NCBI GenBank assembly: GCA_902543245.1
Contig: CACBXQ010000006.1
Location: 1-64,000, forward strand
DNA from: an uncultured Pelagibacteraceae bacterium
GTDB taxonomy: Bacteria > Pseudomonadota > Alphaproteobacteria > Pelagibacterales > Pelagibacteraceae
Length of the DNA stretch: 64,000 nucleotides
Reading direction: 5' to 3'
Below, in pieces: positions 1-64,000 of this stretch. Within the stretch, counting starts at the first letter, position 1. Every line of letters starts with the position of its first letter. Both the position numbers and the translations under genes were made by a program. The notes under the pieces were generated by a model. The model ran no database searches, was not told the DNA's origin, and saw only the letters and a program-made list of their open reading frames with translations.

Positions 1-366
1 AATTTCTATATCTCTATTATGTCGAACTATATCTTGTTTTGCACTTTGTACTAATATCTTAGCATCATTGTTTGTAAGTTTTTTATTATCTCCTTTTTTT
101 GAGATTGACATTGTTAGGTTTAATGAATCAACGGAATCTATTAAAATATTTGCATTTTCAATATATTCATTTATTTTTTTTTCTAAATCTAAAATTAAAA
201 ATTCTAAATTATCATTTAAATTATCTATATTTAAATTTTCTTTTTTTAAAGATAGATTATAATTTTTTTCAAATGATACCTGTTGATCATTTAAATTTTT
301 ACCAAAAGCTGCACCCCTAATTGTTGTTGATCCTAGATCAAAAAAAATATTATAATTTTTACTCAT
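1..366 (-). CDS. ftsA: Cell division protein FtsA, N-terminal 122 residues (runs off the window)
   Basis: This is the start of the actin-like protein that tethers the division ring to the membrane. The ATG at 366-364 overlaps the last 8 bases of ftsQ, the usual ftsQ-ftsA coupling. The visible residues begin with an actin-fold phosphate-1 loop (FFDLGSTTIRGAAF, about residues 8-21). An SHS2-like segment follows (LNLTMSISKKG, then a helix ending in AKQDIVRHNRDIEI). The reading frame is open to base 1, so the rest lies to the left. Oddly, a C-terminal FtsA fragment lies on the opposite strand at 1832-2344, so this gene takes part in an inverted rearrangement or chimeric join. Identification rests on gene order and domain pattern, because FtsA sequence is poorly conserved. 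Confidence 0.85.
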   Translation of the reverse strand, partial: MSKNYNIFFDLGSTTIRGAAFGKNLNDQQVSFEKNYNLSLKKENLNIDNLNDNLEFLILDLEKKINEYIENANILIDSVDSLNLTMSISKKGDNKKLTNNDAKILVQSAKQDIVRHNRDIEI

Positions 367-1057
367 TAGAAGTAATAATATAGTTTCTAATCCTCATATC
401 TAATAAATTAAATTTATTTATTTTTTCATCGTTAATCATAATATGAGCTCTGTTAATAGCTTCTTTAATATCCTGTTCAGGTAATTTAATAACTAATCCA
501 CTTTTAGTTTTCAAATCCCACCTCCCGATTTGAAAATAGTAAAAAGATGCTATATCTTTAAAATCAAATTTTGTTTCATCAATTATTTTTTTCAACTGAA
601 TAAATTTTTTATAATTACCGTTAGTAAAAACTAAAGGGAGATCAAGATCATTAAATGATGTATTTTCTAAGCTTATTAACTTATTATTTTCTCCAATTAT
701 ATATTTTTTATTTTCTAAATATGTGAAAGCTAAAAAATTTGTTCTTTTTAATTTTAGTTTAATAGTATTTGGATAAGATTTTCTAATTTCATAAGAGCCA
801 ATTATGCTGAATTGTTCTAAAATATTTTTTAATTCTTTCTTATTTAAAGTAAAAATATTTCTATCTTTAAATATTCTTAATTTTTGTTGAATAATATTAT
901 TTTTTTTAGATGAAAGACCTACTACGTTTATATTTTTTATTTTAAATGAGATAAAGTTGTAAGAATTATTAATCTTGAAGTTAATGGTAGTTAAAAATAA
1001 AAAAATAATAAGGTAAAAAAAAAGTTTTCTCTTATTATCTATTAATTGACGCATCAT
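359..1057 (-). CDS. ftsQ: Cell division protein FtsQ
   Basis: A 232-residue bitopic membrane protein of the divisome that links FtsB/FtsL to the septal machinery. It has a short basic cytoplasmic tail, one membrane helix at about residues 11-27 (LFFYLIIFLFLTTINF), a POTRA domain at about 36-110, and a beta-rich FtsQ domain with GRWDLKTKSGLVIKLP at about 177-192. The length is somewhat below the 250-300 residues usual in alphaproteobacteria. Its first 23 bases overlap the end of ddl and its stop overlaps the ftsA start, so the three are translated as one operon (ddl-ftsQ-ftsA). The family diverges quickly, so context carries much of the assignment. Confidence 0.88.
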   Translation of the reverse strand: MMRQLIDNKRKLFFYLIIFLFLTTINFKINNSYNFISFKIKNINVVGLSSKKNNIIQQKLRIFKDRNIFTLNKKELKNILEQFSIIGSYEIRKSYPNTIKLKLKRTNFLAFTYLENKKYIIGENNKLISLENTSFNDLDLPLVFTNGNYKKFIQLKKIIDETKFDFKDIASFYYFQIGRWDLKTKSGLVIKLPEQDIKEAINRAHIMINDEKINKFNLLDMRIRNYIITSNE

Positions 1058-1868
1058 TAATTATCCATTGAAGCAAGCTCATAAAACTGATTCCTTTATA
1101 TGCTGCAATTTCAGGAACTAAAGATAATTTAGTCATTCCTGGTTGAGTGTTTATTTCTAATAAGTAAAATTTACCACTAATATATTTAAAATCAGATCTA
1201 GTAACACCCCTACATCCTATAAGCTTATGAGCTTTTAATGCCAAATTAAGAACTTCATTAATTTTTTTTTTACTTAAATCTACTGGGATAATATGCTTTG
1301 TGCCTGCCTTGACGTTATACTTTGCTTTATAATCATAAAATTTTCTCTTCGGTGATAACTCGATCACACCAAGTTTTTTATTTCCCATTATTGCAACTTG
1401 AATCTCTCTTCCGCCAATATACTTTTCCACTAAAACTTCTTTATACGATGATAATTTTTTCAAGTTTTTAATAATATTTTTTTTATTACAAATATTAACA
1501 TCAACACTTGACCCTTCATCAACTGGTTTAATAACAACTGGAAATCCAAGTTTTATCTCAATATTTTTTAAAAGTGTATTTTTATTTTTTATAAGATCAA
1601 AACTATTCAATTTAAGAAATTTGGGAGTTCTAATATTGTTTCGAATAAAAATTCTTTTCGAAATTTCTTTATCCATTGCGATTGAAGATGAATTGACGCC
1701 CGAGTGAGTATATTTTATTTTTAAATTTTCTAGTAATGCTTGTATATATCCATCTTCACCAAATCTTCCATGAAGAGAATTATATACTACATCTGGTTTA
1801 AATTTTTTAATTTTACTTATAAATTCTGAGTCCGGTTGGTGGTAATCATATAACAAAAGACATATCAA
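1035..1868 (-). CDS. ddl: D-alanine--D-alanine ligase, 5'-truncated at an inversion junction
   Basis: The enzyme joins two D-alanines for peptidoglycan precursors in the cytoplasm. Recognisable ATP-grasp family segments are VVYNSLHGRFGEDG near the N-terminus, the AMDKEISKRIF helix, LVEKYIGGREIQVAIMGN, and the metal and substrate site LLEINTQPGMTKLSLVP. The N-terminal signature of Ddl (a GGxSxEREVSLxSG loop) is missing, about 30 residues. Homology starts near base 1832. The few residues before it (from a TTG at 1868) come from the reverse strand of an ftsA fragment that starts there. The frame has no better start before a stop at 1902-1904. As drawn the enzyme would lack part of its substrate-binding domain. 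I infer an artefactual or genuine inversion join, not a short Ddl. Confidence 0.85.
   Translation of the reverse strand: MICLLLYDYHQPDSEFISKIKKFKPDVVYNSLHGRFGEDGYIQALLENLKIKYTHSGVNSSSIAMDKEISKRIFIRNNIRTPKFLKLNSFDLIKNKNTLLKNIEIKLGFPVVIKPVDEGSSVDVNICNKKNIIKNLKKLSSYKEVLVEKYIGGREIQVAIMGNKKLGVIELSPKRKFYDYKAKYNVKAGTKHIIPVDLSKKKINEVLNLALKAHKLIGCRGVTRSDFKYISGKFYLLEINTQPGMTKLSLVPEIAAYKGISFMSLLQWIINDASINR
1826..1840. other. Inverted junction between ddl (minus) and ftsA (plus)
   Basis: To the left of about base 1832 the minus strand encodes Ddl up to its DSEFISKIKK segment. To the right the plus strand encodes FtsA from its PVGGNHITKDI motif, with no gap. Both genes lose their 5' portions at the same point. 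Normally ddl-ftsQ-ftsA-lpxC all point the same way, so one side has been flipped and about 90 FtsA codons are absent between the two pieces. The exact base cannot be fixed without a relative to align. Confidence 0.8.
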
Positions 1869-2344
1869 AAATTTTAAAACTTTCTTACGAAGAGTCAGAA
1901 ATTATTAAAAAAGGATTTAACGATAAAGATTTATTTTCTGAAAATTTGAGTATTCAGAAAGAACTTTTAAGCAATCTTAATCAAAATAATCTTACCCATC
2001 AGGAATTTTCTACAATTATTAAAGAAATTATTTTTGCAAGAAGTGATGAGATTTTGAGCATGAGTACTAATGTTGTTAATGATGTATTGACAAATAAAAT
2101 TGATGAAAAATACAAAATAATTTTAATAGGTTCAGGATCGAGAATATTTGAAAGTAATTCTATAAGCATTACAAAAAATCCAAATTTATTAGATGAATTT
2201 GATTATTTGACAGAAACATCCGAAACTATATGCAAGAGTGGTGAAAATTTGCTTTTACAGGGAAATTCTCAAGAGGTTATTATAGTTCCTAAACAAAATG
2301 AAAAATCAGGCTTTTTTGTTAGATTTTTTAACCTTTTTAAATAA
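1832..2344 (+). CDS. ftsA: FtsA C-terminal fragment (5'-truncated)
   Basis: The open frame from base 1832 encodes 170 residues matching the last part of FtsA. It starts with the subdomain 2 motif PVGGNHITKDISKIL, followed by a region rich in helices, an actin-fold phosphate-2-like strand KIILIGSGSRI, and a C-terminal amphipathic helix SGFFVRFFNLFK that would be the membrane-targeting sequence. An ATG-like start is absent upstream, and the first usable codon (TTG at 1946) lies far inside the domain, so this is a fragment. It is followed after 67 bases by lpxC, as expected if it is the true 3' end of the division cluster. The missing middle of FtsA is not present in the window. Confidence 0.8.
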   Translation, partial: PVGGNHITKDISKILKLSYEESEIIKKGFNDKDLFSENLSIQKELLSNLNQNNLTHQEFSTIIKEIIFARSDEILSMSTNVVNDVLTNKIDEKYKIILIGSGSRIFESNSISITKNPNLLDEFDYLTETSETICKSGENLLLQGNSQEVIIVPKQNEKSGFFVRFFNLFK

Positions 2345-2411
2345 ATCTTCGTATTTTCTTGTAACATTAGTTGTCTTTTGAAGCTTAAATTAACAAAATA
2401 TAAAGTATTCG

Positions 2412-3332
2412 ATGTCAGTTTTAAATCAAAAAACAATTAGAAATGAAATAAGCTTTAAAGGCATAGGTCTTCACTCAGGTAAAAAAGTTAACTTAAAATT
2501 GTTACCTGCCAAACCTAACTCGGGTATTGTTTTTAAGAGAACTGACTTAAAAAATCAAAATATTATACTTCCTGGAATTTACAACGTATCAAATGCAACT
2601 TTATGTACTACAATTTCCAATGAGTATGGAAATTCTGTCATGACAATTGAACATTTGATGGCAGCTATTTTTGGAAAAGGAGTCGACAATTTATTGATTG
2701 AAATAGACTCCGTTGAAGTTCCAATTTTAGATGGGTCGGCTAGAGAATTTGTAAAAGGAATTGATCACACAGGTTTAGAAATTAGTGATACTCCAATAAA
2801 GATTATAAAAATTGAAAAAAAAGTTTCAATTAAAGAAGGTGATAAATTTGTTTCAATAGAACCTAATAATTTAAGTCTTGATATAGATTTTGAAATAAAT
2901 TTTAATAATCCTATTATATCAAAACAAAGGAAAAAAATTAAGATATACGAGAATGATTTATCTGAGATTTATGAATCAAGAACTTTTTGCTTATTTGAAG
3001 ATATTGAAAAATTAAAGAAAATGAATTTTGCATTGGGAGGTAGTTTGGACAATGCAATTGTTGTTAAAGGTAACGAAATATTAAATAAAAATGGATTAAG
3101 AAATAAATATGAATTTGTAAATCATAAAATCTTGGATTGCATGGGAGACTTATATCTTTCAGGATATAAAATGTTAGCAAAAGTGGTATGTTCTCAAGGT
3201 GGACACCAAATGACAAATAAATTGATGAGAAAAACTTTTGAAGATAGAAAAAACTTTTCATTATTTGAAATTAAAGAAAAAAACGTCCCACATTCATTTA
3301 TTTCAAGAAATCAACTTAAATCAATAGCTTAA
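2412..3332 (+). CDS. lpxC: UDP-3-O-acyl-N-acetylglucosamine deacetylase (LpxC)
   Basis: This zinc enzyme catalyses the committed step of lipid A synthesis in the cytoplasm. At 306 residues it is full length. The catalytic and metal residues can be placed at their Escherichia coli-like positions: the TIEHLMAA motif gives E80 and H81, the NHKILDCMGDLYL motif gives H238, D242 and D246, and GGHQ gives H265. The IPI-type insert PILDGSAREF is also present. The ATG at 2412 starts a typical MSVLNQKTIRNEISFKGIGLH N-terminus. The gene sits between the ftsA fragment and bamD, the standard alphaproteobacterial setting except that ftsZ, which usually comes between ftsA and lpxC, is not here. Confidence 0.97.
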   Translation: MSVLNQKTIRNEISFKGIGLHSGKKVNLKLLPAKPNSGIVFKRTDLKNQNIILPGIYNVSNATLCTTISNEYGNSVMTIEHLMAAIFGKGVDNLLIEIDSVEVPILDGSAREFVKGIDHTGLEISDTPIKIIKIEKKVSIKEGDKFVSIEPNNLSLDIDFEINFNNPIISKQRKKIKIYENDLSEIYESRTFCLFEDIEKLKKMNFALGGSLDNAIVVKGNEILNKNGLRNKYEFVNHKILDCMGDLYLSGYKMLAKVVCSQGGHQMTNKLMRKTFEDRKNFSLFEIKEKNVPHSFISRNQLKSIA

Positions 3333-3372
3333 GTAATAGAGTTTTTCATTATTTCTGTTAAAAACTTATTTA

Positions 3373-4212
3373 ATGAAATTCGTAAATATTTTAATTATAT
3401 TTTGTCTTTTATCTTTTTTGTCTTGTGCAAAAAAAGAGGAAAAGGTTGAAGTTATTATTGATGATGTAATTGAAACTCAAATGCTCGAGTCTTATAAAAA
3501 AGGGTTGAAAGCTCTCGAGGAGGGAGATGCATTGTATGCAGCAAGGCACTTTACAGATGCTGAGTTATTATTTCCACAATCAGAATGGGCACCAAAATCA
3601 TTATTAATGGCCGCTTACTCATATTACAGTCAAGATTATTTTGCAGATGCGATTGATGAACTTGAAAGATTCATTAAGACTTATCCTCAAAGTAATAGAT
3701 TAGATTATGCTTATTTTCTTTTAGCTACTTGTTATTATGAAAAAATTATAGATGAAAAGAAAGATTTGAAGCCATTATTTAAAGCAAAAGAAACTTTTAA
3801 ATTTGTTATTCAAGAGTACCCAAACACTGATTTTGCTTTAGATGCTAAATTTAAATTAAATTTAATAGATGAAACCTTAGCTGGCAAAGAGATGTATATT
3901 GGTAGGTATTATATAAAAAAAGAAAAATGGATTGCCGCAATCAATAGATTCAAGTATGTGGTAGATAATTACAATTCAACAATTTACATAGAGGAAGCTC
4001 TTCATAGATTAGTTGAACTTCATTATAAAATTGGTCTTATAGAAGAGTCTAAAAAATACGCAGCAGTTTTAGGATACAATTATCAATCTGGAGATTGGTA
4101 TGAAGTTTCTTATCAAATATTTAATAAAGAATTTGACCCAAAAGACAATAGTATAAAACCAAAAAAAGGTAATTTCATTTTTAAAAAATTCAAAAATTTA
4201 TTTGAAAACTAA
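3373..4212 (+). CDS. bamD: Outer membrane assembly lipoprotein BamD
   Basis: An essential lipoprotein of the BAM complex that inserts beta-barrel proteins into the outer membrane. It has a lipoprotein signal peptide ending in LLSFLSC with the lipidated cysteine at residue 18. About five TPR-like helical repeats follow, for example DAIDELERFIKTYPQS and AAINRFKYVVDNYNS. Its 279 residues fit the family. Its stop overlaps the ligA start by one base (TAATG). In many alphaproteobacteria recN sits between bamD and ligA; it does not here. Confidence 0.93.
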   Translation: MKFVNILIIFCLLSFLSCAKKEEKVEVIIDDVIETQMLESYKKGLKALEEGDALYAARHFTDAELLFPQSEWAPKSLLMAAYSYYSQDYFADAIDELERFIKTYPQSNRLDYAYFLLATCYYEKIIDEKKDLKPLFKAKETFKFVIQEYPNTDFALDAKFKLNLIDETLAGKEMYIGRYYIKKEKWIAAINRFKYVVDNYNSTIYIEEALHRLVELHYKIGLIEESKKYAAVLGYNYQSGDWYEVSYQIFNKEFDPKDNSIKPKKGNFIFKKFKNLFEN

Positions 4213-6230
4213 TGAAGAATGAAAATTTAAAAAAAAAATATCAAGAAAAAATAAAATTATTGGTCAAATATAATAAATATTATTACGAAAATAATTCTCC
4301 ACTAATTGATGACAATGAATATGATAGTTTAAAAATTGAAATACTTGATTTAGAAAAAAAAAATTCGTTTTTAAAAAGTAAGGATTCTCCCTCAAAAACT
4401 GTAGGTTTCAAACCTTCAAAAAATTTTGCAAAGATTAATCATAAAGTTCCAATGTTATCTTTATCTAATGCATTTGATAAAAATGACTTAGAAAATTTTC
4501 AAAAAAAAATAATAAATTTTTTAAATTTTAAAAATGAAAACCAATTATTTGAATATAGTACAGAGCCAAAAATAGATGGAATATCTGCATCATTATTGTA
4601 TAAAAATGGTAAATTTGTGAAAGGATTATCTAGAGGTGATGGTAAAACTGGTGAAGATATAACTAAAAATTTATTTACAATAAAAGATATTCCAAAAGTT
4701 ATTGAAGATAATAATTTTCCCAAAGAGATAGACATAAGAGGAGAGGTATTTATAGAAAAGAATGATTTTAAACTATTAAGAGAAAAATTTGCAAATCCAA
4801 GGAATGCTGCATCAGGTTCTTTAAGGCAAAAAAACCCAGAAGAAACTAAAAAAATTCCATTAAGATTTATAGCTTATACTTATGGCTATTCAGAAAAAAT
4901 GAGAATTAAAACCCAAACAGAATTTTTGAAATATTTAAATACATGGGGCTTTAAAACTAATAAGTTTAATAAAAAAATTACAGGAATTGAAAATCTGATT
5001 AAAAATCATCAATATTTAGAGCAAAAAAGAAATGAAATTGATTTCGATATTGATGGTGTTGTTTACAAAATAGATGATTTTAAATTGCAAGAAAGATTAG
5101 GTTTTGTCGCTAATGCGCCTAGATGGGCTATAGCGCATAAATTTTCAGCTAATAGCTCAATTTCTATAATTAAAAATATTGAAATCCAAATTGGCAGAAC
5201 TGGAGCACTAACTCCTGTGGCTAAAATAAATCCAGTTAATATTGGTGGTGTAATGGTATCTAATGCAACATTACATAATGAAGATGAAATTAATAGAAAA
5301 GATATTAGAGTTGGAGATACTGTAGTTGTTGAGAGAGCGGGGGACGTGATACCACATGTCATATCTGTAGATAAAAAAAAGAGAAAAGCTGATTCAAAAA
5401 AATATATTTTTCCTGAAAAATGTCCGTGTGGGTTCAAGGTTATTAAGGATTATAACAAAATAACTAAAAAATTTGATGCAGTCAAGAGATGTCCAGATAG
5501 AGGTTTTGAATGTGAAAAAATGGCAAAAGAAAAAATTAAACATTTTGTATCTAAAGATGCATTAAATATTGATGGTCTTGGAAAAAAAGTAGTTGAGAAT
5601 TTTTGGAGTCTTAATTTAATAAGACTTCCTCAGGATTTATTTAAATTAGATTTTAATAAAATTGAAAATCTAGAGGGCTGGGGTAAACAATCTGCACTTA
5701 ATCTTAAATATTCTATTAACAAGTCCAAAGAAATTTCATTAGAAAAATTAATATATTCATTAGGTATAAGACATATAGGGCAAGAGAATGCAAAATTAAT
5801 TTCACAAAATATTCAAACTTTAGATAATTTATGTAAAATTTCCGACAAATATAATTTTAATACTTTTTTGAACATAGATGGTATTGGAGAAACACAAATA
5901 AATTCACTTAAAAAATTCTTTTCTAATAATATAAATTTGGAAATAATTAAAGAATTAAAAAAATTTATTATAATAAAAAAATCAAACTTGAAGATAACTG
6001 GAAAACTTAAAAATAAAACTTTTATTTTTACTGGAAAACTAGATACAATGAGTAGAGCTGAAGCAAAATCATTAATAGAAAAAAATTCTGGGAAAATTTT
6101 AAGTAATGTGAATAAAAAACTAGATTATTTAATTATTGGTGAAAAACCTACTACCAAAAAAGTTCTAAAAGCAAAAGAATTAAATATTAAAGTAATTAGC
6201 CAAGCAGAGTTTCTGAAATTATTAAATTAA
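4212..6230 (+). CDS. ligA: NAD-dependent DNA ligase LigA
   Basis: Seals nicks in replication and repair using NAD. The order of parts is normal: Ia domain with NNSPLIDDNEYDSL (about residues 27-40), adenylation site EPKIDGISASL with the catalytic lysine K120, nucleotidyltransferase motifs (RNAASGSLRQ; DIDGVVYKI), OB fold, zinc finger, helix-hairpin-helix repeats (LGIRHIGQENA; IDGIGETQI) and a C-terminal BRCT domain (about 595-672). The zinc finger is unusual: its cysteines are C404, C406, C427 and C434 (C-x1-C-x20-C-x6-C), whereas E. coli has C-x2-C-x14-C-x5-C. The gene follows bamD with a one-base overlap and ends convergently, overlapping pepP by 9 bases. Confidence 0.97.
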   Translation: MKNENLKKKYQEKIKLLVKYNKYYYENNSPLIDDNEYDSLKIEILDLEKKNSFLKSKDSPSKTVGFKPSKNFAKINHKVPMLSLSNAFDKNDLENFQKKIINFLNFKNENQLFEYSTEPKIDGISASLLYKNGKFVKGLSRGDGKTGEDITKNLFTIKDIPKVIEDNNFPKEIDIRGEVFIEKNDFKLLREKFANPRNAASGSLRQKNPEETKKIPLRFIAYTYGYSEKMRIKTQTEFLKYLNTWGFKTNKFNKKITGIENLIKNHQYLEQKRNEIDFDIDGVVYKIDDFKLQERLGFVANAPRWAIAHKFSANSSISIIKNIEIQIGRTGALTPVAKINPVNIGGVMVSNATLHNEDEINRKDIRVGDTVVVERAGDVIPHVISVDKKKRKADSKKYIFPEKCPCGFKVIKDYNKITKKFDAVKRCPDRGFECEKMAKEKIKHFVSKDALNIDGLGKKVVENFWSLNLIRLPQDLFKLDFNKIENLEGWGKQSALNLKYSINKSKEISLEKLIYSLGIRHIGQENAKLISQNIQTLDNLCKISDKYNFNTFLNIDGIGETQINSLKKFFSNNINLEIIKELKKFIIIKKSNLKITGKLKNKTFIFTGKLDTMSRAEAKSLIEKNSGKILSNVNKKLDYLIIGEKPTTKKVLKAKELNIKVISQAEFLKLLN

Positions 6231-7916
6231 TTTTGCTAGCCACTTTCTTTCAGATTCATTAAGATACTTTGAAAGTTTAGAATAAACATTTAAATGATAA
6301 AAGAATATATAATCTTTTTCACTCTTATTTAACAACTTGAAGTTTATTAGTTCTTTCTCTAATGGTGCAAGCGTTAAATTTTCAAAAAATATTTTGTTAT
6401 TAATTTTTTTTACAAAAACTAAATTTTCAATTCTCATCCCGTATTTACCTTCCTTGTAGAATCCGGGTTCATTACTTAATATCATACCTTCTCTGATTTT
6501 AACTGAATTAAACCTAGAGATTGCCTGTGGTCCCTCGTGAACGTTAAGGAAAAAACCAACTCCATGCCCAGTTCCATGACTGTAGTCTAAACCAGACTCT
6601 TTCAGGCTTTTCCTCGCCAAAACATCTATTTTGCTCCCATTGGTATACTTTTTTAAGTCTGCAGATGCTACTGCAATATGACCTTTTAAAACTTTGGTAT
6701 ATATATTTTTAATATTACTACTTTGTTTGCCAAAACATAATGTTCTAGTTACATCAGTTGTTCCGTATTTATATTGACCACCTGAATCACAAAGGAATAA
6801 GTCTTGTTTATTTATTGATCTATCAGATTTTTTTGTAGCACGATAATGAACTATTGCACCATTTGGACCTGATCCAGCTATTGTATTAAAGCTTGGATAT
6901 ATATATTCTTTATTTAAAGATCTAAATTTTTCTAGTTTTTTTTCAGCTCTAATTTCTGTAATTTTTTTTTTATTTTCGTTTTTCATCCAATATATAAATT
7001 TTGTTAAAGCTACACCATCTAGAATATGAGATTTAATCATACCCTGAATTTCTGTTTTATTCTTTATCGATTTTAATTCATAGATTGGATCTATTTCACT
7101 TATTATATTGAATTTTGTTTTTATAATGTTTTCAAAAAAAATTGAGCAACTTAAGTTATCAATTATAATATTTCCATGATCAAGTTTATATAAAATTTCA
7201 TTTAATTTTTTCGCATGAAAAACCTGATTAGCTGTTAATTTTCCACTTTTTACAATTTTTTTGGCTTTTCCCTGTTCAGCAAAAAAATAAATTTTTTTTC
7301 TATTGGTTAATAACATTCTACAATTGGGGATTGGGCTGTTTGGATTATCAAATCCACGGATATTTAATATCCATGCTATATTTTCTGGCGCAGTTATAAA
7401 TAAGTATTTTGTTTTTTTCGAATTAAGTATTTTGCATAATCTATTTATTTTTGAATTATGGGTCTCTCCAGTTATTTTATTTTCTAGATTAAAAAAAGGT
7501 TTATTTTTTTCTCTTGTAATCTTATTTACAATTAAATCATTTTCAATGTGCTTAAATTTAATATTATTACCAAAATAGATATTTAGAATTTTTTTAGTAA
7601 ATAGCTTTGGGTTAATTCCTAATGTTAATTTTTTTTTATAAACGTTTTTTGGAAAGAATTTTGGTGTTTCATAGATATGAAAATTTTTTCCTGATTGTTT
7701 TTTTGCTTGCAAAGTATATCTTCCATCAACAAAGAGATGATTTTTTTTCTTAAGTATGACCGCAAACCCAGCAGATCCAGAAAATTCTGATATTATTTTA
7801 AGTCTATCAGTTTTAGCATATTCTCCAAAGTAATCGTCGTTTTTTGGAATTATATAACCATCAATATTAAATTTTGAGAATTTTTTTCTAAGTAGTTTAA
7901 TTCTATTTTTAATCAT
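6222..7916 (-). CDS. pepP: Xaa-Pro aminopeptidase (M24B family, PepP-like)
   Basis: A cytoplasmic metallopeptidase that removes N-terminal residues preceding proline. A creatinase-type N-terminal domain, a second degenerate copy, and a catalytic pita-bread domain can be followed. The metal ligands are visible as DSGGQYKYGTTDVTRT (two Asp), the His in SHGTGHGVG, the Glu in ILSNEPGFY and the Glu in MRIENLVFV. I chose the ATG at 7916 because it overlaps the uvrD stop as ATGA, the usual coupling in this genome. A start 27 bases upstream (7943) is also open and would add nine basic residues. The three-domain length (about 564) fits the eukaryote-like aminopeptidase P type common in alphaproteobacteria. 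Confidence 0.93.
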   Translation of the reverse strand: MIKNRIKLLRKKFSKFNIDGYIIPKNDDYFGEYAKTDRLKIISEFSGSAGFAVILKKKNHLFVDGRYTLQAKKQSGKNFHIYETPKFFPKNVYKKKLTLGINPKLFTKKILNIYFGNNIKFKHIENDLIVNKITREKNKPFFNLENKITGETHNSKINRLCKILNSKKTKYLFITAPENIAWILNIRGFDNPNSPIPNCRMLLTNRKKIYFFAEQGKAKKIVKSGKLTANQVFHAKKLNEILYKLDHGNIIIDNLSCSIFFENIIKTKFNIISEIDPIYELKSIKNKTEIQGMIKSHILDGVALTKFIYWMKNENKKKITEIRAEKKLEKFRSLNKEYIYPSFNTIAGSGPNGAIVHYRATKKSDRSINKQDLFLCDSGGQYKYGTTDVTRTLCFGKQSSNIKNIYTKVLKGHIAVASADLKKYTNGSKIDVLARKSLKESGLDYSHGTGHGVGFFLNVHEGPQAISRFNSVKIREGMILSNEPGFYKEGKYGMRIENLVFVKKINNKIFFENLTLAPLEKELINFKLLNKSEKDYIFFYHLNVYSKLSKYLNESERKWLAKLI

Positions 7917-9940
7917 TTTAATTTTTTTTGATACCTTATCCACCCTGGGCTTCTTATCTCTTGATTATCATCGTAATCAATATCTTGATTGAAATCAAAA
8001 TCTGTATCTTGGTCGTTATGATAAAAATCATTTTTCTTAAGAAATTTTTCTGGCAACTCCTCTATAAATCTAGATGATAAACTGTCTATCCAGTCACCTT
8101 GATAAAATCTATTCATAGCAAAAGAAATATGAGCTAATTTTTTACCTCTTGTAATTCCTACATATGCCAATCTTCTCTCTTCCTCTAAACCATTTTGACC
8201 TTTTTCCTCAATTGATTTTTGATGAGGAAACAACCCTTCCTCCCATCCAGGTAAAAAGATGACATCAAATTCTAAACCTTTAGAGGCATGCATTGTCATT
8301 AAATTAACTTTTTGACCTTTCCAATCTTGATCAATAGACGTTGCTAACGCTACATGTTCTAAAAAACTTTCTAGATTATCAAATTCTTTCATTGCACTTA
8401 TTAATTCTTTAATATTTTCTAGTCTATTCTCATTTTCTAAGTCTTTTTTATTTTTTAACATTCGACTATAGCCAGACTCATCCAAAATAGTTTGCAAAAG
8501 TTTGATATGGTTTTTTTTATCAATATTATCTCTTCTCCATTTTTCAATTAAATTTAGTATTGAACTTAGACCAATTTTTGTCTTAGGTTTAATCATATTC
8601 ATTTCTATTAATTTTCTGGATGATTTTTCCATACTTAGAGAATTTTTTTTAGCAAAATCATTTATTTGTTTAATTGTAGTGTCACCAATTGATCTTTTTG
8701 GAACATTAACAATTCTTTCAAATGCAAGATCATCATTTTCTTGAAACACAACTTTTAAATAAGATATACAGTCTTTTATCTCAGCTCTTTCGTAAAATTT
8801 TATACCACCTATAATCCTATAAGGTAGCCCTATTTTTAAAAACCTTTCTTCAAATTCTCTCGTTTGAAAAATTGCCCTTACTAAAATTGAAATATTATTT
8901 AAGTTATATTTTTTTTTTAATTTTTCAATTTGATCTGAAATTCCAATTGCCTCATCTTTACCATTTCTATAACAATTCAATATTACTGGCTCACCTTCAG
9001 AACCAGAAGTAAAAAGCGTCTTTCCAACTCTATTTTTGTTATTTTCAATTAATTTGGAAGCTACAGATAGTATATTTTGAGTAGATCTATAATTTTCCTC
9101 TAGTCTGATTATTTTTGTATTATTATAATTTTGATCAAATTCTAAAAAATTTTTGATTTCAGCTCCTCGCCAACTATAAATCGACTGATCATCATCACCT
9201 ACACAACAAAGATTATTATGATATTTAGATAATGCATTTAACCATCTACTTTGAATATGATTTGTATCCTGATATTCATCAACTAAAATATACTTAAAAT
9301 TCTGCGCATATATATTGGCTATGTCTGGATTATTTTCAAAAATCTTTACACAATGCAGTATTAAGTCTCCGAAATCACATACATTTAAATCTATTAATTT
9401 TGATTGATAGATTTTGTAAATATTTAGAAATCCTTTTTCAAATATATCACCTTTTTTTAATATTACGTCAGATGGATACCATCCTTTATTTTTCCACTTA
9501 TCTATTACAGATAAAATAAAATTAGGTGAAATTTTTTTTACATCTACATTTTCAGCTTTACAAATATTTTTAATTAGTCTTGATTGATCATCTTGATCAA
9601 TAATTGTAAAATTGGAATTCAAATTAGCTGCCTTTGCATGTCTTCTAAGTAATTTTGCTGATATTGAGTGAAATGTTCCAACCCAAGATAAGTCAATCGC
9701 GTCTTTTTTCAGTATGTCATTAACTCTTCTTAGCATTTCACTAGCAGCCTTATTTGTAAAAGTAACGGCTAGAATTTGGTTAGGAAACGCAAGCCTTTGT
9801 TTAATAATATGTGCTATTTTAGACGTAATAACTCTTGTTTTCCCAGAGCCAGCACCAGCAACGATTAGCAATGGTCCGTTGAGATAACAAACCGCTTCTT
9901 TTTGTGTATCGTTTAAGTTATTTAAGTATTCAAATTTCAT
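7913..9940 (-). CDS. uvrD: ATP-dependent DNA helicase UvrD/PcrA
   Basis: A superfamily 1A 3'-5' helicase for nucleotide excision and mismatch repair. The motifs appear in order: Q motif LNDTQKEAV, Walker A GAGSGKT with K34, motif Ia AVTFTNKAASEM, Walker B VDEYQDTN, motif III DDDQSIYSWRGA, motif IV with RLEENYRST, motif V LMTMHASKGLEFDVIFLPG and motif VI EERRLAYVGITR. At 675 residues it is a little short, lacking most of the C-terminal RNA polymerase-binding tail, although GWIRYQKKLK at the end retains the GxIRYxKK-like core. It is the first gene of a uvrD-pepP pair and is divergent from the AsmA-like gene across 39 bases. Confidence 0.96.
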   Translation of the reverse strand: MKFEYLNNLNDTQKEAVCYLNGPLLIVAGAGSGKTRVITSKIAHIIKQRLAFPNQILAVTFTNKAASEMLRRVNDILKKDAIDLSWVGTFHSISAKLLRRHAKAANLNSNFTIIDQDDQSRLIKNICKAENVDVKKISPNFILSVIDKWKNKGWYPSDVILKKGDIFEKGFLNIYKIYQSKLIDLNVCDFGDLILHCVKIFENNPDIANIYAQNFKYILVDEYQDTNHIQSRWLNALSKYHNNLCCVGDDDQSIYSWRGAEIKNFLEFDQNYNNTKIIRLEENYRSTQNILSVASKLIENNKNRVGKTLFTSGSEGEPVILNCYRNGKDEAIGISDQIEKLKKKYNLNNISILVRAIFQTREFEERFLKIGLPYRIIGGIKFYERAEIKDCISYLKVVFQENDDLAFERIVNVPKRSIGDTTIKQINDFAKKNSLSMEKSSRKLIEMNMIKPKTKIGLSSILNLIEKWRRDNIDKKNHIKLLQTILDESGYSRMLKNKKDLENENRLENIKELISAMKEFDNLESFLEHVALATSIDQDWKGQKVNLMTMHASKGLEFDVIFLPGWEEGLFPHQKSIEEKGQNGLEEERRLAYVGITRGKKLAHISFAMNRFYQGDWIDSLSSRFIEELPEKFLKKNDFYHNDQDTDFDFNQDIDYDDNQEIRSPGWIRYQKKLK

Positions 9941-9979
9941 AATTTATTAATTAATAATATATAAACCATTATACTAATA

Positions 9980-11401
9980 ATGATAAAAAATTTAAAAAAA
10001 GCTCTTAACAAAACCAATAAATTCATAATAGCATTTCTTGTAATTATTTTTTCATTTCTTTCGTATCTATCAATACCAGCTTTATATGAATATGATAGTT
10101 TACAAAAGGAATTATCAAAAAAAACCTTAGAAGAATTTAATCTAAATTTATCACTTTCAAATGAGATAAAATACCATATTTTTCCATCACCAAATTTTAC
10201 TATAACTGACAATTTGCTTAGTTTTGATGAAAATAAAATTGAAAAATTCGGCGAGCTTAAAAGAGTCAAAATTTTTATATCAATACAAAATTTATTTTTA
10301 CAAAAAAAGTTAAAAATAAGAGAAGTTAAATTTTATGATTCTAATTTTACAGTAAATAAACAAAATTTCGAATATTTTAATCAATTTTTAAAAACAAAAA
10401 ATTCTAATAATATTGAAATTATTAATTCAAAAGTTTTTTTTAAAAATAATGAAAATAACGAAACACTTGCTATTGCAACTATAATTAATGGAAAAATTAA
10501 ATTTGATCAAAATAGAAATCAAAAAATATTTACCTCAAATGGTTTTATTTTTAATACAAATTATGATTTAGAATTAGAACAGAATTTAGAAAACCTTAAA
10601 TTAAAAAATCTAATTCTGAATTTTAAGGACATAAATCTAAAAATTAAAAATTCATTGTCACTAATGAGTGATGAAAAAATTAGTGGTCTAACTGATATTG
10701 ATTTCTTTAGAGAAAAAGTTAATTTTAAATATGATTTTCAGGATAGTAAAGTAACTTTCGAAACAAAAAAAAATAGTAATTTAAAACTTTCTGGGAGTAT
10801 AAACCAATCCCCATTTTACTTTGATATTAAAATGTCTTTTAGAAATGCAAATTTTCAGTCTGTAATAGCTATTATTAATAAATTAAAAAACTATTTAAAT
10901 AATGATTATTTATTAAATAAAAACTTCAATGGAAAACTTTTGATAAATTTTGATAAAATTCATAGTTCAAAATATTTAGATCATATGGAAATATCAGCTT
11001 CATTTATCAATGGAAAAATTAGTTTGAACGATAGTAAGATCCATTTAGAAAAATTAGGAGATGTTCATTTAGATTATTTTAATATTGTAAATAAAAAAAA
11101 TAAAATTTTGGTTGAAACTAAAAATACATTTAGAGTTTCTAATTTAGCACAGTTTAACAGAATAATTCAATTACCGAAAAATAAAAAAAAAAACATCGAA
11201 ACTATTTATTTCGAAATTGATAAAGTTTTATCAACTGAGAATTTCTTCATTAAAAAACTCATTCTTAATAAGGATGTTGATAAATCCAAGTTTGAAAAAA
11301 TAGATATATCAAAGAATATCCAATCAAAAAATATCAATAATGTAAATAATTGGTTTGATCTAAAATCTTTGGTAAGAGAATTATTGACAGGAATTAATTA
11401 G
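9980..11401 (+). CDS. AsmA-like envelope protein
   Basis: A 473-residue protein with a basic N-terminus, one membrane helix at about residues 15-33 ([20 protein letters not shown]), then a long Asn/Lys/Phe-rich region of alternating beta strands. The start after the helix ([38 protein letters not shown]) resembles the AsmA family pattern in which a membrane anchor is followed by a short helix and a beta strand rich in Phe and Pro. AsmA-like proteins span the periplasm and are thought to move phospholipids. The family assignment is from this architecture, not from strong motifs. The gene converges on fumC with an 8-base overlap. Confidence 0.6.
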
Positions 11402-12782
11402 GCCTTGTCATTTTTATAGGATCAATTAGTTTTTCATAATCTTTTTTTGATATAAGTCTAGATTTTAAAGCCTCATGTTTCAAAGTTGTATTATTTTTTA
11501 ATGCAGTTTTCGCAATTTTAGCAGCGTTATCATATCCTATCTTGGGAGTTAGTGCAGTCACTAACATCAATGAATTATCTAGTAGCTCTTTAATTTTCTT
11601 TTTATCAGCTTTAATTCCTTCAACACAAAAATTTGAAAAATTTTTTATGCTGTCAGATAATAAATTTATAGATTGTAAAATATTATGTATAATTAGAGGT
11701 TTAAATACATTTAATTCAAAATGACCATGGGAACCTGCTATGGTAATACCATTATGATTACCTATAACTTTGACACATACCATAGTTAACGCTTCACACT
11801 GTGTAGGATTTACTTTTCCAGGCATAATTGAAGATCCAGGTTCATTTTCAGGTAGTATTAATTCTCCATATCCTGCTCTTGGCCCTGATCCAAGAAATCT
11901 AATATCGTTTGCAATTTTCATTAAGCTCACAGCAGATGTATTTAATGCTCCAGAAAAATTTACAATAGCATCATGTGCCGCTAATGCTGCAAATTTATTT
12001 TTCGTAGGTTTAAAGGGCAATTTTGTAATTTTTTTTATTTCGTTAACAATTTTTTTATCAAAATTTTTTCTGGTATTTATTCCAGTTCCAACTGCAGTTC
12101 CACCTTGAGCTAGATAATAAATCTCATTTAACGAATATTTAATTCTATAAATAGACTCTTGAACTTGTGCTTGGTAACCAGAAAATTCCTGTCCCAATGA
12201 AAGAGGGGTAGCATCTTGTAAATGTGTTCTTCCTATTTTTATTATTTTACTAAATTCCTTTACTTTTTTTTTGAGAGATTTGTTTAGTAAATATAATGAT
12301 GGTAATAGTTTATTTTTCGTTTTTAATGCTATTGCTATATGCATGGCTGTTGGAAACACATCATTAGTAGACTGAGATTTATTTACATGATCATTTGGAT
12401 GAACAGGCTTTTTTGACCCTTTTTTTCCTCCCATGATCTCAATTGCTCTATTAGCAATTACTTCATTTACATTCATATTTGTCTGAGTTCCAGAACCTGT
12501 TTGCCATACTTTAAGAGGGAAATTATCATCCAGTTTACCTTTAATAACTTCATCAGAGGCTTTTATAATTGATCTTGATATTTTTCTTTCTAAATCATGA
12601 TTTTTATAATTAGTTATTGCAGCAGCTTTTTTTACTATTGCTATTGACCGAATGAGTATTGGTCTTACATAAAATTCACCTATATCGAAGTATTTTTTTG
12701 ATCTTTCTGTTGATGCTCCCCAATATTTATTATTAGGGACATTAATTGAACCTATGCTGTCAAATTCTTTTCTTTTTTTCAT
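11394..12782 (-). CDS. fumC: Class II fumarate hydratase
   Basis: Interconverts fumarate and malate in the TCA cycle; an iron-independent tetramer. Conserved segments are [55 protein letters not shown] with the active-site histidine, and the superfamily signature [15 protein letters not shown] carrying the catalytic serine loop. At 462 residues it is full length, and the [25 protein letters not shown] start is typical. It is transcribed alone, divergent from the MazG-like gene across 66 bases and convergent with the AsmA-like gene. Confidence 0.97.
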
Positions 12783-12848
12783 AAAATATTACTAATACTA
12801 AAGTATTATTATATATTATATAAAAACTAAAAAATCTATAGGAGCATT

Positions 12849-13220
12849 ATGACAAATTTTGAAAAAGTAAAAAAGTTTATGACTACTTTTGGGCAAGAGG
12901 TAAAAACCAACCCTTCTTTTGCTTCAGATAAAATTAATTTACTTAGATACGAGCTTATTAAAGAGGAATTAGATGAACTCAAAGTAGCACTTGATAACAA
13001 CAATTTATTAGAAGTAGCTGATGCACTAACAGATATTCTTTATGTAACATATGGAGCAGGTCATGCTTTTGGGATTGATCTTGATAAATGTTTTGAGGAA
13101 GTTCAGAATTCAAATATGAGTAAGCTAGATAAAAATGGCAAACCTATTTACAACGATATGGGAAAAGTTATGAAAGGTGAAAACTATTTTAAACCAGATT
13201 TATCAAAGTTTATTAAATAA
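12849..13220 (+). CDS. MazG-like nucleotide pyrophosphohydrolase
   Basis: A 123-residue all-alpha NTP pyrophosphohydrolase. The metal-binding pattern of this superfamily is visible as ELIKEELDELKVAL (an ExxEE-type helix) followed by EVADALTDILYVTYGAGHAFGID (a DxxxD helix). The C-terminal part NSNMSKLDKNGKPIYNDMGKVMKG is the extension seen in small phosphoribosyl-ATP pyrophosphohydrolase-like proteins of phages and bacteria. It probably hydrolyses a non-canonical nucleotide, but the substrate cannot be read from sequence. The gene has a strong ribosome site (AGGAG at 12840-12844) and stands alone, divergent from fumC. Confidence 0.75.
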   Translation: MTNFEKVKKFMTTFGQEVKTNPSFASDKINLLRYELIKEELDELKVALDNNNLLEVADALTDILYVTYGAGHAFGIDLDKCFEEVQNSNMSKLDKNGKPIYNDMGKVMKGENYFKPDLSKFIK

Positions 13221-13228
13221 TCTTAAAT

Positions 13229-13305
<77 letters not shown>

Positions 13306-13308
13306 ATA

Positions 13309-13503
13309 TTAAATTCTATTTTTAAGTTTCTGGAACTTTTTAACTCTTTTAATATTTTCTTGCTTGAGTCTTTTCTTTTTTTCAGATGGCTTCTCATAGG
13401 TATTTTTTAATTTTATTATTTTAAAAAAACCATCCCTTTGAAGTTTTCTTTTTAAAACTCTCAAAGCTTGTTCAATATTATTATCTTTTACTTCTATTTT
13501 AAT
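13309..13503 (-). CDS. rpsU: Small ribosomal subunit protein S21, apparent AUU start
   Basis: A small basic protein of the 30S subunit that helps mRNA binding during initiation. The core VKDNNIEQALRVLKRKLQRDG and the KPSEKKKRLK tail are typical. No ATG is available. The upstream TTG at 13515 would give MEVVIKIEVKDNN but has no Shine-Dalgarno sequence. A perfect GGAGG at 13509-13513 instead sits 5 bases before an ATT codon at 13503-13501. Starting there gives MKIEVKDNN, which lines up with the family N-terminus (M-x-V-x-V-R-D/E-N). I therefore call the start at ATT; the TTG start (13515) is the fallback. The gene is followed by the initiator tRNA. Confidence 0.9.
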   Translation of the reverse strand: MKIEVKDNNIEQALRVLKRKLQRDGFFKIIKLKNTYEKPSEKKKRLKQENIKRVKKFQKLKNRI

Positions 13504-13508
13504 AACTA

Positions 13509-13513
13509 CCTCC
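13509..13513 (-). promoter_or_regulatory. Strong Shine-Dalgarno GGAGG deciding the rpsU start
   Basis: On the minus strand GGAGG is followed by TAGTT and then ATT. It would be inside the coding region if the TTG at 13515 were used, which argues for the ATT start. A 5-base spacing is in the optimal range. Confidence 0.6.
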
Positions 13514-13532
13514 AAAAAAAAAATCTGATATC

Positions 13533-13550
13533 ACTTTAAATTTTTAAAGT
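13533..13550. repeat. 18-bp palindrome upstream of rpsU
   Basis: The arms ACTTTAAA and TTTAAAGT are separated by two T bases. The palindrome lies between trcR and rpsU. It could be an operator or a weak AT-only terminator hairpin for the upstream gene; a run of T follows about 9 bases later on the minus strand. Confidence 0.4.
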
Positions 13551-13558
13551 CTATCAAA

Positions 13559-14122
13559 TTAATTATTTTTAATTGTTTTTTTATTTTTCTCTCTTTTAAT
13601 TCGCCTTTCAGCTTTTTCTTTAGCCTCAATTAATTCCTTTTGTGTGAATAAACTCATCGAAACTGGATCTTTAGGGTTTAAGTTATTGTAATTCCAATAG
13701 CTTTTATTTCTAATTGCCTCAACTGAATTTTTTGTTATTCCAACAAGTCTTGCAATTTGAGAGTCTTTTAGTTGAGGATAGTATTTTACTAACCATAAAG
13801 CTGAATCAGGTTTATCTTGCCTTTTTGAAAGTGGGATATATTTTTTTACTTTTTTTTCATTATTAGTAATTTCTACATCCATGCTTCTTAAGTTTAAAGA
13901 TCTAGAATGATCTTTAGATGATAAATCAATTTCTTCACGAGTTAGTTGACCAGAAATAATAGGATTGTAAGCTATTATACCTTTTCCTACTTCTCCATCT
14001 GCTATACCTTGAATTTCAACTTCATGCATATTACAGAAATCTGCTATTTGTTTAAAAGTTAAACCAGTATTTTCTACAAGCCATATAGCTGTTGCCATAG
14101 GCATCAAGGGAGTATTTTTCAT
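13559..14122 (-). CDS. trcR: Cell cycle transcriptional regulator TrcR family (DUF1013)
   Basis: A 187-residue protein of an alphaproteobacteria-specific family described as a cell cycle transcriptional regulator. Two helix-turn-helix-like units can be seen: the first around TGLTFKQIADFCNMHEVEIQ (about 20-39), the second around LKDSQIARLVGITKNSVEAI (about 119-138). The N-terminus [19 protein letters not shown] and the middle GVIAYNPI-like segment (GKGIIAYNPIISGQLT) match the family closely. The C-terminus is a basic helix. Its ATG overlaps the rpmE stop by one base, so it is co-translated with ribosomal protein L31. Its target genes are not known from sequence. Confidence 0.85.
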   Translation of the reverse strand: MKNTPLMPMATAIWLVENTGLTFKQIADFCNMHEVEIQGIADGEVGKGIIAYNPIISGQLTREEIDLSSKDHSRSLNLRSMDVEITNNEKKVKKYIPLSKRQDKPDSALWLVKYYPQLKDSQIARLVGITKNSVEAIRNKSYWNYNNLNPKDPVSMSLFTQKELIEAKEKAERRIKREKNKKTIKNN

Positions 14123-14352
14123 TAATTTTTGCTATCGGATCTAAAGTTTTGAAATTTTTTATTAAATTTATTCACTCTCCCTTTATCAAGAATCTTTTGT
14201 TTGCCACCTGTCCATGCAGAGTGAGAAATTGGATCTATTTCTAATTTTAATACATCTCCTTCCTTTCCCCATGTAGATCTTGTTTCAAACTGAGAGCCGT
14301 CAGTCATCTCAACTTTAATTGTATGATAATCTGGATGAATTTTTTTTTTCAT
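14122..14352 (-). CDS. rpmE: Large ribosomal subunit protein bL31
   Basis: A 76-residue ribosomal protein of the 50S subunit that bridges to the 30S head. [19 protein letters not shown] and the central [24 protein letters not shown] are the family hallmarks. It has no cysteines, so it is the zinc-independent form, as in many alphaproteobacteria. It is followed directly by trcR (one-base overlap) and lies 35 bases after suhB. Confidence 0.95.
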
Positions 14353-14387
14353 ATCGAGACTTATAGCAAATGAAATTAATAAAACAA

Positions 14388-15122
14388 TTAAAAGTTGTTA
14401 AGGTTTTTAACCATATTTTCGTATATAGCATTACTACCAGCCAAAATATTAATCTTTGATTTAGATAATAAATCTATTTTGTTGGTTACACCTCCTGCCT
14501 CTTCAATAATAATAATTCCTGCCGCGATATCCCAAACATTCACTTCTTTATAAAATGTACCATCAAATCTTCCAGCCCCCACGTAAGCCATGTCTAAAGC
14601 AGCGCTTCCAAAATTTCTAGTTGATAGATTTTTAATATTTTTCTCATTCGAACCAAATAGACAATCATTTATATTTTTTTTATTTGAAACTCTTATTCTT
14701 TGATTATTAAAGAAAGCTCCATTATTTTTTTCTGCATAAAACATTTCATTTTTAATTGGGTCAAAAATTAAACCTGATAAGATTTCATTTTTAAATCTAT
14801 GAGCGATTGATATTGCAAAATGTGGAACTCCGTGAAGAAAATTTAATGTTCCATCTATTGGATCTATTATCCAATTATTTTCTAAATCATCATTTATTAT
14901 TTCACCTTTCTCCTCACTCACTACTGAAAATCTTTTCTTTGATTTTAATAATTCTTCAATAATAATTTTCTCAGCTTTTTTATCTGAATTAGTCACAAAA
15001 TCTCTTGGCCCTTTTTTTGAAACCTGAAGGTTCTCCAACTCTCCAAAATCTCTTATTAAAACTTTCGAAGCTTTTTCAGCAGCCTTTATCATTATGTTAA
15101 GATTTGGAGATATTGAATTCAT
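14388..15122 (-). CDS. suhB: Inositol monophosphatase family protein (SuhB-like)
   Basis: A Mg-dependent phosphatase fold, 244 residues. The three family signatures are present: VSEEKGE (metal Glu), [24 protein letters not shown] (DPxDGTxN, metal Asp residues) and [18 protein letters not shown] (WDxAAG). In bacteria such proteins hydrolyse inositol phosphates and SuhB also acts with the Nus factors on rRNA transcription; which role applies here cannot be read out. It follows efp by 7 bases and ends the tkt-to-suhB operon. Confidence 0.9.
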
Positions 15123-15129
15123 AAATTTA

Positions 15130-15690
15130 TTATACTTTCTTAACGTATTCTAAGGTTCTAGTATCTACTATTATCTCATCGTCACTTTCTATAAAAGGAG
15201 GCACTTGTATATTTATACCGTTATCTAAAGTTGCAGGTTTATATGAGGATGAAACAGTTTGTCCTTTTAAAGCAACGTCTGTACTTTCTATTTTACAAGA
15301 TATTTGATTTGGTAGATCAATTTTTAAGGGAATTTCGTTATGAAAAGATATTGAAACATTTAAATTTTCTTTGAGAAACTTGCCTTTTTCACCCACTATA
15401 TCTTTTTTAATTGAAATCTGCTCAAATGTTTTTTGATCAATAAAAAAATATTCGTTCTCATCACTATAAAGAAAATTAAAATTAATTTCGTTGATAGTTG
15501 CTTTTTCTACAGAGTCACTTGATCTAAATCTTTCATTAAGTTTTGTATTTTTGTTGACACTTTTCATTTCAACTTGATTAAATGCGCCACCTTTACCAGG
15601 TTTCACATGTTGTGTTTTTAATACTTCCCATAGATCATTTTTATGTTCAATTAACATACCTGGCTTAATTTCATTACCTAATATTTTCAT
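15130..15690 (-). CDS. efp: Elongation factor P
   Basis: Rescues ribosomes stalled at polyproline stretches. At 186 residues it has the three beta-barrel domains. The loop KPGKGGAFNQV carries the lysine (about residue 34) that is beta-lysylated in species with EpmA. The C-terminal signature begins GINIQVPPFIESDDEIIVDT. It overlaps thiE by 4 bases (ATGA), an unusual neighbour that reflects operon compression. Confidence 0.97.
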   Translation of the reverse strand: MKILGNEIKPGMLIEHKNDLWEVLKTQHVKPGKGGAFNQVEMKSVNKNTKLNERFRSSDSVEKATINEINFNFLYSDENEYFFIDQKTFEQISIKKDIVGEKGKFLKENLNVSISFHNEIPLKIDLPNQISCKIESTDVALKGQTVSSSYKPATLDNGINIQVPPFIESDDEIIVDTRTLEYVKKV

Positions 15691-16325
15691 AATAATTTTT
15701 TTGTAGCTTCTTGTGGATTTAATTTTTTATTATTCCAAATGTAATCTGAGATAGCTAAAAAGTCTGCATTATTCAACAATAGTTTTTTATAATTTTTGTC
15801 ATTAATACCACCAATTGCTACTACTTTTATTTTATAATTAGATTTAGCCCATCTCAATGTTGATATCTGAGCTCTATATTTTACTTTTTTTGTTAATGAT
15901 TTATTAAATGCTCCCAACGCTACATAATTTGCTTTATTTTTTATTGCTTTTTTAATCAAATTTTTTGAATTATGACATGTTATTCCAATGATTTTGTTTC
16001 TTCCAATTATTTTCTTTGCCTTAACAATATCCATATCACTTTGTCCCAAATGGCATCCATCTGCACCAACTTTTTTGGCTAAATAAGGATCATCATTTAC
16101 TATAAATTTAATTGAAAATTTCTTAGTAATTTTTTTTATTTTTATTGATAGTTTGTATTTATATTCTAAATTTGAATTCTTAAGTCTTAACTGAAAATAT
16201 GAAATACAATTTGTTTTGAATATATTTTTTAAATTAAATAGGAATTTATTTGTATTTTTAATTTTATTTGGAGAAATTAAATAAACAAATCTTTTAATTT
16301 TTCTCAAGGTTTTTTGTCCATTCAC
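15687..16325 (-). CDS. thiE: Thiamine phosphate synthase (ThiE)
   Basis: Joins HMP diphosphate and the thiazole phosphate to give thiamine phosphate; TIM barrel, 212 residues. Visible motifs are YFQLRLKN (strand 2, substrate Arg), FIVNDDPYLAKKVGADGCHLGQSDM (Mg and diphosphate site), GITCHN, and VVAIGGINDKN near the end. The GTG start at 16325 overlaps the aldolase gene by 32 bases; a TTG at 16307 is a plausible shorter start, so the N-terminus is uncertain. It is embedded in the glycolytic operon, while thiD lies near 35.1 kb. Confidence 0.88.
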   Translation of the reverse strand: MNGQKTLRKIKRFVYLISPNKIKNTNKFLFNLKNIFKTNCISYFQLRLKNSNLEYKYKLSIKIKKITKKFSIKFIVNDDPYLAKKVGADGCHLGQSDMDIVKAKKIIGRNKIIGITCHNSKNLIKKAIKNKANYVALGAFNKSLTKKVKYRAQISTLRWAKSNYKIKVVAIGGINDKNYKKLLLNNADFLAISDYIWNNKKLNPQEATKKLL

Positions 16326-17301
16326 CTTTTGCGGCTAGAGTACACATTTTAGCCCTATGATTAAAAACATCTTGAGTGCCAGTTGTATCGTTAATATTTT
16401 TTGACCAGTGTTTTAAAGCACTTTGTTGTAAGGCTCTGCCATATGAATAAGTAAATAAAAAATTTGATTTATTCATTAAGTTAATTTTATTTAAGTTTTC
16501 AGTAGCCTGGATTTCAGTTTGACCTCCTGATAAAAAAGCAATTCCAGAAACTTCATTAGGAACACTTTCCTTAAGACACTTCAACGTAAGCTCTGCTATT
16601 TCAGTACTTGAAATTTTTTGGTCAGAATTTGATCCTGGTAAAATCATATTTGGTTTTAAAATAGTCCCTGCAAGATCGATTTTAAATGAAATAAGTTCTT
16701 CATAACATTTTTTTATAACCTCTGATGTTTTCGTGAAGCAAATGTCAGCAGAATGACTTCCATCCATTAAAACTTCTGGTTCAATAATTGGAACCATGCC
16801 AGCTTCTTGAACTAGAGCGGCATATCTCGCTAAAGCATGAGCGTTAGATGATATTGCTAGTTTGCTTGGGTATTTCTCTGAGATTGAATAAACACCTCGC
16901 CATTTTGTAAATCTAGCACCTAAATTATAATAATCTTTTAATCTTTCTCTTAAACCATCTAAACCTTCAGTAATTTTTTCTTCAGACGAATTTGCAAGTA
17001 CTTTAGCGCCAGTATCAACTTTAATTCCTGGAATTGTTCCATTTTGAGAAATAATTTCAGGAATTTTCTTTGAATTATTTTCTTGTCTTATTGTTTCATC
17101 GTATAGAATTACACCACCAATACATGTTTTCATAGAACTTGAGGTAAAAAGTATATTTCTAAAGTTTAGTCTATTATCTGAGGTTGACTCTACATTTACA
17201 CTTTTTAATCGTTTTGTCATAGTTCCAGTGCTTTCATCTGCAGCCAATATACCTTTACCAGATGAGACAATCTTATTTACTATTGACTTTAATTCAGACA
17301 T
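16294..17301 (-). CDS. fda: Class I fructose-bisphosphate aldolase
   Basis: Cleaves or makes fructose 1,6-bisphosphate through a Schiff base, metal-independent. The eukaryote-like class I sequence is clear: GILAADESTGTMTKRL at the start, IKVDTGAK, FTKWRGVYSI with a catalytic-site Lys, ALARYAALVQEAGMVPIIEPEVLMDG, the Schiff-base strand LAGTILKPNMI with the reactive Lys, and IAFLSGGQTE. It is full length at 335 residues. It begins 1 base after the pgk stop in a tkt-gap-pgk-fba block, so it most likely serves gluconeogenesis and triose/pentose interconversion. Confidence 0.96.
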   Translation of the reverse strand: MSELKSIVNKIVSSGKGILAADESTGTMTKRLKSVNVESTSDNRLNFRNILFTSSSMKTCIGGVILYDETIRQENNSKKIPEIISQNGTIPGIKVDTGAKVLANSSEEKITEGLDGLRERLKDYYNLGARFTKWRGVYSISEKYPSKLAISSNAHALARYAALVQEAGMVPIIEPEVLMDGSHSADICFTKTSEVIKKCYEELISFKIDLAGTILKPNMILPGSNSDQKISSTEIAELTLKCLKESVPNEVSGIAFLSGGQTEIQATENLNKINLMNKSNFLFTYSYGRALQQSALKHWSKNINDTTGTQDVFNHRAKMCTLAAKGEWTKNLEKN

Positions 17302-18480
17302 TTAATTTAAAGATTTTATACCAGGTAATTCTTTTCCTTCAAGATATTCTAAAAATGCTCCACCTGCAGTTGAAACAAAACTAAAATTATGGATTAAATT
17401 TAATTTGTTTAATACAGAAACTGTATCTCCTCCACCTATTACAGAAAATAGTTTACTATTTTTTGTTTTTACAGAAATCTCTTTTGCTATTTCATAACTT
17501 CCAGTAGCAAAATTCTCATTTTCAAAATATCCAGCTGGACCATTCCATAAAATAGTTTTTGAATTATTAATAATATTTTTTATGTATTTAATTGTTTCCA
17601 AACCAATATCCAATATTATATCATCATTTTCAATTTCATTAATTTTTCTATTATTTGAAAAATCATTTAAATTTTTACCTACCAAAAAATCTTTAGGATA
17701 TATTATTTTACAATCATTTAACTTTGCAGAATCATAAATTTCTTTGACTATTAATTCTGAATTTTTTTCAAAAACTGATTTTCCAATATTATGATTATTA
17801 TATTTTATAAAATTATTTGCCATTGCTCCAACAACGATAATATTGTCATACTTTGTTGCTAAGTTTGTAATTACTTTAATTTTTGTAGAAATCTTAGATC
17901 CACCAATAATACAACTTACTGGCTTTTTAATATTATGAGTTATTTGATATAATGCATCTATTTCATTACTTAAATGTAGTCCTCCATATGATGGTATAAA
18001 TTTTGTTATCTTAGAAACTGATGCGTGAGCTCTATGTGAACAAGAAAATGCTTCATTAACATATATGTCCCCCAAACTCGCTAGTTTTTTTGCAAATTCA
18101 ATATCATCCTTTTCTTCTTCAGGATAAAATCTTATATTTTCAAGTAATAAAACTTTTTCATCATTATTACTAAAAATATTTTTTTTATTTAAATTATTTA
18201 AATTTTCAGTAATAAGCTTAATTTTTAAGTTCAACTCACTTTTTAAATAATCACAAATTGGTTGAAGTGATAATTCAATAATTTTTTTACCTTTAGGTCT
18301 TCCTACATGAGTAATTATAATTATTTTTGCATTTTCACTCAAAAGATGTGAAATAGTTGGAATAACTTTTTTAATCCTAGTGGCATCTAAAATTTTATTG
18401 TTTTGCAGAGGTACATTTAAGTCAACCCGAAGTAAAACTATTTTTTGATTTAGATCACCCAGATCTTTTATTTTTTTCAT
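17302..18480 (-). CDS. pgk: Phosphoglycerate kinase
   Basis: Transfers the phosphate of 1,3-bisphosphoglycerate to ADP. The N-terminal signature VLLRVDLNVPLQN, the substrate-site HVGRPKG and SCSHRAHAS segments, and the nucleotide-site WNGPAGYFE and SVIGGGDTV are all present. 392 residues is standard. Its ATG overlaps the gap stop by 1 base, so the two consecutive glycolytic enzymes are translationally coupled. Confidence 0.98.
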   Translation of the reverse strand: MKKIKDLGDLNQKIVLLRVDLNVPLQNNKILDATRIKKVIPTISHLLSENAKIIIITHVGRPKGKKIIELSLQPICDYLKSELNLKIKLITENLNNLNKKNIFSNNDEKVLLLENIRFYPEEEKDDIEFAKKLASLGDIYVNEAFSCSHRAHASVSKITKFIPSYGGLHLSNEIDALYQITHNIKKPVSCIIGGSKISTKIKVITNLATKYDNIIVVGAMANNFIKYNNHNIGKSVFEKNSELIVKEIYDSAKLNDCKIIYPKDFLVGKNLNDFSNNRKINEIENDDIILDIGLETIKYIKNIINNSKTILWNGPAGYFENENFATGSYEIAKEISVKTKNSKLFSVIGGGDTVSVLNKLNLIHNFSFVSTAGGAFLEYLEGKELPGIKSLN

Positions 18481-19487
18481 TAAGAAATTTTATGAAGATA
18501 TTTAGCCAGATCACACATTCTGTTTGAAAAACCCCACTCATTGTCATACCAAGCTGAAATTTTACCCATTTTATCTCCGATAACACTTGTGAGTGAACTA
18601 TCTATTATTGCCGATGATGAATTATGATTAAAATCAATTGAAACTAGTTTTTCGTCTGTAATTTCTAAAATACCTTTTAGGTGTTTTTTGCTAGCTTTTC
18701 TAAAGGAATTATTTATTAATTTTTCACTCAATTTTTTGTTAGTATTAAATACTAATTCTATCAAAGATACGTTGGGAGTTGGCACTCTCATAGCAACTCC
18801 ACCAAGTTTACCTTTAAGAGAAGGTATAATTTCAGCTATAGATTTAGATGCGCCAGTTGAAGTGGGTACAATAGATTGATTAGCTGATCTCGCTCTTCTA
18901 GGGTCTTTGTGAGAATTGTCTAGAATTCTTTGATCACTGGTAAAAGCATGAATTGTTGTCATAAATCCATTTTTTATTTTGAAATTTTTGTGCAAAACAT
19001 CAGCAACTGGAGCTAGGCAATTAGTTGTGCAAGAAGCTGCAGAAATTATTTTATCACTTTCTGTAATTTTTTTTTCATTTACTCCATATACGATAGTTCT
19101 ATCAGCATTCTTACACGGCGCAGATACTATAACTTTTTTTGCACCATTTCTTATATGATTTAAAACTTTCTCTTTTGAATTAAATTTACCAGTACACTCA
19201 AAAACTATATCAACGTCGTACTTATTCCATTTTATATTTTCAATATTTGACTCTTGAGAGTATGAAATTTTTCTTTTATTTATTATCAAATGATTTTTAG
19301 TATTTGAAATTCTAGCATTTAAAGCACCATGAATTGAATCATGTTTAATTAAAGAAGAAACCACATCAGGCCCAGTTCTATTATTGATATGCATTATTTC
19401 AAAGTTTTTATCATTTTTTTCTATGATTGAGCGTAGAACTAACCTTCCAATTCTGCCCATTCCATTAATTCCAATTTTAATTTTCAT
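18480..19487 (-). CDS. gap: Glyceraldehyde-3-phosphate dehydrogenase
   Basis: Oxidises or reduces glyceraldehyde-3-phosphate with a nicotinamide cofactor. Rossmann motif INGMGRIGRL, active-site SAASCTTNCLAP with C153, and the WYDNEWGFSNRM end are diagnostic. After strand 2 the sequence is HINNRTG where NAD-specific enzymes normally have an Asp (NDL). An Asn followed by Arg is the kind of change that relaxes or shifts preference toward NADP; this is inference. It follows tkt by 2 bases and overlaps pgk. Confidence 0.97.
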   Translation of the reverse strand: MKIKIGINGMGRIGRLVLRSIIEKNDKNFEIMHINNRTGPDVVSSLIKHDSIHGALNARISNTKNHLIINKRKISYSQESNIENIKWNKYDVDIVFECTGKFNSKEKVLNHIRNGAKKVIVSAPCKNADRTIVYGVNEKKITESDKIISAASCTTNCLAPVADVLHKNFKIKNGFMTTIHAFTSDQRILDNSHKDPRRARSANQSIVPTSTGASKSIAEIIPSLKGKLGGVAMRVPTPNVSLIELVFNTNKKLSEKLINNSFRKASKKHLKGILEITDEKLVSIDFNHNSSSAIIDSSLTSVIGDKMGKISAWYDNEWGFSNRMCDLAKYLHKIS

Positions 19488-19489
19488 TT

Positions 19490-21448
19490 TTATTTGTTGA
19501 TTAATTTAGTTATTTCCTTTGATATATTTTCACTAGTTAGGCCAAAAAACTTATAAATATCTTTATAAGGCGCACTTTTTCCAAAATCATTTATGCCAAA
19601 TTTTTTGCCATATTTACCAACATATTTATCCCAATTATTTGTTGTTGATGCTTCAATTGAAACTTTATTTTTTGTTTCATCCAAAATCTTTTTTTTATAA
19701 GAATTGTTTTGTAAATCAAAAATTTCTTGGCATGGCATTGAGATTACTTTTGTATATATATTTTTTTTGGCCAATTTATGGCTAACATCTATTGCTATAC
19801 CAACCTCTGATCCACTAGCAATTATTGTTAAATTGACCTTATTTTTTGTTCTTAAAACTTCATAAGCTCCATATGAGCATTTATTTGTATTAAAGTATTT
19901 ATTCCTAATTGGTTCCAAATTTTGTCTAGTAAGAGACAAGACACTTGGTGTTTTGGTATTTCTCAAAGCTAACTCCCAGCATTCTATGGTTTCAATCCTA
20001 TCAGCTGGTCTAAATATATTTAAATTAGGAATTGATCTTAATCCTGATAATTGTTCTACAGGTTGATGTGTTGGTCCATCTTCTCCCAGTCCAATAGAGT
20101 CATGTGTCATTACGTAAATTACCCTTTGTTTCATTATAGCTGATAGCCTAATGGATGGTTTACAATAATCAGAAAAAATTAAAAAAGTTCCACCATAAGG
20201 AATTAATTTGCTATGAAGAGAAATACCATTCATTATTCCACACATAGCATGCTCTCTTACACCATAATGAATATAGTTTCCTCCTAATTCACCTGGTTTA
20301 ACTACATTTTGAAATTTTGTTTTCGTATTATTTGATCCTGCTAAATCAGCAGATCCACCAACTAAAATTTTATTATTTTTAGTTAAAGCCATTAAAGCTA
20401 ATTCAGATGATTTCCTTGTAGCAAGACTTTTATTATTTTTTAAAGCCTCGATTTTCTCTTTTTTTAAAGTATTAATAAACTTTGTTTCAAAAATCTTTTT
20501 TATTTTATTCTTATTATTTTTATTTTCTTTATTCCATTTATTCTCTAGTTTAATTCCATTTTTACCTATTTGTTTCCAACTATTAATTATTTTTTTTGGA
20601 ATTAGGAAGGGTTTATATCTCCAATTTAATTTTTTTCTAACCAGTTTAATTTCATCTACTCCTAAAGGACTTCCGTGAGATGAGGCTTTACCAGACTTGT
20701 TTGGAGATCCAAAACCAATTTTTGTTTTACAAGAAATTACAGTTGGTTTTTTTGCATTTTGAACTTTTTTTAATGCTTTATATATATCTTTATAGTTGTG
20801 GCCGTTAATTAAAATATAATCCCAACCATAACTTTCAAACCTTTTTTTATAATTATCAGAAACCGCAAGACTTGTAGGTCCATCAATAGATATTGAGTTA
20901 TTATCAAATAACATTATTAGGTTTTTAAGTTTTAAATGGCCAGCTAAGCTCATAGATTCATGACTTATTCCTTCCATTAGACAGCCATCTCCTGCAAGAA
21001 CATATGTTTTATGATTAATTATTTTTTTTCCTAAATTATTTTTTAATTTTTCCTCAGCAATTGCAAAACCTACTGCATTTGCAATACCTTGTCCCAAAGG
21101 TCCTGTCGTCGTCTCTATTCCAGTACTAGGATGATATTCTGGGTGACCTGCACATATACTATTTAATTTTCTAAAATTTTTAATTGAATTTAATGAAACG
21201 CTTTTATAACCAGTTAAATACAAAAGAGAGTATAAAAGCATTGAACCGTGACCTGCTGACAAAACGAATCTGTCTCTATTAATCCAATTTGGATTTTTTG
21301 GATTAAATTTTAAAAAATACTTAAACAATACAGTTGCAACATCAGCCATACCCATTGGCATCCCCGGGTGTCCAGAATTGGCTTTTTGCACTGCATCTAT
21401 GGATAGAAACCTTATTGCATTTGCTAAATCTTTATTTTGTGTGCTCAA
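19490..21448 (-). CDS. tkt: Transketolase
   Basis: A ThDP enzyme that moves two-carbon units between sugar phosphates. It is full length at 652 residues. The ThDP/Mg motif is GDGCLMEGISHE...NNSISIDG. Other signatures are AGHGSMLLYSLLYL, GPLGQGIANAVG, and GLGEDGPTHQPVEQL in the pyrimidine-binding domain. It is the first gene of the minus-strand operon running to suhB. The 54 bases upstream, shared with the divergent coiled-coil gene, should hold its promoter. Confidence 0.98.
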   Translation of the reverse strand: MSTQNKDLANAIRFLSIDAVQKANSGHPGMPMGMADVATVLFKYFLKFNPKNPNWINRDRFVLSAGHGSMLLYSLLYLTGYKSVSLNSIKNFRKLNSICAGHPEYHPSTGIETTTGPLGQGIANAVGFAIAEEKLKNNLGKKIINHKTYVLAGDGCLMEGISHESMSLAGHLKLKNLIMLFDNNSISIDGPTSLAVSDNYKKRFESYGWDYILINGHNYKDIYKALKKVQNAKKPTVISCKTKIGFGSPNKSGKASSHGSPLGVDEIKLVRKKLNWRYKPFLIPKKIINSWKQIGKNGIKLENKWNKENKNNKNKIKKIFETKFINTLKKEKIEALKNNKSLATRKSSELALMALTKNNKILVGGSADLAGSNNTKTKFQNVVKPGELGGNYIHYGVREHAMCGIMNGISLHSKLIPYGGTFLIFSDYCKPSIRLSAIMKQRVIYVMTHDSIGLGEDGPTHQPVEQLSGLRSIPNLNIFRPADRIETIECWELALRNTKTPSVLSLTRQNLEPIRNKYFNTNKCSYGAYEVLRTKNKVNLTIIASGSEVGIAIDVSHKLAKKNIYTKVISMPCQEIFDLQNNSYKKKILDETKNKVSIEASTTNNWDKYVGKYGKKFGINDFGKSAPYKDIYKFFGLTSENISKEITKLINK

Positions 21449-21502
21449 ATATTATCCTAACTAGACTAAGAAGACTCAATTTTATATTATGAATATATAT
21501 AT

Positions 21503-21826
21503 ATGAAAACTAGCTTTGAAAAAGAAAAAAAACTGAATGATGCTCTAACAAGATTAAAAAATTTTCATTTAGAAACCGATAACTCCAAGTCTGATTTTGA
21601 GATTTTAGAAAAACAAAAAAATCAATTAGAAATTGAAAAAAAAGAAATATCGGAAAAATATACCAATTTAATTGCAGAGCATAATAGAATAAAAAATGAA
21701 CTCAATTTATATAAAGAAAAATTGCAAACTGAAAAAACAAAAGAGACAGAATTCTCAAATAAAATAGATGAATTAAATCAAGAGACTGATACTCTTTTGG
21801 AGGAAATAGATAAATGGCAAATGTAA
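21503..21826 (+). CDS. Small coiled-coil protein upstream of zapA (DUF4164-like)
   Basis: A 107-residue, highly charged protein predicted to be almost entirely one coiled coil; heptad-like runs of Leu/Ile alternate with Lys and Glu from about residue 10 to 100. It ends in DTLLEEIDKW. Its last 13 bases overlap the start of zapA, so the two are translated together. Alphaproteobacteria often have a small coiled-coil protein of the DUF4164 type just before zapA, and I assign it there from position and character. A role as a division-ring accessory partner of ZapA is inference. Confidence 0.6.
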   Translation: MKTSFEKEKKLNDALTRLKNFHLETDNSKSDFEILEKQKNQLEIEKKEISEKYTNLIAEHNRIKNELNLYKEKLQTEKTKETEFSNKIDELNQETDTLLEEIDKWQM

Positions 21827-22260
21827 ATATAAAATTCAATGGAAAAGATTATCTTCTGTCATGTGATGATGGACAAGAGGAGCATCTTGAAGAACTATCT
21901 TTGCAAATAAATAATAAATTTCAAGAATTAAAAAAAAATTTGGGAAATATTGGAGAAAATAAACTTTTATTAATTACTTCAATAAAAATAATGGATGAGT
22001 ATTTTGAAACTAAAAAGAATATTAATAATAGAAAAAAAGAGTTACTAGAACTTACTGAAAAATTTAAAGTGCTAAAATCATTAGTATACGATTATAAGAA
22101 AAACAAAGAGGATGAAATTAATTCTTTAAGCAACGAACATAAAAATTTTAAACACGAAATTGAAAAAAATAAAATTGAATATGAAAAAATAATTAGTGAT
22201 ACCGCAGATCAGATTGAAAATTTTCTGGAAAAAACAGGTGAGACAAGCAAAATACAATAA
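21814..22260 (+). CDS. zapA: Cell division protein ZapA
   Basis: A cytoplasmic protein that cross-links FtsZ filaments. The globular N-terminal domain is recognisable (NVNIKFNGKDYLLSCDDGQEEHLEELSLQINNKF), followed by a long coiled-coil region (about residues 60-140). At 148 residues it is somewhat longer than E. coli ZapA (109). It is followed after 5 bases by the 5-formyltetrahydrofolate cyclo-ligase gene, the usual zapA neighbour across proteobacteria; there is no room for a 6S RNA between them. Confidence 0.88.
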   Translation: MANVNIKFNGKDYLLSCDDGQEEHLEELSLQINNKFQELKKNLGNIGENKLLLITSIKIMDEYFETKKNINNRKKELLELTEKFKVLKSLVYDYKKNKEDEINSLSNEHKNFKHEIEKNKIEYEKIISDTADQIENFLEKTGETSKIQ

Positions 22261-22265
22261 TCTCC

Positions 22266-22811
22266 GTGGAAAAATCGCTTATAAGAAAAAAAATCATAAA
22301 TACTAGGAAAATAAATTTTAATGATAATTTAAATATTGATTTCTTAAAAATCATTTCTTTAATTAAAAAAAATAAAAAATCGTTAAAAATAGTGGGAGGA
22401 TATTATCCTGTAAATTATGAAATAGATGACATTCAAATATTAGCTCGTTTGGAAAAAAAGGGTTTTAAAATCTGCTTGCCAAAAATTAAAAAAAATTTTC
22501 AAATGGATTTTTATAAATTCTCCACAAATGACGTTTTAAAAATAAATAAGTACGGAATACCAGAGCCGTTAGCCAATAAAAAGGTTTTACCAGATGTATT
22601 ATTAGTTCCTTTAGTTGGATTTGATAAAAACTTAAATAGAATTGGTTATGGAGCAGGTTATTATGATAGAGCTATAGCTAAAATAAAAAAAAAAAAGAAA
22701 TTATTAACAATTGGTTTAGCTTTTCATTTTCAAGAGGTTAAAATTATTCCTATAGATAAATTTGATTATAAATTAGATTTTATAGTTACAAATAAAAAAA
22801 TTTTTCAATGA
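22266..22811 (+). CDS. fthC: 5-formyltetrahydrofolate cyclo-ligase
   Basis: Recycles 5-formyl-THF to methenyl-THF with ATP. The start is GTG. Signatures are the early basic SLIRKKIINTRK, the middle VGGYYPVNYEIDDI, the LPDVLLVPLVGFDKNLNRIGYGAGYYDRAI stretch that binds folate and ATP, and the end IGLAFHFQEV followed by DFIVT. 181 residues is normal. The stop overlaps the ymdB start by 4 bases. Confidence 0.93.
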   Translation: MEKSLIRKKIINTRKINFNDNLNIDFLKIISLIKKNKKSLKIVGGYYPVNYEIDDIQILARLEKKGFKICLPKIKKNFQMDFYKFSTNDVLKINKYGIPEPLANKKVLPDVLLVPLVGFDKNLNRIGYGAGYYDRAIAKIKKKKKLLTIGLAFHFQEVKIIPIDKFDYKLDFIVTNKKIFQ

Positions 22812-23614
22812 GAATTTTATTTTTAGGCGATATAGTTGGAAAATCAGGGCGTGATGCAATTGAAAAATATCTTTCAAAAATTCTAAAAGATAATTTAATA
22901 GATTTTTCAATAGTAAATGGAGAAAATTCTGCAGATGAAGGAGTTGGTATTACTAAAAAAATTTCTGATATTTTTTTTGAGAATGGGGTTGATGTTATTA
23001 CTACCGGAAATCATGTATGGGACCAGAAAGAAACTGTCGAACATATAGAAAAAGAAGATAGATTACTTAGACCTGAAAATTTGATCAAACCATCTCCTGG
23101 CAAGGGTTTCAAAATATACAACTGCAAAGACAAATATAAAATAGGAGTATTAAATTTAATGGGAAATATATTTATGAAAAAATGTGATAATGTTTTTGAT
23201 GCTTCTAGGGAATTTTTAAATAAAAATAAATTAAAAAGAGATTATGATTTTTTAATAGTTGATATGCATGGAGAAATTACAAGCGAGAAAATGGCAATCG
23301 GACATCTTTTTGATGGAAATTCAACATTAGTTGTTGGCACTCATACTCATGTTCCGACGTCAGATTTAGTAATTTTAAAAAAAGGAACTGCATATCAAAC
23401 TGATGCTGGGATGTGTGGTGACTATGACTCTGTCATAGGAATGAATAAATATAACTCTTTAAATAAGTTTTTTAAAAAAGATTCTAAAAAACATTTTCCT
23501 GCCGAAGGAGAAGCAAGTTTATGTGGTGTAATAGTAGAATGTGATGAAGAGACAGGTCTAGCAAAAAATGCTAAACAGTTTATTCAAGGTGGAATATTAA
23601 AGGGTTTAGACTGA
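22808..23614 (+). CDS. ymdB: YmdB-family metallophosphoesterase
   Basis: A calcineurin-like phosphodiesterase; the Bacillus homologue cleaves 2',3'-cyclic AMP. The dinuclear metal site is complete: GDIVGKSGRDA (Asp), VNGENSADEGVGIT (Glu/Asn), TGNHVWDQKE (Asn/His), DMHGEITSEKMAIG (His) and VVGTHTHVPTSD (two His). DAGMCGDYDSVIGM is a further family signature. 268 residues is usual. It sits between 5-FCL and yebC, an arrangement common in alphaproteobacteria. The physiological substrate here is not known. Confidence 0.92.
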   Translation: MRILFLGDIVGKSGRDAIEKYLSKILKDNLIDFSIVNGENSADEGVGITKKISDIFFENGVDVITTGNHVWDQKETVEHIEKEDRLLRPENLIKPSPGKGFKIYNCKDKYKIGVLNLMGNIFMKKCDNVFDASREFLNKNKLKRDYDFLIVDMHGEITSEKMAIGHLFDGNSTLVVGTHTHVPTSDLVILKKGTAYQTDAGMCGDYDSVIGMNKYNSLNKFFKKDSKKHFPAEGEASLCGVIVECDEETGLAKNAKQFIQGGILKGLD

Positions 23615-23616
23615 TT

Positions 23617-24342
23617 ATGGCAGGACATTCTCATTGGGCAGGTATTAAACACAAAAAAGGTAAAGCTGATAAATTAAGATCAAGTTTATTTTCTAAATTA
23701 TCAAGAGAAATTACTGTAGCTGCTAAATTAGGAGGCAAGGACCCTGAGATGAATGCCAGATTAAGAGCTGCAATTGATACAGCCAGATCATCAAATATGC
23801 CCAAAGATAATATTAGTAGAGCGATAGATAAGTCTGAAAATAATCAAAACACATATTATGAGGATATTAGGTACGAAGGCTTTGGACCAGATAAAATAGC
23901 TGTGATAGTTGAGTCATTAACTGACAATAAAAATAGAACAGCTTCAATTATTAGAACTATATTTCAAAAAAATGGTGGTAACTTAGGTACACAAGGGTCA
24001 TCATCACATAATTTTAGAAGAGTTGGCAATATAAAAATAAATAAGGAGGAAGTAACAGCAGATAAAATATTTGAATATGCTTTAGATGCTGGAGCAGAAG
24101 ATTGTTACTCTTCTGAAAAAATTCATCAAATAGTATGTAATCCAAATGAAGTTTACAATATTAAAAAAAAACTTGAAAAAAATATTAGTAATTTTATTTC
24201 AACAACTGTTGAGTGGTTACCGTTAAATAAAGTCGTAATTACTGGAGACAAATTTGATTCTGCAATAAAATTTATAGACACTCTAGAAGAAGAAGATGAT
24301 GTTCAAAATGTTTTTACTAATTTAAAGATGGAAGATAATTAA
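23617..24342 (+). CDS. yebC: YebC/PmpR-family protein (TACO1-like)
   Basis: A three-domain protein proposed to act as a transcription regulator and, in later work, as a ribosome-associated factor aiding proline-rich translation. The MAGHSHWAGIKHKKGKADKLR start is the family hallmark. The segments GGKDPEMNARLRAAIDTARSSNMPKDNI, YEGFGPDKIAVIVESLTDNKNRT and EEEDDVQNVFTNL are all present. It is full length at 241 residues and its stop overlaps the RuvC-like start by one base. Confidence 0.96.
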   Translation: MAGHSHWAGIKHKKGKADKLRSSLFSKLSREITVAAKLGGKDPEMNARLRAAIDTARSSNMPKDNISRAIDKSENNQNTYYEDIRYEGFGPDKIAVIVESLTDNKNRTASIIRTIFQKNGGNLGTQGSSSHNFRRVGNIKINKEEVTADKIFEYALDAGAEDCYSSEKIHQIVCNPNEVYNIKKKLEKNISNFISTTVEWLPLNKVVITGDKFDSAIKFIDTLEEEDDVQNVFTNLKMEDN

Positions 24343-24836
24343 TGCTAATAATTGGTATAGATCCTGGTATAAGTGGTGCATTATGCTTTTTTGAGGACGG
24401 AAAAATTATTGACGTAATAGATATGCCCAGTATGTCAGAAGGCAAAAAAAATAAAAGACAAGTAAATGGAGCTCAAATTTCTAATGAAATTAAAAAAAAA
24501 ATAGAAAATAAAAAACATGATGAGATTAAGGTGGTAATTGAACAAGTTGCTGCAATGCCTGGGCAAGGAGTAACATCAATGTTTAACTTTGGCCAATCCT
24601 TTGGTGTTCTAAAAGGTATTTGCTCTGCTCTTCAATTGTCTACTCATTTTATAAGACCAGCTAAATGGAAAAAACATTTTAATCTTATAAATACTTCAAA
24701 AGATGCTAGCAGAACCAAAGCAATTGAAATTTTTCCTTATTTTTCGTCGAATTTATCAAAAAAGAAAGACTCTAATAAAGCAGATGCAATTTTAATTGCT
24801 AGTTTTTTCTATGATGTATTAATTTCAGATATTTAA
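24342..24836 (+). CDS. RuvC-like Holliday junction nuclease (divergent)
   Basis: A 164-residue RNase H-fold nuclease in the place where ruvC normally lies (after yebC, before tol). Acidic residues in line with RuvC catalysis are D7 in IGIDPGISGAL, the Glu in VVIEQVAAMPGQG, and the last Asp in NKADAILIA. The Asp that E. coli RuvC has three residues before the final Asp is Asn here. The sequence (MPGQGVTSMFNFGQSFGVLKG; RPAKWKKHF) is closer to the RuvC-like proteins of phages and mobile elements than to canonical RuvC. No ruvA or ruvB follows. Likely role is branched-DNA resolution, with moderate confidence. Confidence 0.75.
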   Translation: MLIIGIDPGISGALCFFEDGKIIDVIDMPSMSEGKKNKRQVNGAQISNEIKKKIENKKHDEIKVVIEQVAAMPGQGVTSMFNFGQSFGVLKGICSALQLSTHFIRPAKWKKHFNLINTSKDASRTKAIEIFPYFSSNLSKKKDSNKADAILIASFFYDVLISDI

Positions 24837-24885
24837 TCTGATAATAAGCCCAAATCATGACACATTTTAATGACAATTATCAAAC

Positions 24886-25560
24886 ATGGAAGCAGATATA
24901 ACTACACAAGCAGTTGGTTTAGCAAGTAACACTGATTTTTCTTTATGGAAATTATTCTTAAGAGCTGACTTTATAGTTAAAAGCGTCATTTTAATACTTA
25001 TTGCGTGTTCAATTTATTCGTGGGCAATTATAGTTGAGAAAATTAAGTTATTTAAGAAAATCCAGTCATCAACTGAACAGTTCGAAAAAAATTTTTGGAA
25101 ATCAAAATCTGCTGAAACATTTTATAATAGTCTTCCAGAAAAAATAGAGGACCCAATGGCAAATGTTTTTAAAAATTCTATGAAAACTTTACTTAAATCC
25201 AAAAGAAGCCCTAACCTACAAGAAAAAATGTCAAGAATGTTAGAAATCAATATAGAGCAAGAGATAGAGAAAATAGAAAAAAACTATACTTTTTTAGCTA
25301 CAGTTGGTTCAACAGCACCTTTCATTGGTTTATTTGGAACTGTATGGGGTATTATGAATTCTTTTCAATCAATTGCAATTTCAAGAAATACAAGTTTAGC
25401 AATAGTTGCTCCAGGAATAGCAGAAGCTTTATTTGCAACTGCTCTTGGATTGCTTGCAGCTATTCCTGCAGTAGTTGCTTTTAATAAATTTAATAACGAC
25501 TCAAAAAAATATACTCAGAAACTTGAGAATTTTTCAAAAAGATTATTATCAATAATTTAA
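24886..25560 (+). CDS. tolQ: Tol-Pal system proton channel subunit TolQ
   Basis: Part of the inner-membrane TolQR motor powering outer-membrane constriction. Three membrane segments are visible: about residues 30-52 (SVILILIACSIYSWAIIVEK), about 131-158 (FLATVGSTAPFIGLFGTVWGI) and about 168-196 (IVAPGIAEALFATALGLLAA). The last two contain the conserved Thr/Gly/Pro pattern of MotA/TolQ/ExbB proteins. 224 residues is normal. ybgC, often in front of tolQ, is not present. Confidence 0.96.
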   Translation: MEADITTQAVGLASNTDFSLWKLFLRADFIVKSVILILIACSIYSWAIIVEKIKLFKKIQSSTEQFEKNFWKSKSAETFYNSLPEKIEDPMANVFKNSMKTLLKSKRSPNLQEKMSRMLEINIEQEIEKIEKNYTFLATVGSTAPFIGLFGTVWGIMNSFQSIAISRNTSLAIVAPGIAEALFATALGLLAAIPAVVAFNKFNNDSKKYTQKLENFSKRLLSII

Positions 25561-25561
25561 A

Positions 25562-25978
25562 ATGGCATTTAAATTTAAACGTTCATCAAGAGATCCAATG
25601 AGCGAGATAAATGTTACACCTTTCGTTGATGTAATGCTTGTTCTTTTAGTAATTTTTATGGTCACAGCTCCATTGTTAACCGTAGGAGTACAAGTTGACC
25701 TTCCTGAAACTTCAGCAGACTCGCTCCCGGAAGAGCAAGAACCTTTGACATTAACAATCAATTCTAAAGGTGAAATATTTATTCAAGAGTCTAAGGTGGA
25801 TTACGATAAAATTATAGCTAAAATTTTAGCAGTTTCAAAGAATAGAACAGATACAAGGATATATGTAAGAGGTGACAAAACTATAAATTATGGAAGAGTT
25901 TTAGAAGTAATGGGAATGTTATCAGGTTCAGGGTTTACAAAAGTTGCCCTAATTTCTGAACCTTATAAAGAGAGATAA
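25562..25978 (+). CDS. tolR: Tol-Pal system protein TolR
   Basis: Bitopic membrane partner of TolQ. The single helix begins at NVTPFVDVMLVLLVIFMV and contains D23, the proton-carrying aspartate at the same position as in E. coli. The periplasmic domain runs from VQVDLPETSAD to the end, including IYVRGDKTINYGRVLEVMG. It begins 1 base after the tolQ stop and is 138 residues, as expected. Confidence 0.96.
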   Translation: MAFKFKRSSRDPMSEINVTPFVDVMLVLLVIFMVTAPLLTVGVQVDLPETSADSLPEEQEPLTLTINSKGEIFIQESKVDYDKIIAKILAVSKNRTDTRIYVRGDKTINYGRVLEVMGMLSGSGFTKVALISEPYKER

Positions 25979-25983
25979 CCTTT

Positions 25984-26796
25984 GTGACAAAAAATATTAT
26001 CATTTCATCAGTTTTACATTTATTAATCTTATTGATAGCAACAATGAGCTTGCCTTTTCTTGGAAAAAAACCAATAAGTTTACCTCCGATTGTATCAGTG
26101 GAACTTATTCAAATTACTGACCAAACAAATATTCCATTCGCACCAAAGGCAAAAAAAATAATTGAAAAAGTTAAAAAAAAAGAAAAGGAAAGACTAGTTT
26201 CAGAGCAGGCGCCACCAAAAAAAGTCAAAAAAGAAAAACCAGACGCAGTGCCATTACCTGATAAAAAAATTGAAAAAGTGAAAAAAATTGAGAAGAAAAA
26301 ACAAAATCCTGTCAAAGAAGATACTGACGTAAAACAAGTATCTGAATTTGAAAAAGATGAGATATTTGATACTAATAAGATTGCGGCACTAATAGACAAG
26401 TCAAAACAAGAATTGGCAGAAACTACAAAAAAAACAAATAAAATAACTCAATCTGATGATATCAGCATGACAAACAGCACTTTAACCTTAAGTGAAGAGG
26501 ATGCATTAAAAGCACAAATTTTTGGTTGTTGGAGCATACCACTTGGTTTACCATATAATGAAAATTTACTTGTGAGAATTAAACTACAATTAAAACCCGA
26601 TGGCACTGTTATTAAATCTGAAATTTTAGATCATGCTAGAATGAATAAACCTGGACAAGGATTTTATAGAGTGTTGGCCGAAAGTGCCTTAAGAGCTGTA
26701 AGGTTATGTCAACCATTAAGAGTACCATCAACTGGTTATGAAAGATGGAAAGATTTGCAATTAAATTTTGATGCAAAAGAAATGTTACAAGGATAG
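25984..26796 (+). CDS. tolA: Tol-Pal system protein TolA
   Basis: Spans the periplasm between TolQR and TolB/Pal. The start is GTG at 25984. A membrane helix at about residues 5-24 (IIISSVLHLLILLIATMSL) is followed by a Lys/Glu/Pro-rich helical domain of about 110 residues and a small C-terminal domain (about 180-270) with FGCWSIPLGLPYNENLLVRIKL and LRAVRLCQPLRVP, the TolA III pattern with its two cysteines. The linker is much shorter than in E. coli, as is common in alphaproteobacteria. It abuts tolB with no gap. Confidence 0.92.
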   Translation: MTKNIIISSVLHLLILLIATMSLPFLGKKPISLPPIVSVELIQITDQTNIPFAPKAKKIIEKVKKKEKERLVSEQAPPKKVKKEKPDAVPLPDKKIEKVKKIEKKKQNPVKEDTDVKQVSEFEKDEIFDTNKIAALIDKSKQELAETTKKTNKITQSDDISMTNSTLTLSEEDALKAQIFGCWSIPLGLPYNENLLVRIKLQLKPDGTVIKSEILDHARMNKPGQGFYRVLAESALRAVRLCQPLRVPSTGYERWKDLQLNFDAKEMLQG

Positions 26797-28137
26797 ATGG
26801 CTATACTTAGAATTATAATTATTTTTTTTCTTTTTCAGGTAAAATCTTATTCTTTAATTGAAGTTGATATTACTAGAGGAAATTTGAATCCCTTACCGAT
26901 TGCAGTTTCCCCACTAGCAACAGATAAAGATTCTAAACAAAAATTTAAAAATGAAGTTAAAGTAGATGATCTTGGGGCAGAAATTTCAAAAGTTGTTGAA
27001 AATAATTTAATTACATCAGGATTATTTAATCCTCTTCCTAAAGACTCATTTTTACAAGAGCCAGATATTGCACACTTCAAGCCAAGATTTGAGGATTGGA
27101 AACTAATAAAGGCACAAGCATTAATTACTGGAAAAGTTGAATATATAGACGAAAAATTAAGAGTAGAATTTAGAATGTGGGATGTTTTAGCTGCAAAAGA
27201 AATAATGGCTTTAGCTTTTACTACCGTACCTTCAAACTGGAGAAGGGTAGGACATATCATTACAGATAAAGTTTATGAAAGATTGACTGGTGAGAAAGGT
27301 TATTTTGATACTAGGATAATTTATGTTGCTGAGGAAGGGCCTAAAACCCAAAGAATAAAAAAATTGGCAATTATGGATCAAGATGGTTTTAATACTAAAT
27401 ATCTTACTTTAGGAAATGAGTTAGTTTTAACTCCAAGATTTAATCCAACAAATCAAATGGTGACCTATTTATCTTATTTTAGAAATTTACCAAGAGTATA
27501 TCTTTTAGACATTGAAACTGGAATTCAAGAAGTTGTAGGAGATTTTCCTGGTATGACTTTTGCTCCAAGATTTTCTCCAGATGGTAAAAAAATCATAATG
27601 AGTTTTGCAACAGGAGGTAACTCAGACATTTATACTATGGATTTAGAAAATAGAGTTGTTGAAAGAATTACAAATCATCCTTCAATTGATACTTCTCCAT
27701 CTTACTCGCCTGATGGAAAATATATTTGTTTTAATTCTGATAGAAGTGGATATCAACAAATTTACATAATGAATAGTGACGGATCTAATGTAAGGAGAAT
27801 TTCTTTTGGAAGAGGTTTGTATGGAACACCTGTATGGTCCCCTAGAGGCGATTTAATTGCATTTACAAAATTACATAGTGGAAAGTTTTATATTGGAGTT
27901 ATGAGAACAGATGGAGAAGGGGAAAGATTATTAACAGAGAACTTTTACCAAGAGGCCCCATCCTGGTCTCCAAATGGCAGGGTTTTAGTTTTTTATAGAG
28001 AGACTAAAACTGATGATAAAGGGGAGGGTTTTTCAGCTAAACTATGGTCAATTGATTTGACAGGCTATAATGAGAGGCAGGTTCCAACAAAAACTGATGC
28101 TTCTGACCCATCATGGTCCTCTTTATTAAGTAATTAA
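26797..28137 (+). CDS. tolB: Tol-Pal system beta-propeller protein TolB
   Basis: Periplasmic protein that binds Pal and TolA. A signal peptide ([19 protein letters not shown]) is followed by an alpha/beta domain and a six-bladed propeller with repeated PD40 motifs such as [52 protein letters not shown] and [14 protein letters not shown]. 446 residues is the usual length. It is the last gene before a 76-base gap that precedes pal. Confidence 0.96.
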
Positions 28138-28213
28138 TGATTAAATTTCTTGATTTTTTAACTTGAAACATCTATTTACTTGTGAAAGAGTACAAGCAAC
28201 TTAAGGAGCGAGA

Positions 28214-28702
28214 ATGACTTTGAACAAAATTTTTAAGAACACTCTAATATTAATATCTGCATGTTTATTGTTATCAGCATGTGCAACTCAAAAAACTGTA
28301 ACCACTGATGGTTCACAAATGCAGGGTGACGTTTATACAGGAACTGATACGGTAAAAGAATTAGCACCAGGAGTTCCAGATAGAGTTTTCTTTGCAACAA
28401 ATGAATCTATTCTAACTACAGCATCAAGAGAAACTTTAAGAAAACAAGCTGAATATTTGAGAAAAAATTCTAGTATGAATATTGTATTAGAAGGTCATGC
28501 GGACGAAAGAGGAACTAGAGAATATAACTTAGCATTAGGTGAGAGAAGAGCTAATGCAGCTAAAGATTATCTAATGACGTATGGTATTTCAGCAAGCAGA
28601 ATTTCTGTAATAAGTTATGGTAAAGAGAGACCTGTAGACTCTGGATCAAATACATTAGCTTGGTCAAAAAACAGAAGATCAGTAACTGTAAAAGCAAACT
28701 AA
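28214..28702 (+). CDS. pal: Peptidoglycan-associated lipoprotein Pal
   Basis: Outer-membrane lipoprotein that binds peptidoglycan and TolB. The lipobox LLLSAC places the lipidated cysteine at residue 23. The OmpA-like domain includes VFFATNES, VLEGHADERGTREYNLALGERRA and ISYGKERPV with the diaminopimelate-binding Asp and Arg residues. 162 residues is standard. A strong ribosome site (AAGGAG, 6 bases before ATG) and a following intrinsic terminator suggest a highly expressed gene. Confidence 0.97.
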   Translation: MTLNKIFKNTLILISACLLLSACATQKTVTTDGSQMQGDVYTGTDTVKELAPGVPDRVFFATNESILTTASRETLRKQAEYLRKNSSMNIVLEGHADERGTREYNLALGERRANAAKDYLMTYGISASRISVISYGKERPVDSGSNTLAWSKNRRSVTVKAN

Positions 28703-28717
28703 ATATATTTATAATTT

Positions 28718-28755
28718 AAAGACCCTAGAATATTAATTTTAGGGTCTTTTTTTTG
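28718..28755 (+). terminator. Intrinsic terminator after pal
   Basis: The arms AAAGACCCTA (28718-28727) and TAGGGTCTTT (28740-28749) form a perfect 10-bp stem with a 12-base loop, followed by an unbroken run of T to 28754. It lies 16 bases after the pal stop. Read-through to cpoB, 28 bases on, would then be partial. It is the clearest intrinsic terminator in the window. Confidence 0.9.
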
Positions 28756-28782
28756 CCATCATTTTAAATACTAATTAAATTA

Positions 28783-29763
28783 ATGATTATAATTAAAAAT
28801 TTATTTTCTTATGTAATTGCTTTAATTTTATTAATTTTACCAAATATTGCATTTTCAGAGGATGAGAGCATTTATGATACACTTCAAAGACTACAAAATG
28901 ATATTAAAACACTTGAAAGGGCAGTTTATTCTGACCAATCAAATAATTCTAATAATACCCAAAATGAATTAGATCAAAATTCTGAAGATGTATTAACTAG
29001 ACATCTTTTAAAATTAACAGAAATTGAAAATCAGTTTAAGGATATTACAAATAGATTTGAGGAAATAAATTTCAAATTAGATAAATTATCAAATCGATTG
29101 TCAAAAGTACAAGCAGATAACCAATTGAGGTTCCAACAGCTTGAGGAAGGAATGGTAAATCTTCCCGGTCAAGGTAATTTAAATCAAAGTGTGACAGAAG
29201 CACCTGAAAAAATTCTACCTGGCTCATCACAACCACAGGATCTTGGGTCTATTTCATACGCTGATACTCTAACAACCGATGAGACTCAACAAACTCAATC
29301 TGTAGACACAACTTCAACAGTAGTCATGGAAAATTTTGAAACTGTAGAAAAAATATTGCCTGATGCCTCAGAAGAAAAGCAATATGAATTTGCGCAAAGT
29401 TTTTTGAAAGTTGGAGATTATAATACTGCTGAAAGAGCATTTAGAGAATTTGTAAATGTAAATTCTGATCATGATTTAGCGGGTAGCGCACAATATTGGT
29501 ATGCAGAAACTTTTAGAATAAGACAGCTTTATACTGATGCTGCCACTGCTTATTTAGAAGGATATCAAAAATATCCTACTAGTGATAAGGCTCCTATAAA
29601 TTTATTAAAACTTGGTGTATCATTAGTACAAATAGGAGAAAAAGATCAGGGATGTTTAATGATTTTAGGAGTGAAAAAACAGTATCCTGAAGCAAATCAA
29701 TCTGTTCTTCAAAAAGCAAAATATGAAGAGAAAAAATATCAATGTAAGCAAGAAAACTCATAA
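28783..29763 (+). CDS. cpoB: Tol-Pal associated periplasmic protein CpoB (YbgF)
   Basis: Coordinates peptidoglycan synthesis with outer-membrane constriction. A signal peptide ends near NIAFS (residue 25), then an N-terminal coiled coil (about 30-130; trimerisation domain), a Gln/Thr/Ser-rich linker, and C-terminal TPR repeats (KQYEFAQSFLKVGDYNTAERAFREFV; AQYWYAETFRIRQLYTDAATAY; APINLLKLGVSLVQIGEKDQG). 326 residues is normal for alphaproteobacteria. Its position after pal is conserved. The 3' end overlaps tilS by 41 bases. Confidence 0.93.
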   Translation: MIIIKNLFSYVIALILLILPNIAFSEDESIYDTLQRLQNDIKTLERAVYSDQSNNSNNTQNELDQNSEDVLTRHLLKLTEIENQFKDITNRFEEINFKLDKLSNRLSKVQADNQLRFQQLEEGMVNLPGQGNLNQSVTEAPEKILPGSSQPQDLGSISYADTLTTDETQQTQSVDTTSTVVMENFETVEKILPDASEEKQYEFAQSFLKVGDYNTAERAFREFVNVNSDHDLAGSAQYWYAETFRIRQLYTDAATAYLEGYQKYPTSDKAPINLLKLGVSLVQIGEKDQGCLMILGVKKQYPEANQSVLQKAKYEEKKYQCKQENS

Positions 29764-30769
29764 TATTTTTTTTCATTATCTAAAAGATAAAAAAATTTTA
29801 TCAGCATTCGAAAAATTAGATCGGATACTTAAAAAAAGATTAAAAAATAAAAGTTTTTCTGTGGCTGTTTCAGGAGGTCCTGATAGTCTTTCCTTAGCAT
29901 ATCTATCAAAATGTTATGCAATACAAAATGACTGCAAAATGAGTATTTTTATTGTAGATCATAAATTAAGAAAAGAGTCATCGAAAGAAGCAAAATATGT
30001 TCAAAAAATTTTAAGTAAAATTGGATTAAGATCAAAAATTTTAATTTGGAATTCAAAAAAACCTCTCAAGAATATACAAGCAGTTGCTAGGGAAAATAGA
30101 CTAAGATTATTAATTAAAGCATGCAAATCAATAAACACAAAAAATTTGTTAATTGGTCATCATGAAGAGGATCTATATGAAAATTTTTTCATCAGATTAT
30201 TCAGAGGAAGTGGTCTAAAAGGTTTATCTTCTTTTGGAGAGGTAAATAATAATTTTAATGGAATTTCTATTTTAAGACCTATGATAGGACTTAGTAAAGA
30301 AAATCTAATTTATATTTCAAAAAAAGTATTCAAATTTTATGTATCTGACCCATATAATTTAGATATTAAATTTAAAAGATCTAGACTGAGAAAACTTATT
30401 CCAGAATTTATTAAAGAAGGTTTAGACTCAAAAAAATTGAGATTGACTATCAACAATTTAAAATCTTCAGATTTAGCAATAAATTACTATGTTGAAAAAA
30501 ATATTGAAAATAACTCAAAATTTTTAAAAGGTAGAAATTGCTATATTGTAAAAGACACTTTTTTTTACGAGCCAAAAGAGATTGTTTTGCGAAGTTTATT
30601 AATCATACTTAACCAGGTCAGTGGAAGGTTTTATCCTCCAAGGGGGAAAAATATAATTTTTGCCATTGAAAATTTAATTTCTAAAAAAGTTAATAAAATG
30701 ACAATAGGCGGATGCATTATTGAAAATTTTAAAAAAACTGTTGTAATTACCAAGGAAACAAGGGCTTAA
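29723..30769 (+). CDS. tilS: tRNA(Ile)-lysidine synthase TilS
   Basis: Modifies C34 of tRNA-Ile(CAU) to lysidine so that it reads AUA, a frequent codon in this AT-rich genome. The PP-loop motif is AVSGGPDSLSLAYL, followed by the HHEEDLYENFFIRLFRGSGLKGL signature. 348 residues covers the catalytic domain and a reduced C-terminal domain. The ATG at 29723 gives a 41-base overlap with cpoB; the family core starts only near residue 40, so a later start is possible, although no ATG follows before the core. Confidence 0.92.
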   Translation: MKRKNINVSKKTHNIFFHYLKDKKILSAFEKLDRILKKRLKNKSFSVAVSGGPDSLSLAYLSKCYAIQNDCKMSIFIVDHKLRKESSKEAKYVQKILSKIGLRSKILIWNSKKPLKNIQAVARENRLRLLIKACKSINTKNLLIGHHEEDLYENFFIRLFRGSGLKGLSSFGEVNNNFNGISILRPMIGLSKENLIYISKKVFKFYVSDPYNLDIKFKRSRLRKLIPEFIKEGLDSKKLRLTINNLKSSDLAINYYVEKNIENNSKFLKGRNCYIVKDTFFYEPKEIVLRSLLIILNQVSGRFYPPRGKNIIFAIENLISKKVNKMTIGGCIIENFKKTVVITKETRA

Positions 30770-30832
30770 TTTAATTTGTCTGTATCATTATGACACTTGT
30801 TTAATCAATAATAACTCTTATCTTATAAATAT

Positions 30833-32725
30833 ATGAATTTTAAAAATTTAGCTATGTGGGCAGTAATAGTCTTTTTGACTATTGGCTTATACAATATGTT
30901 TAAAGGTCCACAAAACTCGGCCAAGGGTTCTGATACAATAATATTTTCCCAGTTTCTGACAGAAGTTGATAATGGAAGAGTAACTCAAGTTCAAATTCAA
31001 GGAAATAATATAAAGGGCACACTTTCAAATGGTAAGGATTTTATAACCTATGCTCCAAATGATCCAAATTTAATTGAAAAACTTACGAGCAAAGGTGTAA
31101 GTATTTCTGCTTCACCGCTAGATGAAAAAATGCCATCACTATTTGGTGTATTATTATCTTGGTTTCCTATGTTGTTGTTAATTGCGGTTTGGATCTTTTT
31201 TATGAGACAAATGCAAGGCGGCAAAGGTGGAGCTATGGGATTTGGAAAATCAAAAGCAAAAATGATGAATGAGTTAAAGGGAAAAGTAACCTTTAATGAT
31301 GTAGCAGGCGTAGAAGAAGCTAAAGAAGAAGTGGAGGAAGTAGTTGAATTTTTAAAGGATCCAAAAAAATTTAGCAGACTTGGTGGAAAAATTCCTAGAG
31401 GATGTCTATTAGTTGGACCTCCAGGAACTGGTAAAACTCTTTTAGCTAGAGCGATTGCAGGAGAGGCAGGAGTGCCATTCTTCACAATATCAGGGTCGGA
31501 CTTTGTTGAAATGTTTGTTGGTGTTGGCGCATCAAGAGTGAGAGATATGTTTGAACAAGGAAAAAAACATTCACCTTGTATAATTTTTATAGATGAAATT
31601 GACGCTGTAGGGAGAAGTAGAGGAGCAGGTTTAGGTGGAGGAAATGACGAACGAGAACAAACTCTTAATCAATTATTAGTAGAGATGGATGGTTTTGATA
31701 CTAACGAAGGTGTAATAATAATTGCAGCAACTAACAGACCTGATGTTCTTGATCCAGCTTTATTAAGACCAGGACGTTTTGATAGACAAGTAGTAGTTTC
31801 TAATCCAGATATAATTGGTAGAGAAAAGATATTAAAAGTACACGTTAAGAAAATTTCAATGGCTCCAGATGTGAATTTAAGAACAATAGCAAGAGGGACT
31901 CCGGGTTTTTCTGGTGCAGATTTAGCAAATTTAGTAAATGAAGCAGCCCTTTTAGCTGCTAGAAAAAATAAAAGAATTGTTACTTATAATGAATTTGAGG
32001 AAGCCAAAGATAAGGTCATGATGGGAGCTGAAAGAAGATCAATGGTTATGACTGAGGAAGAGAAAAAACTAACAGCATATCATGAGGCTGGCCATGCTAT
32101 TGTAACAATTAATGAAAAAGCGGCACACCCTATTCATAAGGCGACTATAATACCAAGAGGAAGAGCTTTAGGAATGGTTATGCAATTACCTGAAAGAGAT
32201 GAGTTATCGCAAACAAGGGAACAATTGCATGCTCAAATGGCTATTGCTATGGGTGGTAGAGTTGCAGAGGAGATAATTTTTGGTGATGACAAAGTTACTA
32301 CTGGAGCTTCAAGTGATATTGAACAAGCTACAAAAAGAGCTAGAGCAATGGTTATGAAAGCAGGATTAAGTAAAGAACTAGGTCCCGTTGCGTATGGTGA
32401 GAATGAAGAAGAAGTTTTTCTTGGTAGATCAGTTGCAAGACAACAAAATATGTCAGAGGAAACAGCAAGAAAAGTTGATTCTGAAATTAGGCTTATTGTA
32501 GACAAAGGATACGATAGAGCAAAGAAGATATTAACAGAAAAGATAGACGATTTGCACAAATTAGCAAAGGCACTTTTAACTTATGAGACCTTAACAGGCG
32601 ATGAAATTGAGAATTTAGTGAACAAAAATATTTATCCTGCAAATAAAGAAGATCTAAAAACGGATGATGATAAACAAGATTCTGCTTTAGGTTCTATTGG
32701 TTTAAAACCAAAAATAGTTCATTAA
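30833..32725 (+). CDS. ftsH: ATP-dependent zinc metalloprotease FtsH
   Basis: Membrane-anchored AAA+ protease that degrades membrane proteins and short-lived regulators such as RpoH. It has membrane helices at about residues 5-21 and 103-124, Walker A GPPGTGKT at 195-202, Walker [12 protein letters not shown], the arginine-finger region [19 protein letters not shown], and the zinc site HEAGH at 417-421. 630 residues is normal. tilS-ftsH-folP-glmM is the conserved alphaproteobacterial order. rpoH, whose product FtsH degrades in other bacteria, lies about 5 kb downstream on the other strand. Confidence 0.98.
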
Positions 32726-32730
32726 GGCTA

Positions 32731-33777
32731 ATGCCAAAATATTACACAAGAGTGTGTAATTTTCATTTTGGCAAATCATCGTTAAAAAAAATAAAAGAAA
32801 AGAAATCATTACCTTTAAATGGAAATCCATTAATTTCATTTGATAGTTTTGAATTAATAACAAAAACAAAAAAAAAAATTGTTCAATTAGATCAAATAAA
32901 TCGTCTTAGGCATGATATTAAAAAAAAGGTAAAAAAAGATCTTGAATTAGTTACTAAAAAAAAAAAATTTAAAAAACTAAATTTAAACAATCATCCCATT
33001 ATAATGGGAGTTCTAAATTTAACACCTGACAGTTTTTCTGATGGAGGACAATATAATAATAAGTCGAGTGGATATACACGTGCCATTTATTTATTTAATA
33101 AAGGTTGTGATATCTTGGATATTGGAGGTGAATCAACTAGACCAGGATCAAAAGAAGTTAAGATAGATATAGAGTGGAAAAGGATAAAAGATATTTTAAA
33201 AAAATTAAGTAAATTAAATAAATTTATCTCAGTAGATACCAGAAAAAGTGAAATAATGAGCAAATCTTTAAATTATAAAATTAGTTTAATTAATGATGTT
33301 TCTGGTTTATCTCATGATCCAGATACAATTGATTTACTTAGAAGGTCTAATAGCCCTTTCGTGATCCATCACATGAAAGGAGTTCCAGAAAATATGCAAA
33401 AAAAACCAAAATATAAGAATGTAGTTTTAGAAATTTATGATTTTTTTGAGAGAAAAATTAAACAATTAAGAGAGAATGGCATTAAACATAATAATATAAT
33501 TTTAGACCCTGGAATTGGTTTTGGTAAGGATTTGAAACATAATATTACCATTCTTAATAACATTTCTATTTTTCACACATTGGGCTTTCCTGTAATGTTA
33601 GGTGTTTCAAGGAAAAGATTTATAAAAGATATTTCTGGAAATAATGATAGCAAAGAAAGATTGGGAGGCACGATATCATCTTGTTTAAGTTCAATGATGC
33701 AAGGAGTTCAAATTCTAAGAGTGCACGATGTTAACGAAGTTAATCAGGCAATTAAAGTGTTCAAATCACTAAACTAA
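32731..33777 (+). CDS. folP: Dihydropteroate synthase FolP
   Basis: Condenses p-aminobenzoate with the pterin diphosphate in folate synthesis. The TIM-barrel core starts at about residue 88 with IIMGVLNLTPDSFSDGGQY, followed by GCDILDIGGESTRPGS, a SVDTRKSEI strand, LINDVSGL, and GVSRKRF near the end. About 85 residues of basic sequence precede the core; alphaproteobacterial FolP often carries such an extension. It starts 5 bases after ftsH. Confidence 0.95.
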   Translation: MPKYYTRVCNFHFGKSSLKKIKEKKSLPLNGNPLISFDSFELITKTKKKIVQLDQINRLRHDIKKKVKKDLELVTKKKKFKKLNLNNHPIIMGVLNLTPDSFSDGGQYNNKSSGYTRAIYLFNKGCDILDIGGESTRPGSKEVKIDIEWKRIKDILKKLSKLNKFISVDTRKSEIMSKSLNYKISLINDVSGLSHDPDTIDLLRRSNSPFVIHHMKGVPENMQKKPKYKNVVLEIYDFFERKIKQLRENGIKHNNIILDPGIGFGKDLKHNITILNNISIFHTLGFPVMLGVSRKRFIKDISGNNDSKERLGGTISSCLSSMMQGVQILRVHDVNEVNQAIKVFKSLN

Positions 33778-33780
33778 AAA

Positions 33781-35112
33781 ATGTTAAAAAAATATTTTGG
33801 AACCGATGGGATAAGAGGAAGGGTTAATAGTGGAAATATTAATGGTGATATGTTCTTTAAATTTGGATTAGCAGCTGGGACTTATTTTAGAAATTTAAAT
33901 AAAAAAAAACAGACAGCTATAATTGCAAAAGATACAAGATTATCTGGTTACACTTTAGAGCCTGCGATTGTATCAGGCCTAGCTTCGGCTGGAATGCATG
34001 TATTTACTCTAGGACCACTACCAACAAATGGTCTTGCAATGTTAACAAAAAAAATGAAAGCTAATTTGGGAATTATGATTACGGCGTCGCATAATCCATA
34101 TTATGATAATGGTTTAAAACTTTTTGGGCCAGATGGATTAAAATTATCTGATAAAATTGAAAAAAGGATAGAGAAATTGATAGATTCAAAATTAAGAAAG
34201 AATTTATTAAATCCTAAAGTTTTAGGTAGAGTAAAAAGATTAGAAAATGCAAATGAAAATTATATCAAGATTCTTAAAAATAACTTTCCAAAAAACTTTA
34301 AATTAAACAAAATTAAAATAGCCATTGATTGTGCTAATGGAGCTGGCTATAAGTCAGCACCTAATCTTTTAAAGTCTTTAGGTGCCAAAGTTTACACCAC
34401 TGGAACAAAACCTAACGGATTTAATATAAATTATAAGTGTGGATCAACCAATCCTAATAAAATTCGAAATTTGGTAAAAAAATATAAAGCTCATATTGGC
34501 ATAGCTTTAGATGGTGATGCAGATAGGATAATTTTAGTTGATGAAAAATGTAATATTATTGATGGTGATAAAATAATTGCGATGCTTGCAAATAGATGGG
34601 ATAGGAAAAAAATTTTGAAAGGTGGTGTAGTAGGTACATTAATGTCTAATTATGGATTAGAAAAATACTTTAAAGAAAAAAAAATTAAATTTGTTAGAGC
34701 AAATGTTGGAGATAGATATGTTAAAGAAATTATGCAAAAAAATAAATTCAATTTAGGAGGGGAACAATCTGGTCATATTATTTTGGGTAAATTCGCTACT
34801 ACAGGAGATGGACTCTTAGTTGCCCTAGAGGTTTTATTTTCAATGAGAAAAGGAAAGAAAGCTAGTGAATTATTTAATATTTTTAATTTAGTTCCACAAA
34901 TTTTAGAAAACATTAATGTTAAAGATAAAAATATTATTAATTTAAAAAAATGTAAAAAAGCTATAAAAAAAGCAAATAAAATGATCTCTGGAGAGGGAAG
35001 AATGTTGATCAGAAAATCTGGAACTGAACCATTAATTAGAATTATGGGGGAGTCTTATAATAAAAATTTACTTATTAAGTGCATAAAAATTGTAAAAAAA
35101 ACATTGAAATAA
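33781..35112 (+). CDS. glmM: Phosphoglucosamine mutase GlmM
   Basis: Converts glucosamine-6-phosphate to glucosamine-1-phosphate for peptidoglycan and lipid A. The KYFGTDGIRG start, the phosphoserine loop MITASHNPYYDNG with S103, the Mg loop ALDGDADRIILVD, the sugar-binding GGEQSGHII and the phosphate-binding IRKSGTEPLIRIMGE are all present. 443 residues is normal. It begins 3 bases after folP and is followed by thiD after 1 base. Confidence 0.97.
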   Translation: MLKKYFGTDGIRGRVNSGNINGDMFFKFGLAAGTYFRNLNKKKQTAIIAKDTRLSGYTLEPAIVSGLASAGMHVFTLGPLPTNGLAMLTKKMKANLGIMITASHNPYYDNGLKLFGPDGLKLSDKIEKRIEKLIDSKLRKNLLNPKVLGRVKRLENANENYIKILKNNFPKNFKLNKIKIAIDCANGAGYKSAPNLLKSLGAKVYTTGTKPNGFNINYKCGSTNPNKIRNLVKKYKAHIGIALDGDADRIILVDEKCNIIDGDKIIAMLANRWDRKKILKGGVVGTLMSNYGLEKYFKEKKIKFVRANVGDRYVKEIMQKNKFNLGGEQSGHIILGKFATTGDGLLVALEVLFSMRKGKKASELFNIFNLVPQILENINVKDKNIINLKKCKKAIKKANKMISGEGRMLIRKSGTEPLIRIMGESYNKNLLIKCIKIVKKTLK

Positions 35113-35113
35113 A

Positions 35114-35923
35114 TTGAAACCCAATTCAAAAATATTAATTATAGCAGGATCAGACTCTTCAGGAGGTGCTGGAATTCAGGCCGATATTAAAACAATTACT
35201 GCTTTAGGCTCTTATGCTATGACTGCTATTACTGCAATTACATCACAAAATACAACTGGAGTTCTATCAATAGAATCTGTTTCACCTAAAGAAATTTCTA
35301 AACAAATTGAATTTACTGCAAAAGATATAAAACCAGACGCAATAAAAATTGGGATGTTACATTCTGAAAAAGTTATTAAAGCTGTATTTAAATCTTTAAA
35401 AAAAATAAATGCAAAAAGGATTATTCTTGACCCTGTAATGGTTGCGAAAGGTGGCACAAAACTAATTAATAATAACTCTATTCAACTAATAAGGAAAATT
35501 TTAGACAGAGTGGATTTAATTACTCCAAACATACCTGAGGCTGAAATATTAACCTCTTATAAAATAAATAGTAAAGAAGATATGATTTATGCAGCTAACA
35601 TTTTAATAAAAAAAGGTGCTAAAAATGTATTAATAAAAGGAGGACATTTACCCACATTAGTTATGCAAGATATACTTGTTAATAAGAATGAAATATCAAT
35701 TTTTAAAAATAAGAAAATTAATACTAACAATACTCATGGAACTGGTTGTACTTTATCTAGCGCAATAACCTCTTATTATTCTTGTGGAAAAACTTTAAAG
35801 AAATCTTGTGAGTTGGCTATTAAATATGTAAATAATGCTATTGGATCAAAAATCATAATTGGAAAAGGACATGGTCCTATAAACCATTTAAACAGTTTTT
35901 ATATAAAGAAAAAATTTAGATGA
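35114..35923 (+). CDS. thiD: Hydroxymethylpyrimidine (phosphate) kinase ThiD
   Basis: Phosphorylates HMP twice to supply ThiE. The start is TTG at 35114. Ribokinase-like signatures are [40 protein letters not shown] and [12 protein letters not shown] with the catalytic aspartate-position loop. 269 residues is standard. With thiE at 15.7-16.3 kb, the window holds the HMP-salvage and coupling steps of thiamine synthesis. The stop overlaps purA by 4 bases (ATGA). Confidence 0.93.
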
Positions 35924-37212
35924 AAAACATAGTTGTAGTTGGGTCACAATGGGGAGATGAGGGTAAAGGAAAGATAGTTGACTGGTTATCGAGTGAAGCT
36001 GATGTTGTTATTAGATTTCAAGGAGGGCATAATGCTGGTCATACACTTGTCATTGATGGTGTAACATACAAGCTTAGACTACTACCTTCTGGTATTGTGA
36101 GAAAAAATAAAATATCTATTATTGGAAATGGTGTTGTTATAGATCCGTGGGCGCTCTTAGATGAAATTGAAGAAATTAAAAATAAAGGTGTTGAAGTAAC
36201 TGAAAAAAATTTAATAATCTCAGAAACTGCTACATTGATTTTGCCTTTTCATAAAGAAATGGATGAAATCAGAGAAGACTCAGCTGGCAAAGGGAAGATT
36301 GGAACAACGCGTAGAGGAATTGGTCCTGCTTATGAAGATAAAGTTGGTAGGCGATCAATTAGAGTAATGGATTTGATTTCAGAGAAAAATTTGGATGAAA
36401 GGTTGGTTACAGTTTTATCACATCATAATGCTATTAGAAAAGGTCTTGGAAGACCTATTTTTGAAAAAGATAAATTAAAAAAAGAAATATTAAAAATAGC
36501 ACCAATTATTTTGAAATATTCACAACCAGTATGGAAAAAGATAGATCAATTTAAAAATGAAGGAAAAAAAATATTATTTGAAGGAGCTCAAGGTATATTG
36601 CTTGATGTTGATCATGGAACGTATCCATTTGTTACATCGTCAAATACGGTAGCGTCTTCTGCAGCTACTGGCTCTGGCTGTGGGCCTAATTCTATAAATT
36701 ATGTTTTAGGTATAACTAAAGCATACACAACTCGAGTTGGAGAAGGACCTTTTCCAACAGAATTATTAGATGATTTAGGTGAAAAACTTGGAGAGAGAGG
36801 AAAAGAGTTTGGAACTGTAACTAGCAGGAAAAGAAGATGCGGGTGGTTTGATGGAGTTCTGGTAAGACAGACTATTAAAATTTCAGGTATAGATGGTATA
36901 GCACTTACAAAACTAGATGTATTAGATGAATTTGAAGAAATAAAAATGTGCACAGCTTACTCATTAAATGGAAAAGAAATTGATTATTTACCAGCTGCTG
37001 TGGAAGACCAGATTAAAGTAAAGCCAATTTATAAAACTTTCATTGGTTGGAAATCAAGCACACAAGGAATTAAGAAGTTTGATGATTTACCAGATAACGC
37101 AAAAGTTTATATTAAAGAACTTGAAAAATTTATCGAAACTAAAATATCAAGTATTTCGACAAGTCCCGAACGTGAAGATACTATTTTATTAGAAAATCCT
37201 TTTAATTCTTAA
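35920..37212 (+). CDS. purA: Adenylosuccinate synthetase PurA
   Basis: GTP-dependent first step from IMP to AMP. The N-terminal [16 protein letters not shown] loop, the [13 protein letters not shown] segment, [35 protein letters not shown] and [11 protein letters not shown] are the family signatures. It is full length at 430 residues. It ends the long plus-strand block and converges on rpoH with a 7-base gap. Confidence 0.98.
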
Positions 37213-37219
37213 TTTGGAA

Positions 37220-38113
37220 TTAGTTTGCTGGTAACAAATTTTTTGATTTAGCAGAATTTAACATGTATTTTTGAACTTTTTCAAAAGCTTTATTTTCGAT
37301 TTGTCGTATTCTCTCTCTACTAATTTTATAAAGTTTACTTAATTCTTCTAATGTTTTTGGCTCATCATTTAATCTTCTTGAAAATAAAATTTCTCTTTCT
37401 CTATCATTTAGTATCTTTATAGACTCTTTAAGTAAATCTTTTCTTTGTTCCATTTCTTCATTTTGAGCAAACTTTAACTCGTGATCCATTTCTTTATCAA
37501 CCAACCAATCTTGCCATTCATCACCATCTTCCCCAATTTGTGCATTTAGGGATTTTTCTTTTCCTGATAATCTTCTGTTCATTGAGACAACTTCCTCTTC
37601 ACTCACATCTAGTTTTTTTGCAATTTCCGAAACATGTTCATTTTTAAGATCACCTTCAGTTTTAGGTGCAATCTGATTTTTTATTTTTTTTAAGTTAAAA
37701 AAGAGTTTTTTTTGCGCAGTTGTAGTTCCTATTTTTACTAAACTCCATGATCTTAATATATATTCTTGGATAGATGCTTTAATCCACCACATAGCATAAG
37801 TTGCCAGTCTAAAGCCTTTTTCAGGTTCAAATTTTTTAACTGCTTGCATTAACCCAACGTTACCTTCAGATATCATTTCATTTAAAGGCAAGCCATATCC
37901 TTTATATCCCATAGCTATTTTTGCAACTAACCTTAAATGGCTTGTTACTAATTTTTCTGCTGACTTAACGTTGCCAGTATTTTTCCAGTTTTTAGCTAAC
38001 AAATATTCTTCCTCTGCATCAAGCATTGGGAATTTTTTAATTTGAGCTAAATATTCAACAAGGCCACCTTCATTGGATAGTGCAGGAACATTATTATTAA
38101 TTGTTTTAGGCAT
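37220..38113 (-). CDS. rpoH: RNA polymerase sigma-32 factor RpoH
   Basis: Heat-shock sigma factor. Region 2 contains LPLNEMISEGNVGLMQAVKKFEP and FRLATYAMWWIKASIQEYIL; the RpoH box is QKKLFFNLKKIKNQ, which distinguishes it from RpoD; region 4.2 has the helix-turn-helix EELSKLYKISRERIRQIENKAFEKV. 297 residues is the usual length. It stands 41 bases downstream of the rluD start in the same direction and its synthesis may be under temperature control, but no mRNA structure is evident by eye. Confidence 0.95.
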   Translation of the reverse strand: MPKTINNNVPALSNEGGLVEYLAQIKKFPMLDAEEEYLLAKNWKNTGNVKSAEKLVTSHLRLVAKIAMGYKGYGLPLNEMISEGNVGLMQAVKKFEPEKGFRLATYAMWWIKASIQEYILRSWSLVKIGTTTAQKKLFFNLKKIKNQIAPKTEGDLKNEHVSEIAKKLDVSEEEVVSMNRRLSGKEKSLNAQIGEDGDEWQDWLVDKEMDHELKFAQNEEMEQRKDLLKESIKILNDREREILFSRRLNDEPKTLEELSKLYKISRERIRQIENKAFEKVQKYMLNSAKSKNLLPAN

Positions 38114-38154
38114 AGCAGTATTTATTTAATAAATAATTTTGTTTTTACAATCAT

Positions 38155-39135
38155 TTATTTACTAAGGTTTTTAAGTCTTTTTAAAATACTTTCAAGCTCT
38201 ATTGGTAAATTACATGAAAAAATCATCTTTTTATTTTTTACTGGATGCATAAAACCTAAAGTTTTTGCGTGTAAAAACTGTCTATTGAGATTAGTTATCA
38301 TTATCTCTAATTTAGGATCAATATTTTTTAATTTTTTATATTTTTTTTTATATTTTTTATCTCCAACAATATTATTTCCTTTATGACTCATGTGAACTCT
38401 AATTTGATGAGTTCTTCCAGTTTCTAATTTGCACTCTACAAGACTTAGGGTAGGAACATTTTCATTTTCAAAAATATGTAAAGTTTTGTAATTTGTAATA
38501 GCTTTTTTTCCTTTATTAATTCCAACTTCCATTAACTGTCTATTTTTTTTACTTCTAGTGATTAAAGTATTTATTTTTCCAGAGGAAGGCCTTAATTTTC
38601 CCCAGATTAATAATTGATATATTCTATCGATACTATGCTTATTAAATTGATTTGAAAGATCTTCGTGACTTAAATTATTTTTAGCAACCACTATCAAGCC
38701 TGATGTGTCTTTATCTATTCTATGCACAATGCCAGGTCTAAGCTCATCTCCGATATTTGATAGTTTATTCCCACAATAATTCATCAAGGCATTTACAATA
38801 GTATTATCATAATTACCAGCTCCTGGATGCATCGAAATATTTGATGGTTTGTTTAAAACCAATAAATCTTGATCCTCATATACTATATCAAGTTTAAAAT
38901 CATACGGTTTTAATGAAGCTTTTTTCGGATCAGGTATTTCTAGGATGATTTTATCATCTAGAAATATTTTTTTAGAAGGCGATTTAACAACCAAGTTATT
39001 AATTTTTAATTTCTCATTTAAAATTAAATTTTTAATTCTATTTCTGCTTAAATCATCTAATTTAATGCTGAGGTAATTATCTACTCTTGAATAATTATTA
39101 ATATCTTTCACATTTAATTTAATGAATTTTTTCAT
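38155..39135 (-). CDS. rluD: 23S rRNA pseudouridine synthase, RluD family
   Basis: Makes pseudouridines in 23S rRNA helix 69. An N-terminal S4 domain (SRVDNYLSIKLDDLSRNRIKNLI) is followed by the catalytic RluA-type domain, with the nucleophilic aspartate in RPGIVHRIDKDTSGLIVVAK, and LVECKLETGRTHQIRVHM. 326 residues fits RluD. It lies directly upstream of rpoH; the rluD-rpoH order is common in alphaproteobacteria. Confidence 0.92.
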   Translation of the reverse strand: MKKFIKLNVKDINNYSRVDNYLSIKLDDLSRNRIKNLILNEKLKINNLVVKSPSKKIFLDDKIILEIPDPKKASLKPYDFKLDIVYEDQDLLVLNKPSNISMHPGAGNYDNTIVNALMNYCGNKLSNIGDELRPGIVHRIDKDTSGLIVVAKNNLSHEDLSNQFNKHSIDRIYQLLIWGKLRPSSGKINTLITRSKKNRQLMEVGINKGKKAITNYKTLHIFENENVPTLSLVECKLETGRTHQIRVHMSHKGNNIVGDKKYKKKYKKLKNIDPKLEIMITNLNRQFLHAKTLGFMHPVKNKKMIFSCNLPIELESILKRLKNLSK

Positions 39136-39158
39136 AAAATATATTAATAGTATTATAT

Positions 39159-39235
39159 GCGTCTGTAGCTCAATTGGATAGAGCGCCTGACTTCGGATCA
39201 GGAGGTTGAGGGTTCAACTCCTTCCAGGCGCACCA
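39159..39235 (+). tRNA. tRNA-Arg (TCG)
   Basis: 77 bases with encoded CCA. Acceptor GCGTCTG pairs with CAGGCGC (one T.G pair); the anticodon stem CCTGA/TCAGG surrounds loop CTTCGGA, giving anticodon TCG for CGN arginine codons. The T stem and the GGTTCAACTCC loop are normal. It lies divergent from rluD, 2 bases from the end of the ABC permease gene. Confidence 0.96.
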
Positions 39236-39237
39236 TA

Positions 39238-40035
39238 CTATTCACCAACATTTATTAAAGATCCTTTTTTTCTTGCTTGATTAAATGAGTAATAAAATAA
39301 CAAAACTCCTAAGAAAAAATATATAAAATTTAGATAAAAAGCATTTAAAATATTTTTATAATCCACAGTACCCTCAACGAGTATATGTCTTGCTTCCTCA
39401 AATATGTGAACTAGTGGAAGACCCTTTGCAACTGTTTGAAGTATATCTGGCAATATCTCAATTGGATAATAAATACAACCAAGAGGAGCGAGCAAGAACA
39501 TTGTTGACCAAGCTATGTTTTCAAATGCTGGACCAAATCTAAGAAGACCTGATGACACAAATAACCCTAATGTCATTCCAAAGATATACAAGCTTAAAAA
39601 TAGAAAGAATAGTGGGATACCCAAGTTTAATATAGATATTCCAAATAAAGGAGTTGTTAAAATAATTGCAGGAACTAAACCTATCATTGTTCTCAAAAAA
39701 GCCGTTAATATTAAAGATGTTATTATTTCACTAATTTTCATTGGGGCAATGAATAAATTTGTAAAATTTCTACTATAAATTTCCTCTAAAAAAAGCATGT
39801 TAAAGCTAATACTTGACCTGAAAAGAAAGTCATAAAGTATTGCACAAGTTAGTATTACGCCTACAGTATTATTGTAATAGTCACTATACATAGAAAAAAA
39901 TTTTGAAATAAATCCCCATAGAGTAATTTGAATAGTTGGCCAATAGATCAAATCCATTACTCTTGGAAAAGAATTTCTAATTAAAAAAAAGTGCCTTAAA
40001 TAAAGGCCATACATTCTATTTAAACTATTTTTCAT
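39238..40035 (-). CDS. ABC-2 type transporter permease
   Basis: 265-residue inner-membrane protein with about six membrane helices, including TVGVILTCAILYDFLFRSSI, the conserved EEIYSRNFTNLFIAPM loop, and the helices from LILTAFLRTMIGLVPAII onward, ending near FYLNFIYFFLGVLLFYYSF. The WSTMFLLAPLGCIYYPIEILP segment is characteristic of the ABC-2 export permeases (NodJ/DrrB type). It overlaps the ATPase gene by 11 bases and forms an exporter with it. The substrate cannot be inferred. Confidence 0.87.
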   Translation of the reverse strand: MKNSLNRMYGLYLRHFFLIRNSFPRVMDLIYWPTIQITLWGFISKFFSMYSDYYNNTVGVILTCAILYDFLFRSSISFNMLFLEEIYSRNFTNLFIAPMKISEIITSLILTAFLRTMIGLVPAIILTTPLFGISILNLGIPLFFLFLSLYIFGMTLGLFVSSGLLRFGPAFENIAWSTMFLLAPLGCIYYPIEILPDILQTVAKGLPLVHIFEEARHILVEGTVDYKNILNAFYLNFIYFFLGVLLFYYSFNQARKKGSLINVGE

Positions 40036-40753
40036 TTCTTGATAATTTTAAAAAAACTTCCTCCAAGTTATCTTGACCATGTTTTTTAAGTAATTGATTT
40101 GGGGTACCTTCATCAATTATTTTTCCATTTTTCATCATTAAAACATTTGAACAAAGTCTTTTGACCTCATTCATGTTATGGGAGGCCAGTAATATTGAAA
40201 CTGTATTTTCTTTTATGTATTTTTCAAGAAAACTTCTAACAAAATCTCCAGTATCTGGGTCGAGTGAAGCAGTGGGTTCGTCTAATAATAAAATTGATGG
40301 AGTATTAATTAAAGATTTTGCTAAACTTACTCTATTTTTCTGACCTGAGGATAATTCTCCAGTTTTTTGATTTATAAAATTTTTTAGATTTAAAGTTTCT
40401 ACTAAATAATCTATTCTATCACTTAGTTTATTTACATTATATAATCGAGCATAAACAATTAAATTTTCTTTAACTGTTAATTTTTTTGGAAGCTCAATAT
40501 ATGGCGAAATAAAATTCATCTTATGCAGAAGTTCAATTCTATTTTTTTCGATATCTTTTCCTTTAATAAAAACTTGACCGGATGATGCTCTCAACAAACC
40601 GAGCATAATAGCTATCGTTGTAGTTTTTCCACATCCATTAGGCCCTAGCAATCCTACGATTTCATTATCTGATACTGAAAAATTTATTCCATTTACTGCA
40701 TTTTTATCAGAGTAGTTTTTATAAATATTTTTTACTTCTATCGGATTGATCAT
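40025..40753 (-). CDS. ABC transporter ATP-binding protein
   Basis: 242-residue ATPase of an ABC-2 type exporter. Walker A GPNGCGKTTT, ABC signature ELSSGQKNRV, Walker B SILLLDEPTASLDPDTG and the switch histidine in LLASHNMNEVKRL are all intact. It sits between tsaC (4-base overlap) and the permease (11-base overlap), so the three genes make one minus-strand operon. The pairing of this exporter with tsaC looks like shared transcription, with no functional link visible. Confidence 0.93.
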   Translation of the reverse strand: MINPIEVKNIYKNYSDKNAVNGINFSVSDNEIVGLLGPNGCGKTTTIAIMLGLLRASSGQVFIKGKDIEKNRIELLHKMNFISPYIELPKKLTVKENLIVYARLYNVNKLSDRIDYLVETLNLKNFINQKTGELSSGQKNRVSLAKSLINTPSILLLDEPTASLDPDTGDFVRSFLEKYIKENTVSILLASHNMNEVKRLCSNVLMMKNGKIIDEGTPNQLLKKHGQDNLEEVFLKLSRNEK

Positions 40754-41682
40754 TTTTTTGAAGCTCTTTTCAATCTGTCGTTTAAGGCTAGGCCAATACC
40801 TTTATTATTTATATTTTCAATTGCAATTGATTTGTAGCCTTTATTTTTAATTTTTCTAAGCGTGCTATAAAAATTTTTTGCTATTTCATTTTTTTTTCCT
40901 TTTTTGCTTAAATAAAAATAATTTTTATCAGAGTTTTTATATTTTTTTAATGTTATAAAAGCCTCATCCTTTTTAATTTTTTTTGCATTCATTCTTACTG
41001 GTATTCCTGGAGAATAATGCAATTTGGATTGGCCAGGCAATATATTTTTTTTAGAATACAATTTTATTTTTAAATTTTTTTTTAAAATTTTAGAAATTTT
41101 ATTTTTATCCAAACCACCAAGCCGTAATATTACAGGTTTATTTACTAAACTTATTATTGTAGACTCCAGTCCTATTTTGCAAATTCCACCATCTAATATC
41201 ATTGGTATTTTTTTTCCAAATTCTTCTTTAACATCTGATGCACTTACAGGGCTTAGATTTGAAAAAATATTGGCACTCGGAGCTGCTATTGGATAGCTTA
41301 ATTTATTCATTAATTTTTGTGTTATTTTATGTTTGGGAAATCTTACTGCTAATGTTTTGTTTTTGTTATTTACATGTTTAGAAATTTTTGAATTTTTCTT
41401 TATTTTTAACACAAAAGTTATGGGTCCTGGGCAAAACTTTTTATAAAGAAGATAAAAATTGTTATTTAAAATACAATCATTTTTTAAAAGATCTAAATTA
41501 CTATAGTGAACAATTAATGAGTTTGTTAGTGGTCTTTTTTTTAATTTATATATTTTTTTAACAGCTATGTCAGAATAAGCATTTCCAGCTAAACCATAAA
41601 CAGTTTCAGTTGGTATTGCCACACACATATTTTTATCAAGGTATTTACTTGCTTTTTTGATATTTGATTGATTCATTTTCAT
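40750..41682 (-). CDS. tsaC: L-threonylcarbamoyladenylate synthase (Sua5/TsaC family)
   Basis: Makes the activated intermediate for t6A37 of tRNAs reading ANN codons. The YrdC domain begins CVAIPTETVYGLAGNAY and contains KKRPLTNSLIVH, the CPGPITFVLK strand, LAVRFPKH and YPIAAPSANIFSNLSPVSA. The 310-residue length means it has the Sua5-type C-terminal domain after a LPGQSKLHYSPGIPV linker, not the short TsaC form. It is the first gene of a minus-strand operon with the ABC exporter. Confidence 0.92.
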   Translation of the reverse strand: MKMNQSNIKKASKYLDKNMCVAIPTETVYGLAGNAYSDIAVKKIYKLKKRPLTNSLIVHYSNLDLLKNDCILNNNFYLLYKKFCPGPITFVLKIKKNSKISKHVNNKNKTLAVRFPKHKITQKLMNKLSYPIAAPSANIFSNLSPVSASDVKEEFGKKIPMILDGGICKIGLESTIISLVNKPVILRLGGLDKNKISKILKKNLKIKLYSKKNILPGQSKLHYSPGIPVRMNAKKIKKDEAFITLKKYKNSDKNYFYLSKKGKKNEIAKNFYSTLRKIKNKGYKSIAIENINNKGIGLALNDRLKRASKK

Positions 41683-41702
41683 GTATTATCACTAACTAAT
41701 AT

Positions 41703-41936
41703 ATGAATGAAAAAAATTTACCAGACGATATTAATTCTAAAACATTAGATGAATTAACGCAGGAAGCCCAAAAATTAATTAATAAACTAGAAAAAGATGA
41801 AAATTTACAGAATTCAATTTCATCTTATCAAGAACTGGTTAAGCTTAATAAAATTATAGAAAAAAAGTTTTTTAGAGAATCACAAAATATTACCAAGGAT
41901 GTAAAAGATAAAATAAATAAAATTTTAAATAAATAG
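41703..41936 (+). CDS. xseB: Exodeoxyribonuclease VII small subunit
   Basis: A 77-residue helical protein; small subunit of the nuclease that degrades single-stranded DNA from both ends. The family pattern of a Leu-rich two-helix coiled hairpin (LDELTQEAQKLINKLEKDENLQNSISSYQELVKLNKIIEKKF) is clear, and the position in front of ispA and dxs is the conserved xseB-ispA-dxs order. It is separated from ispA by a single base. xseA is not in the window. Confidence 0.85.
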   Translation: MNEKNLPDDINSKTLDELTQEAQKLINKLEKDENLQNSISSYQELVKLNKIIEKKFFRESQNITKDVKDKINKILNK

Positions 41937-41937
41937 C

Positions 41938-42807
41938 ATGAGAGAATTAAAGCTAGTTGCCAAAGATACAAATATTTTTTTAAAAAAAATTTTAAAAAAA
42001 CAAAAAAATACAAAACTTCTAGAAGTAATTAAATATGGATTATTCCCTGGTGGGAAAAAAATAAGATCAAAAATATTAGTAGATGTAGGTTATATATTTA
42101 ATATTAATTATAAAAGTTTGATAAGAGTAGCAGCAGCGATTGAGTGTATACATGCATATTCTCTCATTCATGATGACCTTCCATGTATGGATAATGATAA
42201 ATTGAGAAGAGGAAAACCAACAGCACATATAATCTATGGAGAATCAACAGCGGTGTTGGCTGGAAATTCACTTTTAACATTAGCATTTGAAATTTTAAGT
42301 GATGACAAATTTAATATATCAAATAATGTAAAAAATGAGTTAATTAACTTAATATCAAAGTGCTCTGGTCATGAAGGTGTTGCTGGTGGTCAATATTTAG
42401 ATCTAAACTATGAGAAAAAAAATGTTTCAAAGAAAAAAATTATAGATATGCAAATAAAAAAAACGGGTATGCTTTTTAGTTTTTGCTGTGTTGCACCGGT
42501 TATTCTCGCAAAAAAGAATAACTTAGTTAAAAGGAGATTTCGATCTTTAGGCAATTTGATTGGTCTACTCTTTCAAATTTCAGATGATTTGATAGATTTA
42601 AAGGGAAAAACCCGAGATGCGGGAAAAGAAACAGGAAAAGATAAGAAAAAAGGAAAGGCTACACTTATAGGTTTACTAGGATATGAAAATGCTATTAAAT
42701 ATAAAATTCAATTAGTTAAAAAAATAAGCGAACAAATTAAACATTATGATAATCGTTCAAAAAAATTTAAGCAAACAATAAATTTAATAGCAAATAGGAT
42801 TAAATGA
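41938..42807 (+). CDS. ispA: Farnesyl (geranylgeranyl) diphosphate synthase IspA
   Basis: Short-chain trans-prenyltransferase of isoprenoid synthesis. The first Asp-rich motif is [22 protein letters not shown] (DDxxxxD) and the second is [14 protein letters not shown]. The [14 protein letters not shown] segment lies between them. 289 residues is typical. It could provide farnesyl diphosphate for quinones and the precursor of carotenoid/retinal used by proteorhodopsin, which is encoded in this window. The stop overlaps dxs by 4 bases. Confidence 0.95.
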
Positions 42808-44720
42808 CAAAAGAAAAATATAAATATTTAGATGATATAAACTTTCCATCTGATTTAAGAAAAATTCCTGAAAGCGAATTAAAATTATTGGCCAAAGAGT
42901 TAAGAGAAGAGACTATAAGTGCTGTTTCAACAACAGGAGGACATCTTGGTGCAGGGTTAGGAGTTATTGAGCTTACAGTCGCTCTTCATCATGTTTTTGA
43001 TACACCAAATGATAAATTAATATGGGATGTAGGACATCAAGCATATCCACATAAAATTTTAACTGGAAGAAAAGACAAGATAAGAACTTTAAGACAAGGC
43101 AAAGGTTTATCAGGCTTTACAAAAAGATCTGAAAGTGAATATGATCCATTTGGTGCCGCTCATAGTTCTACGTCAATTTCTGCAGCTCTAGGAATAGCCA
43201 CAGCAAACAAACTATCAAATAAATCATGCAATGTGATAGCAGTTATCGGAGATGGAGCAATGAGCGCTGGAATGGCTTATGAAGCAATGAATAATGCTGG
43301 TGCATCTAAGACTAAATTAATTGTTATTCTTAATGATAATGATATGTCAATTGCAAAACCAGTTGGAGCGCTTAAGTCTTATCTAGCAAAGCTTTTATCA
43401 GGAAAAGTTTATTTTAGTTTAAAAGATACAATAAAGTTAATTTTATCATCATTTTCAAAAAGATTTAGTAAAAAAGCTTCAAAAGCTGAAGACTTTTTAC
43501 GTGCGGCTGTAACTGGTGGAACATTATTTAATTCTTTAGGATTTTCTTATTTGGGTCCTATTGATGGACACGATATTGACTTATTGGTCTCGACATTAAA
43601 AAATGCAAAAGAGAGCAAAAGTGATGGACCAATATTAATACATATTAAAACTCAAAAAGGTAAAGGATATTCATTTGCAGAAAAAGCAGATGATAAATAT
43701 CATGGAGTTACTAAATTTGATGTTAAAACGGGTGAACAGGCCAAGAGTAATAATAAAATTCCTTCATATACAAAAGTCTTTGCTAATACTCTTATTAAAC
43801 ATGCAGAAAAAGATAGTAAAATTGTTGGCATAACAGCTGCTATGCCTTCAGGCACAGGAATTGATTTATTTTCAGAAAAATTTCCAAAAAGAAGTTTTGA
43901 TGTTGGTATTGCTGAACAACATGCCATTACATTTGCTGGGGGATTAGCAACTGAAGGTTTTAAGCCTTATGCAGCCATATATTCAACTTTTTTACAAAGA
44001 GCATACGACCAGGTCGTTCATGACATAGCCATTCAGAGTCTACCAGTTAGATTTGCAATAGATAGGGCTGGTTTAGTAGGAGCAGATGGACCTACTCACG
44101 CAGGATCATTTGATATTACTTATCTATCTACACTACCTAATTTTATAGTAATGGCAGCTAGTGACGAGGCTGAACTGGTTAAAATGATTAATACTTCTGT
44201 TGATATAAATGATAGACCTTGTGCCTTCAGATATCCCCGAGGAAATGGTATGGGAGTTGAAATACCAAATATAGACTCAAAACTTGAAATAGGCAAAGGT
44301 AAGATAATAACAGAGGGTAATAAAGTTTGTATTTTAAATTTTGGAGCAAGACTTCAAGAATGTTTAACAGCAGCTAAAGAACTTGAAAACAAAGGAATTA
44401 AAATTTCAATAATTGATGCGAGATTTGCAAAACCTTTAGATCAAGATTTAATTTTAAGTTGTGCAAGAGATCATGAAATTATGCTTACTATTGAAGAAGG
44501 TTCAATAGGAGGTTTTGGTTCCCATGTTTCTCATTTATTATCTAGCAAAGGTATATTTGACAAAGGATTAAAATTCAGATCCTTGATATTACCTGATATA
44601 TTTATTGATCAAGATAAACCAGATTTAATGTACGACCAAGCAGGTTTAAATTCAAAGCAAATAACAGAAGAAATAGAATTGATTTTATTTAACAGATCAG
44701 GAATAAAAATTATTAAATAA
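42804..44720 (+). CDS. dxs: 1-deoxy-D-xylulose-5-phosphate synthase
   Basis: First enzyme of the MEP isoprenoid pathway, ThDP-dependent. [34 protein letters not shown], the ThDP motif [21 protein letters not shown] with [15 protein letters not shown], the Glu in [17 protein letters not shown], and [18 protein letters not shown] are intact. 638 residues is full length. Its operon xseB-ispA-dxs supplies the isoprenoids used by the polyprenyl synthase near 47 kb. Confidence 0.98.
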
Positions 44721-44733
44721 ATTTAAAATAATT

Positions 44734-45816
44734 TTATTTACATTGAGCCTTATGCATTAAGTAATGATCTAATAAAACACAATTCATCATTGCTTCTCCA
44801 ATAGGAACAGCTCTTATTCCTACACAAGGATCATGACGTCCTTTAACTGATATTGATGTATTTTTTCCAAATTTATCAATGGTTTTTCTCGAAGACAAAA
44901 TAGAAGAAGTCGGTTTGACAGCGAATGAGACTACTATTTCTTGTCCTGATGAAATTCCACCCAATATTCCACCTGCATTATTTGAATTAAAATTAGTTTT
45001 TTTTCCTTTGTTAAATATTTCATCAGAATTTTGTTCACCAGATAATTGAGCAGAATTCATTCCCGATCCTATATTTACACCTTTGACAGCATTTATACTC
45101 ATCATTGCAGCTGCTAAGTCCATATCTAATTTAGAGTATATTGGTGCGCCTAGACCAGGAGGAACACCCCTTGCTCTTACTTCAATAATTGCTCCGCAAG
45201 AAGAGCCAGATTTCCTCACACTCAGTAGATATTTTTCCCATAATTTTATTATTGATTTATCAGGACAAAATAATTGATTTTTTTTAATATAATTATCATT
45301 CCATTTGCTGACATCGCAACCTAAAATACCTAGTTGTGTTACAGCTCCTACCACCTTGAATTTTTTACCAAGTTTAGTTTCTAAAACTTTCTTAGCTATT
45401 GCTCCTGCCGCCACTCTTGAGGCAGTTTCTCTTGCAGACTGTCTACCTCCACCTCTATAATCTCTTATTCCGTACTTTTTAAAATAAGTGTAGTCTGCAT
45501 GACCAGGTCGAAACTTATTCTTAATAGTTTCATAGTCCCTTGATCTCATATCTTTATTGTAAATAACTAGAGAAATTGGTGTTCCGGTTGATCTACCTTC
45601 AAACACCCCTGACAAAATATTTACCTTATCATCCTCTTTTCTTTGAGTAGTAAATTTTGATTGACCAGGCTTTCTCTTATTTAGTTCAATTTGAATATCG
45701 CTTTCTTTGATAGAAATATTTGGAGGACAACCATCTACAACACAACCAATAGCCGGTCCATGCGATTCTCCCCATGTTGTAAAACGAAATAACTTTCCAA
45801 AAGTATTAAATGACAT
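44734..45816 (-). CDS. aroC: Chorismate synthase
   Basis: FMN-dependent last step of the shikimate pathway. Signatures: [24 protein letters not shown] start, [16 protein letters not shown], the [33 protein letters not shown] stretch across about residues 104-136 and the end [18 protein letters not shown]. 360 residues is full length. It is a single gene, convergent with dxs (13 bases) and divergent from pdxH. Confidence 0.98.
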
Positions 45817-45849
45817 TATTAATATTATATAAATTATTTTGTTTAAATT

Positions 45850-46473
45850 ATGAATGAAAAAAACTCATTAGGTCTAGATTATTGCTTTAAAGATCTTGAT
45901 AATCCATTAGATCTATTCAAAGAATGGTATGCAGAGGCCAAAAAAACTGAAATAAATGATCCAAATGCTCTTTCAGTGGCAACTGTAGATGAAAATGGCG
46001 CTCCGTCAGTTCGTATGGTTTTACTTAAAGATTTTAGTGTTAAAGGATTTGTTTTTTATACAAATTTAAATAGTAAAAAAAGCGAAGATATAAAAAAAAA
46101 TCCACAAGTCTCAATTTGTTTTCATTGGAAAAGTATTTTAAGACAAATTAGAATAAACGGAAAAGTTTCAAATGTTTCTGATGCAGAAGCTGATAAGTAT
46201 TACAATAGTAGAGGATATGATAGTAGAATTGGTGCATGGGCATCAGATCAAAGTAAAATTTTAAAGGATAGGCAAGATTTATATAATTCAATTAAAGAAT
46301 ATGAAAAAAAATACCCAGATAAAAATAATGTCCCAAGACCTAGTCATTGGTCTGGATGGTGTTTAAATCCTGATTCTATTGAATTTTGGTTGGACGGCAA
46401 AAGTAGGATTCACGAAAGATTAAAATATATTAAAAATAATAATATTTGGGAAAAAGTTTTATTAAGTCCTTAA
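45850..46473 (+). CDS. pdxH: Pyridoxamine 5'-phosphate oxidase
   Basis: FMN enzyme that makes pyridoxal phosphate. Core segments are [57 protein letters not shown] and [19 protein letters not shown] followed by SRIHERLKY; the C-terminus ends WEKVLLSP. 207 residues is normal. It converges on the polyprenyl synthase gene with a 4-base overlap. Confidence 0.96.
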
Positions 46474-47483
46474 AATGTTCTTTCTAAGCTAAATGAAGTT
46501 AGATTTTTAAGTATATTTTTTTCTTTAGATTCTTTAAAAATATTTAATGCATTTGATGCAAGATTTACAAAATAGTCTGCTTTTGAGTAACATTCTGAAA
46601 TAATATTATAATCTTTAATCAAGTAAAGAACTTTTTGTAAATCACTTATGTCTCTCGTTTGTTTTTCAAATATTTTTCTAAGTTCAATTTTTTCTGATTT
46701 GCTAGCTTTTTGATAAACTAGAATTATAGGCAAAGTAATTTTTCCTTCGTAAAAATCATTTCCTATTTCTTTTCCAAAAATTTTTAAATCTGAGTTATAG
46801 TCTAAAGTATCATCTGCAATCTGAAATGTTAAACCAAGATTTTTACCATAAACCTCTAAGGCTTGTTTAATTTTATTATCTTGGTTAGCTAATATCGCTC
46901 CAACTTTAGTAGATGCCGCAAATAAAGATGCTGTCTTTGCAGAAATTATCTTTAGGTAAGTATCCTCTAACATATCAATCTCACCCTTGTGTTGAAGCTG
47001 TAATACTTCCCCTTGAGAAATTTCTGCTGAAGTTGAAGATAGTAATTTAAGAATTTCTAAATTTCCATCTTCAACCATCATTTCAAAACATCTGCTAAGC
47101 AAATAATCACCAACAAGTATTGATGATTGATTACCCCAAATTTTATTAAGAGTTTTTTTTCCTCTTCTTATTTTTCCGTTATCAATTACATCATCATGTA
47201 ATAATGTTGCAGCATGAATTAATTCTACACAAGCTGCTAAATTTATATCCCTACCACCTTTTACATATCCAGATAATTTAGCAGACCCGAGGGTAAGTAA
47301 TGCTCTTAGTCTTTTACCACCAGTTTTTACGTGGTATTTTGTCATTTCATCGACTAATTCAACCCTGCTTGATAACCTATTTTTAATATTTTCTTCAACT
47401 AAAGCTAATTTATCATCTACAGAGTCTTTTAATTCAGAATACGAATTATTTACGTGCCTTTTTAGCTGAACAACTGTTCCCAT
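46470..47483 (-). CDS. ispB: Long-chain polyprenyl diphosphate synthase (IspB-like)
   Basis: Makes the all-trans isoprenoid side chain of ubiquinone. First Asp-rich motif ATLLHDDVIDNGKIRRGKKT, second FQIADDTLDYNSDL, and the GGKRLRALLTL segment upstream are clear. 337 residues fits octa/decaprenyl synthases; the product length is not determinable by eye. It is divergent from the S49 peptidase gene across 109 bases. Confidence 0.93.
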   Translation of the reverse strand: MGTVVQLKRHVNNSYSELKDSVDDKLALVEENIKNRLSSRVELVDEMTKYHVKTGGKRLRALLTLGSAKLSGYVKGGRDINLAACVELIHAATLLHDDVIDNGKIRRGKKTLNKIWGNQSSILVGDYLLSRCFEMMVEDGNLEILKLLSSTSAEISQGEVLQLQHKGEIDMLEDTYLKIISAKTASLFAASTKVGAILANQDNKIKQALEVYGKNLGLTFQIADDTLDYNSDLKIFGKEIGNDFYEGKITLPIILVYQKASKSEKIELRKIFEKQTRDISDLQKVLYLIKDYNIISECYSKADYFVNLASNALNIFKESKEKNILKNLTSFSLERTF

Positions 47484-47525
47484 TTGAATAAACTAGTATA
47501 ATTAGACTTTTATCATACTTATCAA

Positions 47526-47553
47526 TTGACGCACCTTAATCTACAACTATAAG
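47526..47553 (+). promoter_or_regulatory. Putative sigma-70 promoter of the S49 peptidase-glyQS-ppdK block
   Basis: TTGACG (47526-47531) and TATAAG (47548-47553) are separated by 16 bases, and the S49 peptidase ATG follows 39 bases after the -10 box. Match to the consensus is 5 of 6 at -35 and 5 of 6 at -10. It lies in the 109-base gap between divergent genes, one of the longest gaps in the window. Confidence 0.6.
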
Positions 47554-47592
47554 GAGATTTTATATTTTTATAAAAGATCTATAAGATTCATT

Positions 47593-48402
47593 ATGTTTTC
47601 ATTTTTTAAAAAGAAAAAAATTGTGCCTTATATTAGGTTAAATGGGGTTATTGGTAATGTAGGTAAATTTAAACAGGGCATAGATTTTAACGGTCAAGAA
47701 GAAATAATAAAAAAAGCATTTTCTATAAAAAAAGCAGAGGTTGTGGCAATCTCAATTAATTCTCCAGGAGGGTCTCCAGTGCAGTCACACCTAATTTACA
47801 GATATATAAGAGAGTTAGCAAAAAAAAATAAAAAAAAAGTAATTGTTTTTGCTGAAGACGTAGCTGCATCAGGGGGATATCTTATTGCATGTGCTGGAGA
47901 TGAAATTTATGCAAATTCTAGCTCTATAATTGGTTCAATAGGTGTAATATATTCCTCATTTGGTTTTAAAGATTTAATTAAAAAAATAGGAGTACAAAGA
48001 AGAATTTATACCGCTGGTAAAAACAAAAGCACTCTAGATCCTTTTGTAGATGAAAAACAAGAGGATATTGATAGGTTAAAAAAAATTCAATTGGAACTAC
48101 ATCAAGATTTTATAGAAGTTGTAGAAGAGAGTAGAGGAAATAAATTAAAAAAAGAGGGAGATACAGAATTATTCACTGGTGAATTCTGGTCAGGAAGAAA
48201 AGCAAAAGAATTAGGACTGGTTGATGATTTAGGTAATGCAGACCAAGTATTAAAGAAAAAATTTGGAGATGATGTGGTAATTAAAAAATTTGAAAAATCA
48301 AAGGGGTGGCTAGCTAAAAAACTTTCATCATCAGAGGATCAAGCAGATAAATTGGTTTCTATTTTAGAAGAAAGATCAATTTGGCAAAGATATGGTTTCT
48401 AA
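47593..48402 (+). CDS. S49 family serine peptidase (SppA/SohB-like)
   Basis: 269-residue ClpP-fold peptidase of the signal-peptide-peptidase family. The oxyanion strand [16 protein letters not shown] and the nucleophile S93 in [15 protein letters not shown] are clear. The general-base lysine is K145 in [12 protein letters not shown]. There is no N-terminal membrane helix (it starts [21 protein letters not shown]), so it is the short soluble-looking form common in alphaproteobacteria. It overlaps glyQ by 11 bases. Confidence 0.9.
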
Positions 48403-49273
48403 AAAAAAAATTCCAAAAAAAAAAATTCAAACTTTTCAAGATACAATTTTTAATTTACAAAAGTTTTGGGCCAAGCATGGATGTTCTATTCTTCAACCTT
48501 ACGATATAGAAGTGGGAGCTGGAACATTTCATCCTGCAACAACTTTAAGATCTCTTGGACCCAAACCTTGGAAAGCAGCTTACGTACAACCTTCAAGAAG
48601 ACCAACCGATGGACGCTATGGGGATAATCCAAATAGGTTACAACATTATTACCAGTTTCAAGTTCTTATAAAACCATCCCCAAGTAATATAAAAAAACTC
48701 TACTTAAATAGTCTTACGTCGATAGGTATTAATTATCAAGACCATGATATTAGATTTGTTGAAGATGATTGGGAGAGCCCAACACTTGGTGCAGCAGGAT
48801 TAGGATGGGAAGTTTGGTGTGATGGAATGGAAGTAACTCAGTTTACTTATTTCCAGCAAATGGCAGGAATAGAATGTAATCCAGTATCTGTAGAGCTTAC
48901 TTATGGTTTAGAAAGACTGTGTATGTTTACTCAATCAAAAAAAAATGTTTTTGATTTAGTTTGGAATAATGAAGGTGTTTTATACAAAGATATTTACCAT
49001 CAGTCAGAGAAAGAATTTTCAAAATACAATTTTGAAATAGCAAATACAGATAATTTATTTAAAATTTTTGATATGACTGAAAGTGAGGCGAAAAACTTAG
49101 CAATTCAAAAATTATCACTACCAGCTTATGATCAATGTTTAAAAGCAAGTCATATATTTAACATATTAGATGCCAGAGGAGTAATTAGCGTTGCGCAGAG
49201 AGCGGAGTATATCTCAAGAATAAGGGATATAGTAAAAGATGCAGGAAAAGTCTGGTTAGAAAGCCAAAGTTAA
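48392..49273 (+). CDS. glyQ: Glycyl-tRNA synthetase alpha subunit
   Basis: Catalytic-site subunit of the bacterial two-subunit glycyl-tRNA synthetase. Conserved stretches are [60 protein letters not shown], and the motif region [20 protein letters not shown]. 293 residues is normal. It begins within the end of the S49 gene; the first dozen residues are Lys-rich and not part of the core. glyS follows after 1 base. Confidence 0.98.
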
Positions 49274-49274
49274 T

Positions 49275-51344
49275 ATGTCAGAATTTTTTTTAGAAGTTTT
49301 TACAGAAGAAATTCCTGCAAAATTACAATCATCAGCAAGAAATAATTTATTAAAACTATTTAGAGATTTTTTTTTAAGTGAGAGCATAGAGACTCACGGT
49401 AAAGAAAAAGCTTATTCAACACCTAATAGGCTGATTATACATTTTGATAAAATTAAAAAAGATATCATAAAAAAAGCTGAGGAAATCAGAGGACCAAAAA
49501 CTGAAGCTCCAGATATCGCAATTGAAGGATTTATTAAATCAAACAGTATAAAAAAAAAAGATATATTTAAAAAAAAGACAGATAAGGGAGAATTTTATTT
49601 TTTTAAAAAACCAAAAATCAAATTAAAAACTCATGATATTTTAGAAAAAAATATTCCAAATATATTAAATAATATTAGTTGGAATAAATCTATGAAGTGG
49701 GGACAGTACCAGCTTTATTGGGGAAGACCATTAAAATCAATTCTAGCAGTTTTAGATGGAAAAACACTTAAGTTTAAATATCATCATTTAAATAGTTCAA
49801 ACACAACATATATTGATAAAAATTTAGAAGAAAAAACTAAATTATTCAAAAGTTTTTCTGAGTATCAATCTTATTTTAAAAAATTAAAAATTATAATTGA
49901 TAATAATTTGCGTGAAAAATTTATATATGAGGAATTAAAAAAAATATCTTTAAGAAAAAATCTAAAAATAGAAATCGATAAAAACTTGCTTAAAGAAGTG
50001 ACTGATTTAGTAGAAAAACCAAAAATTTTATTTTGCTCATTTGATAAGAAATTTTTACTGATACCTGAAGAAATAATTATTTTAACAATGAAATATCATC
50101 AAAAATATTTTTCAATTTTGGATAATAATGGAAAACTTACAAATAATTTTTTTGTAGTTTCTGATAATGAAGATTCTCATGGATATATCAAAAGTGGAAA
50201 TGAAAGTGTTATAGAAGCACGTTTAAGTGATGCAGAATTCTTCTGGAGGAAAAATAAATCACAAAATATGGTAAAACAAGTTTCAGGACTAAAAAAAATT
50301 AATTTTTTTAAAGGACTTGGAAGTTACTTTGAAAAAGTTCAAAGGATAAGAAAACTTAGTGGTATAATTTCTGATGAACTTTTAATTAGTAAGGAAAAAA
50401 TAGAAATTGCCTCATCAATATGTAAAGTTGATTTGCTTTCCGACTTAGTTGGTGAATTTCCAGAACTTCAAGGAATTTTAGGAGGTTATTATGCAAACGC
50501 TCAAGGTTTTGAAAAAGATGTATGTTTAGCAATTAGTGAGCATTATCTTCCAATTGGAAACGATAGTAAAATTCCAAAAAAACCTTACAGTGTTGCTTTA
50601 TCTTTAAGTGATAAATTAGATTCTCTAGTTGGTTTTTTTGGAAAAAATTTAAAACCTTCTAGCTCAAAAGATCCATACGCCTTGAGAAGATCAGCTACAG
50701 GCATCATAAGAATAATAATCGAAAACAATATGAAATTTAAGCTTAGGGATTTAATTAATTACTCAGCTAATCTTTACAATCAACAAGAATTAAAAATTGA
50801 AGATGGTAATTTACAACACGAAATAGGAGAATTTTTAGTTGATAGATTAAGGAATTATATGAAAGAAAAAGAAATTAGAACTGATATTATTGAGAGCGCT
50901 ATTGAAAATAATGGGATTGATAATATTTTGGACACTTACAAAAAAGCACTTAATTTTAACAAAGTGATAAAAAAGCAAATTGGTGAGGATGTAGTATTTA
51001 TTTATAAAAGAGCTTCAAATATTATTTCTGAACCAATTAAAAAAAAAGAGTTAGAGCAAATATCAAATGCTGATCCAGGATTGTTTAAAAATGAAATGGA
51101 AAAAAATTTGTATAAAAAAATTCATGAAATTAGAAAATTTTTTACAAATGTCACTAATGAAAATGAATATCAAAATATGTTAATAGAATTAGCCTCTTCA
51201 AAAAAAGAGGTTACTGATTTTTTTGATAATGTAACTGTTAATGATGAAAATGATGCAATTAGAATTAATAGGCTAGGATTATTACAAATGTTGTGTGCCA
51301 CATTTAATAATTATTTTAATTTTTCTAAAATTGATAATGGCTAA
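49275..51344 (+). CDS. glyS: Glycyl-tRNA synthetase beta subunit
   Basis: Carries the tRNA-recognition parts. The start FFLEVFTEEIPAKLQSSARN, the central GRPLKSILAVLDG, MKYHQKYFSI, EARLSDAEFFWRKNKSQ, the HD-type domain (LSGIISDELLI; ICKVDLLSDLVGEFPELQG), SLSDKLDSLVGFF, DPYALRRSATGIIRII and the C-terminal anticodon-binding region are present. 689 residues is full length. The stop overlaps the ppdK start by one base. Confidence 0.97.
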   Translation: MSEFFLEVFTEEIPAKLQSSARNNLLKLFRDFFLSESIETHGKEKAYSTPNRLIIHFDKIKKDIIKKAEEIRGPKTEAPDIAIEGFIKSNSIKKKDIFKKKTDKGEFYFFKKPKIKLKTHDILEKNIPNILNNISWNKSMKWGQYQLYWGRPLKSILAVLDGKTLKFKYHHLNSSNTTYIDKNLEEKTKLFKSFSEYQSYFKKLKIIIDNNLREKFIYEELKKISLRKNLKIEIDKNLLKEVTDLVEKPKILFCSFDKKFLLIPEEIIILTMKYHQKYFSILDNNGKLTNNFFVVSDNEDSHGYIKSGNESVIEARLSDAEFFWRKNKSQNMVKQVSGLKKINFFKGLGSYFEKVQRIRKLSGIISDELLISKEKIEIASSICKVDLLSDLVGEFPELQGILGGYYANAQGFEKDVCLAISEHYLPIGNDSKIPKKPYSVALSLSDKLDSLVGFFGKNLKPSSSKDPYALRRSATGIIRIIIENNMKFKLRDLINYSANLYNQQELKIEDGNLQHEIGEFLVDRLRNYMKEKEIRTDIIESAIENNGIDNILDTYKKALNFNKVIKKQIGEDVVFIYKRASNIISEPIKKKELEQISNADPGLFKNEMEKNLYKKIHEIRKFFTNVTNENEYQNMLIELASSKKEVTDFFDNVTVNDENDAIRINRLGLLQMLCATFNNYFNFSKIDNG

Positions 51345-54001
51345 TGAAAAAATTTATATTTAATTTTAATACAAAAGAAATTTCTAGTTTCAAGAACTCA
51401 AAAAATATTTTGGGTGGAAAAGGTGCTAACCTTTCTGAAATGACAAACTTGGGATTTCCAGTCCCGCCAGGATTTATAATCTCGACGGAAGTTTGTGAAA
51501 TATTTTATAAAAATAATAAATCACTCAATAAAAATATTATTAAGGAAATTTTTAAGGAATTAAAAAAAATAGAAATAAACTTAGGGAAGAAATTAGGAGA
51601 TAAGAAAGATCCTTTGCTTCTATCTGTGCGGTCTGGTGCACGTGTGTCTATGCCTGGTATGATGGATACTATTTTAAATTTAGGTCTTAATGACATTACT
51701 ACTATTGCATTAGGTAAAAAAACTTCAAATTTTAGATTTGCAAATGACAGCTACAGAAGATTTATTCAAATGTATTCAGGAGTAGTTCTAGGTATTGAAA
51801 ATTATAAATTTGAGGAAATTATTGAAAATTATAAACTTACAAAAGGTGTGTTGTTAGATACTGATCTTGATGAAGATGATTTAGGTAATTTGGTAAAAGA
51901 TTTTAAAGATTTAGTTAAAAATGAAACAAAAAAGGAATTTCCACAAGATCTATCTAAACAATTACTTGGTGCAGTTTCCTCCGTATTCTTGTCTTGGGAA
52001 AGCAATAGAGCAAAAGTTTATAGAAAACTAAACCAAATTCCTTCGACTTGGGGAACGGCAGTAAACGTTCAGTCAATGGTATTTGGAAACATGGGAAATG
52101 ACTGCGCAACTGGAGTAGTTTTTACAAGAAACCCCTCTAATGGAAAGAATGAAATTTATGGAGAATATTTGATAAATGCGCAAGGTGAAGATGTCGTTGC
52201 TGGAACAAGAACTCCACAATACATAACATTAAAAGCTAAAAACGAATCTAAATCAAATGAAAAATCTTTAGAAGAAAGTATGCCAAAACTTTTTAAACAA
52301 TTAGTAAAAAATCTAAAAAAGTTAGAAACATATTATAAAGATATGCAAGATGTTGAATTTACTATTGAGAATAAAAAACTTTGGATACTTCAAACAAGAT
52401 CTGGAAAAAGAACATCAAAATCTGCAGTAAAGATTGCTGTAGACATGGTTAAAGAAAAGTTAATTTCTAAAAAACAAGCAATTATGAGAATTGAACCAAG
52501 TTCTCTTGATACACTGTTACACCCCACTTTGGATGAAAAAAGCAAAATAGAGGTTATTGCAAATGGTTTACCAGCTTCCCCAGGAGCAGCTAGTGGAAGA
52601 GTAGTGTTCTCATCTGATGAAGCAGAGCGACTTAACGATATGATGCAAAATACAATATTGGTTAGAATAGAAACTTCCCCAGAAGATATACACGGTATGC
52701 ACGCAGCAAAAGGAATTTTAACATCAAGAGGGGGAATGACTTCACATGCAGCAGTCGTTGCAAGAGGCATGGGAAGACCTTGTGTTTCTGGTTCAAGTGA
52801 AATTGAAATTGATTACAGCAAAAAAATTTTTAAAACAAAAAATTACGAAATTAAAGAAGGAGATGTAATTACCATAGATGGTTCAGCTGGTAGAATTATA
52901 TTAGGAGAAGTAAAAACTATCAAACCAGAAATGTCAGGGGATTTTTCTAAAGTAATGAGTTGGGCAGACAATTATAGAAAACTAAAAATTAGAACGAATT
53001 CCGAAACACCTGCAGATAGCAAAATTGCGAGAGAGTTTGGTGCAGAAGGAATTGGACTGTGTAGAACAGAACATATGTTTTTTGATGAAGAAAGAATACT
53101 TTCTGTAAGACAAATGATTTTATCAAAATCTAGAGAAAACAGAGATAACGCTTTGTCAAAACTTTTACCTCACCAAAGAAATGATTTTATTGAAATATTT
53201 AAAATTATGAGTGGATTTCCAGTTACAGTAAGATTGCTTGATCCTCCTTTGCATGAGTTTCTCCCTAGAAATTCAAATGAAATTTTAGATGTTGCGAAAT
53301 CTTTAAATCTCAATTCAAAAGATGTTGAAACAAGAATATCTGAACTTCATGAACAAAATCCTATGCTAGGACATAGAGGTTGTAGGTTGGCAATATCTTT
53401 CCCAGAAATATATGAGATGCAATGTAGAGCTATATTTGAAGCACTTGTAGAGTGCAAAAAAAGAAAATTTAAATCAATAATTCCTGAAATAATGATTCCT
53501 TTAGTTTCTACTGAAGCGGAAATTAAAATTATGAAAGATCTTGTAATAAGAGTAGCTAAGGAAGTCCAAAAAGAATACAAAACTAAAGTTGATTTTTTAG
53601 TTGGAACTATGATTGAATTGCCAAGAGCGGCTATAAAAGCTCAAGATATTGCAAAGCACGCTGAATTTTTTAGTTTTGGTACGAATGATTTAACCCAAAC
53701 AACATTTGGAATAAGTAGAGATGACAGCAGTAAATTCTTGAATGATTATATAGAAAATAAAATATTTGATATTGATCCTTTTATATCAATAGACGAAGGA
53801 GTTGGTGAATTGATTGAGATAGCGTCCAATAAGGGCAGAAAACAAAATAAAAAAATAAAATTAGGAATATGCGGAGAACACGGTGGTGATCCAAAGAGTA
53901 TACATTTTTGTTCAAAAACAGGTTTACATTATGTGTCTTGTTCACCATATAGAGTTCCAGTTGCGAGATTAGCAGCAGCACAAGCTGAATTAAAAAAATA
54001 A
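51344..54001 (+). CDS. ppdK: Pyruvate, phosphate dikinase
   Basis: Interconverts pyruvate and PEP with ATP and phosphate; reversible and useful where pyruvate kinase is absent. The nucleotide domain starts LGGKGANLSEMTNLGFPVPPGF; the phosphohistidine signature is TSRGGMTSHAAVVARGMGRP; the PEP-binding barrel has GAEGIGLCRTEHMF, GHRGCRLAIS, FSFGTNDLTQTTFGISRDD, and the proton-donor Cys in LGICGEHGGDP. 885 residues is full length. It directly follows glyS. Confidence 0.97.
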   Translation: MKKFIFNFNTKEISSFKNSKNILGGKGANLSEMTNLGFPVPPGFIISTEVCEIFYKNNKSLNKNIIKEIFKELKKIEINLGKKLGDKKDPLLLSVRSGARVSMPGMMDTILNLGLNDITTIALGKKTSNFRFANDSYRRFIQMYSGVVLGIENYKFEEIIENYKLTKGVLLDTDLDEDDLGNLVKDFKDLVKNETKKEFPQDLSKQLLGAVSSVFLSWESNRAKVYRKLNQIPSTWGTAVNVQSMVFGNMGNDCATGVVFTRNPSNGKNEIYGEYLINAQGEDVVAGTRTPQYITLKAKNESKSNEKSLEESMPKLFKQLVKNLKKLETYYKDMQDVEFTIENKKLWILQTRSGKRTSKSAVKIAVDMVKEKLISKKQAIMRIEPSSLDTLLHPTLDEKSKIEVIANGLPASPGAASGRVVFSSDEAERLNDMMQNTILVRIETSPEDIHGMHAAKGILTSRGGMTSHAAVVARGMGRPCVSGSSEIEIDYSKKIFKTKNYEIKEGDVITIDGSAGRIILGEVKTIKPEMSGDFSKVMSWADNYRKLKIRTNSETPADSKIAREFGAEGIGLCRTEHMFFDEERILSVRQMILSKSRENRDNALSKLLPHQRNDFIEIFKIMSGFPVTVRLLDPPLHEFLPRNSNEILDVAKSLNLNSKDVETRISELHEQNPMLGHRGCRLAISFPEIYEMQCRAIFEALVECKKRKFKSIIPEIMIPLVSTEAEIKIMKDLVIRVAKEVQKEYKTKVDFLVGTMIELPRAAIKAQDIAKHAEFFSFGTNDLTQTTFGISRDDSSKFLNDYIENKIFDIDPFISIDEGVGELIEIASNKGRKQNKKIKLGICGEHGGDPKSIHFCSKTGLHYVSCSPYRVPVARLAAAQAELKK

Positions 54002-54829
54002 TTATATCTCCAGTTTTAAGTCTAATGCTGAGGAGCTATGGGTCAAACTTCCAATAGAAATTCTATCTACTCCAGTTTCTGCAACCTCTTTAACATTTTT
54101 AAAGTGAATATTCCCAGAGGCTTCGGTTTTATAATATTTTTTTGCTAATTTAACAGCCTTTTTAAGAGTAGTTGTATTCATATTATCTAGAAGAACAGTA
54201 TTAAATTTTAGGCCAATTATTTTCTTAAGTTGACTCAAATTATCAACTTCGACAGTTATTTTTCTGTTTTTTTTATTCTTTATGGCTTTTAAAATTAAAG
54301 CTTTAATATCAGATATAGCAACATGGTTATCTTTAATTAAAAACTCATCACTCAAATTAAACCTATGATTCAACCCTCCTCCAACTTTTACCGCATATTT
54401 TTGAACGTATCTTAATGTTGGTATTGTTTTTCTAGTACAGCAAATTTTAGTTTTCTTTCCTACCTTTTTTACAAAAAAATTAGTTTTAGTAGCAATACCT
54501 GAGATATGGCTTAAAAAATTAAGTGCAACCCTTTCTCCTATAAGAATATTTTGTACTCTACCTTGAATAGTTGCGATGACTTCATTTTTTTTAACTACTG
54601 ATCCTTCTTTTTTTTTACCACTAAATTTAATTTGTTTATCAATTAAACCAAAAGTTTCTTTTGCAAAATCTAATCCTGCAATAATTCCATTTTGATTTGA
54701 AATTAGTTTAATCTTTTTTTTTATTTTTTTATCTATTAATGCAGAAGTTATATCTCCATTAGGATATAGGTCTTCATTTAGAGCTTTTTTACAGATATTT
54801 CTTACAAAATTTTTATTTAATTTTAACAC
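54002..54829 (-). CDS. nadC: Nicotinate-nucleotide diphosphorylase (quinolinate phosphoribosyltransferase)
   Basis: Converts quinolinate and PRPP to nicotinate mononucleotide. Recognisable segments are NEDLYPNGDITSALI, GERVALNFLSHISGIAT, CCTRKTIPTLRYVQKYAVKVGGGLNHRFNLSDEFLIKDNH across about residues 130-169, VEVDNLSQL and ASGNIHFKNVKEVAETGVDRIS. 275 residues is normal. It lies 5 bases downstream of nadA, giving quinolinate synthesis and use in one operon; nadB is not in the window. Confidence 0.96.
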   Translation of the reverse strand: MLKLNKNFVRNICKKALNEDLYPNGDITSALIDKKIKKKIKLISNQNGIIAGLDFAKETFGLIDKQIKFSGKKKEGSVVKKNEVIATIQGRVQNILIGERVALNFLSHISGIATKTNFFVKKVGKKTKICCTRKTIPTLRYVQKYAVKVGGGLNHRFNLSDEFLIKDNHVAISDIKALILKAIKNKKNRKITVEVDNLSQLKKIIGLKFNTVLLDNMNTTTLKKAVKLAKKYYKTEASGNIHFKNVKEVAETGVDRISIGSLTHSSSALDLKLEI

Positions 54830-54834
54830 AGATT

Positions 54835-55824
54835 TTATCTGCCAATTTCCGTCATTCTTTCCACAGATTTTCTTGCTTTTGCAATCGTTTCTTGATCCAT
54901 TACTAACTCATTAGTTTCGTTTTTTAGACAATCTAGTATTTTTGGCAATGTTATCTTTTTCATATGTGGGCATAAATTGCATGGTCTAATAAATTCAACA
55001 TTTGGATTATCAATTTGAACATTGTCACTCATAGAGCATTCTGTAACCATCATTACTTTTTCTGGTTGATTATCTTTTACATATTTTATCATTCCACTTG
55101 TAGATCCTGCAAAATCACTTGCTTTTATAACATCAGGAGGACATTCAGGATGGGCTATAATCTTGATTCCGGGATTATTTTTTCTAATTTCATTAATTTC
55201 CTCATCATTAAATTGCTCGTGAACTTCACATGTTCCTTTCCAAGAAATAATCTCCACATCAGTTTGAGAAGCAACATACTTAGCTAAAAAATCATCTGGT
55301 AGAAATATTACTTTTTTAACTCCAAGAGAATTTACTATTTTTACTGCGTTAGCAGAAGTACAACAAACATCTGTTTCAGCTTTTACATCTGCAGATGTGT
55401 TAACATAAGACACAACAGGAACACCTGGGTATTTTTTTTTTAAATTTCTCACATCATCACCTGTAATTGATGATGATAGCGAACATCCTGCACTCATGTC
55501 AGGTAATAGAACTTTTTTTTTAGGACTCATAAGTTTTGCTGTTTCAGCCATAAAATGAACACCACACATAACGATTATATCTGCTTTAGTTTTTGCTGCT
55601 TCTACTGCTAATGCTAAAGAGTCTGCAGAAAAATCAGAAATACCGTGATAAATTTCTGGAGTTTGATAATTATGGGCAAGAATTACTGCATTCTTTTCTT
55701 TTTTCAGCTTGTTAATTTCATAAATATATGGAGCATGAGTAGACCATTCTATTTCTGGCATTGCCTTAGAAATCTTTTTATAAATAGGGTCAGTTGCTTT
55801 TCTTATTTCAGATGTAAATTCCAT
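54835..55824 (-). CDS. nadA: Quinolinate synthase A
   Basis: A [4Fe-4S] enzyme that makes quinolinate from iminoaspartate. The cluster cysteines are in VMCGVHFMAETAKLM, the VCCTSANAVKIV region and RPCNLCPHMKKITL; the phosphate-binding VILAHNYQTPEI and ISDFSADSLALA are also clear. I take the ATG at 55824 as start (329 residues); a TTG 15 bases upstream at 55839 is open but adds nothing conserved. nadA is divergent from tRNA-Leu. Confidence 0.97.
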   Translation of the reverse strand: MEFTSEIRKATDPIYKKISKAMPEIEWSTHAPYIYEINKLKKEKNAVILAHNYQTPEIYHGISDFSADSLALAVEAAKTKADIIVMCGVHFMAETAKLMSPKKKVLLPDMSAGCSLSSSITGDDVRNLKKKYPGVPVVSYVNTSADVKAETDVCCTSANAVKIVNSLGVKKVIFLPDDFLAKYVASQTDVEIISWKGTCEVHEQFNDEEINEIRKNNPGIKIIAHPECPPDVIKASDFAGSTSGMIKYVKDNQPEKVMMVTECSMSDNVQIDNPNVEFIRPCNLCPHMKKITLPKILDCLKNETNELVMDQETIAKARKSVERMTEIGR

Positions 55825-55840
55825 GATTAAATCTATCAAC

Positions 55841-55869
55841 TTGAAAGTAAATTGTCATTCAATTAATCT
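55841..55869 (+). promoter_or_regulatory. Possible promoter of tRNA-Leu
   Basis: TTGAAA (55841-55846), a 17-base spacer, and TAATCT (55864-55869) lie 11 bases before the tRNA. The -10 match is weak, so this is only a suggestion from spacing. Confidence 0.3.
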
Positions 55870-55880
55870 GACGCACTAAA

Positions 55881-55967
55881 GCGGCCATGCTGAAACTGGT
55901 AGACAGGCTTGGTTGAGGGCCAAGTGGGGGTTTCCCCATGAGAGTTCGAGTCTCTCTGGCCGCACCA
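55881..55967 (+). tRNA. tRNA-Leu (GAG)
   Basis: An 87-base class II tRNA with long variable arm (TGGGGGTTTCCCCA) and encoded CCA. Acceptor GCGGCCA pairs with TGGCCGC; the anticodon stem CTTGG/CCAAG surrounds loop TTGAGGG, giving anticodon GAG for CUU/CUC leucine codons. It ends 7 bases before the stop of the convergent ATP-grasp gene. Confidence 0.96.
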
Positions 55968-55974
55968 ATATAAA

Positions 55975-57417
55975 TTAATCATCTACAACTAATGTATCTT
56001 TAGAACCACCACCTTGAGAGCTGTTGACAATAGTACTACCTTTTCTTAAAGCTACTCTAGTTAATCCACCTGTAGTTACATAGGTAGATTTTCCACTTAA
56101 AACAAAGGGTCTTAAATCTAAATGACGAGGCTCAATTTCATTTTTGGTAATTGTTGGTGCAGTGGATAGAGTTTCTAGAGGTTGTGCAATATATTCTCTT
56201 GGATTTTTTTTAATTTTTGCTATCACTTGCTCCCTTTCAGATTTATCAGCTTTTGGACCAATCATAATCCCATATCCACCTGATGCATTAGCAGGTTTAA
56301 CAACTAATTTTGAAATATTATCAATTACATATTCCCTTTGTTTTTTTTCATGACACAAATATGTTTCAACTTGATTCAGTATTGGTTGTTCTCCTAAATA
56401 ATAAACAATCATTTTATTTACATAAGAGTAAACAACTTTATCATCTGCAACTCCAGTTCCTATAGCATTTAATACTCCTACATTACCTTTACGCCAGCTT
56501 TTGAAAAGCCCAGGAACTCCAATAAGAGAGCCTTTGTAGAAAGTTTTTGGATCTAGGAAATTATCATCTAGACGTCTATAAATACAATCAACTTTTAATG
56601 GACCTTTTACTGTTTTCATATAGACAATATCACCTTCAACAAAAAGATCTTTGCCTTCAACTAATGCTATTCCCATTTGTTCTGCTAAAAAAGAATGTTC
56701 AAAGTAGGCTGAATTATAAATACCAGGTGTTAAAACTACCATGTGAGGATTTGAAGTTTTCTTTGGTATGCATTCCCACATACAATTATAAAGTTTATTA
56801 GTATATTGATGTATTGAAGAAACTTTGTATCTTGTAAAAAGTTCTGGAAATACATCTCTCATAACCATTCTATTTTCAAGCATATATGAAACCCCAGAAG
56901 GAACTCTAAGATTATCCTCAAGAACTAAGTAATCTCCATTTTTATTTCTAATCAAATCAACACCAGAAATGTTTGACCATGCTTTATATTTTGGAGAAAA
57001 GCCTTCACATTCTTTTACATAATAAGGAGATTTAAAAATTATTTCTTTTGGAACTATATTATCCTTAAATATTTTTTTATTATTATAAACATCATCAATA
57101 AAAAGATTTAAAGCTTTTACTCTTTGTTTCAATCCTTTGGTAACTTTATTCCATTGTTTTTTAGGAATTATTCTTGGAATAATATCAAGCGGCCATTTTT
57201 TTTCTTCAGCTCTATTGTTTGCGGCATATACCCTAAAGTTTATCCCTCTAGCACTAATTGTGCTTTGACAATTACTCTCAATCTCTTGAAGTTTTTTTTT
57301 ACCGTATCTTTCTAATATACTTGAAATTATAGTTGCATGTTTTCTAAGTTTATTATCTTTGGTAAAATAACCATCATAAGCTGACTTTGAGTCGTAATTT
57401 TTCCAAAGTTTAGACAT
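55975..57417 (-). CDS. Circularly permuted ATP-grasp protein (DUF404/DUF407 type)
   Basis: 480-residue protein of the circularly permuted ATP-grasp type 2 family, predicted amidoligases. Segments typical of it are KGLKQRVKALNLFIDDVYNN (about 91-110), YYVKECEGFSPKYK, DLIRNKNGDYLVLEDNLRVPSGVSYMLENR across about residues 150-179, the ATP-binding SKLVVKPANASGGYGIMIGP and the ending LDLRPFVLSGK with SSQGGGSKDTLVVDD. Length fits the family. In most bacteria it is in one operon with an alpha-E protein, a transglutaminase-like protein and the proteasome-like protease Anbu. Here only Anbu is beside it, on the other strand across 107 bases. Its substrate is unknown. Confidence 0.88.
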   Translation of the reverse strand: MSKLWKNYDSKSAYDGYFTKDNKLRKHATIISSILERYGKKKLQEIESNCQSTISARGINFRVYAANNRAEEKKWPLDIIPRIIPKKQWNKVTKGLKQRVKALNLFIDDVYNNKKIFKDNIVPKEIIFKSPYYVKECEGFSPKYKAWSNISGVDLIRNKNGDYLVLEDNLRVPSGVSYMLENRMVMRDVFPELFTRYKVSSIHQYTNKLYNCMWECIPKKTSNPHMVVLTPGIYNSAYFEHSFLAEQMGIALVEGKDLFVEGDIVYMKTVKGPLKVDCIYRRLDDNFLDPKTFYKGSLIGVPGLFKSWRKGNVGVLNAIGTGVADDKVVYSYVNKMIVYYLGEQPILNQVETYLCHEKKQREYVIDNISKLVVKPANASGGYGIMIGPKADKSEREQVIAKIKKNPREYIAQPLETLSTAPTITKNEIEPRHLDLRPFVLSGKSTYVTTGGLTRVALRKGSTIVNSSQGGGSKDTLVVDD

Positions 57418-57524
57418 ATTATGATTTTTTAATACTTGGAGAGATTATGCAAATGCAGAATCTTGATACCTGATATGTCATAAATAATTTGTAAATTACC
57501 TAATTTTTAAATACATATTATTTT

Positions 57525-58247
57525 ATGACTTATTGTGTTGGTATCAAAACTAATGATGGTCTGGTTTTTGCCTCAGATTCTAGAACAAATGCAGGCTTGG
57601 ATAATGTGAATATATATTCAAAAATGTTTACTCATGATGTGGGAGATAGAACAGTAGTTATTGTTACATCTGGAAACCTTGGAACATCTCAAGCAGTTTA
57701 TAAGTCTATTGAGAAAGATTTAGCTTCTACATCAGGCATAATGAATTTAAATACGTGTAAAGATTTTGAACAAATAGCCTCTTATATTGGCTCATTAAAT
57801 ATTGAACATTCGTCTCCACAAGGAATAAATACCGACAACGTTCTATTAGGATCAACATTTATTGTAGGTGGTCAAATAAAAGGTCAAAATCAAGAGCTCT
57901 ATCTTGTATATTCTCAAGGAAATTATATTCGGCCAGCAGACAGTAAACCTTATTTAGTTATTGGAGAAGTTAAATATGGAAAACCAATACTTGATAGAGT
58001 TATTAATCCCAATGTAACTGTGGGCGACGCTTCTAGATGTGCCCTAATATCTATGGACTCTACTTTAAAAAGTGATTTAACAGTAGGACCACCAATTGAT
58101 TTTGCGGTTTATAAAAAAGATGAAAATAAACTTGCTGCTTTAAAATGCTTAAACCCAACTGATGATGACTATGCCAAGGTTTGTAATCAGTGGTCAGATG
58201 GAATATTTAAAATTTTTAATTCATTTCCTCGTTTTGACTGGGAATGA
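57525..58247 (+). CDS. Proteasome-like peptidase Anbu (ancestral beta subunit)
   Basis: 240-residue Ntn-hydrolase related to HslV and the proteasome beta subunit. After removal of the initiator Met the nucleophile would be T1 (TYCVGIKTNDGLVFASDSRT), with D17 and K32 matching the catalytic Asp/Lys of HslV. VVIVTSGNLGTSQAVY and DNVLLGSTFIVGGQIKG are family segments. The C-terminal FPRFDWE is also typical of Anbu. The gene is divergent from the ATP-grasp gene and ends exactly before the convergent ygfZ. No unfoldase partner is nearby, as expected for Anbu. Confidence 0.88.
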   Translation: MTYCVGIKTNDGLVFASDSRTNAGLDNVNIYSKMFTHDVGDRTVVIVTSGNLGTSQAVYKSIEKDLASTSGIMNLNTCKDFEQIASYIGSLNIEHSSPQGINTDNVLLGSTFIVGGQIKGQNQELYLVYSQGNYIRPADSKPYLVIGEVKYGKPILDRVINPNVTVGDASRCALISMDSTLKSDLTVGPPIDFAVYKKDENKLAALKCLNPTDDDYAKVCNQWSDGIFKIFNSFPRFDWE

Positions 58248-59135
58248 TTAATTTATCCAATCAGGCATAGAAATTTTTATCTTACCTTCTTCAGTTTCAT
58301 AGATTTTATTATAATCTAGATTCTCATTTCCTATTTTAATTACTCCAAATGGAAACTTATTATCTATTATAACTTTTCCAATTTCAGTTTCTTGATTTTT
58401 AATTTTGTTATCAATTGATATTTTTCCTTCAATTAATTTCAATGGTAAAAGTCTTTTGGATAATTTATTTTTAAGTTTTATCCTAGCAGTGTTTTCTTGA
58501 CCAACATAGCAACCCTTTTTAAAGTCTATTCCATTAAGTTCCTGAAAATTACACTCAATTCCAAAAATTTTGTTATTAAGATTGTTCATGTTAATTTGTG
58601 GAATACCCATCTCATAGCTGTGCCTGTAATATTCTTCAGGACTCGATTTTTTTAAATTAAGTTTTTTAATTGATAGCTCTAATTTTTCTAGATTCATTAT
58701 AATTCTACCTCCAAGTTTTACATTTCTTGGATCAAGGAATATACAATCTTCATTATACTTTATTGTATTCCCAGGAAGGTTTTGTGCCTTTTCGAAAGTC
58801 ATAAATTTTTCTTGGCTAATCGCAGCTACCACTAATTCATTAGACAGGTTTATAATTTCTATATTTGATCTGAGTTTATAATTATTTAAAGTCGAATATA
58901 ATTTATCAATTTGGTTTTTTTCACAATCTATTAAGAAACCCAACTTGTGTTTTATTATTATAAAATCGAACAAATATTTACCTTGTGGCGTCAGCAATGA
59001 AGCAAAACAAGTATTTTCATCGGTAACTTTATTAATGTCGTTTGATATTAGATTTTGTAAAAATTCACTAACATCATTTCCACTTATATAAAGAGTACCT
59101 CTGTCTTCTAGTATGTATAAGTTTTCTACATTCAT
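58248..59135 (-). CDS. ygfZ: Folate-binding protein YgfZ (iron-sulfur cluster maturation)
   Basis: 295-residue GcvT-like protein acting in Fe-S enzyme maintenance. The family signature KGCYVGQENTARIK with the conserved cysteine is present, as is the N-terminal GTLYISGNDVSEFLQNLISND. The C-terminal barrel follows. It is convergent with Anbu (adjacent bases) and divergent from the amidohydrolase gene across 43 bases. Confidence 0.92.
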   Translation of the reverse strand: MNVENLYILEDRGTLYISGNDVSEFLQNLISNDINKVTDENTCFASLLTPQGKYLFDFIIIKHKLGFLIDCEKNQIDKLYSTLNNYKLRSNIEIINLSNELVVAAISQEKFMTFEKAQNLPGNTIKYNEDCIFLDPRNVKLGGRIIMNLEKLELSIKKLNLKKSSPEEYYRHSYEMGIPQINMNNLNNKIFGIECNFQELNGIDFKKGCYVGQENTARIKLKNKLSKRLLPLKLIEGKISIDNKIKNQETEIGKVIIDNKFPFGVIKIGNENLDYNKIYETEEGKIKISMPDWIN

Positions 59136-59178
59136 AATTGATTGATTATTGAATATAATATAATTACTTTTATTAAAA

Positions 59179-60489
59179 ATGTTAGATTTAATAATTAAAA
59201 ATGGAACATGTTTTATTAATGGTTCCTTAGAAAAACACGATATTTCTATTAAAGATGGAAAAATTCATAGTATTGGTGAAATTGCTTCTGAAGCAAAAGA
59301 AATATTTGATGCCAAAGATCTAATTGTTTTGCCTGGATGTATAGACACTCAAGTCCACTTTAGAGAGCCAGGCTCAACTGATACGGAGGACCTTCATTCT
59401 GGAAGTAGAGCCGCTATTGTAGGAGGTATCACAGCTCTTTTTGAAATGCCAAATACAAATCCACCTACAGCAAACAAGATAGAATTTCAAAAAAAATTAG
59501 ACCTTGCAAAAAATAGAATGTATTCCAACTATGCTTTTTATTTTGGTGCTACAGCCAACAACGCAAATGATTTAGCAGATTTAAAAAACTTAGAAGGATG
59601 TTGTGGAATTAAACTTTTTGCAGGTTCTTCAACTGGTAATCTTTTAGTTGCTGAGGAAAAGGATATTGAGGTAGTATTTCAAAATAGTTCAAAAGTTGTT
59701 GCTGTTCACTCAGAAGATGAAGCTATTTTAAATATTAACAAAAAATTAATTAAAAAAGGCGATGTTCATTCACATCCTATCTGGAGAAGTGAAGAATGTG
59801 CAATCTCTTCAACAAGAAGAATAGTTAAAATTGCAGAACGATATAATAAAAAAGCACATATTCTTCATGTTACTACAAAACAAGAAATAGATTTTTTATC
59901 ACAACATAAAGGAAATATTACATTTGAAATAACTCCACAACATTTAACAATTTATGCTCCAGATTGTTATAATAAGTTAGGAACTTATGCTCAAATGAAT
60001 CCTCCAATAAGAGATAAATCTCATTATGATAGATTATGGTATGCTGTAAGAAATGATTACAACGATACCATAGGATCTGATCACGCTCCCCATTTAAAAG
60101 AAAACAAAGATAAAGAATATCCTAATTCACCATCAGGTATGCCAGGAGTTCAAACTTTATTACCAGTCATGTTAAATCATGTTAATGATGGTAAATTAAA
60201 GTTAGGTCAATTAGTAAAATTACTTTGTGAAAATCCGGTTAAAATATTTGGAATAAAAAACAAAGGGTATATTAAAAAAGATTATGATGCTGATTTTACC
60301 CTTGTAAATCTTGACAAAACTATAGAGATAAAAAATGAAAATATAGAGAGTAAATGTGGATGGTCACCATTTAATGGAAATAAATTCAAAGGAACACCAG
60401 TTGCAACTATTATCAATGGAGAAATTAAAATGAAGGACGGAAAAATCATTGGAGATCCTACTGGAAAACCTTTAGAGTTTAGTAATTAG
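59179..60489 (+). CDS. pyrC: Dihydroorotase-like amidohydrolase (PyrC family, QxH variant)
   Basis: 436-residue TIM-barrel amidohydrolase annotated as class I dihydroorotase, the third step of pyrimidine synthesis. It shows DTQVHFREPGSTDTEDLHSG, FEMPNTNPPT, GIKLFAGSSTG with the lysine usually carboxylated, VAVHSEDEA, HILHVTTKQE, GSDHAPHLKEN and PSGMPGVQTLLP. The first His of the metal-binding HxH is replaced by Gln (DTQVH). This variant is shared by a subgroup of alphaproteobacterial PyrC-like proteins as far as I recall, so activity may be retained with altered metal binding or the protein may be a paralogue. It is followed by the DMT gene after 4 bases. Confidence 0.85.
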   Translation: MLDLIIKNGTCFINGSLEKHDISIKDGKIHSIGEIASEAKEIFDAKDLIVLPGCIDTQVHFREPGSTDTEDLHSGSRAAIVGGITALFEMPNTNPPTANKIEFQKKLDLAKNRMYSNYAFYFGATANNANDLADLKNLEGCCGIKLFAGSSTGNLLVAEEKDIEVVFQNSSKVVAVHSEDEAILNINKKLIKKGDVHSHPIWRSEECAISSTRRIVKIAERYNKKAHILHVTTKQEIDFLSQHKGNITFEITPQHLTIYAPDCYNKLGTYAQMNPPIRDKSHYDRLWYAVRNDYNDTIGSDHAPHLKENKDKEYPNSPSGMPGVQTLLPVMLNHVNDGKLKLGQLVKLLCENPVKIFGIKNKGYIKKDYDADFTLVNLDKTIEIKNENIESKCGWSPFNGNKFKGTPVATIINGEIKMKDGKIIGDPTGKPLEFSN

Positions 60490-60493
60490 CGAA

Positions 60494-61390
60494 ATGAGAC
60501 ATCCACATCATTATAAAATTTCTATAGCATTAGCTATATCTGCTGGAGCCTGGGGAATATATTGGTTACCTCAAAGAATTTTAGAAGACGGTGGTTTGAC
60601 AGGTGGATGGGGAACAATCTCACAAATGGTTATTGGATTTTTATTATTATTACCAATAGCGATTTGGAAAGTAATTAAAGGACGAGGGACAGGATTTGAA
60701 CTGCCACTGACTGGCTTATTAATCGGTGGTGGTTTTATTTGTTATGCGCTTAGTTTTCTTTTAACAGATGTAATCAAAGCACTGATTATATTTTATATGA
60801 CACCTATTTGGACTACGATTTTTGAAATAATATTTTTAAAAAAGAAGCATGGCTGGCAAAGAGTTTTGACTTTAAGTTTAGCTCTTGGTGGGTTGTGGGT
60901 TGTTTTCAGTCAAACTACATTTCTTCCATTGCCACAAAACGCTGGAGATTTTTTGGCTTTGACTGGTGGAGTTATGTTTGCTGGAGGAATGATAAGATTA
61001 GAGGTGGTTAAGACAGATGGTGTATTTCCTATAATATTTTCGTTTTTTTTCTATGGAGCTTTATTTAATATTGTAGCTGGCTACTTTTTGTCAGATTACC
61101 TAGGAGCTGTTCCAGAACTTGAAGCTTTTGTATCAATGTCAGTTTTTTTAATTCTTTTATCGGTATTTTATTTTATTCCAACTGGAATTGTTATTCTTTG
61201 GGCCCCAACTCAACTTGGAGCAGGATTATGCTCAATTTTATTCTTAAGCGAAATATTAGTTGGAGTAGTTAGCTCAAGTATACTTACGGACGAACCATTT
61301 GGTTGGCGTGAAATTTTAGGAAGCTCTATGATTATTGTTGGTGGAATATTAGCTGTAGTCTTGCCATCAAAAACTGAAGCTAAATCGTAA
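60494..61390 (+). CDS. EamA/DMT superfamily permease
   Basis: 298-residue inner-membrane protein with about ten hydrophobic helices in two EamA repeats, for example WGTISQMVIGFLLLLPIAIW, DVIKALIIFYMTPIWTTIFEI and, in the second repeat, LFLSEILVGVVSSSIL followed by EILGSSMIIVGGILAVVLP. The P-I-W motif after helix 4 and the GxxxI(I)xGG-like last helix are typical. Members export or import small metabolites; the substrate is unknown. It sits 4 bases after the dihydroorotase-like gene and may be co-transcribed with it. Confidence 0.85.
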   Translation: MRHPHHYKISIALAISAGAWGIYWLPQRILEDGGLTGGWGTISQMVIGFLLLLPIAIWKVIKGRGTGFELPLTGLLIGGGFICYALSFLLTDVIKALIIFYMTPIWTTIFEIIFLKKKHGWQRVLTLSLALGGLWVVFSQTTFLPLPQNAGDFLALTGGVMFAGGMIRLEVVKTDGVFPIIFSFFFYGALFNIVAGYFLSDYLGAVPELEAFVSMSVFLILLSVFYFIPTGIVILWAPTQLGAGLCSILFLSEILVGVVSSSILTDEPFGWREILGSSMIIVGGILAVVLPSKTEAKS

Positions 61391-61392
61391 AC

Positions 61393-63288
61393 TTATTTTA
61401 AGATATTATTCTGAATTAAATCGTCTTTTATCTCATCTAAAATTTTTGGATCATCGATTGTAGCAGGTGTCTTGTATTCCTCTTTATCTGCAATTTTTCT
61501 TATTGTTCCTCTTAAAATTTTACCTGATCTTGTTTTTGGTAAACGCTTTATTACAATCACAGTTTTGAATGCAGCTACAGGCCCTATTTTATCTCTGACC
61601 ATTTGAATACACTCTTTAGATACAGTCTCATTGTCTTTATCTACGCCTGATTTTAAAACTACTAATCCTATCGGTAATTGTCCTTTAAGTTTGTCTGCTA
61701 TACCTAGCACTGCACATTCAGCAACAGATTGATGTTCAGATAATACTTCTTCTATTGCGCCAGTCGATAATCTATGTCCTGCAACGTTAATAATGTCATC
61801 AGTTCTAGACATAATCCAAATATATCCATCTTCATCTATATGACCCGCATCATAAGTTTGGTAATATCCTTTATAGTTGCTCATGTAATTTTCTTTGTAT
61901 CTTTCATCTGCATTCCAAAGTGTTGGAAATGTTCCAGGAGGTAGTGGCAGTTTAACAACAATATCTCCCATTTCATTTGGTTTTGCGATTGAGTTATCTG
62001 ATTTTATAATTTTAACATCATAACCTGGTACTGCCTTGCAGGCAGAGCCATATTTTGTTTTCATCATTTCAATTCCAGTACAATTGGAACTAATTGCCCA
62101 ACTTGTTTCTGTCTGCCACCAGTGATCAATTACAGGCACATTAAGTAAATTCTCTGCCCATTTAATTGTATCAGGATCAGCTCGTTCACCAGCTAAAAAC
62201 AATGACTCAAATGCACTTAAATCATACTTCTTGAAAAATTTCCCATCAGGATCTTCTTTCTTGATAGCTCTAAAAGCTGTTGGTGCAGTAAAAAGAGATT
62301 TAACTTTATAATCTGATATTATTTTCCAAAAAGCACCAGCATCTGGAGTACCTACTGGTTTACCTTCAAATAGAACTGTGGTGCATCCTTTAAATAGAGG
62401 TGCATAAACTATGTAAGAGTGACCAACAATCCATCCAATATCACTTGCTGACCACCAAATATCGTCAGTATCAATATTGTAAATATTTTTCATAGTCCAC
62501 TTCAAAGCTACTATATGACCACCAATATCTCTTACTATCCCTTTAGGTATACCAGTTGTGCCTGAGGTATAAAGTATGTAGGCAAATTCATTAGATTTCA
62601 TCTCAACACAGTCAACCTCATTAGCGTTTGATAAAGATTCGTCCCAACTTATCTCTTTGGGGGCGGTTAATTTGACTTCGTGACCAGATCTTTGAAAAAG
62701 TATCATCTTTTCAATTTTATGAGATGCCATTTTAATAGCCTCATCTACTAATGGTTTGTACTCGACTGTTCTTCCAGGTTCAAAACCACATGAGGCAGTA
62801 ACCAAAACTTTAGCTTTACTATCATCAATTCTACTAGCAAGCTCATTTGAGGCAAAACCTCCAAATACTACGGAATGAATTGCTCCAATTCTACCACATG
62901 CTAACATAGCAATAACTGCCTCAGGTATCATAGGCATATAAATGATTACTCTATCTCCCTTCATCACTCCTTGCTTAGATAAAGCGCCGGCAAATTTGGA
63001 TACTTTTTGTCTTAATTCGTTGTAGGAGTACTTTTTTTTGTTACCCGTAATAGGACTATCATAAATTAGAGCTGTCTTTTCTCCTCTACCCTGATCAATA
63101 TGTATATCTAAGGCATTGTAGCACGTATTTGTTACCCCATCTTCATACCATTTGTAAAAAGGAGGGTTAGAATTGTTTAAAATTTTAGTAGGTTTTTTAA
63201 ACCAGAATATATCATTTGCTATTTCACCCCAGAAATCCTCAGGATTTTTGATTGATTTTGAGTAAATATCGCTAAAACTTTTTGACAT
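61393..63288 (-). CDS. prpE: Propionate--CoA ligase / acyl-CoA synthetase (PrpE-like)
   Basis: AMP-forming ligase activating propionate or acetate. The N-terminal FYKWYEDGVTNTCYNALDIH pattern and the DHWWQTETSWAI motif are those of PrpE and not of AcsA. The P-loop-like YILYTSGTTGIPKGIVRD and the C-terminal lysine in PKTRSGKILRGTIRK, which is needed for adenylation and regulated by acetylation in relatives, are intact. 631 residues is full length. It is convergent with the DMT gene (2 bases) and divergent from proteorhodopsin across 210 bases. Confidence 0.92.
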   Translation of the reverse strand: MSKSFSDIYSKSIKNPEDFWGEIANDIFWFKKPTKILNNSNPPFYKWYEDGVTNTCYNALDIHIDQGRGEKTALIYDSPITGNKKKYSYNELRQKVSKFAGALSKQGVMKGDRVIIYMPMIPEAVIAMLACGRIGAIHSVVFGGFASNELASRIDDSKAKVLVTASCGFEPGRTVEYKPLVDEAIKMASHKIEKMILFQRSGHEVKLTAPKEISWDESLSNANEVDCVEMKSNEFAYILYTSGTTGIPKGIVRDIGGHIVALKWTMKNIYNIDTDDIWWSASDIGWIVGHSYIVYAPLFKGCTTVLFEGKPVGTPDAGAFWKIISDYKVKSLFTAPTAFRAIKKEDPDGKFFKKYDLSAFESLFLAGERADPDTIKWAENLLNVPVIDHWWQTETSWAISSNCTGIEMMKTKYGSACKAVPGYDVKIIKSDNSIAKPNEMGDIVVKLPLPPGTFPTLWNADERYKENYMSNYKGYYQTYDAGHIDEDGYIWIMSRTDDIINVAGHRLSTGAIEEVLSEHQSVAECAVLGIADKLKGQLPIGLVVLKSGVDKDNETVSKECIQMVRDKIGPVAAFKTVIVIKRLPKTRSGKILRGTIRKIADKEEYKTPATIDDPKILDEIKDDLIQNNILK

Positions 63289-63427
63289 TAAAATTGATTC
63301 TTTTTTCGATTATTAGTTAATATTAAATTAAAAATTGTATTTAAATTTAAAAAGTCAATAAAATCAATACTTAATTAAGATAGAAAACTCTTCTAATAAC
63401 TATTCAAATTTGTTATTTAACCGTCAT

Positions 63428-63453
63428 TATGGTTCTTTTTAGTGAGAACCATA
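63428..63453. repeat. 9-bp inverted repeat (hairpin) upstream of proteorhodopsin
   Basis: TATGGTTCT (63428-63436), an 8-base loop TTTTAGTG and AGAACCATA (63445-63453) form a perfect stem. There is no T run, so it is not an intrinsic terminator for the plus strand. It overlaps by two bases the palindrome that follows. Confidence 0.6.
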
Positions 63454-63467
63454 GTTTATATAAACTA
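63452..63467. repeat. 16-bp perfect palindrome upstream of proteorhodopsin
   Basis: TAGTTTATATAAACTA is its own reverse complement. It starts in the 3' arm of the hairpin and ends 31 bases before the ATG. It is the size and symmetry of a dimer operator, or part of a promoter with its central TATATA. In a 70% AT sequence it is improbable by chance but not impossible. Confidence 0.5.
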
Positions 63468-63498
63468 AAATAAGACTAACAAAAAAAGGGAGTTTGTT

Positions 63499-64000
63499 AT
63501 GAATAAACTAAAAACGTTAGCGATAGCTTTTGTAGCTCTAATTGGAGTTTCAACAGCAGCTAATGCAGCAGAGGTATTCCTAGCCACTGATGATTTCGTA
63601 GGTATTTCATTTTGGTTAATTTCAATGGGAATGCTTGCAGCTACAGCGTTTTTCTTTATGGAGCAAGCAAATGTTGCGGCTCAGTGGAGAAAATCAGTAA
63701 ACGTAGCTGGACTAGTTACTGGTATAGCATTTATCCATTATATGTACATGAGAGCAGTTTGGGTTGAAACAGGTGATACACCTACTGTTTACAGATACAT
63801 TGATTGGTTAATTACAGTGCCATTACAATTAGTAGAATTTTATCTAATATTATCTGCAGTTAGAAAAGTTCCATCAGGAATATTCTGGAGAATTTTAATC
63901 GGTTCTTTAGTAATGTTAATTGGTGGATATTGTGGAGAAGCTGGATTCATCAACCCAATGCTTGGTTTCGTAATCGGTATGGCTGGATGGATTTATATTC
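63499..64000 (+). CDS. Proteorhodopsin, blue-tuned (cut by window end)
   Basis: First 167 residues of a light-driven proton pump. A signal peptide (cleavage likely after residue 24, TAANAA) is followed by five of the seven helices. Comparing with green proteorhodopsin numbering (offset +5 here), H80 equals H75, D102 equals the proton acceptor D97, T106 equals T101, E113 equals the proton donor E108, and Q110 equals position 105. Gln at position 105 is the blue-absorbing form; Leu would be green. The Schiff-base lysine lies beyond the window. A strong ribosome site stands 6 bases upstream. Confidence 0.97.
   Translation, partial: MNKLKTLAIAFVALIGVSTAANAAEVFLATDDFVGISFWLISMGMLAATAFFFMEQANVAAQWRKSVNVAGLVTGIAFIHYMYMRAVWVETGDTPTVYRYIDWLITVPLQLVEFYLILSAVRKVPSGIFWRILIGSLVMLIGGYCGEAGFINPMLGFVIGMAGWIYI

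Follow-up and report, generated by a model that had tools for sequence, protein, structure and literature searches.

This SAR11 contig opens with scrambled division genes, which almost certainly reflect an artefact of DNA amplification and not a real rearrangement. Compared with the close relative L053, the start of the window (the whole stretch of 64,000 nucleotides that was analysed) consists of two inverted pieces of an L053-type gene cluster, joined at 1832-1837. Very probably, the first 1.83 kb is an inverted chimera that arose during in-vitro amplification, most likely phi29 MDA of a single SAR11 cell.

Gene order at the contig start

The window opens at the first base of contig C6 (87,163 bases, ~87 kb), a physical contig end with no sequence to its left. 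The genes that follow it are listed below.

1-366, minus strand: ftsA 5' fragment encoding FtsA residues 1-122; open frame, 77% identity to L053 FtsA 1-122, cut by the contig end
359-1057, minus strand: ftsQ, complete, 232 aa; 72% identity to L053 FtsQ, Pfam POTRA_1 and FtsQ_DivIB_C
~1035-1837, minus strand: ddl (D-Ala-D-Ala ligase) without its first ~38-39 codons; 92% identity to L053 Ddl
1832-1837, no strand: putative chimeric junction, CCGGTT, fitting both native templates; microhomology of 6 nt at most, the switch lying somewhere within these bases
1832-2344, plus strand: ftsA 3' fragment, 170 aa, FtsA residues 228-397 (L053 numbering); 77-78% identity to L053
2412-3332, plus strand: presumed lpxC, the neighbour downstream of ftsA in relatives; 90% identity to the L053 gene
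3373-6230, plus strand: presumed bamD-like and ligA genes in the relatives' order; from open frames, the relatives' loci and the L053 alignment

The names lpxC, bamD and ligA, together with murG, murC and murB used below, are presumptive; some of them were also given by an earlier sequence-only reading. That reading had placed FtsA residues 1-122 on 366-1 of the minus strand and the FtsA C-terminus on 1832-2344 of the plus strand, with ftsQ and ddl between them on the minus strand. Both coordinates and strands were confirmed: ftsQ is complete (1057-359), and the plus-strand FtsA piece opens with PVGGNHITKDI at 1832 and reaches its stop at 2344. The ddl gene is indeed truncated at its 5' end where the FtsA fragment starts, but the loss had been put too low at about 30 residues; homology to L053 Ddl begins at E39/P40, which leaves ~38-39 residues missing. 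In the truncated Ddl, Pfam Dala_Dala_lig_C is matched nearly in full and Dala_Dala_lig_N over its last part only. The FtsA C-terminal piece matched Pfam FtsA (E 7e-5) and NCBIfam TIGR01174 (E 8e-9), in each case below the curated cut-off, and the N-terminal piece (1-122) matched neither model. No ftsZ lies between ftsA and lpxC in the window (2344-2412) or in L053 (5819-5886); the genome's own FtsZ_C match is on contig C2.

Native order in relatives and the search for second copies

The closest public locus found, in a search that may leave out records of the window's own genome or of genomes very near it, is L053 (contig CABYUS010000024.1, isolate AG-333-N06), whose Ddl is 92% identical over 253 residues. 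Its genes run in one direction throughout, in the order murG-murC-murB-ddl-ftsQ-ftsA-lpxC-bamD-ligA. Here murC through bamD are intact, with an ftsA of 397 aa; murG is cut by the contig end and ligA by the end of the fetched stretch. Window 11-1837 aligns to L053 4981-3155 on the minus strand (82.9% identity), and window 1836-5477 to L053 5311-8954 on the plus strand (84.7% identity). Chance is excluded for both alignments because their E values were printed as 0.0. Each gene piece in window 1-5477 matches the normal SAR11 cluster, as represented by L053, at 83-85% DNA identity. Unlike that cluster, the window has its ddl-ftsQ-ftsA(1-122) part reversed and is without ddl codons 1-38, ftsA codons 123-227 and the upstream mur genes: neither L053 4992-5306, which encodes FtsA residues 123-227, nor anything upstream of L053 3155 has a counterpart in the window's first pieces. 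The breakpoints at L053 3155 and 5311 are 2.16 kb apart, a distance read from the relative, as the strain's own native order was not seen.

Relatives do not share the inversion in the loci searched. None of 17 loci (0/17), chosen from 46 relatives with a strong Ddl match and compared with 7 window-derived genes or pieces, holds an inverted gene; all window genes found there run one way, with ddl before lpxC. The same result was obtained with 12 query pieces in 80 public SAR11 loci (0/80; 750,135 bases), after matches of <28% identity and LigA matches with E >1e-20 had been dropped. These 80 loci were selected for a well-matching ddl, not every one of them holds every gene (ftsQ and lpxC are both present in 64), and the test detects only inversions of these genes. 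The two sets overlap, at least 5 of the 17 loci appearing also among the 80. The claim that ddl-ftsQ-ftsA-lpxC normally lie in one direction is borne out by the intact L053 cluster and by both sets. Isolate names beginning AG- or AH-, which we take to be single-cell names, stand on 72 of the 80 loci. A mean of 1.5 misassemblies per 100 kb is given for the SCGC single-cell workflow in PMC11247762. Read simply, this rate would predict about eleven events in 750 kb, more than the 80 loci show, with no inversion of these genes among them; this counts against the amplification reading.

The window's own assembly comprises 996,595 bases in 24 contigs and is 80.35% complete. A DNA search of it with window 1-2411 returned the window itself and two AT-rich matches of 40-58 bases, and nothing else. 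The Ddl N-domain model gave one match in the assembly, the truncated gene, and no second FtsA was found in it, L053 FtsA matching the two broken pieces only. Two candidate copies were rejected. A C11 match of the Ddl query is 28% identical, lies in a 446-aa frame and was read as not Ddl; an extra Pfam FtsA match on C1 falls in a 344-aa frame, presumably MreB, judging from its sequence and an MreC-like neighbour. MurB and MurC queries had no match in the assembly, an empty result that would not by itself show absence. Queries from L053 for MurC, MurB, MurG, the Ddl start and the FtsA middle recovered themselves in L053 and gave nothing convincing in 40 contig-end stretches; these cover the ends of all 24 contigs, the window's own excepted. 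The best rows there were MurC at E 0.036 (27% over 49 residues) and the Ddl start at E 0.46, with no row for MurB, MurG or the FtsA middle. At E 1e-8, no inverted or overlapping repeats were found among these stretches or between them and window 1-12000; that no other contig end shares an inverted repeat also counts against the amplification reading. At this place murB, murC and parts of ddl and ftsA seem to have dropped out of the assembly.

Origin of the join

The identity to the two native templates, taken from L053, changes over at the join. To the ddl template it is 23/30 directly left of the join and 6/30 directly right; to the ftsA template it is 11/30 on the left and 26/30 on the right. 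Bases 1832-1837 are six that either template could supply. Against L053 itself, 5/6 match on the ddl side and 4/6 on the ftsA side, the strain's own native bases being lost, and the true overlap may be shorter than 6 nt. In this sequence, random inverted joins would have an overlap of at least 2 bases in 21% of cases and of at least 6 bases in 0.4%. At least one side of the join would need the codon CCG, which makes up 2 of the 73 Pro codons counted in 7 neighbouring genes. Because it is so rare, it is doubtful that both native templates matched in all 6 nt, and we do not lean on the microhomology. Inverted repeats in window 1-3400 were considered as the basis of a repeat-mediated inversion and rejected; the 25 listed of 60 are AT-rich and 71-89% complementary, and in no case does an arm cover 1832-1837. 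Comparing the window with its own minus strand at 1e-6 gave no match either.

We infer that a strand switch during amplification made the join. In the ddl-ftsQ-ftsA-lpxC region, the 3' end of a strand under synthesis would have been displaced, would have paired again, by a few complementary bases, with the opposite strand ~2.16 kb off, and would then have been extended the other way. The outcome would be ddl codon 39/40 joined head to head with ftsA codon 228. Since neither true flank was recovered (the murC-murB-ddl start on one side, the ftsA middle on the other), such a molecule could have ended up as the contig end. An MDA chimera is favoured by the inverted join, the ~2 kb between the segments, the contig end and the adjoining unrecovered stretch. 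The segments stand in opposite orientation, their spacing in L053 is <10 kb, and the arrangement is absent from the relatives' loci, as would be expected of such a chimera. The genome would accordingly be a single-cell amplified genome, with which its number of contigs, its completeness and its shortest contig of 2,044 bases are compatible.

Joins of this kind are described in the literature. Lasken & Stockwell 2007 (PMC1855051) found 85% of 475 MDA chimeras to be inverted, the segments of an inverted chimera tending to come from within <10 kb of each other; at such distances (<10 kb), 93.5% of the inverted junctions had complementary bases. ChimeraMiner 2019 (PMC6515389) reports that on average 91% of single-end chimeras are inverted. 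The present join resembles these inverted chimeras in its nearby segments (<10 kb), their inversion, the missing intervening sequence and a join with at most a few shared bases. It differs in that it stands in an assembled contig and not in raw reads. For single-cell MDA product, Woyke et al. (PMC2668756) put the frequency at one chimera per 13-27 kb. The single-cell pipeline of PMC5519541 retains contigs >2,000 bp, and the shortest contig here agrees with a 2-kb floor of that kind.

An assembler misjoin, in which software put two correct but separate pieces together in the wrong orientation, would yield the identical inverted order, and the join does lie near a contig end beside missing sequence. 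Assemblers that work with k-mers require overlaps longer than ~6 nt, however, and the two sides share at most about that much, judged on L053. No inverted-repeat arm, among those listed, spans the join. Since the native templates diverge right outside 1832-1837 (on L053) and the junction holds no N bases, a chimeric molecule is favoured over a misjoin, for which we see a slim chance. A chimera of library preparation, by ligation or PCR instead of MDA, would also give a join without long homology. Its chance is slighter still: random ligation would not prefer an inverted partner 2.16 kb away, and the joined piece reached the contig and was therefore probably common among the reads.

A real inversion in the living cell that breaks both ddl and ftsA, while the unrecovered part of the genome supplies intact copies, finds room in an assembly that is 80% complete. 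The two genes are essential in well-studied bacteria, and such an inversion requires second copies of both, whereas the assembly yielded none. After a simple inversion, moreover, the other breakpoint should hold the lost ddl start and ftsA middle, but the searches recovered neither. Both breakpoints present and no sequence lost, the picture expected of a genuine inversion, is not what was found in the 80%-complete assembly, and the arrangement was seen in 0/17 and 0/80 relatives' loci (sets that partly overlap). We consider this explanation barely credible. We likewise give next to no credence to a SAR11 strain in which part of the division and cell-wall cluster is truly duplicated in inverted orientation, with intact working copies in that fifth of the genome which was not recovered. 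The amplification chimera thus remains our preferred explanation. The sequence-only reading had proposed an artefact of this sort (an amplification-type inverted chimera or a misassembly), and the relatives' order, the failure to find second copies in the assembly and the inverted, short-range join support it. The alignment to close SAR11 genomes that it had suggested gives two inverted pieces of the collinear L053 cluster. Intact ddl and ftsA elsewhere in the assembly and the same arrangement in relatives were both sought, and neither was found.

Shortened FtsA in SAR11 and the reading of the broken genes

The 64 of the 80 loci that hold both flanking genes, ftsQ and lpxC, fall into two groups by the open reading frame between them. 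It is 368-398 aa long in 16 loci and shorter in 48 (47 at 220-244 aa and one at 145 aa). In an alignment of 63 sequences, which left out the 145-aa form, the largest gap in all 47 short forms is one block of ~163 residues, from L053 residues 195/196 to 357/358. An SHS2-like region is retained in the short forms, as is a C-terminal helix of the GFFEKFF type in the rows seen. One example is L054:6416-7120 (235 aa), for comparison with the long form L053:4626-5816. An AlphaFold2 model of the L054 short form, built from alignment A1 (42 rows, 36 short and 6 long forms), has a mean pLDDT of 87.7. Its best Foldseek matches are FtsA structures (4a2a, E 4e-10), and VIA-align superposes it on 3wt0 (Z 14.6, 206 aligned, rmsd 4.0) and 1e4g (Z 12.6, 203 aligned, rmsd 3.2). 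The L054 short form is thus predicted to fold like part of FtsA. The lost block presumably corresponds to FtsA subdomains 2A and 2B, with the SHS2 subdomain and the membrane helix kept. Subdomains 2A and 2B carry part of the ATP site and the FtsZ-tail site. Of 41 genomes, 34 gave an FtsZ_C match, the present one among them. The present genome has the long form of FtsA, in two pieces. At L037 ~7935-8459, from the single-contig relative G012, an FtsA-like frame of 175 aa has a stop just upstream, and the short FtsA there may be decaying further or be frameshifted. No literature on a shortened SAR11 FtsA was found, judged by titles and the openings of abstracts. The shortened FtsA is more interesting than the chimera and merits a study of its own.

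Were the join at the contig start real, a streamlined bacterium would be duplicating division genes that are essential, and nothing here supports that. The case is a warning rather than a discovery. Annotation should treat the broken ddl and ftsA of this contig end neither as pseudogenes nor as a division cluster that was rearranged, and they are not to be read as biology.
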